Below, piece after piece: positions 1 to 39,082 of a stretch of DNA of 39,082 nt; the first letter of the stretch is position 1; each line of letters begins with the position of its first letter. The notes under the pieces are model-generated. The model ran no database searches. It saw only the letters and a program-made list of their open reading frames with translations, and was not told the DNA's origin. This stretch comes from Acidobacteriota bacterium. Its GTDB lineage: Bacteria; Actinomycetota; Acidimicrobiia; Spongiisociales; UBA5794. A program made the position numbers and the translations under genes. Location: contig JADFQA010000032.1 of the NCBI GenBank assembly GCA_022562055.1, positions 1 through 39,082 on the forward strand, in the 5' to 3' direction.

Positions 1-261
1 CCACGCCGCAGCACGCGTCCCGGTCTCGAAGTTGTCGGATGCAACGGTCCCGCCGAACGGGAGCTCCATATGCGTGTGAACATCGATTGACCCCGGGGTC
101 ACAAGTTTGCCGGTCGCGTCGATAACAGTGTCCGCCGACGGTTCAAGATCGTGCGATCCGGAGGCCGCAATCGCAACAATTTTTTCCCCATCGATCAGCA
201 GGTCGGCTTTCATAGTGTCGATGGCCGTGACGATCGTGCCACCCTTGATGAGCGTTTTCAT
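1..261 (-). CDS. hydA: Dihydropyrimidinase (D-hydantoinase), N-terminal part
   Basis: This is the first 87 codons of an amidohydrolase-superfamily enzyme; the rest lies beyond the left window edge. The reading starts MKTLIKGGTIVTA and continues through a small beta-sandwich segment to TPGSIDVHTHMELPFGG, where the HxH metal-binding pair of the TIM barrel sits. Dihydropyrimidinases carry this signature and open the ring of dihydrouracil or dihydrothymine to N-carbamoyl-beta-amino acids in the cytosol. The ATG at 261 follows an AGGAGA ribosome binding site. It lies 24 bp downstream of the aminotransferase stop, as the third gene of a pyrimidine-degradation operon. The context (beta-ureidopropionase and aminotransferase) favours dihydropyrimidinase over allantoinase or generic hydantoinase, although substrate cannot be read from the N-terminus alone. 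Confidence 0.85.
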   Translation of the reverse strand, partial: MKTLIKGGTIVTAIDTMKADLLIDGEKIVAIAASGSHDLEPSADTVIDATGKLVTPGSIDVHTHMELPFGGTVASDNFETGTRAAAW

Positions 262-285
262 GTGTCTCTCCTGGGTCCTGCGGTT

Positions 286-1575
286 CTAGTCAACTTCTCG
301 GATCGCCGCAACGAGAATGGCCGCCCCTTCGTCCATCTCCTCGTCGGTGATACTCAGCGGTGGAGCGATGCGTAATACGTTGCCATACAACCCACCCTTG
401 CCAACGAGAAGACCACGATCCTTGCAAGCTTCGAGCAGAGCCGAAGACTTGCCGGCGTCCGGTTCGTTCGAACCGGACTTCACAGTCTCGATTGCGAGCA
501 TCAGACCCTTGCCACGCAGCTCCGCAATCCATTCCGTTTCATCGACCACAGGTTCCAGAACGCGCCGTAGACGCTCCCCCTGCTTCAGGCTATTCCCCTG
601 CAGGTCGTGCTTTATGAGATAGTCAAGATTCGCAAGTGCTCCCGCTGAAACGAGTGGGTTTCCTCCGAAGGTCGAAATGCTGTTGGCGCCCATAGAATCC
701 ATGATTTCGGCCGTCGTCACGACTCCGCCGATAGCTAGGCCGTTGCCGACCCCCTTCGCAAAAGTCATGATGTCGGGTGTCATGTTGTGGGCTTGGTAGC
801 CCCACAGGTGCTCGCCGGTACGCCCCCAACCAGTCTGGACTTCGTCTGAGATGAACAGGATCCCGTACCGGTCGAGCACTTTCTTGAACTCACCGAAAAA
901 CCCATCAGGCGGGGTGGCAAACCCACCAACTCCTTGGATGGGTTCGGCAATCATGCATGCGACGGTGCCAGACGTCATCATGTCTATGACCTGTTCAAGA
1001 TCCTCCACGCATGCCGCGGTGTAGCTCGCGTCGTCCATGTGACGGAACGGACTCCGCAGCCGATACGGACCCTGTACAAAGTTGACCTTCAAACCGGTGT
1101 AACTAGTCGGCGACCACGACCGATGGCTCGTCAGCGAGACGGCGGTGAACGATCTTCCGTGGTAACTGTTGCGGATCGCCAACACCTCGTTCGATCCACG
1201 GTACGAGGTAGCCAGCATGATCGCGGCGTCGTTCGCTTCGGTCCCGGAAGGTGTAAAGAAGACGCGGGCGTCTTCGATGCCTGACATCTCGGCGATCCGC
1301 TCGGCAAGGGTCACCATCTCGTCAGACAGATACAGCGTTGAGGTGTGGAGCATCTTGGCTGCCTGTTCCTGTATGGCTTTCACAACCTCTGGCACGTTGT
1401 ACCCGGTCATCGTGGTGAGGATTCCCCCAAAGAAATCGAGGTACTTGTTGCCCTCAATGTCCCAGACATGCCGACCTTCGCCATGTGAAATCGCAATCGG
1501 CTCTTCGTAATACAGCGCCAGCCATGACGGCATAACGGCCCTGTGCCGGGCAAGCAGCTCAGCGTGTGTTGTCAT
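286..1575 (-). CDS. Class III PLP aminotransferase (beta-alanine/AGXT2-like)
   Basis: This 429-residue protein is a fold-type I, class III aminotransferase. PSGTEAND (about 109-116) lies in the cofactor phosphate region. ISDEVQTGWGRTG contains the Asp (about 244) that contacts the pyridine nitrogen. The Schiff-base lysine is in TFAKGVGNG (about 274). The ATG at 1575 was chosen over an in-frame start at 1635 because the longer form would run through the beta-ureidopropionase stop and adds a non-homologous leader. Two bases separate that stop (TAG at 1578-1580) from this ATG, so translation is probably coupled. Between beta-ureidopropionase and dihydropyrimidinase, the likely role is transamination of beta-alanine or beta-aminoisobutyrate to the semialdehyde, with pyruvate, glyoxylate or 2-oxoglutarate as acceptor. 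The acceptor is not evident from sequence. An ornithine or GABA aminotransferase is the alternative. Confidence 0.88.
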   Translation of the reverse strand: MTTHAELLARHRAVMPSWLALYYEEPIAISHGEGRHVWDIEGNKYLDFFGGILTTMTGYNVPEVVKAIQEQAAKMLHTSTLYLSDEMVTLAERIAEMSGIEDARVFFTPSGTEANDAAIMLATSYRGSNEVLAIRNSYHGRSFTAVSLTSHRSWSPTSYTGLKVNFVQGPYRLRSPFRHMDDASYTAACVEDLEQVIDMMTSGTVACMIAEPIQGVGGFATPPDGFFGEFKKVLDRYGILFISDEVQTGWGRTGEHLWGYQAHNMTPDIMTFAKGVGNGLAIGGVVTTAEIMDSMGANSISTFGGNPLVSAGALANLDYLIKHDLQGNSLKQGERLRRVLEPVVDETEWIAELRGKGLMLAIETVKSGSNEPDAGKSSALLEACKDRGLLVGKGGLYGNVLRIAPPLSITDEEMDEGAAILVAAIREVD

Positions 1576-1577
1576 GC

Positions 1578-2420
1578 CTAACCCTCGGTAAGCGAACCAT
1601 ACGCATCCGGCCTCCGGTCGCGGTAGAAAGCCCATTGGTTGCGGGTTTCCGCAATGAGATCCAGATCGAGGTCACGGATGACCAATTCGGCGTTTTGGTC
1701 GGATGCGGTGCCGTCGACGAACTGCCCGCGTGGATTTGCGAAATACGACGTTCCGTAAAAGTCATTGTCACCGAGTGATTCGATTCCGACCCTGTTGATT
1801 GCGCCCACGAAATACATATTCGCCGCTGCCGACGCCGTCTGCTCCAACTGCCAGAGATACGAAGACAATCCACGGCTGGTAGCCGAAGGGTTGAACACGA
1901 TCTCGGCACCTGCAAGGCCCAGTGCCCGCCACCCCTCCGGAAAATGCCGGTCGTAGCAAATGTATACGGCTACCTTGCCAACGGCGGTCTCGAAGATTGG
2001 ATACCCCAGGTTGCCCGGCCGGAAGTAGAACTTCTCCCAGAACCCTTTGACCTGCGGGATGTGGGTCTTGCGGTACTTACCGAGGTAGGTGCCGTCAGCG
2101 TCAATCACCGCAGCAGTGTTGTACAAAAACCCCGGTTGCTCAAGTTCGTACATCGGGAGCACCAACACCATGTTGAGTTCCTTGGCTAGAGCTTGAAACC
2201 GTTTGGTTGTCGGACCGTCAGGAATCGCCTCGGCGTAGTCGTAGTACTCAGTCTCCTGGACCTGGCAGAAGTAGGGTCCGTAGAACAACTCCTGGAAACA
2301 CATGACCTGCGCTCCCTCAGCGGCGGCCTCACGAGCGTATTTCTCGTGAACATCGATCATGGACTCCTTGTCGCCCGTCCACTCGGTCTGCAGAATTGCG
2401 GCTCGTATCACTCTGCTCAT
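1578..2420 (-). CDS. Beta-ureidopropionase / N-carbamoyl amidohydrolase (nitrilase superfamily)
   Basis: This is a 280-residue carbon-nitrogen hydrolase. The nitrilase-superfamily triad is visible: Glu44 in CFQELFYGPYF, Lys118 in GKYRKTHIPQ and the nucleophile Cys155 in VYICYDRHFPEGWR. The YGPYF and ICYDRHFPE contexts match the beta-ureidopropionase branch, which hydrolyses N-carbamoyl-beta-alanine to beta-alanine, CO2 and ammonia. A TTG start at 2432 also exists in frame, but a GAGGA sits immediately in front of it with no spacing. The same GAGGA is 12 bases from the ATG at 2420, so I use the ATG. This is the first gene of the pyrimidine-catabolic operon and is preceded by a recognisable promoter. 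An N-carbamoyl-D-amino acid hydrolase or putrescine amidase is less likely given the neighbours. Confidence 0.88.
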   Translation of the reverse strand: MSRVIRAAILQTEWTGDKESMIDVHEKYAREAAAEGAQVMCFQELFYGPYFCQVQETEYYDYAEAIPDGPTTKRFQALAKELNMVLVLPMYELEQPGFLYNTAAVIDADGTYLGKYRKTHIPQVKGFWEKFYFRPGNLGYPIFETAVGKVAVYICYDRHFPEGWRALGLAGAEIVFNPSATSRGLSSYLWQLEQTASAAANMYFVGAINRVGIESLGDNDFYGTSYFANPRGQFVDGTASDQNAELVIRDLDLDLIAETRNQWAFYRDRRPDAYGSLTEG

Positions 2421-2481
2421 AGTTCGATCCAATCCTCGAGGCCCAGGTCATCCGCCGGGATCGCATGCCAGCGTGGACCCG

Positions 2482-2510
2482 ACTATATGCCCCCCACCAC
2501 ATTGACACAA
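2482..2510 (-). promoter_or_regulatory. Candidate sigma70-type promoter of the pyrimidine-catabolic operon
   Basis: Read on the minus strand, a TTGTGT box (2505-2510) and a TATAGT box (2482-2487) are separated by exactly 17 bases. TATAGT differs from the consensus at one position, while the -35 box matches at the first three. Transcription would start near 2475, about 55 bases before the beta-ureidopropionase ATG. The remainder of the 269-bp divergent gap up to 2690 holds the palindrome described separately and no obvious promoter for the plus-strand gene. Confidence 0.45.
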
Positions 2511-2522
2511 CTAACGCGTTAG
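2511..2522. promoter_or_regulatory. Palindrome CTAACGCGTTAG next to the -35 box, candidate operator
   Basis: This perfect 12-bp palindrome abuts the -35 hexamer of the candidate minus-strand promoter. Its symmetry and size suit a dimeric repressor or activator of TetR or GntR type. No regulator gene of either kind is adjacent in the window, so the partner is unknown. Confidence 0.4.
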
Positions 2523-2689
2523 CACGAACGAGACGCACGCGCGCTTCCGCATAGGCCCAAGACAACCGATCCGCAGCTTCAGAAAAATCGGCGTGTGGCC
2601 GATACTGTTCGGGTACCGGCGACCGGCTGTGGGGATATACGCGGCCGACGCTCAGACACATAGACCGCAAGCCAGAGCTACCTAGTCAG

Positions 2690-5188
2690 ATGCACAAAAC
2701 TCATCGCCCGGGACGCATCGCGACAGCCATTGTTGTGATGGCTGCCGTGTTCGTCCCTGTCAACGCCGCTGCTCCGTCTGCGCATGCCGCTTCGACTACC
2801 TACCTCGATGAGGGATACGACGCTCCCCCATCCACATGGGGCACCGACTGGTTCGATTCTGACATCGGTAGCCGCAACCGAATTTCGACGATCTCAGACG
2901 GAATCGAGGGATCTGGGATTCGCGTAACGATACCCACGGGATCTCATTTCGGATCAGCAATGCGCTGGGAGTTTGCGGCCAATGGTGAGACAGAACCCGA
3001 CGAACTGTTCTACCGCTACTGGCTGAGATTCCCCGATGGGTTTACAAACTACGGTCAGGGCAAACTTCCGGGACCGTCAGGGTTGTACTCAAGCTCGGGC
3101 CGCAACAAGATCAGGCCCGGTGATGCAAACCCGGGATGGTCCGCACGGATGATGTTCACAGCACCTGATGCAGACAGAGCTGGAACGCACACGCAGATCG
3201 GATTTTACGTGTACCACCGCGGACAGCCCGGCTCCTCTGGTGAAACCGAACCGTGGCACGACTCTCCTGGCGTCCTGGAACATAGCCGCTGGTACTGCGT
3301 CGAAGGCCGGGTAGTTATGAACACGCCCGGTGTCGCGAATGGTGTTCTCGAAGGCTGGGTTGACGAAAAGCTGGCGTACTACGACGATCGCTTCACCTTC
3401 CGAGGGTCGGCCGATTCTGGGATCAACGTGCGCGAATTCTGGTCTGACGTGTATTACGGAGGAACGGCGACAGCACCGGGCACCATGTCTTTCGATTTCG
3501 ACGAACTTGTCTTGTCGGACCAGCGAGTTGGTTGTGGCGGACGCGGCTCGGGGTTTCGAGACACGTCCGACAGCGTTCACGAGACCAACATCGACAAGCT
3601 TGCCTTTGCAGGGATTACAAAAGGTTGCAACCCGCCCGATAACTCGCGATTCTGCCCCAAGGACTCGGTCACCCGCGGCCAGATGGCAGCGTTTCTCGAC
3701 CGGGCTCTCAACCTAGAACCAACAACGATTGATTTCTTTGATGATGACTCAGACTCCATTTTCGAGGCGAACATCAACCGCCTCGCAGCGTCTGGCATCA
3801 CGCGCGGCTGTAGAGACCGAACCTACTGCCCGGAGAGGCCTGTTACCCGCGGAGAAATGGCGGCGTTTCTTGCTCGCGGTCTATCGCTACCGTCCGGTGG
3901 AGTCGACCTCTTCACGGACGACGACGACTCGATCTTCGCCGGATCCATCGATCGTCTGGCGTCGGCCGGGATCACGGCTGGTTGTAACCCGCCGGCCAAC
4001 GACCAGTTCTGCCCTGACGATTTCGTGACACGCGGTCAGATGGCCTCGTTCCTCTCAAGGGCACTCGCTCTCGCTGACCCTCCACCGCCTCCGCCGGGGT
4101 ACACCGCCCCAACAGTCCCCAACGGATACGACGCCGTAGTGCCTCTCGGGTGGTCCATTCAAAGTGTCATCGACCAACAGCCCCCGGGCGCCACAATCCT
4201 CGTACGTAGCGGTACGTACCTGCGTCAGGAAATCCGTCCCAAAGCGGGCCAAACGATCGACGGAGAACCGGGCGCCAAGCTCGACGGTATGTGGGACTAC
4301 AGCTATGCATTCACCGACATAGATAACCCGGTTAACGGCGTCACCATCAGCGGATTTGAGGTCACGCGGTACAACTCCGTAGCCGGGACCGGCGCAATCC
4401 ACGGCGCCGGCGACAACTGGACCGTATCGAACTGCATCGTGCATGACAACAAATACGCGGGTGTGACGGTGTCGGATGGTGGAACGATCTCGGACTGCAC
4501 CATCTATGACCACGGCTACGACGCGATCCTCATCACAAACGTGTCCAACGTCACGATCGCAAACAACGAGATCTACCAGAACGGCGACCGCAGCAAGTTC
4601 TACGGCGCGGTGAGGCTTCAAAACACGACCAACGTTGTGATATCAGGAAACAACATACACGACAACGACGCCCGTGGTATCTGGGGCGACTTGGACAACC
4701 TGAACACGGTGTACTCGCAAAACACCATCACCAACAACTGGCGCGGCGCCATCTATCACAAATTTTCCTACGACGTGACCATCAAGGACAACGTGCTGAC
4801 ATCGAACGCCACCCAGCAGCCAGACACCATCCTTAATGCTGCAATAGTCGTCCGTGGTCCCAACGCCACCATTTTCGGAAACACCGTTCAATACAACCGC
4901 AACGGCATCATCATCTACGGCCAGGGTCTGGATTCCACGTACGGAAAGTACGGTGTGCTTACTGCGACTGGCGCATCGGTCGACAACAACGCTGTGACCG
5001 ACTCTGGCAAGAGCGGAACGACAACCAACGGCACAAACATCAGCATTGGCGTGTTCGACGACAACAACTACGTCTATCCAGACGCTTCGACAGACTGGTT
5101 CGTCTACCTCAGCGGTTCAGGGCGCACATGGGCCGAGTGGCAGGCCGAGGGATCTGACCCGAACGGCACGTTCACCGTCTCCCCGTGA
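2690..5188 (+). CDS. Secreted multidomain protein: lyase-like, three SLH-like repeats, parallel beta-helix
   Basis: The 832-residue protein opens with a signal peptide (about 1-34; basic RPGR, hydrophobic core, AHA-A cleavage site). Residues about 36-283 form a Trp/Tyr-rich beta-sandwich-like region resembling the polysaccharide-lyase / concanavalin-like fold (segments such as FYRYWLRFPDGF and GFYVYHRGQ). Three SLH-like repeats follow at roughly 289-343, 347-402 and 405-460. Each has the pattern D..DSxxxxxI..LA..GIT.GC...FCP...VTRGQMAxFLxRAL, with a conserved Cys pair. A PPPPPPG linker at about 463-469 leads into about 350 residues of Asn/Gly-rich right-handed beta-helix repeats (NosD/PbH1-like) reaching the C-terminus. 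The protein is presumably exported and wall-associated, and may bind or cleave a polysaccharide. No catalytic residues could be assigned. The ATG has no strong ribosome binding site. The gene converges on tmRNA. Confidence 0.8.
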   Translation: MHKTHRPGRIATAIVVMAAVFVPVNAAAPSAHAASTTYLDEGYDAPPSTWGTDWFDSDIGSRNRISTISDGIEGSGIRVTIPTGSHFGSAMRWEFAANGETEPDELFYRYWLRFPDGFTNYGQGKLPGPSGLYSSSGRNKIRPGDANPGWSARMMFTAPDADRAGTHTQIGFYVYHRGQPGSSGETEPWHDSPGVLEHSRWYCVEGRVVMNTPGVANGVLEGWVDEKLAYYDDRFTFRGSADSGINVREFWSDVYYGGTATAPGTMSFDFDELVLSDQRVGCGGRGSGFRDTSDSVHETNIDKLAFAGITKGCNPPDNSRFCPKDSVTRGQMAAFLDRALNLEPTTIDFFDDDSDSIFEANINRLAASGITRGCRDRTYCPERPVTRGEMAAFLARGLSLPSGGVDLFTDDDDSIFAGSIDRLASAGITAGCNPPANDQFCPDDFVTRGQMASFLSRALALADPPPPPPGYTAPTVPNGYDAVVPLGWSIQSVIDQQPPGATILVRSGTYLRQEIRPKAGQTIDGEPGAKLDGMWDYSYAFTDIDNPVNGVTISGFEVTRYNSVAGTGAIHGAGDNWTVSNCIVHDNKYAGVTVSDGGTISDCTIYDHGYDAILITNVSNVTIANNEIYQNGDRSKFYGAVRLQNTTNVVISGNNIHDNDARGIWGDLDNLNTVYSQNTITNNWRGAIYHKFSYDVTIKDNVLTSNATQQPDTILNAAIVVRGPNATIFGNTVQYNRNGIIIYGQGLDSTYGKYGVLTATGASVDNNAVTDSGKSGTTTNGTNISIGVFDDNNYVYPDASTDWFVYLSGSGRTWAEWQAEGSDPNGTFTVSP

Positions 5189-5214
5189 GCCGGCGGGCCG
5201 CTGCCAATGGCGAA

Positions 5215-5268
5215 CCACAACACTGAAGAGGGCGGGCCCTTGCGGGTCCGCCCTCTTCAGTGTTGTGG
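5215..5268. terminator. Long hairpin between convergent genes, probable bidirectional terminator
   Basis: A perfect 21-bp inverted repeat pairs 5215-5235 with 5248-5268. Four further pairs (one G-U) close a four-base loop, giving about 25 bp of stem. It lies between the stop of the secreted protein and the 3' end of tmRNA and overlaps the last three mature tmRNA nucleotides. Neither strand has a T-tract after the stem, so termination may be Rho-assisted, or the hairpin may serve 3'-end processing. Confidence 0.6.
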
Positions 5269-5619
5269 AGGTGGGGGGAGTCGAACCCCCGTCCTATGAG
5301 GTTTCAGCGCCGGCATCTCCGAGCGCAGCCAACAGCGAGCGTTTCGGAAACATGGGACCGCCGTCGGCAAAGTATTCCCTCGTTCCTAGTCAGAATTAGT
5401 CTTGAGCTCCCAGTCCTAACCCCTGAGTGCAGCATCCCGTATTGCGTTACCCGGGACCGGCGAGACGGGAACCCTCCGGGCGGATAGACCGCTTAGTTAG
5501 GCGGCCAGTGCCAGATTGTCGTCGGCACGTATTTGTTTACCGGCTTTTAACGAGGACTCCGGTGTACCTCGGCTCGCTTCCGACACATCAACTCTCACAG
5601 TCGAAACCGTGTCACCCCC
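5266..5619 (-). ncRNA. ssrA: Transfer-messenger RNA (tmRNA)
   Basis: The tRNA-like ends pair on the minus strand: 5' GGGGGUG (5619-5613) with 3' CACCUCC (5273-5267), including a G3-U70 wobble, the alanyl-tRNA synthetase identity element. The discriminator is A at 5266. The T-arm reads GGGGG-UUCGACU-CCCCC, and the 5' side carries the ACGGUUUCGACU segment typical of tmRNA. The internal reading frame has a resume codon GCC at 5526-5524 and encodes ADDNLALAA before UAA at 5499-5497. It aligns with the E. coli resume region (CCUCGUAAAAAGCCG-like context upstream). CCA is not encoded. The length is 354 nt, normal for the one-piece form. It rescues ribosomes stalled on mRNA lacking a stop, together with SmpB, whose gene lies 86 bp upstream. 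Confidence 0.95.
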
Positions 5620-5665
5620 AACAGGGGTACAACACCATCGGTGTGCGGTTCTAGTGTACCAGTCG

Positions 5666-5689
5666 GCTCAACGAACGTCTCGGTTGAGC
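5666..5689 (-). other. Small inverted repeat between smpB and ssrA
   Basis: GCTCAAC (5666-5672) and GTTGAGC (5683-5689) form a 7-bp stem with a 10-base loop in the 86-bp gap between smpB and tmRNA. It could be a weak terminator of the smpB transcript or part of the tmRNA promoter region. A TACACT -10-like box lies at 5658-5653, but I see no matching -35 box. Confidence 0.3.
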
Positions 5690-5705
5690 GTATCTGCTTG
5701 CCGTT

Positions 5706-6179
5706 CTACCCGTCGCGTTGACGGCGTACAGCGCGATCCATCTCGCGTTTCTCCTCGCGTGTACGGATCGCCTGACGTTTGTCGTAGTTCCGACGGCCTT
5801 TTACCAACGCTAGTTCGATCTTGACCCGGTTGTTTTTGAAGTAAACCTTAAGCGGCACGAGAGTGAGGCCCTGCTCCTTGATGCGCCCGGAAAGTCGATC
5901 AATTTCGCGCCGGTGCATCAGTAGCTTGCGTCGCCGCTCGGCTTCGTGGCCACCTTCCCTGGCGAACAAGTACGGTGCGATGTGCATGTTCTCCAACCAC
6001 ACCTCGTTCTCGCTGATCTCCGCATAGGCGTCCTTGATGACCACCTCGGCGGCGCGCAGTGATTTCACCTCTGACCCGGTCAAAACTACGCCGCATTCCC
6101 AAGTGTCGAGTATGTCGTAGTCGTGGCGGGCGCGACGATTCGTCGCGACCGTGACATCAGATCCACTGCTCTTAGCCAT
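5706..6179 (-). CDS. smpB: SsrA-binding protein SmpB
   Basis: This 157-residue protein is the tmRNA partner that places the tRNA-like domain in the ribosomal A site. Family motifs are clear: NRRARHDYDILDTWECGVVLTGSEVKSLR near the N-terminus, then LENMHIAPY, the RRKLLMHRREI segment and GLTLVPLKVYFKNNRVKIELALVKGRRNYDKR. The C-terminal basic tail (KRQAIRTREEKREMDRAVRRQ), which becomes helical in the mRNA channel, is complete. The ATG at 6179 was chosen over a much longer in-frame extension because homology begins at MAKSSGSD and the upstream gene ends only 5 bp earlier. It follows the M23 gene in a ftsE-ftsX-M23-smpB order known from other Actinobacteria, where smpB is next to ftsX. Confidence 0.96.
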   Translation of the reverse strand: MAKSSGSDVTVATNRRARHDYDILDTWECGVVLTGSEVKSLRAAEVVIKDAYAEISENEVWLENMHIAPYLFAREGGHEAERRRKLLMHRREIDRLSGRIKEQGLTLVPLKVYFKNNRVKIELALVKGRRNYDKRQAIRTREEKREMDRAVRRQRDG

Positions 6180-6184
6180 CCCGT

Positions 6185-7372
6185 TTACAAGTATGGGGCT
6201 GGGTTGACGGGGTTGCCGTTCAGCCGCACCTCGAAATGCAGGTGCGGTCCGGTCGACAGCCCCGATGAACCAACAAACCCGATGACGTCGCCAGCTTTGA
6301 CGTCTTGGCCCACCGAGACGTTGACACCCTTCTGGTGGGCGTACAGGGTCGTCATGCCACCAGCGTGGACGATAATGACGGTGTTCCCGTAACCGCCGTT
6401 CCACCCGGCGAGAATGACCCTGCCGCCCGCAGCCGCTCTGATGTTGGTACCACTTGCACCGGCCAGGTCGATCCCTGTATGCATCCGTACTGTCCCCAGA
6501 ATTGGGTGTACACGCGGCCCGAATGGCGATGTGACACGTCCCGAAACGGGACGAAGCAGCACTCCCGGAGTCGTGCCACTCGGATTGTTGTTCTCACGAA
6601 TCAGCGCCTTGATCCGATCCTGGTCTTCATCCAGGACTTCCAGCGCGTTCTCGAAATGGACTATCTCGTCGTCAAGTTTGGCAAGGATTGCTGCCTGTCG
6701 ATCAAGTTCCGCCTTCTGGGCACCTTGTCGCAGCTCAACACGATCACGAATCTCGACAAGTCGAGCCTCGGTGTCGGCGAGTCGTTTGACAAGGTCGGCT
6801 TGCTTGTCCTCGGCGACGTCGATGAGTTCTTGCTGGCGATCCTCTTGCTGCTCGAGAGTTTCGAGCCGAACGAACAGCACGTCGTTGGTGTTGGAGGCCC
6901 GGATGAGATATTCACCCCGTACCATGACGTCCGTCACACTTGCCGCGTCCATAAAGAAGACCGGCGACTCGACAGCGCCGTTGATGTACTCGCGTCTTGC
7001 AAGATCGATGGCGGCAGCTCGATTGGCGGCCTTCTCAACGCCCATCACCTCGAGGCGACGGTACGAGACGTCGAGCTTTTTCCTCAGCGTGTCCAGGGTC
7101 GCCAGGTTGTCGTCGAGATCGACGGTAGCCGCAAGTAGTTCCGCCTCTGAGGAGTCGAGTTGGTCGTTGATGTCATGAAGAATCTCGTGTGTCGCAAGGA
7201 TCTCCTGCGCCAACTCGCTGCGGGCGCCGTCAGCACCTTCGATCTGCTCTGCAAGTTCGCGCATCCGACGCTGGACGTCGTCGAGTTCGCCCTCAAGACC
7301 GTGGGCCCCGGCGAAACCAGGCACAGCCAGTACGAGTCCGGCGACGAGCAACCACAAGACGCTCCTCTTCAC
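6185..7372 (-). CDS. EnvC-like coiled-coil protein with M23 peptidase domain
   Basis: This protein of about 395 residues starts with a signal peptide or N-terminal anchor (KRSVLWLLVAGLVLAVPGFAGA). It continues as a long coiled coil rich in Leu/Glu/Gln (about 25-265) and ends in a LytM/M23 domain. The zinc ligands are present: His298 and Asp302 in MHTGID, His346 in LYAH, and His377/His379 in PHLHFE. LytM activity therefore looks intact, unlike degenerate E. coli EnvC. Lying directly after ftsX, it is the probable FtsEX-controlled peptidoglycan hydrolase or hydrolase activator, acting in the wall at division, comparable to EnvC, PcsB or RipC. GTG at 7372 is my preferred start; TTG at 7390 is possible. 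Neither has a strong ribosome binding site. Confidence 0.88.
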   Translation of the reverse strand: MKRSVLWLLVAGLVLAVPGFAGAHGLEGELDDVQRRMRELAEQIEGADGARSELAQEILATHEILHDINDQLDSSEAELLAATVDLDDNLATLDTLRKKLDVSYRRLEVMGVEKAANRAAAIDLARREYINGAVESPVFFMDAASVTDVMVRGEYLIRASNTNDVLFVRLETLEQQEDRQQELIDVAEDKQADLVKRLADTEARLVEIRDRVELRQGAQKAELDRQAAILAKLDDEIVHFENALEVLDEDQDRIKALIRENNNPSGTTPGVLLRPVSGRVTSPFGPRVHPILGTVRMHTGIDLAGASGTNIRAAAGGRVILAGWNGGYGNTVIIVHAGGMTTLYAHQKGVNVSVGQDVKAGDVIGFVGSSGLSTGPHLHFEVRLNGNPVNPAPYL

Positions 7373-7433
7373 GAGCGGACCCGACAACAATCTGCACCCA
7401 TCACACCGCTGACCAGGTTTCGGTGCAAGGCCA

Positions 7434-8312
7434 CTACAGCTTGATCCCTCGGTGCAGAACCAGACTTAGGCTGGAACCGACGAATCCGACGACTGCACCG
7501 AAGACAACTATCAACACCGACCACTGCGACAAAAACGCATTGCCGACGTCAATCGAAATGAGATTTGGAATTTCGGCTCTGAGCGCGGTTCGGTACAGCG
7601 CTAACACGAACCCCACAGAGAACAAGCCTCCCAAGGTCCCCTCAACAACCCCTTCGATGATAAACGGGGTCCGAACGAACCACCGGCTAGCACCAACTAA
7701 TTGCATTATTTCGATTTCGTCCCGCCGCGCGTAGATCGCCATGTGGATGGTGTTCGCAATAAGCGCTATCGCAGCAATTCCGAGCGCGGTCGCAAGCACG
7801 AGCGAGAATGTTTGCAGGGCCGTACGCAGTGAAATTAGGCGCTCCACCGCGTCGTCGGCGGACCGCACCTTGTCGACGCCCGGTAGACCCTGGAGTTGGG
7901 CGGCTACACCTTCGACGTCCTCAAGGTCAGACGGAGCAATCCGCAATGACGCAGGGATAAAGGATGGGTTTTCCTCAAGCAGACGCAGCCGGGCCGGATC
8001 GCTAGCAAACAGTCGGCGGGCCTCTTCGATCGCCTGCGGTTTGGAGAAGAAGTTGACGTTCTCGACCCCGTCCCACGATGACACTTCTGCTACAAGACCC
8101 GCCGGATCGACAACGTCGTCCCGCAGGTATGCGATGACCCTCACATCCTCCTGCCACTCCTGGAGGGTGACTTCTGCGATCTGACCGAAAATGATCGATC
8201 CGAACGTGAGGAACAGAGAGATAAACACCGCAAGAACAGCGCCAAGCACGACCACAAGATTCCTCGAAATGTTCCGGAACGCCTCCGAAAGCATGTAGGA
8301 CACCCGTCTCAT
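7434..8312 (-). CDS. ftsX: Cell division protein FtsX
   Basis: This 292-residue permease-like subunit of the FtsEX complex has four predicted membrane helices (about 19-43, 168-192, 220-245 and 262-284). The large extracytoplasmic loop between the first two is where partner hydrolases bind. The juxtamembrane segment [27 protein letters not shown] is characteristic of FtsX. The start codon overlaps the ftsE stop by four bases (ATGA), so the two subunits are translationally coupled. ATP hydrolysis by FtsE is thought to be transmitted through FtsX to a wall hydrolase, which here is likely the M23 protein encoded 61 bp downstream. Confidence 0.95.
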
Positions 8313-9241
8313 GTCGTCTCCTTGTCAGGTTCTCCGGTTTCGGCGCCAACCTCGGGCGACTCGTGGTCCTCGCTCGGCACGACTTCTTCAGTCGACTTCT
8401 TGTCGGTCTCGTCAGTTTTATCGGTCGACCTGTTGTCGATTTCGGCGCCGGCACCCGAATCCTCCGTTTCTTGCCCGTCTCCGCCAATGCCGAAACCCGG
8501 CTCGGCCGGAAATGGCACAGCAGCCTCACCCGAAGGGGACTTTGAGACTTTACGCAGCCTCACCTGCTGGTACGCACCCGCGTCTTGGTCGCGAACGATT
8601 CGCCCGCGATCGAGTTGCACGACACGCCGGCGCATGGCATCAACGATGGCGTGATCGTGAGTGGCCATGACGACCGTTGTCCCGGTGCGGTTGATTCTGT
8701 CGAGGATTCTCATGATGCCCACAGATGTCGCTGGATCGAGGTTGCCGGTTGGCTCGTCTGCAAGCAAGATCAGTGGGCGATTTACAACGGCTCGCGCCAC
8801 CGACACACGCTGCTGTTCACCACCGGAAAGCTGTTTCGGATAGCGATCCGACTTTGCAGACAGACCGACAAGCTTCAGCACCTGGGGGACTTGGGTGTTG
8901 ATCACATGGCGCGGCCGCCCGGTGGCTTCCAACGCGAACGCCACATTCTCGTACACTGTCTTGTTTTGCAGAAGTTTGAAATCCTGAAACACGGTTCCGA
9001 TCGACCGGCGCAGCGGAGGAATTTTCCACTGCGGCAGCTCGGACGCATGTTTACCAGCCACCCAAATATCGCCGCTCGTTGGTTTCTCCTCGCGCATCAT
9101 CAGACGCAGCATCGTGGACTTTCCCGAACCCGACGCACCGACAAGGAATACAAAATCGCCCTTCGCCACATCAAGGCTGACGTCCTTGAGCGCAACGACA
9201 CCACCATCATAAATCTTGGTGACATTCTGGACGCGAATCAT
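8309..9241 (-). CDS. ftsE: Cell division ATP-binding protein FtsE with acidic C-terminal tail
   Basis: The ABC ATPase core comprises residues 1 to about 225. Walker [10 protein letters not shown] is at 35-43, the Q-loop is in VFQDFKL, the signature LSGGEQQR starts at 138, Walker B is ILLADEP (158-164) and the switch His is in MATHDH. The ATG at 9241 was preferred over a 12-residue upstream extension because homology begins at [11 protein letters not shown]. The protein is 310 residues, whereas FtsE is usually about 220-230. The extra 80 residues are Glu/Asp/Thr/Ser-rich and look disordered. It forms the cytoplasmic side of the FtsEX complex. The gene follows prfB and is coupled to ftsX. Confidence 0.95.
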
Positions 9242-9350
9242 GTACTTCCTGTCTCGTCTCGGGGACCCGCAGCGCACGCGACTGCATTGACCTGGTGTGG
9301 CGGTGTTGCCACAGATAAGAATGGTACCGACGACGCACGATTAGGCCAAC

Positions 9351-9384
9351 TAATCAACTGTGACCTCTAATCAACTGTGACCTC
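9351..9384. repeat. Perfect 17-bp tandem duplication over the prfB stop codon
   Basis: Positions 9351-9367 and 9368-9384 are identical on the plus strand (TAATCAACTGTGACCTC). The copy at 9368-9384 encodes the last residues of RF2 on the minus strand, and the other lies just past the stop codon. It looks like a recent slippage duplication; no function is evident. Confidence 0.8.
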
Positions 9385-10501
9385 GATCGTCGACGTTTCG
9401 TGTTCCTCACGCCGCCATTGCAGGTAGGCGTCGATGAACCCATCTAGGTCACCGTCGAGTACACCTTGCACGTTGCCGATTTCATAGTTCGACCGGAGAT
9501 CCTTGACCATCTGGTACGGCTGCATCACATACGATCGAATCTGACGCCCCCAACCGGCCTCGACCTTCTCGCCACGGACAGCTTCTATTTCCTCCAACTG
9601 CAGTTGGCGCGAATGTTCAGCCAGTCGTGATGCAAGGATCTGCATTGCGCGGTTCCTATTTTGGAGCTGCGATCGCTGATTTTGGCAAGCGACCACGATG
9701 CCGGTGGGTAGATGTGTGATCCGCACTGCGGAGTCCGACGTGTTGACATGCTGCCCACCGGCGCCCTGAGAGCGATAGGTATCAATCCGCAGATCGTCCT
9801 GGTTGATCTCTACCTCGCCAATCTCGATCTCAGGGACGACGTCGACACCTGCGAAACTCGTGTGGCGCCTCGCCTGCGAATCAAACGGAGATATGCGCAC
9901 CAACCTGTGTGTGCCGCGCTCGCTCTCAAACGTCCCGTACGCGTGGTCGCCGCGAATGGTGATCGTCGCGGACTTGATACCGGCCTCGTCACCAGACTGG
10001 ATCTCGTCGATGACAAAGTCCAGCGGACTCCGTTCAAGGTAACGAACGTACATGCGCAGGAGAATCTCGGCCCAGTCCTGGGCGTCGACGCCTCCGGCGC
10101 CAGCGTGCACGCTCACGATGGCGGCACGGTCGTCGTACTCTCCGAAAAACAGCGTCTCGCGTTCAAGAGCATCCACCACCGTGCTCAGTGCGCCAAGCTC
10201 CTCAACGAGCTCGGCCTCAGATTCAACATCTCCCTCTTCCAGCGCGATCTCGAGAAGAATCTCGGTGTCGTCGAGTGATTCTGTGAGGCCCCCAACGCGA
10301 TCGATCACACTGCCAAAGCGAGCCAGCTTCTGAGTGATCGCACGGGCACGGACGTCGTCTTTCCAAAGGTCGGGCGCCGCAGCAAGTTCGCGTAAATGAA
10401 CTAGCTCGGCTTCCTTGCCAGGAACGTCAAAGGAACCTCCTGGCGTTATCGAGCCGGGTGCGGAGTTGCTGGATGAGGCGGAGAGGATCGCTGTTGTTCA
10501 T
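9367..10501 (-). CDS. prfB: Peptide chain release factor 2, expressed through a +1 programmed frameshift
   Basis: RF2 terminates translation at UGA and UAA. Translation starts at ATG 10501 (MNNSDPLRL) and reads 24 codons to CTT, which is followed in frame by TGA (10429-10427). The rest of the protein is in the +1 frame, continuing DVPGKEAELVHLRELA, to a TAG at 9369-9367. The combined product is 377 residues. The stop-recognition tripeptide SPF is in LVRISPFDSQ, and the catalytic GGQ is at about 248-250 in SQGAGGQHVNTSDSAVR. This is not a mutation: an AGGAGG precedes the CTT-TGA-C slippery site with the canonical spacing. secA lies 48 bp upstream; ftsE follows after 125 bp. Conventional ORF calling truncates it to a GTG start at 10308. 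Confidence 0.96.
10427..10441 (-). promoter_or_regulatory. RF2 autoregulatory frameshift site
   Basis: On the minus strand the bases read AGGAGG-TTC-CTT-TGA followed by C. The Shine-Dalgarno-like AGGAGG lies three bases before the CTT shift codon, as in E. coli prfB. When RF2 is scarce the ribosome pauses at UGA and slips +1 to GAC. When RF2 is abundant it terminates. The element therefore provides feedback control of RF2 level. Confidence 0.95.
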
Positions 10502-10549
10502 AGTGCGCCCGATGCTACACGGACAAGCGGGCACAACCGCGCCGAAGGG

Positions 10550-13183
10550 TTACTGGCTGGCGCCCGGCTTACCGTGACAGTATTTGAATTTCTTACCCGA
10601 TCCGCAATGACATGGCTCATTGCGACCGATCTTCTGCTTGACGCGAACGGTCGGATGTTTTGCAACAGGTCCCGACGTCTGGACGTTTTTCGGACGTTCG
10701 GGCTGCTTGCGCTGCTCGACTTTGACGTGAAAGACGTACCGAATTCCGTCCCGCTTTACGGAGTCAACAAGATCCGAAAAGGCGTCGTACCCCTCCCTCT
10801 GGTACTCGACCAGCGGATCACGTTGCGCGAGCGCCCGCAGACCGATACCCGAACGCAGATAGTCCATTGCTGCGAGGTGATCTCGCCATTTGTTGTCGAT
10901 AACCGTCAAAATCACCGACCGTTCAAGCTGTCGGAGTAGGTCGGTTCCCAGTTCGGCTTCGCGGGCCACGTACGCCTTGGCGGCTTCGTTGAGGAACGCC
11001 TCGACCACCTCATCCTCGGTGATCGTATCCGCATCTGCAAACGAGGCTCGAGTCAACGTTGATGGGTAGACCTGGGCCATGGCGTGCTCAAGCTCATCCC
11101 AGTCCCATTCATGTGGATCAACGTTCTCGATCACGGCGAGAACTTCGTTTTCGACAACCTCATCGCGCCAAGTCTCGACAAGCGAGCTGGTGTCGTCATC
11201 CTGGAGAACCTGGTTGCGCCATTGATAAATGATCTTGCGCTGCGTGTTCATCACTTCGTCGTACTTCAGTACGTCCTTGCGAATCTCAAAGTTCTGCGAC
11301 TCGACTTGGGTCTGGGCACGTTCGATCGCCTTTGACACCATCCCAGCCTCGATCGGCACGTCGCGGGGAATCTTGAGTCGCGCCATGATCGATGCAACAC
11401 GGTCGTTGGCGAAGCGGCGCATGAGATCGTCCTGGAGAGACAAGTAGAACCGTGACTCACCAACGTCACCTTGACGGCCGGAACGCCCGCGGAGCTGATT
11501 GTCGATGCGGCGCGAGTCGTGTCTCTCGGTTCCTAAAACGTACAACCCCCCGGCATTTAGCACGACTGACTTCGCCGCGGCGGTCTCGACAGTGAACTTC
11601 TTCGTAGCCTCCGCGAGCACCGCAGAATATTCTTGCGCATCGGGCAGGATGTCGAGCTTGCGCATTTCCTGCTCGGCAAGCGCTTCGGGGTTGCCGCCGA
11701 GCATGATGTCGACCCCACGCCCAGCCATGTTCGTCGCAACAGTGACCGCACCCGGTTGCCCGGCCTGTGCAACGATTACGCTCTCGTTGGCGTGCTGTTT
11801 GGCGTTAAGTACCTCGTGTTTCACGCCGCGCCGGCTGAGCAGGCCCGACAAGAGCTCGGACTTCTCGATCGAAATCGTGCCGACGAGTATGGGCTGCAGG
11901 TCCTCGTGACGTTCTACGATGTCATCGACGAGCGCGTCGAACTTCGCTTCCTCATCGATGTACACCAAATCTGGTTGATCGGCGCGGGCGATGTCCTCGT
12001 TGGTGGGAACCACAATGACGTCGAGACCGTAGATCTCCTTGAACTCGCCCTCTTCGGTGACAGCCGTCCCGGTCATGCCACACAGTTTTTCATACATCCG
12101 GAAGTAGTTCTGCAACGTGATCGTGGCGAGGGTCTGGTTCTCCTCTTTGATGCGAACGCCTTCTTTGGCTTCAATCGCCTGATGCTGCCCCTCCGAATAC
12201 CGACGCCCGTCGAGCACGCGGCCGGTAAACTCGTCGACAATCTTCACTTCTCCGTTGTTGATCAGGTAGTCGACGTCACGCTCGTAAAGTTCCTTCGCTT
12301 TTAGCGCGACATCGAGATGTTGAATCATGTCGACGTTGGCGTGGTCGTACATGTTTTCGATCCCGAGGATCTCTTCGACCCGATACACTCCCTGTTCGGT
12401 GGTGATGACAAGCCGCTTCTTTTCATCGACCTCGTAGTCATCGTCGCGACGCAACCGCTGAACGATGCGAGCGAACTCCTTGTACCACTTGCCTGATTCA
12501 CCGACGATCCCTGAGATGATGAGCGGCGTGCGGGCCTCGTCGATGAGGATCGAATCGACCTCGTCGATGATGGCGTAGGCATGACCTTGCTGCACCATGT
12601 TCTGGGGGCGCATTGCCATGTTGTCGCGCAGATAGTCGAAACCGAACTCGTTGTTGGTCCCGTACGTGATGTCTGCTTCGTACTCGGGGCGGCGCTCCTC
12701 CGGCGTCATGGATGACTGGATCAAGCCCACACTCAGGCCGAGGAACTTGTGGATACGACCCATCCACTGCGCGTCGCGTGACGCTAGGTAGTCGTTGACT
12801 GTCACGATATGGACACCGTCACCGGTCAGCCCGTTGAGATACGCCGGCATCGTGCCGACCAAGGTCTTTCCTTCGCCGGTACGCATCTCGGCGATCATGC
12901 CGCGGTTCAAGGCTCCGGCACCAATGACCTGGACGTCGTAGTGGCGTTGACCGAGCACCCGGATCGCGGCCTCACGCACGACTGCAAACGCCTCTACCTC
13001 GAGGTCATCCACCGATTCACCGACCTCCAGACGCTTGCGGAACTCATCTGTCTTGGCGCGCAACTCTTCGTCGGTGAGATCAACAACGCCGGCTTCGACA
13101 GCGTTCACGGCGTCGACAAGTTCAAGAAGCTCTTTGAGATGCTTACCTTCGCCAAAATGCAGGACTTTTCTAAAGATCGACAT
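10550..13183 (-). CDS. secA: Preprotein translocase ATPase SecA
   Basis: The 877-residue motor drives Sec-dependent export through SecYEG. Walker A is MRTGEGKT (about 100-107); the DEAD-type Walker B region reads IIDEVDSILIDEARTPLIISG. The TNMAGRGVDIMLGGNPE and GTERHDSRRIDNQLRGRSGRQGDVG motifs of the second nucleotide-binding fold are present. The C-terminus holds the SEC-C zinc motif CHCGSGKKFKYCHG. The length is typical of full SecA1. The ATG at 13183 has no clear Shine-Dalgarno sequence. A TAGACT box (13198-13193) lies 9 bp upstream, so initiation on a near-leaderless transcript is possible. The 131-bp gap upstream holds nothing else recognised. The prfB start lies 48 bp downstream. Confidence 0.97.
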   Translation of the reverse strand: MSIFRKVLHFGEGKHLKELLELVDAVNAVEAGVVDLTDEELRAKTDEFRKRLEVGESVDDLEVEAFAVVREAAIRVLGQRHYDVQVIGAGALNRGMIAEMRTGEGKTLVGTMPAYLNGLTGDGVHIVTVNDYLASRDAQWMGRIHKFLGLSVGLIQSSMTPEERRPEYEADITYGTNNEFGFDYLRDNMAMRPQNMVQQGHAYAIIDEVDSILIDEARTPLIISGIVGESGKWYKEFARIVQRLRRDDDYEVDEKKRLVITTEQGVYRVEEILGIENMYDHANVDMIQHLDVALKAKELYERDVDYLINNGEVKIVDEFTGRVLDGRRYSEGQHQAIEAKEGVRIKEENQTLATITLQNYFRMYEKLCGMTGTAVTEEGEFKEIYGLDVIVVPTNEDIARADQPDLVYIDEEAKFDALVDDIVERHEDLQPILVGTISIEKSELLSGLLSRRGVKHEVLNAKQHANESVIVAQAGQPGAVTVATNMAGRGVDIMLGGNPEALAEQEMRKLDILPDAQEYSAVLAEATKKFTVETAAAKSVVLNAGGLYVLGTERHDSRRIDNQLRGRSGRQGDVGESRFYLSLQDDLMRRFANDRVASIMARLKIPRDVPIEAGMVSKAIERAQTQVESQNFEIRKDVLKYDEVMNTQRKIIYQWRNQVLQDDDTSSLVETWRDEVVENEVLAVIENVDPHEWDWDELEHAMAQVYPSTLTRASFADADTITEDEVVEAFLNEAAKAYVAREAELGTDLLRQLERSVILTVIDNKWRDHLAAMDYLRSGIGLRALAQRDPLVEYQREGYDAFSDLVDSVKRDGIRYVFHVKVEQRKQPERPKNVQTSGPVAKHPTVRVKQKIGRNEPCHCGSGKKFKYCHGKPGASQ

Positions 13184-13314
13184 AGGAAAACAAGTCTAGA
13201 AGACCGCTGGTTGTTACCGGCGGTATCTCGCAACCGGACTTGTGACTCGGCAACGCGGCGCAGGGGATCCACCGATCACGATCACCGAGATGAATTGGTC
13301 GTTGCGCTGGCGCG

Positions 13315-14658
13315 TCATTGCGCGGGAGCCTCGTTTGAACGGGCGATGATTTCAAGAAGAGCGACCGGGTCGAAATCGGTCTGCTGTGGCAGCAACTGTA
13401 ACGCCACCTCTTCAATGCCGATTAACAGTGGCTCCGGCGAGACTTTGAAGCCGGCCCGGTCCTGCACAACGAAAGTCGCAAGCGGAACGTCCGGTTCGAT
13501 CGCACGCTCGGCAACGACCACTGTCTCACCTGTTTTGAGACGCAGGATCGATCCCGGCGGGAAAACTCCCATCATCGATATGAAGACCTTCACGACATCG
13601 GGATCGTACGAAGACCCGGCCGCGCCGAGCACAACGTCGAGAGCACGGGCGGGTGTTTCCGCCCGGCGGTATGAACGACGAGTAGTGACTGCGTCGTAGG
13701 TGTCGACAACTGCAACGATCCGCGAAAATATGTGCGGTCTGCGACGACGCTGATATTTCGGGTAACCCTTGCCATCAAAACGTGCGTGATGTTCGAGCGC
13801 GACGGTTGCGGCGATTTCGTGACCCTCGCCCCCAGCCGCCAGAATCGCCAACGCACCTTCCTGGGGGTGCAGTTGGATCTCCTTCCACTGGCCGTCGTCG
13901 AGACGCCCCGGGTAATTCAGAGTCGCAGCCGAGACAGCAACTTTGCCAATGTCGTGCAACACAGCACCGACACCGACCGGAATCAGACTTTCCTTGTCGA
14001 CGCCAATCATGCGCCCGGTCGCCAGAGCAAGGATGCAAGTGTTGACAGAGTGAAAAAACGTGTATTCATCATGACTCTTCACAGTCGACAGCAACAGCGA
14101 TGCGCTAGCATGCGAAACAGCGTGTTCAAAGAGTCCCTCGACGGCATCGAAGACCGATGACAGCTCGATCGATCCCTGGCTCGCCATCGACGTCGTCACG
14201 CTGCGCAGAGCGTCTATGCCATCCGTGTACGCCCTCCGCACCGAAGTCGTCGCCGAGTCCTCCGGCTCAAGACCGACGAGCGAGTAGTCGTTGAGTCGCA
14301 CTGTTCCGTCCGCCGGCAGGTCGTCGGAGGATCCCCCGACGAAGGCCGCAAGATCTTCAAGGTCGTCCAACGAAAGCGGCGACTCAAGTGTAATGGAGTC
14401 GATGCCACGCGCCTGCATGTCACGCAAAAGGACGTGGTACTCCAAGGACGTGTGCGGCAAAACAACCCTGTCGAAGTAGAACGCTGAGTCGAAGATCGCT
14501 AGGTCGACGCGACCAGCGCCCCCCAGCAAATCGAGCGCAGCAACCTCGACGGATCTGCTCGCTTCGACAGTGAGGGGATGCGCTGCCGGGTACAGACTGA
14601 GCTGACGCATCAACCTGCGAAGCGACCTTAGAAACAGACCAACGTTCTTTTCGCTCAC
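13315..14658 (-). CDS. HD-GYP domain protein with an N-terminal module of unknown function
   Basis: This 447-residue cytoplasmic protein has an HD-GYP phosphohydrolase domain at about 180-340. It contains His203, HDIGK at 235-239, the HP pair at 264-265 and HHARFDGKGYP at 290-300, followed by VVDTYDAVTTRRSYR. The metal ligands of the family are essentially present, so cyclic-di-GMP hydrolysis is plausible. Residues 1 to about 115 form a separate domain with SLYPAAHP near its start. The same arrangement appears in the upstream HEAT-repeat protein. A C-terminal region of about 90 residues follows the HD-GYP domain. The start is GTG at 14658, overlapping the HEAT gene stop by four bases (GTGA). 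It is the last gene of the hpf operon; secA follows after 131 bp. Confidence 0.85.
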   Translation of the reverse strand: MSEKNVGLFLRSLRRLMRQLSLYPAAHPLTVEASRSVEVAALDLLGGAGRVDLAIFDSAFYFDRVVLPHTSLEYHVLLRDMQARGIDSITLESPLSLDDLEDLAAFVGGSSDDLPADGTVRLNDYSLVGLEPEDSATTSVRRAYTDGIDALRSVTTSMASQGSIELSSVFDAVEGLFEHAVSHASASLLLSTVKSHDEYTFFHSVNTCILALATGRMIGVDKESLIPVGVGAVLHDIGKVAVSAATLNYPGRLDDGQWKEIQLHPQEGALAILAAGGEGHEIAATVALEHHARFDGKGYPKYQRRRRPHIFSRIVAVVDTYDAVTTRRSYRRAETPARALDVVLGAAGSSYDPDVVKVFISMMGVFPPGSILRLKTGETVVVAERAIEPDVPLATFVVQDRAGFKVSPEPLLIGIEEVALQLLPQQTDFDPVALLEIIARSNEAPAQ

Positions 14659-16619
14659 GAGACCTCAAGACTTTCGCGTGCAGCATGTTTGAGCGCACGG
14701 ACCTGGCTGCTAAAGCTGAACCGTTTCGCCGCAAGGCGGCGCAGCGAATCGCGAGCAACATCGGTGTTGAAGGTTCCGAGAATTTTGATGAGTTGAATCG
14801 CGACTTCTTGTTTGACCCGTTGTCTAGCAAGCTCATCGACGAGAAGTCCGTCGAGGTTTGGTGCATCGCTGGAACGCAAAAGGGAAACCGCGGTCTGACG
14901 AACACGCTCGTTGTCGTCCGCCAGACTTCTAATCAAGATCGGCGCAGCCCCGGACCGCATCAACCGCACAAGGCTGCGCAGCACTTCGACACGCACGCGG
15001 TGCTCGTCGTGGGCTAACAATCGTCGCAGCCCGGGAACGGCGGCGTCACGGTCCGTTTTACCGAGCACGATCGCCAGATTACGGATGACATACCAGGGTT
15101 GGTTGACAAGATAATCATCGAGCACTCGCGGATTGCGGTTTGCGGCCGAAGCAAGCATCTCCGTTATTGCTCGGCGCACTTGGCCATCGTCCTCGACGGC
15201 GAGTTGACGAACCAACGGGTCGACGGCGGACACACCGAACTGCTCGAACAAATCAAGCGCCTCTTCGGTCGGACTCGAGCCGCCGTGTGTCGCGATCATT
15301 AGACGCAGCGTTTCGGGCGAAAGTATCTTGGCGACACCCTCATGAACTATCCCAGCGCGCTCTCTGGCGAATGGAGGATCAGCGAGTACTGCAGAGACAT
15401 AAAGTTGGGCCTCATCCAAAGTACTGTCGCGAATCATCCTGACGACCCTTGCTCCCCACACCCGCACAACGCGATGAAAACGATCGTCGCGATATTCGCA
15501 TTCGAGCAACGCTCGTAAGGTCGCCCTAGCCAGTTCACCGTAATCGAGAGCGATGCGCATCTCACTCTGAAGCGCGAGCAGGGTGTCAGCAACACCATCT
15601 TTCGACGCGTCAGCGACAACCGCGGAAACCCTGGCGGCAACCGCCATGCGTGCAGCCTCGACGTCTCTCGACGACTCGAGTCCTTCGAGGAGATCCGCGG
15701 GAGCGGCAGAGGAATCGAACGACGCCAATTCGGCGTACTTCAAGAGGAGACCTCGACCGCCCTCGCTCAAATCGGGAAGGAAGGCAGATAGTTCGGCTCC
15801 GGTGAACTGATCGAGGAATACCTGATGGCGCTCGTCTGAAAGACGTTCGAGTGCGCGTTCCATAACCTCCAGTTGAATCGCATGTGGTAGAAAAAAGAAC
15901 GATTCGATGAAAGTGCGGAACCCCTTCCACACATCAACGTCGCCCTGCCGAAGGGTCGCAATCATCGCCTTCGGTCTCTCAGCAAGCGGCCACGCCGTCG
16001 CATGAAGCTCCTCGATTCCGCCAATGAACTCGCCAGCCGGATCATCCTTGCTCCCGAGAACCGCGGTGGCGACGTCGATAGGGTCTTCTCCACGTTGGGC
16101 AGCGGCGGCCGCGGGCACTGACAGCGTGGAATAAGCCCCGTCGTCGTGTTCTTCTTCGGATGCCGGATCGCCGTCTCCGTCAACGAAGGACAACAGACCT
16201 CTCTCGAAGACTTCGATACCTTCAATTCCAAGTCCGCGAACTACGGAATGCGCCCCGCCTTGGGAACGCACCTCATCGTCGTGGGTTGCAATCACCCCAA
16301 AAAAGTCGATGAGCGAAAGCGAAGTGACCGCCGGGTCGAATCTCAGGAACTCAACGTCGTGAACGAACAGCTCGCGAGCAAGACGTTCAGCTCCTTCACG
16401 CGTCGGTGTGGGCTCGCCATCTTCGTTGAGAAAGGTGCCGGGCCCTATGCCTATGGTGAACGGGGTCTCAAGCGCCTGCAAGACGTCAAGGGCACGGGCA
16501 AAAGCTGGCTGTTCTCCCGGGTTCGGATAAAGCGAATACGTAGTCCACGCAGTGCCTACCGCGTCAAGAATGGCCCTGAGTTGATCATCGGGAGATTCTG
16601 TTTCGGAAGCCCACGCCAT
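14655..16619 (-). CDS. HEAT-repeat protein, function unknown
   Basis: This 654-residue soluble protein has no signal peptide or membrane helix. The N-terminal region (1 to about 115) contains YSLYPNPGEQPAF at 28-40 and LSLIDFFGVIA, mirroring the N-terminus of the HD-GYP protein encoded next. The middle is helical. The C-terminal third carries HEAT-like repeats, for example VPGLRRLLAHDEHRVRVEVL and APILIRSLADDNERVRQTAV, suggesting a protein-binding scaffold. The ATG at 16619 lies 3 bp from the stop of the response regulator, and the stop overlaps the HD-GYP start. The gene is likely to act with both neighbours. No enzymatic motif was seen. Confidence 0.75.
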   Translation of the reverse strand: MAWASETESPDDQLRAILDAVGTAWTTYSLYPNPGEQPAFARALDVLQALETPFTIGIGPGTFLNEDGEPTPTREGAERLARELFVHDVEFLRFDPAVTSLSLIDFFGVIATHDDEVRSQGGAHSVVRGLGIEGIEVFERGLLSFVDGDGDPASEEEHDDGAYSTLSVPAAAAAQRGEDPIDVATAVLGSKDDPAGEFIGGIEELHATAWPLAERPKAMIATLRQGDVDVWKGFRTFIESFFFLPHAIQLEVMERALERLSDERHQVFLDQFTGAELSAFLPDLSEGGRGLLLKYAELASFDSSAAPADLLEGLESSRDVEAARMAVAARVSAVVADASKDGVADTLLALQSEMRIALDYGELARATLRALLECEYRDDRFHRVVRVWGARVVRMIRDSTLDEAQLYVSAVLADPPFARERAGIVHEGVAKILSPETLRLMIATHGGSSPTEEALDLFEQFGVSAVDPLVRQLAVEDDGQVRRAITEMLASAANRNPRVLDDYLVNQPWYVIRNLAIVLGKTDRDAAVPGLRRLLAHDEHRVRVEVLRSLVRLMRSGAAPILIRSLADDNERVRQTAVSLLRSSDAPNLDGLLVDELARQRVKQEVAIQLIKILGTFNTDVARDSLRRLAAKRFSFSSQVRALKHAARESLEVS

Positions 16620-16622
16620 GGC

Positions 16623-17273
16623 TCAGCCGATCGAAATGAGGTTCTCACGTACTGCATACAGCACCGCTTCATTGCGCGAATGCAGGCCGAGCTTGTCGAG
16701 AATGTTCCGAATGTGGTTCTTGACGGTGTTTTCGGAAATAAAGAGCGCTTCGCCGATCGACCGCGAAGTCATCCCGTGAGCAACCAAGCCGAGGACCTCT
16801 ATTTCCCGGCCTGTCAGCTTCGGCTTGCGGGCCTGTAGAAGTTCCTGATGCCGCAGCAATTGCCGGCACACATCGAACAGTTTCCCGGCCATGCGAGACG
16901 AAATCACGGCCCCTCCCCCGACAACGCGTTCGATTGACTCGACGAGCTGATCGAACGGAGTGTCCTTGACAATGTAGCCCCGAGCTCCACTCTTGAGAGC
17001 GGAGAGCATGTCCTCTTCACTTTCAGACCCGGTGAGCAGAATTACCTGACAGTTTGGCGCTACTGCGGCGATCTTCTCCACAGCTTCAAGACCGGAAACT
17101 CCGGGCATCAGCACATCGAGCAGCACGATGTCCGGTTGTAACCGCTCGGCGCCCGCAACGGATCCCTCGGCCGTGTCGGCCTCGCCAACCACGTCAAAGC
17201 CGGCTCCTCGCAGCGCAGAAGTCAGACCAGCTCTGAACAGGGGTACGTCGTCAACGACGAGCAGTTTTATCAT
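16623..17273 (-). CDS. NarL/FixJ-family response regulator
   Basis: The 216-residue protein has a receiver domain (about 1-120) with acidic pair Asp8/Asp9, phosphoacceptor Asp53 in LLDVLMPG, Thr81 and Lys103. It is followed by a LuxR-type helix-turn-helix (about 152-210), in which LTGREIEVLGLVAHGMTSRSIGEALFISENTVKNHI can be read. All residues for phosphotransfer are intact, so it should be a phosphorylation-controlled transcription factor. No histidine kinase is encoded nearby, which makes it an orphan within this window. The start codon overlaps the hpf stop by four bases (ATGA), a strong sign of co-expression with the ribosome hibernation factor. Confidence 0.93.
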   Translation of the reverse strand: MIKLLVVDDVPLFRAGLTSALRGAGFDVVGEADTAEGSVAGAERLQPDIVLLDVLMPGVSGLEAVEKIAAVAPNCQVILLTGSESEEDMLSALKSGARGYIVKDTPFDQLVESIERVVGGGAVISSRMAGKLFDVCRQLLRHQELLQARKPKLTGREIEVLGLVAHGMTSRSIGEALFISENTVKNHIRNILDKLGLHSRNEAVLYAVRENLISIG

Positions 17274-17821
17274 GTCGGCTCAATCAGTCCTAGCGTTCCA
17301 TCTCGGCGGTGATACAACACACAGTGGTTGCCCGTGTTGGCGTCCAAGAAGAAGAAGAAGGCATGGCCCAACATCTCCATCTGCAACACCGCTTCGTCAA
17401 CCGACATCGGTCGCATCTCGAACCGCTTCGTCCTCACGACTCGCGGCCCTGCGTCAAACTCATCATCGGATGGAGCTGTAGGAGTATTGAGATGTTTCTT
17501 TTCGGCGTTTCGGGACCGCTGCATCAGCCGTTCCTTCAAACGTCGAAGCTGCCGTTCAAACTTGTTCAACGCGATGTCGAGCGCCGCGATGTCATCAGAT
17601 GCGCTCGACTCAACACGAACCGTGTGGCCAGCCTGGTGGGTCGTGATTTCAACCCGAAACTTCTCGTCGACGAGGCGCGGGTTGTGCTCCTCAGTGAACT
17701 CGACATCTGCTGAGGATCCCCCGGCATCGAAGATTCGGCCAGCATGCCGCACCTTTTCCTCGGCAATCTGACGAACGTGTTCTGAAACGCGCATGTTGCT
17801 GCCATGGACTCGAACCTTCAC
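17270..17821 (-). CDS. hpf: Ribosome hibernation promotion factor, long form
   Basis: This 183-residue protein has an N-terminal S30AE domain (about 1-100: VKVRVHGSNMRVSEHVRQIAEEKV, beta-alpha-beta-beta-beta-alpha pattern) and the C-terminal dimerisation domain of long HPF (about 128-183: KRFEMRPMSVDEAVLQMEMLGHAFFFFLDANTG). Long HPF binds the 30S decoding region and pairs ribosomes into 100S dimers during starvation. The GTG at 17821 was chosen because an AGAGGAG ribosome binding site lies five bases upstream (17827-17833); the longer in-frame form adds a leader without homology. It is the first gene of the hpf-regulator-HEAT-HD-GYP operon. The 132 bp between it and comF hold no recognised feature. 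Confidence 0.95.
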   Translation of the reverse strand: MKVRVHGSNMRVSEHVRQIAEEKVRHAGRIFDAGGSSADVEFTEEHNPRLVDEKFRVEITTHQAGHTVRVESSASDDIAALDIALNKFERQLRRLKERLMQRSRNAEKKHLNTPTAPSDDEFDAGPRVVRTKRFEMRPMSVDEAVLQMEMLGHAFFFFLDANTGNHCVLYHRRDGTLGLIEPT

Positions 17822-17953
17822 CTGGACTCCTCTCGGACGACACGGAACGCGCAACACCGCGGTGCGAACGTTTGGGACACGCAACTTGGAGAGGCAGCAT
17901 CGACGCAGACCCCCTGCTCCTGCACGATTGCGGGTTCAGCCACGCAGCCTCCT

Positions 17954-18571
17954 TCATAGGTCGTCAGTTTGGCGACCTCTCGCAGTAGTGATTTTAGCCG
18001 AAGACGTCACCAATAGCGCTCCGACGATTCGATCAACGCCATCAGCCAATGCAGCGGCCCGGAGTGCAGCGTCGATGGTCCGTCCTGTCGTTATGACATC
18101 ATCGACAACGACCGATCCAGGTGGCACGGATCTGACCGTGCGAAATACCGCACCACCGCGCTCTACAAGAAGACCACGCGCGTGACTCGGCCACCAGAGA
18201 CTAGGAGCGAAACTGCGCACCACCGGCAAACCGGTTGTCAACGCAACCGCAAGCGCTAGTTCGAGCGCCGGGTCGACCCCGTAACGCAGACGACGGACCG
18301 AGGATCGCGGGATCGGGATCAGCGCGTTCGTCCCCTCCGGAAGCACGGCAGCCATCGGTCGCGCAAGAAGTGTGGCGACGCTGACAATGCCTTGATATTT
18401 CAGCCGGTGGACCAAAGTCCGTGCAGCCCCCTCATGACGAAATGCCGCAACGGCCCGGATGCCTCGCGGCGTCAATCTGTCGGCAGCAGGCGACAGAGTC
18501 GAGCGACAGGCGACACACAGCGGGCCAGCGCCCCAGAGCCCGCAGGCAGCGCAAACAGGAATCGTCGTCAC
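17954..18571 (-). CDS. comF: ComF-family phosphoribosyltransferase-like protein
   Basis: This 205-residue protein has an N-terminal zinc-finger-like CxxC pair (CAACGLWGAGPLCVAC), a helical linker (RTLVHRLKYQGI) and a C-terminal type I phosphoribosyltransferase fold. The PRPP loop reads VVVDDVITTGRTIDAAL (about 154-170). ComF proteins are linked to uptake of transforming DNA in competent bacteria, but the family is widespread in non-competent species and no other competence gene is in the window. The start is GTG at 18571. The comF-hpf-secA order resembles that of other Actinobacteria. The C-terminus has no unusual extension. Confidence 0.85.
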   Translation of the reverse strand: MTTIPVCAACGLWGAGPLCVACRSTLSPAADRLTPRGIRAVAAFRHEGAARTLVHRLKYQGIVSVATLLARPMAAVLPEGTNALIPIPRSSVRRLRYGVDPALELALAVALTTGLPVVRSFAPSLWWPSHARGLLVERGGAVFRTVRSVPPGSVVVDDVITTGRTIDAALRAAALADGVDRIVGALLVTSSAKITTARGRQTDDL

Positions 18572-18706
18572 AGTTTCAGCCTACGGGACACGGCGCGTCG
18601 CAACCAGGTGCCCGAAGGCGCCATTCGTAGAAGCAGAAACGTCGCGACGACCGTCCTGATGCCGAGATCGAGCCGCACTAGCCCCATCGACAGTGGAAGA
18701 AACATC

Positions 18707-18740
18707 ACCCATCGTGGTTGAAAGTACTACCCATTGTGGT
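18707..18740 (+). repeat. Direct repeat ACCCAT(C/T)GTGGT, 22 bp apart, candidate operator
   Basis: Two 12-bp copies at 18707-18718 and 18729-18740 differ at one base. Their spacing of 22 bp is two helical turns. They flank and overlap the -35 box and spacer of the candidate ftsH-like promoter, a placement suited to a regulator binding as a tandem dimer. Confidence 0.4.
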
Positions 18741-18747
18741 CTATGGT
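18718..18747 (+). promoter_or_regulatory. Candidate promoter of the FtsH-like gene
   Basis: TTGAAA (18718-18723) and TATGGT (18742-18747) are 18 bp apart. Transcription would start near 18754, giving a leader of about 22 nt with an AAGGAAGG ribosome binding site (18764-18771) before the GTG start. The rest of the 204-bp gap after comF shows nothing else clear. Confidence 0.45.
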
Positions 18748-18775
18748 GGCTGCAGGCTGATGAAAGGAAGGCATT

Positions 18776-20653
18776 GTGACGTTCGACGTTGCGGCGACAC
18801 GCGAGAGAAACCGGCAGCGGAGGTTGGCGCGCCTCGTTGCCATACTCACCCCGCTGGCAGTGTGGGTATGGGTGCGTCAAATGGTCCAACACGACCCGAT
18901 CAGTCCGGGTGTCCCCGACCTCGGACCGGACGCGATCCTGTGGGTTCCAGCGGTCGCAATCGTGTTGGTGCTCGGCCTCGTCGTGATTCTCCCGATGAAG
19001 GGGAACGGCAAATCACCTCACACGATCTACATGCCCGAACAGATCGATGTTGGATTTGGTGACGTGAAGGGCCTTGGGAGCGTCAGTACTGAAGTCCAGC
19101 ACACGCTCGAGGTGTTCCTCAACCACAAGCGGTTTCGTGAAGAGATGGGCGGCAATCCGCGTCGCGGCGTCCTGTTTGAGGGGCCACCGGGCACCGGGAA
19201 GACCCACGTAGCCAAGGCGCTGGCGCGCGAAGCTGGGGTTCCGTTTCTTTATGTGTCCGCGACGGCGTTTCAATCTATGTGGTACGGCGCAACCGCCCGC
19301 AAGATCCGCAGCTATTTCCGCGAACTTCGCAAGGCAGCACGTGAACATGGGGGTGCGATTGGATTCATTGAGGAGATCGATGCGATCGGACTCAAGCGCG
19401 GAGCCATGGAGGGGTCGGTGGCACCGGTAGGTACACATGCGGCCACAGTCAATCACAACGCCATGTCATCAGGCACCGGTGGCGTGGTTAACGAGCTTTT
19501 GATCCAAATGCAATCGTTCGACGAGCCAACGCGACGCAATCGTATTCGCAATTGGTTTGTGCGCCGCGCTAACGGGTACCTCCCCGCACACCGGCAGCTC
19601 AAGGCGGCTTCGCCTGAGTTCGCCAACGTGCTGCTCATCGGTGCAACCAACCGGGCGGATTCGCTCGATCCGGCGCTGCTGCGTCCCGGCCGGTTCGATC
19701 GCATTCTTCACTTCGGCTTGCCAAACCAACTTGATCGGATCGAGTTGGCTGAGTACTTCATGTCGTCGCGGTCACATGTGAAAGGTCTCGATGCCCCGAA
19801 TCGTATCAAAGCAATCGCGGCCCGTACTATGGGATACAGTCCAGCCGCGTTGGAGCGGCTCTTTGACGAGGCCCTGCTCGTTGCGCTACGAAACGGTGAA
19901 AAGGAGTTCTCCGAGAACGATCTACATCAGGCGCAGATGGAAGTCGAAATCGGTCTTCCCAGTCCGACGCTCTACACAACGGCCGACCGCTTGACGATTG
20001 CTACCCACGAGTCCGGGCATGCAGTGATGGCCTACCTCGTTGGCAAGAATCGAGAACTCGACGTGCTGTCAATTATCAAACGGAAAGACAGTTTGGGACT
20101 ACTGAGCCACCGTGACATCGAAGAGCGACACGGAAACTCGCGGTCCGAGATCGTTGCAAGTATCCAGATTTCCCTCGGTGGTATGGTGGCTGAGGAGGAA
20201 ATGATCGGCGAATCCGGAACCGGCCCATCCGCTGACTTGAAGGCCGCAACCGCAACAGCGTGCATGATGGTCGGATCGTACGGCATGGGTGACTCGCTCA
20301 CCTCGTTCCTCGCCGTCCCAGATACGCCGTTCGACGCATCGCTTGTAGGTCGGGTACTCGGCAATCCTGGCGCCAAGGCCGAAGTGGAGGCAATCCTTCT
20401 GTCGGCGAAAGAGCAGACCACCAAACTCATTCGAGAGCACAGCTACATGGTCGAAGCGCTACGCGACGCACTCCTCGAGCGCGAGGAACTCATAGGCAAC
20501 GAAATTCTCGAGGTACTTCGGGACGCCGAAACGCTCGCTTTGCGGTCCGGTCGAGCAGTGGTCGATCTCACCGCGAACGGCGCTGATGTATCCGCCCCAC
20601 CCAGAGAGATCGACCTGTACCAATCACCGGAACCAAACGACGTGCCCTTGTAG
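18776..20653 (+). CDS. Divergent FtsH-like membrane AAA+ metalloprotease
   Basis: The 625-residue protein has two N-terminal membrane helices (about 17-37 and 53-74) separated by only about 15 residues, whereas FtsH normally has an extracytoplasmic domain of 70-100 residues there. The AAA module contains Walker A GPPGTGKT (136-143), the pore-loop equivalent SMWYG and the arginine-finger region LLRPGRFDR. Walker B reads AIGFIEEIDAIG, with Glu199 replacing the usual Asp. Two insertions, of roughly 25 residues after about 208 and 35 after about 250, enlarge the module. The M41 peptidase motif is HESGH (411-415), with a downstream Asp in GPSADLKAAT as third ligand. The peptidase site therefore looks intact. 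The start is GTG at 18776. A house-keeping FtsH is probably encoded elsewhere, making this a specialised paralogue. Confidence 0.88.
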   Translation: MTFDVAATRERNRQRRLARLVAILTPLAVWVWVRQMVQHDPISPGVPDLGPDAILWVPAVAIVLVLGLVVILPMKGNGKSPHTIYMPEQIDVGFGDVKGLGSVSTEVQHTLEVFLNHKRFREEMGGNPRRGVLFEGPPGTGKTHVAKALAREAGVPFLYVSATAFQSMWYGATARKIRSYFRELRKAAREHGGAIGFIEEIDAIGLKRGAMEGSVAPVGTHAATVNHNAMSSGTGGVVNELLIQMQSFDEPTRRNRIRNWFVRRANGYLPAHRQLKAASPEFANVLLIGATNRADSLDPALLRPGRFDRILHFGLPNQLDRIELAEYFMSSRSHVKGLDAPNRIKAIAARTMGYSPAALERLFDEALLVALRNGEKEFSENDLHQAQMEVEIGLPSPTLYTTADRLTIATHESGHAVMAYLVGKNRELDVLSIIKRKDSLGLLSHRDIEERHGNSRSEIVASIQISLGGMVAEEEMIGESGTGPSADLKAATATACMMVGSYGMGDSLTSFLAVPDTPFDASLVGRVLGNPGAKAEVEAILLSAKEQTTKLIREHSYMVEALRDALLEREELIGNEILEVLRDAETLALRSGRAVVDLTANGADVSAPPREIDLYQSPEPNDVPL

Positions 20654-20669
20654 GTCGGCGACTTAGTGC

Positions 20670-20695
20670 CCGGCGGCGAGGAAACTCGCCGCCGG
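20670..20695. terminator. GC-rich hairpin between convergent genes
   Basis: An 11-bp perfect stem (20670-20680 with 20685-20695) closes a GAAA loop. It sits 16 bp after the ftsH-like stop and 29 bp beyond the end of the Trm112-like gene on the other strand. It can therefore act as terminator in both directions, although no long T-tract follows. Confidence 0.65.
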
Positions 20696-20724
20696 TCGTT
20701 CGCAATGTGTGGCCGCAGAAGCCG

Positions 20725-20901
20725 CTATCCGTCCGACGGGGTAGCTTCGTCGACCAGCATCACCGGAATCCCATCGCGTACGGGGTACGCCAAACCGCAC
20801 GCTGCACACACCAAGCACGAGGTCTTCTCGTCCTCGTTCAGATCTCCGGAACACGCAGGGCATTGCATCACTGCAAGTAGCTCGGGGGCAATGAGCGACA
20901 T
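20725..20901 (-). CDS. Trm112-like zinc-ribbon protein (UPF0434/YcaR type)
   Basis: This 58-residue protein reads MSLIAPELLAVMQCPAC at the start. It carries two CxxC pairs (CPAC and CAAC with an extra Cys between them) and ends with the family signature LAYPVRDGIPVMLVDEA. Trm112 proteins are small zinc-binding partners that activate methyltransferases in eukaryotes and archaea; the bacterial role is less clear. The ATG at 20901 lies 4 bp from the stop of manB, and a GGAGG is present upstream, so it is the second gene of that operon. It is shorter than many ORF length cut-offs and is easily overlooked. An overlapping longer frame on the same strand is not coding. Confidence 0.9.
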   Translation of the reverse strand: MSLIAPELLAVMQCPACSGDLNEDEKTSCLVCAACGLAYPVRDGIPVMLVDEATPSDG

Positions 20902-20905
20902 CTTG

Positions 20906-22261
20906 TCAGGCCTCCTCTAGGAAAATCTTGCTGACCTGTGCAACAAGCTCAGCCACGTCCCCGGCGGTTGGCGCCTCAGCGTTGAGACGCAACACCGGTT
21001 CGGTGTTCGACGGACGAAGGTTAAACCAAGATTCACCGAAGTCGACCGTCAGTCCGTCGAGTCGGTCCTGATTTGCGTGCTCATAAGCAAGCGAAACAGC
21101 TTCGATCGCCGCCTGCTTGTCGGCGACGTCAAAATTGATCTCGCCAGAAGGAGCGTATGGCTCGTACTGTCTTCGGATCTCAGAGAGCGGCACACCAGCC
21201 TCCGACACAACTTGGAGCAGCACCAACATTGCAAGCATCCCAGAGTCGGCTCGATAGTTGTCCCTGAAGTAGTAGTGACCCGAGTGCTCCCCACCAAACA
21301 CCGCATTTGACTCTTTCATCACTTCCTTGATGTACGAATGCCCGACCCGGGTCCGTATCGGCGTCCCTCCGGCCGAGACTACGGCCTCGGGTACAGCCTT
21401 TGAACAGATCAAGTTGTGCACGATCGACTCGCCAGGAAATCGGTCGAGGAACCAGGCCGCGATGATCGCGGTGGTTGTGCTCCCCGGCAGAGGAACGCGT
21501 TGGTCGTCAATAAAGAAGGCGCGGTCGGCATCGCCATCGAAAGCGACCCCGAGGTCGGGCCGTTCCTCCCCCATCAACGAAACCAGATCGACAAGGTTCT
21601 CTGGTCGCAACGGGTCGGGCGGGTGATTCGGAAAACTTCCATCCGGCGTGAGGTAGAGGCCGATGAGCTCGCTTTCGATACGCTGAAAAACACTGCGCAG
21701 CGCAACTCCGGCCATTCCGTTGCCACCGTCGGCCGCCACCCGTAAGGTTCGAAAGCGCGACTTGTCGACAATGGAAAAGAGGTGATCGACGTAGTCGTCG
21801 AGAATATTGACCTCGGTGACCGACCCGGTTGACGTCTTGTGGCTGGGTGGGTTCTGTGCGATGTCCTTGACGGTCATGAGTCCTGACTCCGCGCCGACCG
21901 GCGCGGCACCTGCGAGACACAGCTTGATCCCGTTCCACTCTCCGGTGTTGTGCGACGCCGTAATCATCAGACCAGGCATAGCGCAATGACCCGAGTAGAA
22001 GTACATCATGTCTGTGGCGATCTCGCCAAGGTCGTCAACATGAACCCCCTGGGATGTGATTCCTTCGACAACTCCATCTCGAATGTCCGGTGACGACACG
22101 CGACAGTCGCGACCGACCGCAATTCGATCAACATCAGCAAACTCTGCGAACGCTGCCCCTATCCGGCGGCCCATTTCGGCGTTGAGTTGGGCAGGAGCAA
22201 GGCCGCGGATGTCGTAGGCCTTAAAAATCGAGTCAAAGTGAGAAGTCGTGTCGGATTCCAT
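20906..22261 (-). CDS. manB: Phosphomannomutase/phosphoglucomutase
   Basis: This 451-residue alpha-D-phosphohexomutase interconverts hexose 6-phosphate and 1-phosphate. It supplies mannose-1-P (GDP-mannose) or glucose-1-P for glycan synthesis. The phosphoserine loop is MITASHNTGEWNG (Ser103), the Mg site DGDADR (242-247), the sugar-specificity loop GEHSGHYYF (324-332) and the phosphate-binding loop RPSNTEP (416-422). GEHSGH is common to PMM/PGM enzymes, so substrate preference is open. ATG at 22261 was chosen over GTG at 22267; a TAGAAT box 6 bp upstream suggests a leaderless transcript starting at this ATG. The gene diverges from a DPM1-like glycosyltransferase that would use its product downstream. 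Confidence 0.93.
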   Translation of the reverse strand: MESDTTSHFDSIFKAYDIRGLAPAQLNAEMGRRIGAAFAEFADVDRIAVGRDCRVSSPDIRDGVVEGITSQGVHVDDLGEIATDMMYFYSGHCAMPGLMITASHNTGEWNGIKLCLAGAAPVGAESGLMTVKDIAQNPPSHKTSTGSVTEVNILDDYVDHLFSIVDKSRFRTLRVAADGGNGMAGVALRSVFQRIESELIGLYLTPDGSFPNHPPDPLRPENLVDLVSLMGEERPDLGVAFDGDADRAFFIDDQRVPLPGSTTTAIIAAWFLDRFPGESIVHNLICSKAVPEAVVSAGGTPIRTRVGHSYIKEVMKESNAVFGGEHSGHYYFRDNYRADSGMLAMLVLLQVVSEAGVPLSEIRRQYEPYAPSGEINFDVADKQAAIEAVSLAYEHANQDRLDGLTVDFGESWFNLRPSNTEPVLRLNAEAPTAGDVAELVAQVSKIFLEEA

Positions 22262-22267
22262 GAGCAC

Positions 22268-22273
22268 ATTCTA
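22268..22273 (-). promoter_or_regulatory. Candidate -10 box for a leaderless manB transcript
   Basis: TAGAAT (one mismatch to TATAAT) ends six bases before the manB ATG. Transcription would therefore begin at or next to the A of the start codon. Leaderless mRNAs are common in Actinobacteria. No good -35 box and no ribosome binding site were seen. Confidence 0.35.
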
Positions 22274-22339
22274 CGGCAGGCCCACCAAACGCATTGAACG
22301 CATTTCCGCCGCGAATCCGGCGCCGAGTACCATTGGACC

Positions 22340-23056
22340 ATGACAGAACCGACCTCCGTCTTTTCGATAGTGATTCCCATCCATAACGAGGCTGACTTCC
22401 TCCCGACGGCGCTGCGGGCCCTGCGAAACGAACTCGCCGACCTCGGAGTGACCTATGACATCAATCTGGTGGAAAACGGTTCGACGGACGGGACGGCAGA
22501 TGTCGCCAAGGCGGAATCGAACGACTTCCCGCAGATCCGTGTCTCACAACAGCCGGTCCCGGACTACGGCGCCGCAATGTTCGCCGGGTTTATGGAAGCG
22601 ACTGGTGACTGGGTCGTGAACTTCGACATTGACTACACGTCTGGATCGTTCCTCAAACAAGTGTTGGCGGAGGGCGGTGACGCAGATGTGATTCTGGCTT
22701 CGAAGCGCGCACCTGGCTCAGACGACCGCCGCGGTCTCGTGCGCAAGCTCGCGACCCTCACGTTCAACATGGTCCTCAAAGTTTTGGTTGGGAGTTCGGT
22801 TTCTGACACACATGGCATCAAGGCGATCCGCCGCGACGTCATCCAAACTCTGGGTCCTCTGGTCATGTCTCGAACCGATCTTTTTGACACCGAACTAGTG
22901 GTTCGCGCCGGTCACGCCGGCTACCGCATCGTCGAGTTCCCGATCGTGGTCGAAGAACAGCGTGCGGCCCGCTCAAAACTCTGGAAGAGAGTTCCTCGCA
23001 CTCTGAAAGGGATCTGGGCCATCCGCAAGAAACTCAAGAGCGAGGGCATTCTGTGA
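22340..23056 (+). CDS. GT2 glycosyltransferase, dolichyl/polyprenyl-phosphate mannose synthase-like
   Basis: The 238-residue GT-A enzyme begins FSIVIPIHNEADFLPTALRAL. It has VENGSTDGTADV for nucleotide binding, the acidic motif FDIDYTSG at the DxD position and DTHGIKAIRRDVI as the acceptor region typical of DPM1/GT2 single-domain enzymes. No C-terminal membrane helices are present. It probably transfers mannose or glucose from a nucleotide sugar to polyprenyl phosphate on the cytoplasmic face, making a lipid-linked donor for GT-C enzymes. A GT-C-like protein and a GtrA flippase-like protein are encoded convergently just downstream, which fits that role. The gene is divergent from manB, 78 bp apart. 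Confidence 0.85.
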   Translation: MTEPTSVFSIVIPIHNEADFLPTALRALRNELADLGVTYDINLVENGSTDGTADVAKAESNDFPQIRVSQQPVPDYGAAMFAGFMEATGDWVVNFDIDYTSGSFLKQVLAEGGDADVILASKRAPGSDDRRGLVRKLATLTFNMVLKVLVGSSVSDTHGIKAIRRDVIQTLGPLVMSRTDLFDTELVVRAGHAGYRIVEFPIVVEEQRAARSKLWKRVPRTLKGIWAIRKKLKSEGIL

Positions 23057-23077
23057 TAAATCTCGGTGTGCCTGCTG

Positions 23078-23539
23078 CTAACCGCTGAGCGAAACGTCGT
23101 CCTCAGAATGGGGGGCGTCACCTGTTCGAAACACGAGGTCACGGTAGGTTGCGAACTTGGGTAGCAGGATGAGTCCCGAAGCGACGACAAGCGCAATGTT
23201 TTCGCCGATGCGAGTCAACTCGTATCGGTTTGCCGCCAAAAGCACAATCTGGTCCGTTATCAACAGTGCCACAGCGTTGACACCAAAGAACTTTGCAGAC
23301 TCCTGCCACGACCCAGCGGCGGTATTCGCGCTAAAGGTCCACTTCCGATTCATCACGTAAGCAAGAGCGGTTCCCAGGATGAAGGACACGATGTTTGCGG
23401 GCCGAAGACCGAGTCCAAACTCGCGGAGGATGTTAAAAACGATGAAGTAGAACACCGTGTTTCCGACTCCAATGATGCCCATCTTGATGACCTGGCTCAT
23501 GGATTGCCTGTTGAGGAAGGTAGCGATGTATCGCTTCAC
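23078..23539 (-). CDS. GtrA-family membrane protein
   Basis: This 153-residue protein has four predicted membrane helices and the family motif YVMNRKWTFS. The start is VIKMGIIGVGNTVFYFIVFNIL, typical of GtrA. Members are implicated in moving polyprenyl-phosphate-linked sugars across the membrane for modification of surface polysaccharides. The GTG start overlaps the stop of the GT-C-like gene by four bases (GTGA), so it is the last gene of the eight-gene minus-strand run. It sits next to a convergent DPM1-like transferase that could make its lipid-linked cargo. Confidence 0.88.
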   Translation of the reverse strand: MKRYIATFLNRQSMSQVIKMGIIGVGNTVFYFIVFNILREFGLGLRPANIVSFILGTALAYVMNRKWTFSANTAAGSWQESAKFFGVNAVALLITDQIVLLAANRYELTRIGENIALVVASGLILLPKFATYRDLVFRTGDAPHSEDDVSLSG

Positions 23540-25740
23540 ACGTTTTCAACTCCCGACTCAGCGCGACGACGGTAGCCGTGGACCCCAAGTCCGAAGAGAG
23601 TGAGCGCGGTGATTCCCATGCCTGCCTTTTCGGTTGGAGAACGCGAGAACCGAAGGACAACGTTCGCCTGCGTTGGGACCACAATCATGAGGCTCGGCGA
23701 CGCCCGATACACCTCCGCGGCTCCCTCAACCGTCCAGTTGGGGAAAAACGAAACTTTGACGAGGTGCGGAACACCAACGCCGTCCGTGGTGAAACTCACG
23801 GTGTTGTCATCAATCAGTATGTTGGAGACGGTAACCGTCTTATCGATAGCCTGAGCGGACTCCCGTTCACCGACCTCCGTAACCCTTGTCCAGGACTCTG
23901 GACCGTCCTTCACCATCCATCTGTCGATGAGAGAGACGTCGTCGTACCATTCGAGCGACGCATCCACGAAGTTGTCCTCGCCGTCATAGACCACCGGTTC
24001 GTATACCGCAGGGACAACAAGTTGGGTCTCCTCAAGCTGGTAGATCGACCACGGAGGACTTTCGGCGAGTAGGGGTAGCTCCCGAATGTCCGCCTCTTGC
24101 TTGGCTTCGTCCGTCATTGCGATGTAGTAGTCGACGCCGTACAGCTTGAGATGCGCCAATCCGCGATCAAATTCAAAGTTGCGGTAGTTGAGACCACGCA
24201 CCGGGTTCGAGGGGTGTCGTGATACCTCGGCAGCATTGAGGAAGTGGAATGGTGTCGTGAGGGACGATTCAAAATACAACCCCTCCATCGACGTGTGCCC
24301 GGGTGAAAAGTAGGGAAGCAGCATCAGGGCCATCGGGGTGCCATATTTCCCGAGTTCTTTGGAGTACGCCTCCCACATGATGCGACCCTCCGGGAGTTTG
24401 TCGACCTCCTCGAACAACGCCCTCAACTCTGGCCACGTCTCCTTGCCCTCAAACCCTGAGTAGTTCCAGGTCGCCCACCCGGGGACATCGTGGATGCCTG
24501 CAATCGTGATGTTGAAAAGCAAGAGAATTGCTACGGCGCCCGCGACGATTTCGTTTTCCGCACGGTCTTTGAACAAACGAGCGACGTGCATCGTGGCAAG
24601 ACCGATCGCGATCCCCGCGAAGATAAACAATCCTACAAACCAGAAGGGCAAGAGGCGGGCGTTGTAAATCTTCGAGAGACCCCAGTCGGGCAGCCATACG
24701 TACCCGATCACCGAACCCACAACCATCGTGATGAGAACCGCAACGTTTTCACGTCGGTACACCGTCCACGCTACCCCCACCAGCCCAATCACAAAGATGG
24801 GGAAAAACTCGTTGGGGAGGGGCGTCGATGTGACACCCGTAAAGGAGCCGTCTCCGATGAGGCCCCGCACCGGACTCCAGTTCATGTCAGTGGTCATGCC
24901 AACAGCGGTTTGGAGCAGTGGCAACGCCCAGAACGCAACGATTCCGAACCCGATCGCCCATGAGATTGCGATCGGCTTAATCGCCTTTGCACGGAAAAAC
25001 AGCGGCATCGTGACCAGGACAACGACGATCGTTGGCACAATGTGAGACATCGCTACCAGGGCCAGCACAATCCCCGCTTTTTTGGAAAATCTCCTCCCTT
25101 CAGCCTGGTCACGTATGACGATCCCTAGATACACAAGACTCAGGGACAGCGACCACGAGAACGAGAATTCGCCGGCAAGCGTCGACTTGATGTTCCCACC
25201 GAAGATCGAGAAGCTCTCCATGAACACATACATCGACCCCGTAAATCCAGCGATTCCCGCGACGACTCGGTGAAAGCCCATCGAACGAACAAGGAAGTAG
25301 GAAGCTGCCGGCATCGTCACGAGGCCGAGAATGGTGGCGAGTTTGAACGCAACGCCGTACGGGAGAATCGCGTTGAGGATGATCGTAAGGATCGCTGGAA
25401 GCGGAAAGTAGAAAAACAGCGCCGGGAACCCCGCGTACCAGTCCTGTGTCCAACCTTGTATCCGGAAATTGCCGATGAACGAATCTTGCAGAATCTGCGG
25501 AAGCAAGACGTGTGCACCCATGTCGCCACCGGTCGGGGTGTTTGCCACGAACAGCGCCGGGGACTGCATCCGGACATCGATAAACGGAAATCCTTCGACC
25601 GCGGTCACCGATGCCACGAAGCCAGCCATTATCAAGAAAATCAGCACCGTCGGAACCCCGATGGCAAGGAGCACAAACACCCGCTCGCGATTCACGCGCG
25701 GACGCGTTTGCACGACGGGGTGATCAAGAGAACTTTGCAC
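23536..25740 (-). CDS. Multi-pass membrane protein, GT-C glycosyltransferase-like
   Basis: This 734-residue protein has roughly a dozen membrane helices and a C-terminal soluble region of about 280 residues that ends near one more helix. The first extracytoplasmic loop carries an acidic motif, GGDMGAHVLLPQIL (Asp73), in the place where GT-C enzymes have their catalytic Asp. GWTQDWYAGFPALFFYFPLP follows. This pattern resembles the PTPS-related/YfhO-type bacterial membrane glycosyltransferase families. It would take a sugar from polyprenyl phosphate and attach it to an extracytoplasmic acceptor, which I cannot identify. The start is GTG at 25740 with a weak ribosome binding site. The stop overlaps gtrA. 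A small zinc-ribbon gene ends 38 bp upstream. Confidence 0.78.
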   Translation of the reverse strand: MQSSLDHPVVQTRPRVNRERVFVLLAIGVPTVLIFLIMAGFVASVTAVEGFPFIDVRMQSPALFVANTPTGGDMGAHVLLPQILQDSFIGNFRIQGWTQDWYAGFPALFFYFPLPAILTIILNAILPYGVAFKLATILGLVTMPAASYFLVRSMGFHRVVAGIAGFTGSMYVFMESFSIFGGNIKSTLAGEFSFSWSLSLSLVYLGIVIRDQAEGRRFSKKAGIVLALVAMSHIVPTIVVVLVTMPLFFRAKAIKPIAISWAIGFGIVAFWALPLLQTAVGMTTDMNWSPVRGLIGDGSFTGVTSTPLPNEFFPIFVIGLVGVAWTVYRRENVAVLITMVVGSVIGYVWLPDWGLSKIYNARLLPFWFVGLFIFAGIAIGLATMHVARLFKDRAENEIVAGAVAILLLFNITIAGIHDVPGWATWNYSGFEGKETWPELRALFEEVDKLPEGRIMWEAYSKELGKYGTPMALMLLPYFSPGHTSMEGLYFESSLTTPFHFLNAAEVSRHPSNPVRGLNYRNFEFDRGLAHLKLYGVDYYIAMTDEAKQEADIRELPLLAESPPWSIYQLEETQLVVPAVYEPVVYDGEDNFVDASLEWYDDVSLIDRWMVKDGPESWTRVTEVGERESAQAIDKTVTVSNILIDDNTVSFTTDGVGVPHLVKVSFFPNWTVEGAAEVYRASPSLMIVVPTQANVVLRFSRSPTEKAGMGITALTLFGLGVHGYRRRAESGVENV

Positions 25741-25778
25741 GGTAGATAGGGTAGCGAGGATGTGGGGCTGCGCCCGGG

Positions 25779-25961
25779 TCAGGCTTTCTTGGGCACGTCA
25801 ACGAGAGCGTTGAGGTCGAGCATTTCACCGTCGCGGAAGTACCAACGCGACTCGCAGACGTGACATGAGCAGAAATCCACCTCGGCGCCGTCAGGCAATG
25901 TGAGCTGAATCTGGATCACACTGTTCGCACCACAGGTTGTACACGTGAGCGTCGACGTCAC
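25779..25961 (-). CDS. Small zinc-ribbon protein, function unknown
   Basis: The 60-residue protein has two Cys pairs: CTTCGA near the N-terminus and FCSCHVCESRWYF in the middle. They probably bind one zinc. No membrane helix or signal is present. GTG at 25961 is preceded by GGAGGAG eight bases upstream, a strong ribosome binding site that supports expression. It lies 34 bp after the DUF6788-like gene in the same operon. It may be a regulatory or assembly factor; nothing more specific can be said. Confidence 0.7.
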   Translation of the reverse strand: MTSTLTCTTCGANSVIQIQLTLPDGAEVDFCSCHVCESRWYFRDGEMLDLNALVDVPKKA

Positions 25962-25995
25962 GTCTCACACTCCTCCATCGGGTGCCGGTACTGTA

Positions 25996-26328
25996 CTACG
26001 AACCTGTCCGTTTGAAGGAGATATCGGTGTCTCCGCCAGCGGCAGCATCAAGCACGAGCTCAGGCAACTCTTCAAGCTTGCCGAGGTATTTTGAACGTCG
26101 TTTGCCATCCTCGCGCCAATAGGCGTACCAGTACGGCCCGTGGGGACACTTCGTACAGTTCTGCTTACCGCACCGTACCGATTGGCTACGGACTTTGATT
26201 TCTGGAGTGTGAGCCCCGATCGGTACGCCGCGGACCTGGAGGCGAGCCTGCGCCAGCATCAGCAGTCTGCGTAGCTCCGGTTCCCCCATTTCCCGGACAG
26301 CTTCGAGCACTTCGCGATCGATCGGCAC
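25996..26328 (-). CDS. Cys-rich protein with CGKxxCxKCPHGPYWYxY motif (DUF6788-like)
   Basis: The 110-residue product has a helical N-terminal half (IDREVLEAVREMGEPELRRLLMLAQARL) and a C-terminal motif, CGKQNCTKCPHGPYWYAYW, followed by RSKYLGK. The same motif recurs in small bacterial proteins of unknown function and in some plasmid or phage-borne proteins. The three cysteines and His suggest zinc binding. I chose GTG at 26328, which lies 10 bp after the DUF3499 stop, over a TTG at 26409 that would overlap that gene heavily. Neither start has a strong ribosome binding site. Confidence 0.65.
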   Translation of the reverse strand: MPIDREVLEAVREMGEPELRRLLMLAQARLQVRGVPIGAHTPEIKVRSQSVRCGKQNCTKCPHGPYWYAYWREDGKRRSKYLGKLEELPELVLDAAAGGDTDISFKRTGS

Positions 26329-26338
26329 AAGGACCCGA

Positions 26339-26557
26339 CTACCGCTTGAGGCCAGAAACAGCGAACAATCGCCTGCGATCAACCCTGCCCCAGCCGACCG
26401 GAGGCACAATTCGATCGGCGTGGCTCGAGCACATCAGATATCCGGCCCCGGGTGTCGGCATGTGCACGAGCGGTTCCACCCACACGGAACGTGCCCCATA
26501 GTCGTACCGCATAACGGCCACCGCAGGCTCGGAGCACCGGACGCATGTTGGGATCAT
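26339..26557 (-). CDS. DUF3499-family protein
   Basis: This 72-residue protein has the actinobacterial DUF3499 pattern: CVRCSEPAVAVMRYDYGARSVWVEPL, then YLMCSSHADRIVPPVGWGRVDRR. The two Cys and the Cys/His pair suggest a zinc site. Members lie next to manB and the F420 genes in many Actinobacteria, including Mycobacterium, and the same association is seen here (manB 4 kb away, cofD 4.6 kb away). The usual length is 100 residues or more, so this one lacks most of the variable C-terminal tail. The function is unknown. Confidence 0.8.
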   Translation of the reverse strand: MIPTCVRCSEPAVAVMRYDYGARSVWVEPLVHMPTPGAGYLMCSSHADRIVPPVGWGRVDRRRLFAVSGLKR

Positions 26558-26617
26558 CCAAGAAAGTTAGGCGCGTCTACGCGATACACCAAGGACCCTC
26601 CATGCGCTGATCAAATC

Positions 26618-27025
26618 CTACGAGTGCGTTTCGCTAACGAGATCGCATGATCTTGCTGCCCGCTCGAGACTTCGAATGCTCCATCGCGACAGCCGACCGC
26701 CGCGCTGCCACACGACTCTTGCGTCTTTGTCGATCAGAAGTGTGAGCGGGACTGCGTCGATTCCGAGCGTGTCGAGCGTGCCCGATTCGAGTTCCCAGGT
26801 GATCTCCCTGAGAGGGATTGCGAGGGACCGCAGCACAGTAGCTACATCCTTGCACCGAGGGCACTCGGTCGACGAGAAGAGGACTACACCTGCGGGAAGT
26901 GCGGTGGTGTCGACTGTGACCGCACCAAGGGTCACGGTTCCGAAGCGGTTTGCTAGGAAGGTCGCTAAGACGACGGCAGCAACTACGAACAAGACGAAAA
27001 TAAGTCGCGTGGCAGTGTCATCCAT
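26618..27025 (-). CDS. Membrane-anchored thioredoxin-like protein
   Basis: This 135-residue protein has one N-terminal membrane helix (about 7-26) and a thioredoxin-like domain with the redox motif ECPRCKD (Cys55, Cys58). A cis-Pro region, DAVPLTLLIDKDARVVWQRGG, follows. The orientation suggests an extracytoplasmic domain, so it could reduce or isomerise thiols in exported proteins, perhaps envelope proteins of the same operon. Its start overlaps the stop of the DUF5719-like gene by 8 bp. A glutaredoxin-like role is an alternative. Confidence 0.75.
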   Translation of the reverse strand: MDDTATRLIFVLFVVAAVVLATFLANRFGTVTLGAVTVDTTALPAGVVLFSSTECPRCKDVATVLRSLAIPLREITWELESGTLDTLGIDAVPLTLLIDKDARVVWQRGGRLSRWSIRSLERAARSCDLVSETHS

Positions 27026-28409
27026 CGATGTCGACCCCGCTGATGAAAGCTATTCCGTCCTCGGTCTGTTGCGACCATCCCACGGTGATCGGCCGCGTCG
27101 CGTCTACCTGCCACCCTGCAATTGACAGATCGAACGGCATTGCTACGCGATCGATGCTGCCGCCAGGGAGGACGATCTTGCGTTGCACACCGCTCTGGAT
27201 ACCCAGGGGTGTGAGCAAGATCGTCGCAGGCATGTCACCAGCGTTCATCAACCACATCACCGACAGTCCGCTCGCATCGCTCGCCGGCCCGGGGACCAAC
27301 CATGAGGTTGCTTCGTGAGGAAGCCCACTCACGGCCGCCAACGGTCCCGGCGCTGCATCCAAGGAGAAGTCCGTTGAGCCGCCCTCCTCGTCTTCGACAC
27401 TCGAAGACGCGAGCGGTCCGGCGACGACCGCCGAGGCGATCGGTTCGCTGGCTCGGACCACAATCCCAAACGACTCGCCTTGAAAGTCAGTAAACGCTTC
27501 GCGCCGCGGTGTGAGTGGGTCGAGAACAAACCTTCGTACATCTTGAGCCGTACCGTCCCGTGTGAGAACGGTGACGGTGACGTCGACGGCTACGTCGCCG
27601 GTTGCTGCTAGGACGAGTTCGGTTTCGAGTTGTTCGTGAGACGCGACAGGAAAGAACCACTCATCAGCGGTCCCGGTCGCGGGCCATACGGCGGCGCCAC
27701 CTTCAGTCGTGAGTAGACCGGAGGGAAAGACGGTTCCGTCGGTGGTCGTGATCTTGAGTATTAGGTCGTCGAGGTTTTGGGCGATCGCGGTGAAATCCAC
27801 GTCCACCCATCCTCGCCCGGCAACCGGCAGCGAGTCGAAGTCAAGGAGCTCGAAGGCGCCGAACTCGCTCACGGCCGAAATCGATACGAATGCGGTGTCA
27901 GGGAACGGGTTGTAGAGGCGTATCCCAAACCGTCGGCCGGCACGCGTTGTACCCCCAACGAGCCACCACTGGTCGGGAGCTGCAACCATGCACGCGTCCT
28001 CAGCAAACGACCCATTGCCATCGACCGTGGCTGACACCGTCGCGGGACCTGCTTCGAACTCAACCGACGTCGGAGAGGCACCCTGCAAGACGATGTCGGT
28101 AAGTCGTTGCGTGCGAGCGCCCGCGTTGGTTATCGCGATCGAGCGCCGGGATGGCTCCTCTCCTGGCAGTGGGCTCGGCACGCTCACCGCGATCCGAGCG
28201 GTCGAGAGTGTGACGAGTTGCAAAGTGGTTGTCGCCACCGACCCGGTCTCAGCCCAGGGACAAAACCACACAGTTGACCCGGCTGACGCACCGAGGTCGG
28301 GTGGCTCCGGTCCGTCGAAATCGGGACCCGGAGGTCCGGAGGGTCGGTTGAGTCCAGCAGCCGACACCGCAAGGATGGCTATGACGAGAACAGCGACCAA
28401 CCTACGCAT
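27018..28409 (-). CDS. DUF5719-like secreted protein
   Basis: The 463-residue protein starts with a signal peptide or anchor (MRRLVAVLVIAILAVSAAGL). It is followed by a Pro-rich stretch and then a beta-strand-rich domain without membrane helices. The segments GSTVWFCPW, DQWWLVGG, DEWFFPVAS and ATSWLVPGPA recur at intervals, suggesting internal beta repeats. Actinobacterial DUF5719 proteins show this style and are encoded after a large membrane glycosyltransferase, as here. ATG at 28409 was chosen over a longer form because it begins at the signal peptide and follows GGAAGG. It overlaps the upstream gene stop by 8 bp. It is probably a lipid-bilayer-external partner of the envelope locus. Confidence 0.72.
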   Translation of the reverse strand: MRRLVAVLVIAILAVSAAGLNRPSGPPGPDFDGPEPPDLGASAGSTVWFCPWAETGSVATTTLQLVTLSTARIAVSVPSPLPGEEPSRRSIAITNAGARTQRLTDIVLQGASPTSVEFEAGPATVSATVDGNGSFAEDACMVAAPDQWWLVGGTTRAGRRFGIRLYNPFPDTAFVSISAVSEFGAFELLDFDSLPVAGRGWVDVDFTAIAQNLDDLILKITTTDGTVFPSGLLTTEGGAAVWPATGTADEWFFPVASHEQLETELVLAATGDVAVDVTVTVLTRDGTAQDVRRFVLDPLTPRREAFTDFQGESFGIVVRASEPIASAVVAGPLASSSVEDEEGGSTDFSLDAAPGPLAAVSGLPHEATSWLVPGPASDASGLSVMWLMNAGDMPATILLTPLGIQSGVQRKIVLPGGSIDRVAMPFDLSIAGWQVDATRPITVGWSQQTEDGIAFISGVDIDG

Positions 28410-31170
28410 CTGTTGACCTTCCCCACCATGCGACCGCGGCGAAACCTGCCATTGCGAGCAGGGCGCCGTAGGCCCGTCGTCGCGTCGAAGGGCGATACGC
28501 GAACGTGATTTCGCCAGACGATCCGTCAACAGAGTTCCCCCATGATTCTTGCTGCCAAGAATTCAGGTCCCAGTAGGAGTTCGGATTCACGCCAAGAAAC
28601 ACCGCCCCATCGGTGGACGGGCCGACAAACCCAGTGCCGCGGACGACCCACTTTTCGCCGGTGTCCGAGACGACAGCGCCCGGTGTTTCCGGCATGGCGA
28701 AAGCAACGCTTTCGCCTGCCCCAACAGCGTCTACATCGAGCTGGCTGCGCAGCACCGCCTCGAGTGGCGATTCGTCAACAACCACTGCCCAGCCGATTCC
28801 CATCGCCGCCAGTCTCGCTCCACCGCGAAACTCGTTGCCGTCGATCATGTCACCGAGAATCCTGTCGAGTGCCGCGTCGCCGGTAGACGCGCGACCGAGC
28901 TGTAGATCCCAGATCTCCTGGCCGGATGCCGGTATGACCCGGTAGGTCGCGCCGCGAATTTCCCGGACGTCCCCTGGGATGGTTTCAGAATCTCCGATGA
29001 CAAGAACCTTGGTTGCGGTGTCCTGAGGTTCTGAGCTTGTTATGAATGCCGTGGCGTCCACAAGCTCTGAAGTCTCAAATCCGATGCGTCCACCGATGAC
29101 GGCGATCACTATCGATCCCGCTAGTGCAACCATGCCGACTCCGACGACGACCACGCCGACGTTTGTCCCACCCCGCCGCTCGGTGCCGACCGTGTCCATT
29201 GCCACTGCGGCTGCAGCGCCGACACCGAGCGCGGCCAAAGCAATACCGGCAATGCTCACAGCGCTGCTTGCGTCGATACGGGCGAGCAGCACACCAGCGG
29301 CTGCGACAATTCCAGCCCATGTAGCGACGTCTTTCATGCGGTCCGAAACGCCCAGAACCGAACCGATTACGACGGCCGCCATGCCCCCAGCGACGATCGG
29401 TGAAACATCCCAAAAAAACGACCCAGTCTTTACCCACGCGGACGGGTCATCCAAGGCCATAACCCATGGCAATATCGACACGACGCCGACGCCAATCCCG
29501 ATGAGCGCCGGCACAACACCGATCCATGGAGTGGAGCCGCGCGCAGCCACAACGAGCCACACAAACAACACTCCAAAGAGTGCGAGAGCAACCCCCGGTT
29601 CCGCCATCATGACCAACCCGGATGTGACAGCAACTCGCGAAAACCATCCGAAACGCTGCTTTGCGCTTCGTGGCAGGGGGCGAAGAACCGCAAGGACCGC
29701 CCACGGGAAGAACCCCAACGCAACGGTACTTCCGATCAGACCCCGGTTGGCAAATTCGGCCGCGGCCGGACCTGCGGTGTACCCAATCCCACCGATAACA
29801 CCTGCAACCGCACCCACGCCCCAGAGCTTCAACAGTCGGGCCATTCCCCACACTCCGGCGGCGATGGTGACGACCAGGACTACCGCGTATGCAAACGCGG
29901 AGGAAAAGGGAAGCACCTTGTCGGCTATTCCAAAGAGGCCAATAATCGGCGGAAGTGGGTCACCAGAACCAAAACCGGCGGGATTCCACCCACCTGCATA
30001 TGCCCCGAATAGGTCTCCGTCAACGGGCAACGGACCGTTGAAACCCGACACAACCGTTCCGGCGCTGACAACAGTTCGAGTCACAAACAAAACAAACAGT
30101 GTTCCGAGTCCGCCGGCGACGAACGCCGGCTGACGCAGATCTTCAGTCAAGGTGTCCACATCGAAACCGCCGCGGTCGACAATCCTGTCGCGCAGCGCGT
30201 CCATCACACCGATCCCAGTACTCCTTAGTGCAGCGGAACCCGGCACCTGGAACCTGAACAGTTCGGCATCGCCTATGCCCTTGACTCGCACCTGTCTCGT
30301 GGCGCGCCTTCTGCGAACGGCCTCCAAGCTGTGTACGACGTTCCACACCCAAGCTCGAAGGGTCGACGGACCAGTCCAGGGGCGAGCAAAGAGAGTGCCC
30401 ACAGCTTCAATCACACCAATGAGAAGACGCATTGGCAGGGCCCACGAGAGCGTCAGGACCGAATACGACGTGATCATCGACTGTATGCGGTCGGCCTCAA
30501 CAGCCCACCGCTTGGCTTTGACCACGCCGGACGAAACGTGAGCGACCGACGATGGCGCTGTCACAATCCGAGCCCCGGCAAGTCTGGCGCGGTTGCAAAA
30601 AGCAAGGGCGGCGCCTTCGTTCGTCAGCACCCTCTCATCCACGCCGATGCCCTTCGCCAGATCGCGACGTACAAGTGCGGATAGCAGCAGAACCCCGGCG
30701 ACGTCACGCAAAACGTCGTACTGTCCCTGGTCCACCTCACCGTGCCCGAGCTCAGTGGCGTCGACGCCAAAAACGTCGGTCGTCATCCCAACAGAAATGA
30801 GCGTCCGGTCATCAGCGGAGATCAGCTTCGATCCCACGACCGCGGCGTCGTGTCGCTCCGACTCCCCCACCAGAGCGTCAAGGGCAATCGGATCAGGGAT
30901 CACTCCAGCACGCAGAAACCAAACATACTTTATGTCGGTGTCGGCGCTCGCGAGAAACAGCGCCGCAGACGCGTGCCACGGCACGCCGAGGACTCGGGCC
31001 TCTTCGCGGACGCTCTTGTCGCCACCGACAACGACAGCCGTCACCGACTCGTACAATTGGGAGCGGACAGCAACAAGCGTCTCGGCGATCATCACGGGAG
31101 TGGTGGCAGAGACGACGGCAACGACGCGGCTGACCGATTGAGTCTCGGGAGGTGAAGACATAGCGGACAT
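28402..31170 (-). CDS. Large membrane protein with degenerate GT2-like N-terminal domain
   Basis: This 922-residue protein has an N-terminal GT-A-like domain (about 10-230) and about 12 membrane helices between roughly 350 and 700. A C-terminal extracytoplasmic segment ends in a last helix (ALLAMAGFAAVAWW). The GT-A region begins VVAVVSATTPVMIAETLVAV, but the DxD position reads VWFLRAGVIPDP, lacking the acidic pair, so glycosyl transfer by this domain is doubtful. Related actinobacterial proteins are annotated as glycosyltransferases beside DUF5719, DUF3499 and manB. I take ATG 31170 (MSAMSSPP; 31161 is the alternative); a longer frame to 31278 would overlap cofD. It is the first gene of the eight-gene run and is divergent from cofD, with 10 bp between start codons. 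Confidence 0.8.
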   Translation of the reverse strand: MSAMSSPPETQSVSRVVAVVSATTPVMIAETLVAVRSQLYESVTAVVVGGDKSVREEARVLGVPWHASAALFLASADTDIKYVWFLRAGVIPDPIALDALVGESERHDAAVVGSKLISADDRTLISVGMTTDVFGVDATELGHGEVDQGQYDVLRDVAGVLLLSALVRRDLAKGIGVDERVLTNEGAALAFCNRARLAGARIVTAPSSVAHVSSGVVKAKRWAVEADRIQSMITSYSVLTLSWALPMRLLIGVIEAVGTLFARPWTGPSTLRAWVWNVVHSLEAVRRRRATRQVRVKGIGDAELFRFQVPGSAALRSTGIGVMDALRDRIVDRGGFDVDTLTEDLRQPAFVAGGLGTLFVLFVTRTVVSAGTVVSGFNGPLPVDGDLFGAYAGGWNPAGFGSGDPLPPIIGLFGIADKVLPFSSAFAYAVVLVVTIAAGVWGMARLLKLWGVGAVAGVIGGIGYTAGPAAAEFANRGLIGSTVALGFFPWAVLAVLRPLPRSAKQRFGWFSRVAVTSGLVMMAEPGVALALFGVLFVWLVVAARGSTPWIGVVPALIGIGVGVVSILPWVMALDDPSAWVKTGSFFWDVSPIVAGGMAAVVIGSVLGVSDRMKDVATWAGIVAAAGVLLARIDASSAVSIAGIALAALGVGAAAAVAMDTVGTERRGGTNVGVVVVGVGMVALAGSIVIAVIGGRIGFETSELVDATAFITSSEPQDTATKVLVIGDSETIPGDVREIRGATYRVIPASGQEIWDLQLGRASTGDAALDRILGDMIDGNEFRGGARLAAMGIGWAVVVDESPLEAVLRSQLDVDAVGAGESVAFAMPETPGAVVSDTGEKWVVRGTGFVGPSTDGAVFLGVNPNSYWDLNSWQQESWGNSVDGSSGEITFAYRPSTRRRAYGALLAMAGFAAVAWWGRSTDA

Positions 31171-31180
31171 TCTGGGACCG

Positions 31181-32134
31181 ATGGCCGATATACGCAATCT
31201 ATCTCTAGTTGCGCTCTGCGGCGGAGTCGGTGGAGCGCGCCTTGTGAACGCGATTGACAAGCTTCTACCGGCGGCCAATCTTGTCGCCGTGGTGAACGTG
31301 GGCGATGACGAACCGCGCTATGGGGTTCACGTTGCTGCCGACCTCGACACAGTCGTGTACACACTTGCGGGCATTGCGGGACCCCACGGCTGGGGGATCG
31401 ATGGCGACACAACTACGGTTATGGACACGCTGTCGAGATTGGGAGTCGATACGACATTCCATCTCGGCGACCGAGACTTCGCCCACTGCCTTTGGCGCTC
31501 CAACCAACTCGCCACGGGAGCGGCTCTTTCGTCGGTAACCTCCAAGCTTGCGTCAACGCTTGGGGTGCGCCCGACGGTGCTGCCGGCGTCGGACGATGTC
31601 CTGAGCACTTGGGTGCAGATCGATGGGATCACATGGATCTCGTTTCAGGAGTATTTTGTCGACAGGCACCACCGAGACCGAGTGACCGCCCTCGACTTTC
31701 GTGGAGCAGCGGACGCATCTCCTGCTCCGGGCGTGCTCGATTCAATCAGCCGCGCCGACGCGATCGTGATCGCACCCTCGAACCCGCCGCTATCGATCTG
31801 GCCGATGCTCGCCATGCCAGCGTTGCGTAACGCGGTGGAAGCGCACCCATGTGTGATAGCGATCAGCCCATTGTTTGCGGGAGCCGCCCTAAAAGGCCCG
31901 GCCGCCAACGTCCTTGAGTCCCTTGGTGTTGGATCAGGAACGTCGTCCATCTTGGCCGCGTACGAGGCTGTCATCGACTACCTGATCGTCGACACCGAGG
32001 ACGCCGCTGACGTTGCCTTGTCGAACGAAGGTGTACAGGTCAGCGTCTGCGAAACTCATCTGACGCCCATAGGTGAGGCGACGGAGCTTGTCGAGCACCT
32101 CTCCGACATTGTACGAGGAAACCATGCGGATTGA
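31181..32134 (+). CDS. cofD: 2-phospho-L-lactate (or PEP) transferase
   Basis: This 317-residue enzyme transfers the phospholactyl or phosphoenolpyruvyl moiety from its GDP derivative to Fo, the deazaflavin precursor of coenzyme F420. CofD/FbiA features include LCGGVGGARL (13-22), VNVGDDEPRYGVHVAADLDTVVYTLAGI and SNPPLSIWPMLAMP. The ATG at 31181 has only a weak ribosome binding site. The stop overlaps cofE by 11 bp. Neither the lactate guanylyltransferase (cofC) nor the Fo synthase genes are in this window. Confidence 0.93.
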   Translation: MADIRNLSLVALCGGVGGARLVNAIDKLLPAANLVAVVNVGDDEPRYGVHVAADLDTVVYTLAGIAGPHGWGIDGDTTTVMDTLSRLGVDTTFHLGDRDFAHCLWRSNQLATGAALSSVTSKLASTLGVRPTVLPASDDVLSTWVQIDGITWISFQEYFVDRHHRDRVTALDFRGAADASPAPGVLDSISRADAIVIAPSNPPLSIWPMLAMPALRNAVEAHPCVIAISPLFAGAALKGPAANVLESLGVGSGTSSILAAYEAVIDYLIVDTEDAADVALSNEGVQVSVCETHLTPIGEATELVEHLSDIVRGNHAD

Positions 32135-32819
32135 AGTGTGGGGGGTAGAAGGAATTGGCGAGGTTCGTGCCGGCGACGATGTTGCTCAAACCATTGCCGA
32201 CGCGATCGCGAAGCACAAAGATGGGTTGGCCAACGGCGACGTTGTTGTGGTGACTCACAAGATCATTTCCAAAGCGGAGGGTCGCATCCGGCCCGCGGCG
32301 AACGAGGAAGAATATCGACAAGCAGTCGAGGACGAAGCGGCTGAGATCATTCGTAGACGCGGACCACTTGTTATTGCCCAAACCCGCCACGGCTTCATTT
32401 GTGCAAACGCAGGCGTAGACCGTTCCAACGTAGAAGGTGACAATGTCGTGCTTCTTCCCGAACGTCCCGATCGGTCGGCTCACCAAATTCGGATGCGGCT
32501 CAAAGAGGTGTTCGGTCGAGATGTCGGCGTCGTCGTGAGTGACACGTTTGGGCGACCATGGCGTCGGGGACTCACCGATGTCGCGATCGGGTGTTCCGGG
32601 GTCGTCTCAATTGTTGACCTCAAGGGGACGCTCGACATGCAGGGACGAGTCCTCGAGGTTTCTGAGATCGCGGTTATCGACGAGATCGCCGCGGCTGCAG
32701 ATCTGGTCATGGGCAAGGCGAGCGGCGTTCCCGTCGCAGTGATCCGCGGACTTAGTGTCGCGGGCAATGGTCGCGCCGCAGACCTGGTCCGTCCCGCCAA
32801 CGAAGACATGTTCCGCTGA
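32124..32819 (+). CDS. cofE: Coenzyme F420-0:L-glutamate ligase, stand-alone
   Basis: The 231-residue GTP-dependent ligase adds glutamates to F420-0. Motifs of the family are THKIISKAEGRI, ARHGFICANAGVDRSN-like (TRHGFICANAGVDRSN) and VVSDTFGRPWRRGLTDVAIG. ATG at 32124 was chosen because of a GAGGA four bases upstream and homology from MRIEVWGVEG. Mycobacterial FbiB is about twice as long because of a fused nitroreductase-like domain that reduces dehydro-F420. That domain is absent here. The gene overlaps cofD by 11 bp and is 3 bp from the DNA glycosylase gene. Confidence 0.92.
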   Translation: MRIEVWGVEGIGEVRAGDDVAQTIADAIAKHKDGLANGDVVVVTHKIISKAEGRIRPAANEEEYRQAVEDEAAEIIRRRGPLVIAQTRHGFICANAGVDRSNVEGDNVVLLPERPDRSAHQIRMRLKEVFGRDVGVVVSDTFGRPWRRGLTDVAIGCSGVVSIVDLKGTLDMQGRVLEVSEIAVIDEIAAAADLVMGKASGVPVAVIRGLSVAGNGRAADLVRPANEDMFR

Positions 32820-32822
32820 AAC

Positions 32823-33698
32823 ATGCCTGAAATCGAAGCGTACCTCCACGCCTTGGCGTCGAGAATCATTGGAGCAACGTTGAACGAAGTTCGAGTTGCG
32901 TCGTTTTCGCTTCTCAAAACATACGACCCACCGACGTCCGCGGTTCACGGCGCAGAGATCTCAAAACTCTCGCGCATCGGTAAACGGATCGTTATCGAGA
33001 CCGACCGATCCATCGACCTCGTGATCCATTTGATGGTTGCGGGCAGATTGCAATGGAACGACACACCGAAGCCCGTCCCCAAGAGGCGTGGGCTTGCGGC
33101 GTTCGACTTCTCCACCGGATCTTTGCTGCTCACCGAAGCGGGCACCAAACACAGAGCACGGCTCCACATCGTGAGTCACGACATGCTCGATGAGCTCGAT
33201 CCCGGCGGACTCGAGATCGCCGAATCGACCGCCGACGAGTTCGCGACGGCGCTGCTTAGCGAGCGTCATACGCTCAAGAGAGCGCTCGCCGATGCTCGGT
33301 ACATTTCAGGGATCGGTGGTGCCTTTGCCGACGAGATTCTGTTTCACGCCAAACTTTCGCCGCTTCAGATGAACACGAATCTCGACAAGGACGAGCTGTC
33401 GCGCCTCCACATCGCTGCGGTGACGACACTCGACACTTGGACCCAGATCCGAATCGAGGAAACCGGCGCAGATTTTCCCACCAAAGTCACTGCGTTTCAC
33501 GACGGAATGTCGGTGCACGGCAAGTTTGGCGAACCATGCACCGTCTGCCACACACCCATCCAGCGGATTTCTTATGCTTCGCGTGAAACGAACTACTGTC
33601 CATTGTGTCAAACGGGTGGTACGGTCCTCGCCGACCGGTCGCTTTCGCGCCGGCTCAAAGACGACTGGCCAAGAAGTGTCGAAGAGTTGGAGGGTTGA
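32823..33698 (+). CDS. Fpg/Nei-family DNA glycosylase
   Basis: This 291-residue base-excision repair enzyme begins MPEIEAYLHAL, giving the Pro2/Glu3 pair used for catalysis after Met removal. A beta-hairpin Lys lies in KLSRIGKRIVIE. The helix-two-turn-helix reads ISGIGGAFADEILFHAKLSP, and the zinc finger uses Cys239, Cys242, Cys259 and Cys262 (CTVC...CPLC). The lineage-typical MPELPE start is altered to MPEIEA, so it is a divergent member and the substrate (8-oxoguanine or oxidised pyrimidine) cannot be assigned. It is translated directly behind cofE. A link between repair and F420 metabolism is not established. Confidence 0.85.
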   Translation: MPEIEAYLHALASRIIGATLNEVRVASFSLLKTYDPPTSAVHGAEISKLSRIGKRIVIETDRSIDLVIHLMVAGRLQWNDTPKPVPKRRGLAAFDFSTGSLLLTEAGTKHRARLHIVSHDMLDELDPGGLEIAESTADEFATALLSERHTLKRALADARYISGIGGAFADEILFHAKLSPLQMNTNLDKDELSRLHIAAVTTLDTWTQIRIEETGADFPTKVTAFHDGMSVHGKFGEPCTVCHTPIQRISYASRETNYCPLCQTGGTVLADRSLSRRLKDDWPRSVEELEG

Positions 33699-33825
33699 CG
33701 CGGGCGCGGAGCGCGGAGTCGATTCGAAAGTAACTAAACACTTGTGGTCGGTCCACCGAAGTAGAACTAGGAAACAAACACCGCGTGTCTTTCGGCACAC
33801 TCGGCGGACAAGGAAAGATCAACGA

Positions 33826-35169
33826 ATGCAGGACCGGCTGAAAATCGCGGTTGTAGGCAGCGGCTACGTGGGTACCGTCGTGTCAGCGTGTTTCTCGAAA
33901 ATCGGCCATGAAGTTGTGGGGATCGAGATCAACCCGGAGAAACTCACCCAGCTACAGGCTGGCATTCCACCATTTTGGGAAGGTGGACTCGACGAGTTGC
34001 TCTCCGAGCAGGTCACGTCGGGGAATCTGAGATTCACCGACAACATGGGGGAGGCGTTGAGCGGGGTCGACGTGATTTTTCTTTGCGTTGGCACACCGTC
34101 GGGCTCCGACGGCCACCCCGACATGTCTTACGTAGTCGAAGCCGCACGTGCTATCGGCCAGGAAATCAAGGGCCACAACGTGATTGTGACGAAGTCGACC
34201 GTACCGATCGGATCGGGCATGTGGCTCGACGCCACCATCGACGATGCGCTCGCCGACGCTGCGTCGGATGCGACGTTCTCCGTGGTATCAAACCCAGAGT
34301 TTCTGCGAGAGGGAACAGCTATCCATGACTTCCTCCACCCCGACCGGATCGTGCTTGGCTCACAAGACCAGGCCGCAATCGATCTTGTGCACAAGGCGTA
34401 CCAACCGATCCTCGATCAGAGTTTCGAGGGAGGCCTGTCCGACGTTCACCCCGCCATGGTGCACACCGGACTCGTCACGGCAGAGACGGTCAAGTACGCC
34501 GCCAACGCTTTCCTCGCCACCAAGATTTCGTTCATAAACGAGATTGCCCAAATCGCAGAGCGCGTCGGCGCCGACGTTTCCGATGTGGCCAAGGCGATCG
34601 GACTCGACTCAAGAATTGGCGGCAGCTTTCTCAACGCTGGCATCGGGTGGGGCGGTTCATGCTTTGGGAAGGATCTCGACGCTCTAGCGGCGATCGCGCG
34701 CGACTATGGCCTTCACCCAAGAATTCTCGATGCTGTACGGGACGTAAACGCCGCACAACGCCGCAGCGTCGTGGAAAAGCTCCAATCTCGACTCAAGACG
34801 CTGCGCGGTAGACGAATCACGCTTCTCGGACTGTCGTTCAAACCAGGCACGGACGACCTCAGAGACGCTCCCGCAATCGACATCGCTGCGCGACTCGTTC
34901 AGCTAGGCGCCAAGGTCACCGCATACGACCCAGCCGTGAAGGCGATGGACGAAGTCCCCGAGGTGCTCATAAAAGATGACGTATACTCCGCCGCGGATCG
35001 GGCAGACGCGATCGTACTTGTCACCGAGTGGCCCGAGTTCAGGGAGATTGACTGGTCGCGGGTGCAGAGCGTCATGCGTGGCAGCTTCGTCCTGGATGGA
35101 CGCAATTCGCTTGATTCGGTCGCGCTCATAGCGGCGGGCCTTGACTATGCGTCAATCGGTGGCGGCTGA
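33826..35169 (+). CDS. ugd: UDP-glucose 6-dehydrogenase
   Basis: The 447-residue enzyme oxidises UDP-glucose twice to UDP-glucuronate with NAD. The Rossmann motif is VVGSGYVG (10-16). Active-site regions include NPEFLREGTAIHDF, KYAANAFLATKISFINEI (Lys223, Asn227) and GWGGSCFGKD, with the catalytic Cys at 279. ATG at 33826 follows AAGGAAAG and was chosen over a 100-codon in-frame upstream extension that overlaps the glycosylase gene. The 127-bp gap upstream contains no clear promoter. It opens the exopolysaccharide locus by supplying an acidic sugar precursor. UDP-N-acetylmannosamine dehydrogenase is an alternative, but the sequence fits Ugd better. Confidence 0.93.
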   Translation: MQDRLKIAVVGSGYVGTVVSACFSKIGHEVVGIEINPEKLTQLQAGIPPFWEGGLDELLSEQVTSGNLRFTDNMGEALSGVDVIFLCVGTPSGSDGHPDMSYVVEAARAIGQEIKGHNVIVTKSTVPIGSGMWLDATIDDALADAASDATFSVVSNPEFLREGTAIHDFLHPDRIVLGSQDQAAIDLVHKAYQPILDQSFEGGLSDVHPAMVHTGLVTAETVKYAANAFLATKISFINEIAQIAERVGADVSDVAKAIGLDSRIGGSFLNAGIGWGGSCFGKDLDALAAIARDYGLHPRILDAVRDVNAAQRRSVVEKLQSRLKTLRGRRITLLGLSFKPGTDDLRDAPAIDIAARLVQLGAKVTAYDPAVKAMDEVPEVLIKDDVYSAADRADAIVLVTEWPEFREIDWSRVQSVMRGSFVLDGRNSLDSVALIAAGLDYASIGGG

Positions 35170-35252
35170 TCGGCCCCCGTCAGTAACTCTATGAAACCAA
35201 TATCGGGCGGCTTAGCGCTCCCGGCCTCGCACCGTGGAGAGCAGCTGAAGCT

Positions 35253-35942
35253 CTAGAAACCGGTCCGCTTTCCCATTGCGGCGGGAACGGTGCGCCACAG
35301 AATCTGGAGATCCGTAAGCAACGAGATGCGTTCCAAGTACTCAATGTCCATATCCGTGGCCTCGTGCAATGGTATTTCGCCACGCTCAGAGACCTGCCAC
35401 AGGCCGGTAATGCCGGGCTTTACGACGTGACGTTGATGCTGCCAGGGCTCGTAATTGGCGACAATACTGATCAGTTCAGGCCTCGGCCCAACGAGACTCA
35501 TGCTGCCGAAAAGAACGTTCCAGAACTGCGGCAACTCGTCGATGCTGTATTTGCGCAAGAATTTCCCGAACGAAGTGACGCGCGGATCGTTCTCTGACTT
35601 GTGAGTGAGCCGTCGGTCTGGACCCACATAAGAGACTGGAGTTGAACGCCTATCCGCGTTCATGGTCCGCAGCTTGAACACTTTGAACGACTTGCCATCC
35701 TTCCCGACCCGGTCTTGCACAAACAAGGGGCCGCTTCCCATTGTGAGCCGGATCGCTACGAGCATCGGAATGACAACCGGAATCGTCACGATGCTAAGAA
35801 CCAGTCCACCAACGCGGTCGAGTATCGGCTTGACAAACCGAACATAGCGAGGTGACGCTACACGCGCAGTGACCACCTCTACGGTTGCAGATGGTATTTC
35901 GCCTACCGCGACCAATCGATCGCCGAGTTCCCCTGACAACAT
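35253..35942 (-). CDS. Polyprenyl-phosphate phosphoglycosyltransferase (bacterial sugar transferase)
   Basis: This 229-residue monotopic enzyme starts exopolysaccharide repeat synthesis by moving a phosphosugar from a UDP-sugar to undecaprenyl phosphate. A membrane-associated helix lies near residues 40-65 (PILDRVGGLVLSIVTIPVVIPML). Catalytic features are FVQDRVGKDG, FKVFKLRTM, YSIDELPQFWNVLFGSMSLVGPRPE and KPGITGLWQVSERG. I prefer ATG at 35942, which has an AGGGG seven bases upstream. The frame stays open to 36092 with TTG at 36041 as an alternative start, and the translated extension looks partly protein-like, so a longer N-terminus is possible. It diverges from the GT4 gene and has a candidate promoter with a palindrome. 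The 83 bp between its stop and ugd hold no strong terminator. Confidence 0.85.
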   Translation of the reverse strand: MLSGELGDRLVAVGEIPSATVEVVTARVASPRYVRFVKPILDRVGGLVLSIVTIPVVIPMLVAIRLTMGSGPLFVQDRVGKDGKSFKVFKLRTMNADRRSTPVSYVGPDRRLTHKSENDPRVTSFGKFLRKYSIDELPQFWNVLFGSMSLVGPRPELISIVANYEPWQHQRHVVKPGITGLWQVSERGEIPLHEATDMDIEYLERISLLTDLQILWRTVPAAMGKRTGF

Positions 35943-36074
35943 GCCAACCCCTAACCTAAGCCCAAAATAGCCAATCGAGACCGGTTCCCCGGAAACAATC
36001 CCTTCCTTATCCCTACGATTACTCCCAAGCCGAGAAAGCAACCACGCAGCGTAGTACCACTGCGACCACCTTAT

Positions 36075-36093
36075 GTAGTATTGCGAATACTAC
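36075..36093. promoter_or_regulatory. 19-bp palindrome GTAGTATT-GCG-AATACTAC, candidate operator
   Basis: Two perfect 8-bp half-sites are separated by GCG in the AT-richer divergent region between the phosphoglycosyltransferase and GT4 genes. The right half covers the -10 box of the candidate minus-strand promoter, so a bound protein would repress it. No other exact copy was noticed in the window. Confidence 0.5.
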
Positions 36094-36116
36094 GAGGAGT
36101 CTTAGTGTTTCGTCAA
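36087..36116 (-). promoter_or_regulatory. Candidate promoter of the phosphoglycosyltransferase gene
   Basis: On the minus strand TTGACG (36116-36111) and TAGTAT (36092-36087) are 18 bp apart. TTGACG differs from consensus at one position, TAGTAT at two. Transcription would start near 36080, giving a leader of about 138 nt if translation begins at 35942. Confidence 0.45.
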
Positions 36117-36199
36117 TGGGACCAGCGCCTCATTTTTTGGCGCACAAAGTGACTACCCGCAGCATCACCATACCTATAACACATCGTAAAGAAGAGTCA

Positions 36200-37351
36200 A
36201 TGAAAGTCCTTCAGATACATACGAAATACCGGCAAAGCGGTGGCGAGGACACCGTCGTGCAAGCCGAGGCAGCGTTGCTGCGCGACGCCGGTCATACGGT
36301 CACGCTGTTCGAGGCCCAAAATCACAGTGGGCGTGCAGCAGTGGTCCAGTTGGGCGCCGCGGTATGGAATCCCCGCTCAGCAAAGAGACTGGCAGAACAC
36401 ATCGCGTCCGACCGACCCGACGTTGCACACATCCACAACACATGGTTTGCAATGTCGCCGTCGGTTGTCCGCGTGCTACACAAAGCCAACGTGCCTACTG
36501 TCATGACTCTGCACAACTACCGTCTCACATGCTCAAACGCACTTCTTCTTCGCGACGGGAAGCCATGCGAGAAATGTGTGGAGGGGTCGGCGCTTCAGGC
36601 CGTTCGATACGGCTGCTATCGGTCGCGGCCAGAGTCGATGATCGCAGCGATCACTATCGGCGTGCACCGACAACGGGGTACATGGGAGGACAACATTGAC
36701 GTGTTCCTTGCGCTCACCGACTTCATGAAGGCCATCATTGTCCGCTCCGGAATCGCCGCAGAAAAGATCGTCGTCAAACCGAACTCCGCGCCTGACCCAG
36801 GACGACGCCCGGAGGCGGTCGCCAACTCAGACACGGTCGTGTTCGTAGGAAGGCTCTCCCCTGAAAAGGGGATCGACCGGCTGGTGGAGGCTTGGAACGT
36901 ATCGACGCCTCCTGGGCTGCGTTTGAAAGTCGTCGGCGACGGACCACTCCTGCGGGATCTGGAAAAGCAGGCGTCGGCGTCGATCGAGTTTGTTGGCTCG
37001 GTCCCCTCAAGCGAAGTCCAGAAACATCTCCTGTCAGCGCGCGCTCTGGTTTTTCCATCTATTTGGTACGAGGGCTTTGGGTTGACGATCGTCGAGGCGT
37101 TTGCAGCGGGTGTTCCAGTGCTCGCGAACAACCTCGGCGCCATGTCATCACTGGTGAAACCCCTCGGCTCGGACTGGCTGCTTGAGGATCGGCGATCCTG
37201 GCCGAAGGCTCTCGCTGACCTGGCGGATTCCCGACGCATAGCCGCCAGCGGCAGTCTCGCTCGAAAATTGTACGACAAGATGTACACGGGCCATGCGAAC
37301 CTGTTGGCGCTCGAGGCAGCGTACGCCCGGGCTGTGGAAGAAGGCCCGTAA
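36200..37351 (+). CDS. GT4-family glycosyltransferase
   Basis: This 383-residue GT-B enzyme begins MKVLQIHTKYRQSGGEDTVV, with the glycine-rich first-domain motif. VAHIHNTWFAMSP and TLHNYRLTCSNALLLRDGKPCEKC (Cys111, Cys123, Cys126) form the subgroup pattern seen in polysaccharide GT4 enzymes. The donor domain has FVGRLSPEKGIDRLVEAW and PSIWYEGFGLTIVEAFAAGVPVLA, with the Glu291/Glu299 pair. ATG at 36200 has only GAAGAG upstream; the longer in-frame form to 36116 lacks homology. It probably adds a sugar to the lipid-linked repeat started by the phosphoglycosyltransferase. Donor and acceptor are unknown. The plus-strand promoter is unclear, although a TATAAC box lies near 36175. Confidence 0.88.
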   Translation: MKVLQIHTKYRQSGGEDTVVQAEAALLRDAGHTVTLFEAQNHSGRAAVVQLGAAVWNPRSAKRLAEHIASDRPDVAHIHNTWFAMSPSVVRVLHKANVPTVMTLHNYRLTCSNALLLRDGKPCEKCVEGSALQAVRYGCYRSRPESMIAAITIGVHRQRGTWEDNIDVFLALTDFMKAIIVRSGIAAEKIVVKPNSAPDPGRRPEAVANSDTVVFVGRLSPEKGIDRLVEAWNVSTPPGLRLKVVGDGPLLRDLEKQASASIEFVGSVPSSEVQKHLLSARALVFPSIWYEGFGLTIVEAFAAGVPVLANNLGAMSSLVKPLGSDWLLEDRRSWPKALADLADSRRIAASGSLARKLYDKMYTGHANLLALEAAYARAVEEGP

Positions 37352-37416
37352 AACGCCATCAATGCCGCACCGACTTACGACTTCACTCGCAGATCGGTTG
37401 TTCCGTAGGTTTGGTA

Positions 37417-38373
37417 ATGTCCCGTACGACTGATCGAGAAACGATGTCACAAACCGACCCCAACTCAACCGCGGCCCGAATCCGGGTTCTCTACGTTGTG
37501 GGCAGCGGCCGGTCAGGGTCAACGATCATTACAAATATCCTCGACCAATACTCCGGCGTGGTGAGTCCAGGTGAGTTGTACTACCTTTGGGATCGAGGAC
37601 TCATCGCAAACGAGCGATGCGGATGCGGAAAACCGCTGCAATCGTGCGAACTCTGGCATCAGATCATCGAAGAAGCCCTCGGGACTGAAACGGATCCGCT
37701 AACAATGGTGCGGCGTCGAAATATCACTGTGAGGACGCGGCACATCTTCAACGTGCTCTTCGGGCGAAAGTCGCAAGCTCGCCACGAGTTTCTTGATTCC
37801 GTGGCCAGCGTGTACCGCGCGCTCGCGGACCGTACCAACGCCACTCTCATCGTCGACTCCTCCAAGGTTCCGGTCTACGGGCTGGCACTGGCAAAGGATC
37901 CTGCATTCGCTGTCCGTTTCCTCCATCTAGTGCGGGACCCGCGGGCCGTTGCCTATTCTTGGCAACGCCGGAAAGACCGACTTGTCGGAGAGGAGCCCGC
38001 CTTTATCACCCAGCACTCGCCGTACAAGAGTGCGATGATGTGGTTCGGATGGAACGGTATCGCCCAGCTCCTTTGGGGACGCTCGGACAAATATCTCCGA
38101 GTGCGTTACGAGGACTTCACCGAATCGCCTAGGGAGACGATCTCGCTCATACTCAGGCACGCCGGCATCGACGAGACCGGCCCGTCGGCGTTCACCGACG
38201 CAACAACGGTGCGGCTCGAACCATCGCATACAGTCTCGGGGAACCCGTCTCGCTTCGCAACCGGTAGCATTTCGATTCGTCGTGACGATGAGTGGACGGT
38301 CAAGCTTGCGTGGAAGAGCCGAGTCATTACCGTGGCGTTGACTTGGCCGCTGCTGCTCTGGTACAGGTACTGA
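37417..38373 (+). CDS. PAPS-dependent sulfotransferase
   Basis: The 318-residue protein has the 5'-phosphosulfate loop VVGSGRSGSTIITNIL (29-36 core). A 3'-phosphate-binding region follows: FLHLVRDPRAVAYSWQRR. CGCGKPLQSC...W, a Cys-rich insert in bacterial members, lies in between. A late helix, VITVALTWPLLLWYRY, could be peripheral membrane. It would transfer sulfate from PAPS to a hydroxyl, most likely on the exopolysaccharide or its lipid-linked precursor, given its neighbours GT4 and polymerase. ATG at 37417 was chosen (TTG at 37411 and ATG at 37444 are alternatives); the upstream TAGGTTTGG is a modest ribosome binding site. The next gene starts 7 bp downstream. Confidence 0.85.
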   Translation: MSRTTDRETMSQTDPNSTAARIRVLYVVGSGRSGSTIITNILDQYSGVVSPGELYYLWDRGLIANERCGCGKPLQSCELWHQIIEEALGTETDPLTMVRRRNITVRTRHIFNVLFGRKSQARHEFLDSVASVYRALADRTNATLIVDSSKVPVYGLALAKDPAFAVRFLHLVRDPRAVAYSWQRRKDRLVGEEPAFITQHSPYKSAMMWFGWNGIAQLLWGRSDKYLRVRYEDFTESPRETISLILRHAGIDETGPSAFTDATTVRLEPSHTVSGNPSRFATGSISIRRDDEWTVKLAWKSRVITVALTWPLLLWYRY

Positions 38374-38380
38374 GCCGACA

Positions 38381-39082
38381 GTGACGCTACAAAAGCTGCA
38401 ACGACGGACGGTCACGACACAGCCGGTCGGCGGGACTCGATTTGCATCGTTGCTGATGTTCGCGATTCTCGGCTACATGTTTTTTGATCGCGCGTTTGCA
38501 TGGATTATTCATGTTCCGGGCATTCCGGTTTTCTTGGGGGAGGTGGTGCTGGTTCTTGGGGTCGTTGAACTCGTTCGCGGTCGACCTGCGTTTAGATTCC
38601 TCGTTGCGCGAACCGCCACCGCGAAGTGGGTAGCTGCGTTTTTGATCATGGGTTTCCTGCGGCTCGCCGCGGATTTCGGGACCTACGGGATTGATGCGAT
38701 TCGAGATTCTGCAATCTTCTACTACAGCGCGCTCGCTCTGATCGTCGCGACTTACGTGATGGTTAGGCCTGAAGAGATCCAACGAGCGATGCTCCGGTAT
38801 GGCCGTGCGATTCCGTGGTTCGTTGTGTGGGCGCCGATTGCGGTTTTCGTAGGACGCACCTTCGTGGCGCAGGCTCCGCTAATTCCCGGATCGCTGACTT
38901 CGGTCGTGTCGTTCAAGGGAGGTAACTATGCCGTGTGGCTATCGTTAGCAGTGGCATATCTTTGGCTGGTCGAAAAGCCGTCTACCGCGCAAGCCGCCCG
39001 ACGGCGCTCGTACCTGACCGCGGCGGCGATAGGCGGGATCTTCGTAGCGGGCACCCAAAACAGAGGCGGATTCCTGGTCGGC
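38381..39082 (+). CDS. O-antigen ligase/polymerase-like membrane protein, N-terminal part
   Basis: The first 234 codons are in the window and the gene runs off the right edge. Translation from GTG 38381 (MTLQKLQRRTV) gives several membrane helices: FASLLMFAILGYMFF, VVLVLGVVELV, SALALIVATYVM, WFVVWAPIAVFVG and VWLSLAVAYLWLV. The visible part ends GTQNRGGFLVG, which resembles the motif after a late helix in Wzy/O-antigen ligase proteins. It lies 7 bp after the sulfotransferase stop. It is the likely polymerase or ligase of the locus. The start has no strong ribosome binding site and the rest of the protein cannot be judged. Confidence 0.8.
   Translation, partial: MTLQKLQRRTVTTQPVGGTRFASLLMFAILGYMFFDRAFAWIIHVPGIPVFLGEVVLVLGVVELVRGRPAFRFLVARTATAKWVAAFLIMGFLRLAADFGTYGIDAIRDSAIFYYSALALIVATYVMVRPEEIQRAMLRYGRAIPWFVVWAPIAVFVGRTFVAQAPLIPGSLTSVVSFKGGNYAVWLSLAVAYLWLVEKPSTAQAARRRSYLTAAAIGGIFVAGTQNRGGFLVG

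What the first reader, a model, noticed from the sequence alone, without database searches (positions are those of the whole stretch)
14284..16619. HEAT and HD-GYP proteins appear to share an N-terminal module (SLYP motif)
Both proteins start with a short helix, then SLYP (residues 21-24 in HD-GYP, 29-32 in HEAT) and a helix with similar hydrophobic spacing. A strand pair follows (VDLAIFDSAFYFD versus FTIGIGPGTFLNEDG), then a helix, and finally LSLDDLEDLAAFVG versus LSLIDFFGVIA. The order and spacing match over about 100 residues. I know of no named domain with this pattern.
Basis: seen in the sequence. Interest (0 to 1): 0.6.

Follow-up and report, generated by a model that had tools for sequence, protein, structure and literature searches.

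The report
Unnamed domain shared by neighbouring proteins
Two adjacent bacterial genes, one for a HEAT-repeat protein and one for a likely cyclic-di-GMP-degrading enzyme, begin with the same protein domain; it has no name in the databases searched, and the two-gene set recurs in at least eight bacterial phyla, which points to an overlooked signalling partnership.

Summary
The N-termini of the HEAT protein (654 aa) and the HD-GYP protein (447 aa) are homologous. Two single sequences show nothing (BLASTP E=26), but family profiles align at 99.5% probability, E=2e-22, over 136 columns; 100 column-shuffled controls never scored above 18 against 112. A HEAT-only HMM finds the window's HD-GYP N-terminus at E=1e-9. 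AlphaFold2 gives the same order of helices and strands for both, with no convincing match in the PDB. Pfam and NCBIfam have no model for it; DUF3391, the usual unnamed HD-GYP N-terminal domain, was tested and does not match.

The wider finding is that HEAT→HD-GYP is a conserved gene pair with a module in each partner, in at least eight phyla. In 23 genomes 74 of 87 module copies lie in a two-module unit (35 adjacent gene pairs, 2 tandem copies within one protein). The module also occurs with GGDEF–AAA–HEAT, histidine-kinase and HEAT–cNMP proteins.

Function is inferred: a regulatory or dimerisation domain coupling a HEAT scaffold to cyclic-dinucleotide turnover. Module-to-module pairing is plausible but unproven; one family has lost the HEAT-side module. 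I found no earlier description, though the literature held is partial.

The parts
16197..16589 (-). Shared N-terminal module of the HEAT protein (about residues 11-141): helix, LYP, helix, strands, helix, strand, helices, strand
   Evidence: hhalign; AF2 model with block pLDDT 95-98 over residues 11-140
14287..14652 (-). Shared N-terminal module of the HD-GYP protein (about residues 3-124)
   Evidence: hhalign; AF2 block pLDDT 85-94 over residues 1-120; hit by the HEAT-only profile A6 at E=1.1e-9
14655..16619 (-). HEAT-repeat protein gene (654 aa)
   Evidence: ORF; Pfam HEAT_2 7e-12 at residues 506-581; same gene order HEAT then HD-GYP in 52 fetched loci besides the window
13315..14658 (-). 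HD-GYP phosphodiesterase-like gene (447 aa), GTG start overlapping the HEAT stop codon
   Evidence: ORF; Pfam HD_5 1.3e-17; aligns with PDB 4mcw; GTGA overlap
13594..14073 (-). HD-GYP catalytic domain (residues 196-355): H203, H235-D236, H264, H290-H291, DGKGYP, D319
   Evidence: Pfam; invariance in 33 relatives; alignment to 4mcw
14119..14256 (-). Linker helices between module and HD domain (residues 135-180), resembling the helices after DUF3391 in other HD-GYP proteins
   Evidence: AF2 helices 136-161 and 167-179; hhalign 75% to gammaproteobacterial pre-HD helices
14877..15104 (-). HEAT repeats of the HEAT protein (residues 506-581)
   Evidence: Pfam HEAT_2
16623..17273 (-). LuxR-type response regulator directly upstream, likely same transcript (3-nt gap)
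   Evidence: ORF; same neighbour in the syntenic Acidimicrobiia loci

Best explanation
The two proteins share a homologous N-terminal alpha/beta domain of about 125-140 aa, without a name in Pfam or NCBIfam (here called the LYP module), and form a conserved bicistronic pair. Shown: homology, same predicted secondary-structure order, persistent adjacency in the order HEAT then HD-GYP across at least eight phyla, and an intact HD-GYP active site in the window protein. Inferred: the HD-GYP protein hydrolyses c-di-GMP or a related cyclic dinucleotide; the HEAT protein is its scaffold or regulator; the module is a regulatory or dimerisation domain that brings the two chains together (module to module, or each as a homodimer) and passes the state of the HEAT partner through the helical linker (residues 135-180) to the HD-GYP catalytic domain. 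The pair most likely arose by an old duplication of the module before the phyla sampled here acquired it, followed by inheritance or transfer of the pair as one unit.
For: Homology: null, independent HMMER cross-hit. Fold. Pairing: 52 fetched loci plus the window have the two genes adjacent with both modules; in 23 genomes 74 of 87 module copies lie in a two-module unit, 35 as adjacent gene pairs and 2 as tandem modules in one protein. Among 99 relatives 43 genomes have both partners, and the two exceptions are at or near contig ends. The pair stays together when its neighbours change (comF-hpf-RR-HEAT-HDGYP-secA context in one group, lost in another). Tree: HD-type and HEAT-type modules separate with two label changes each against a shuffled mean of about 41. 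Signalling context: fusions to GGDEF-AAA_16-HEAT, PAS-HisKA-HATPase and HEAT-cNMP_binding; host genome encodes GGDEF proteins. Metal and GYP residues invariant in relatives. GTGA overlap.
Against: No direct evidence of binding. In one related family (f8) the HEAT protein has lost the module and middle part while HD-GYP keeps its module, so module-module contact is not required there. The mirror-tree partial correlation between the two modules (0.28) is no higher than between the HD-GYP module and the HEAT C-terminus (0.36). Some proteins carry a single module and no obvious partner. The tree has few columns and weak deep branches. PilZ receptors were not found in the host genome.
Confidence: 0.6

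Rival explanations
1. The module is a ligand-sensing input domain, like GAF or PAS, that both proteins use independently to read the same signal; they need not touch each other through it.
For: It sits N-terminal to HD-GYP catalytic domains and precedes PAS-HisKA-HATPase, the position of sensor domains. Foldseek's weak list for the HEAT module is rich in GAF and phytochrome PAS-GAF entries, though none is significant. In f8 the HEAT copy is lost but HD-GYP keeps its own.
Against: Conserved positions are mainly hydrophobic or structural (LYP, HP, helix faces), with no shared conserved polar pocket apparent by eye. It does not explain why the copies come in twos, in trans or in tandem in one chain.
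Confidence: 0.3
2. The shared module is only a relic of gene duplication with a structural role (capping the HEAT solenoid or dimerising HD-GYP), without a joint function of the two proteins.
For: Homologous domains can persist after duplication without interaction; the mirror-tree signal is not specific to the modules.
Against: Adjacency of two otherwise unrelated proteins kept across at least eight phyla while the surrounding genes change is hard to explain without joint function.
Confidence: 0.1
3. Chance resemblance: a short motif plus generic helix/strand spacing.
For: Single-sequence BLASTP finds nothing; the literal LSL match is out of register.
Against: Profile E=2e-22 with a shuffle null far below; the HEAT-only HMM hits the window HD-GYP at 1e-9; same predicted secondary-structure order.
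Confidence: 0.01

Closest known systems
HD-GYP phosphodiesterases with N-terminal regulatory domains (e.g. PmGH, PDB 4mcw)
   Same: Catalytic HD-GYP domain with His/Asp ligands and the GYP motif; N-terminal domain plus helical linker before the HD domain.
   Different: The N-terminal domain here matches no PDB chain by sequence and no fold convincingly; Tyr199 aligns where the three-metal enzymes have Glu, which by my general knowledge fits a two-metal site.
DUF3391 (PF11871), the usual unnamed N-terminal domain of HD-GYP proteins, solved in Bd1817 (3TM8)
   Same: Similar place, length and linker helices.
   Different: Profile comparison of the module with DUF3391-type N-termini gives 0.25-0.63% probability; only the linker after it matches. 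PMC12943098 describes DUF3391 as mainly antiparallel strands plus a C-terminal helix; this module begins with two long helices carrying LYP.
HEAT / PBS-lyase-type repeat proteins
   Same: C-terminal HEAT_2 repeats.
   Different: N-terminal LYP module and a constant HD-GYP neighbour.
GAF domain
   Same: N-terminal alpha/beta signalling-domain position; weak GAF names in the Foldseek list.
   Different: No significant match; TM-scores 0.15-0.18 and VIA best Z 2.7; inconclusive.

Membership tests
HD-GYP domain proteins | HD_5/HD Pfam model above gathering score | tested here: met
   PF13487 64.5 bits against cut-off 27.2
HD-GYP domain proteins | HD dyad, HHxxxDGxGYP, and the His/Asp metal ligands | tested here: met
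   H203, H235-D236, H264, H290-H291, DGKGYP, D319; alignment to 4mcw, invariant in relatives; in this family the motif reads HHxRFDGxGYP
HD-GYP domain proteins | Hydrolysis of c-di-GMP or another cyclic dinucleotide | not testable with these tools
   Needs an enzyme assay
HEAT-repeat proteins | HEAT model above gathering score | tested here: met
   PF13646 45.9 bits against 27.7; PF02985 24.7 against 23.5
DUF3391 (PF11871) | Module matches the PF11871 profile above its cut-off | tested here: not met
   No hit on window proteins; in relatives 14.6-16 bits against 27.8, only profile positions 92-135 and only in the linker; hhalign 0.25-0.63%
GAF domain | GAF fold | tested here: inconclusive
   No significant Foldseek or VIA match; a weak list does not exclude the fold
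LYP module family (defined here) | Both window N-termini belong to one profile family | tested here: met

The most novel reading that the evidence does not exclude
A widespread, undescribed two-protein cyclic-dinucleotide signalling system: a HEAT scaffold and an HD-GYP enzyme encoded together, held to each other by homologous N-terminal domains of a fold not represented in the PDB, with a one-chain counterpart (GGDEF-AAA-module-module-HEAT) on the synthesis side.
Probability: 0.4. Interest if true: 0.72.

Novelty: new variant of a known kind. Interest (0 to 1): 0.55.

Why it matters
HD-GYP proteins are a main class of c-di-GMP-degrading enzymes, but how many of them are controlled is unknown because their N-terminal parts have no assigned function. 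This module is in 74 of 118 sampled genomes of the Nitrospirota-like phylum, 47 of 99 of the Desulfobacterota-like one and 28 of 198 Actinomycetota, without a Pfam or NCBIfam model. It links four signalling outputs (HD-GYP, GGDEF, histidine kinase, cNMP-binding) to HEAT scaffolds or signalling partners and predicts a specific partner for each paired HD-GYP enzyme, which a pull-down or an enzyme assay can test at once. It is also a ready-made new domain-family entry.

Tried and rejected
Pairwise BLASTP of the two N-termini: nothing. Other module copies in the host genome: none found with close-family profiles. Homology to solved structures by sequence: none for the modules. Fold search in PDB and in viral models: nothing significant; the VIA rows for the HD-GYP model cover almost only the linker helices and the HEAT module's best Z is 2.7. 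This does not prove a new fold, because cellular predicted structures could not be searched and coordinates of the two models could not be superposed. DUF3391 membership: rejected for the module, accepted only as a resemblance of the linker. Mirror-tree test for direct module-module coupling: not specific. Constant third partner across phyla: neighbours outside the pair vary, although comF-hpf-RR-pair-secA-prfB is kept within one Acidimicrobiia group. Literature: no paper found on a HEAT/HD-GYP pair or this domain; the library holds open-licence papers only.

Full report
WHAT IS THERE. On the minus strand the window carries a LuxR-type response regulator (17273-16623), a HEAT-repeat protein (16619-14655, 654 aa) and an HD-GYP protein (14658-13315, 447 aa), followed by SecA and peptide release factor 2. 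Response regulator and HEAT gene are 3 nt apart; the HEAT stop and HD-GYP start overlap as GTGA, so the genes are probably co-translated. Pfam sees only HEAT repeats (residues 506-581) and the HD domain (residues 196-355); both N-termini are blank in Pfam and NCBIfam. The host is an Acidimicrobiia-like actinobacterium by its nearest relatives.

BLASTP of the two N-termini gives E=26. I collected 30 HEAT and 33 HD-GYP relatives and compared profiles: 92.9% probability, E=3.8e-7 over 111 co-linear columns, confirmed with the session tool (90.5%). With relatives from other phyla (58 HD-GYP and 54 HEAT N-termini, A5 and A6) the result is 99.5%, E=2.1e-22 over 136 columns. Column-shuffled versions of A6 (100 runs) reached at most score 17.8, and the reversed profile 12.7, against 112 for the real one. 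In an independent test, the HMM of A6, which holds no HD-GYP sequence, finds the N-terminus of the window's own HD-GYP protein in the whole genome at E=1.1e-9. Conversely the HD-GYP profile A1 finds the upstream HEAT neighbours in other phyla at E down to about 1e-8.

FOLD. AlphaFold2 models are confident: HEAT module block pLDDT 95-98 over residues 11-140, HD-GYP module 85-94 over residues 1-120. Order in both: long helix, LYP turn, second helix, strands, helix, strand, helix, then a last strand; the HEAT copy has two extra short helices before the last strand. In the hhalign register the three-state agreement is 78% over 119 pairs and drops steadily when shifted. Direct superposition was not possible with the tools. 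Neither module has a significant PDB match. I do not claim a new fold, because the negative is weak.

Only LYP is conserved, followed by HP in HD-GYP and by P..Q in HEAT; S is incidental. The LSL/LSL word match is three residues out of register. In other phyla the HD-GYP copy has the GG...L....I.V tail seen in HEAT; the window's HD-GYP version is shorter there.

A CONSERVED TWO-GENE UNIT. One scan of genome contigs with the HD-GYP family, followed by HMM searches of the flanks, shows the HEAT gene immediately upstream of HD-GYP on the same strand, each with a module, in 52 loci besides the window. By record title these include Actinomycetota (Acidimicrobiia, Anaerosomatales/Coriobacteria), Nitrospirae, Acidobacteria and Aminicenantes, Omnitrophota, Gemmatimonadetes, Zixibacteria, Deltaproteobacteria (Desulfobacterales, Syntrophaceae) and Planctomycetota. 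All but a few are metagenome-assembled genomes, so single labels should be read with care. In 23 such genomes 87 module copies were found; 74 lie in a two-module unit, 35 as adjacent genes (the first usually 550-880 aa, the second usually 380-620 aa) and 2 as tandem modules in one chain. Two of the 13 leftovers (G107:C9, G118:C289) have the HD-GYP neighbour but below threshold. Among 99 relatives 43 genomes have both partners; the two with one partner (G030, G097) have it at or near a contig end. Within one Acidimicrobiia group the order comF-hpf-RR-HEAT-HDGYP-secA-prfB is kept; in others the pair stands in other surroundings.

EVOLUTION. In a tree of 124 modules, HD-GYP-type and HEAT-type copies each need two label changes (shuffled mean about 41), with mirrored groupings of loci; the deep split is weakly supported (77/87) and there are few columns. 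This fits one old duplication followed by inheritance or transfer as a pair.

OTHER HOMES OF THE MODULE. GGDEF-AAA_16-module-HEAT (L172, L221, L223), GGDEF-AAA_16-module-module-HEAT (L173; L233 and L174 have the same tandem spacing but were not Pfam-scanned), module-PAS-HisKA-HATPase (L190), module-HEAT-cNMP_binding (L224), and longer HEAT proteins. Sampled prevalence: 74 of 118 genomes in the phylum of L099 (Nitrospirae by title), 47 of 99 in that of L110 (Syntrophaceae by title), 28 of 198 Actinomycetota.

CATALYSIS. The window HD-GYP domain aligns with PmGH (4mcw); H203, H235-D236, H264, H290-H291, D319 and DGKGYP are present, and Tyr199 aligns where PmGH has a Glu. The two-metal reading of that change rests on general knowledge. 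The host genome has GGDEF proteins (4 matches) and no PilZ hit. Some Coriobacteria/Anaerosomatales paralogues have YDLGK in place of HDxGK but are still paired with HEAT, which suggests a regulatory rather than catalytic role for those.

MECHANISM. Best supported, but inferred: the HEAT protein is the regulatory scaffold of a cyclic-dinucleotide phosphodiesterase, and the module is the domain through which the chains associate or are tuned, with the helical linker relaying the state. The frequent two-module stoichiometry, in trans and in cis, favours modules working in pairs. Against an obligatory HEAT:HD-GYP module pair: family f8 keeps both genes but its HEAT protein (about 385 aa) has lost the module, and the mirror-tree test is not specific. 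A sensor-domain reading stays open.

COMPARISON WITH KNOWN KINDS. It is not DUF3391. The open-licence literature searched holds no description of this domain or pair that I could find; PMC12943098 discusses unassigned HD-GYP N-termini as DUF3391-like. I rate it a new variant of a known kind: an unnamed regulatory domain in familiar signalling architectures, with an unusual conserved partner gene.

Noticed in passing
L187:1910-3418:-, L188:1521-3008:-, L189:4132-5634:+: Paralogous HD-GYP partners in Coriobacteria/Anaerosomatales have YDLGK instead of HDxGK (loss of a metal-binding His) and HH.RHDxQGYP, so are probably catalytically dead, yet stay paired with a HEAT gene.
   Followed up: partly
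L205:4061-5203, L206:2411-3565, L207:3494-4645, L208:3602-4756: In one related family the HEAT protein is cut to about 385 aa and lacks the module and middle region, while the neighbouring HD-GYP keeps its module: a natural deletion.
   Followed up: partly
L173:741-4973:+, L174:3801-7001:-, L233:1000-5271:+: Giant proteins with two tandem modules; L173 is GGDEF-AAA_16-module-module-HEAT, and the other two have the same module spacing.
   Followed up: partly
L190:2140-4191:-: Module at the N-terminus of a PAS histidine kinase.
   Followed up: partly
L224:2315-4999:+: Module plus HEAT repeats plus a cyclic-nucleotide-binding domain in one protein.
   Followed up: no
window 9367-18571: Gene order comF - hpf - LuxR response regulator - HEAT - HD-GYP - secA - prfB is conserved in a group of Acidimicrobiia, tying the pair to a ribosome-hibernation and secretion neighbourhood.
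   Followed up: partly
window 18776-20653: AAA protease-like ORF resembling FtsH (by eye) on the opposite strand next to the cluster; ordinary.
   Followed up: no
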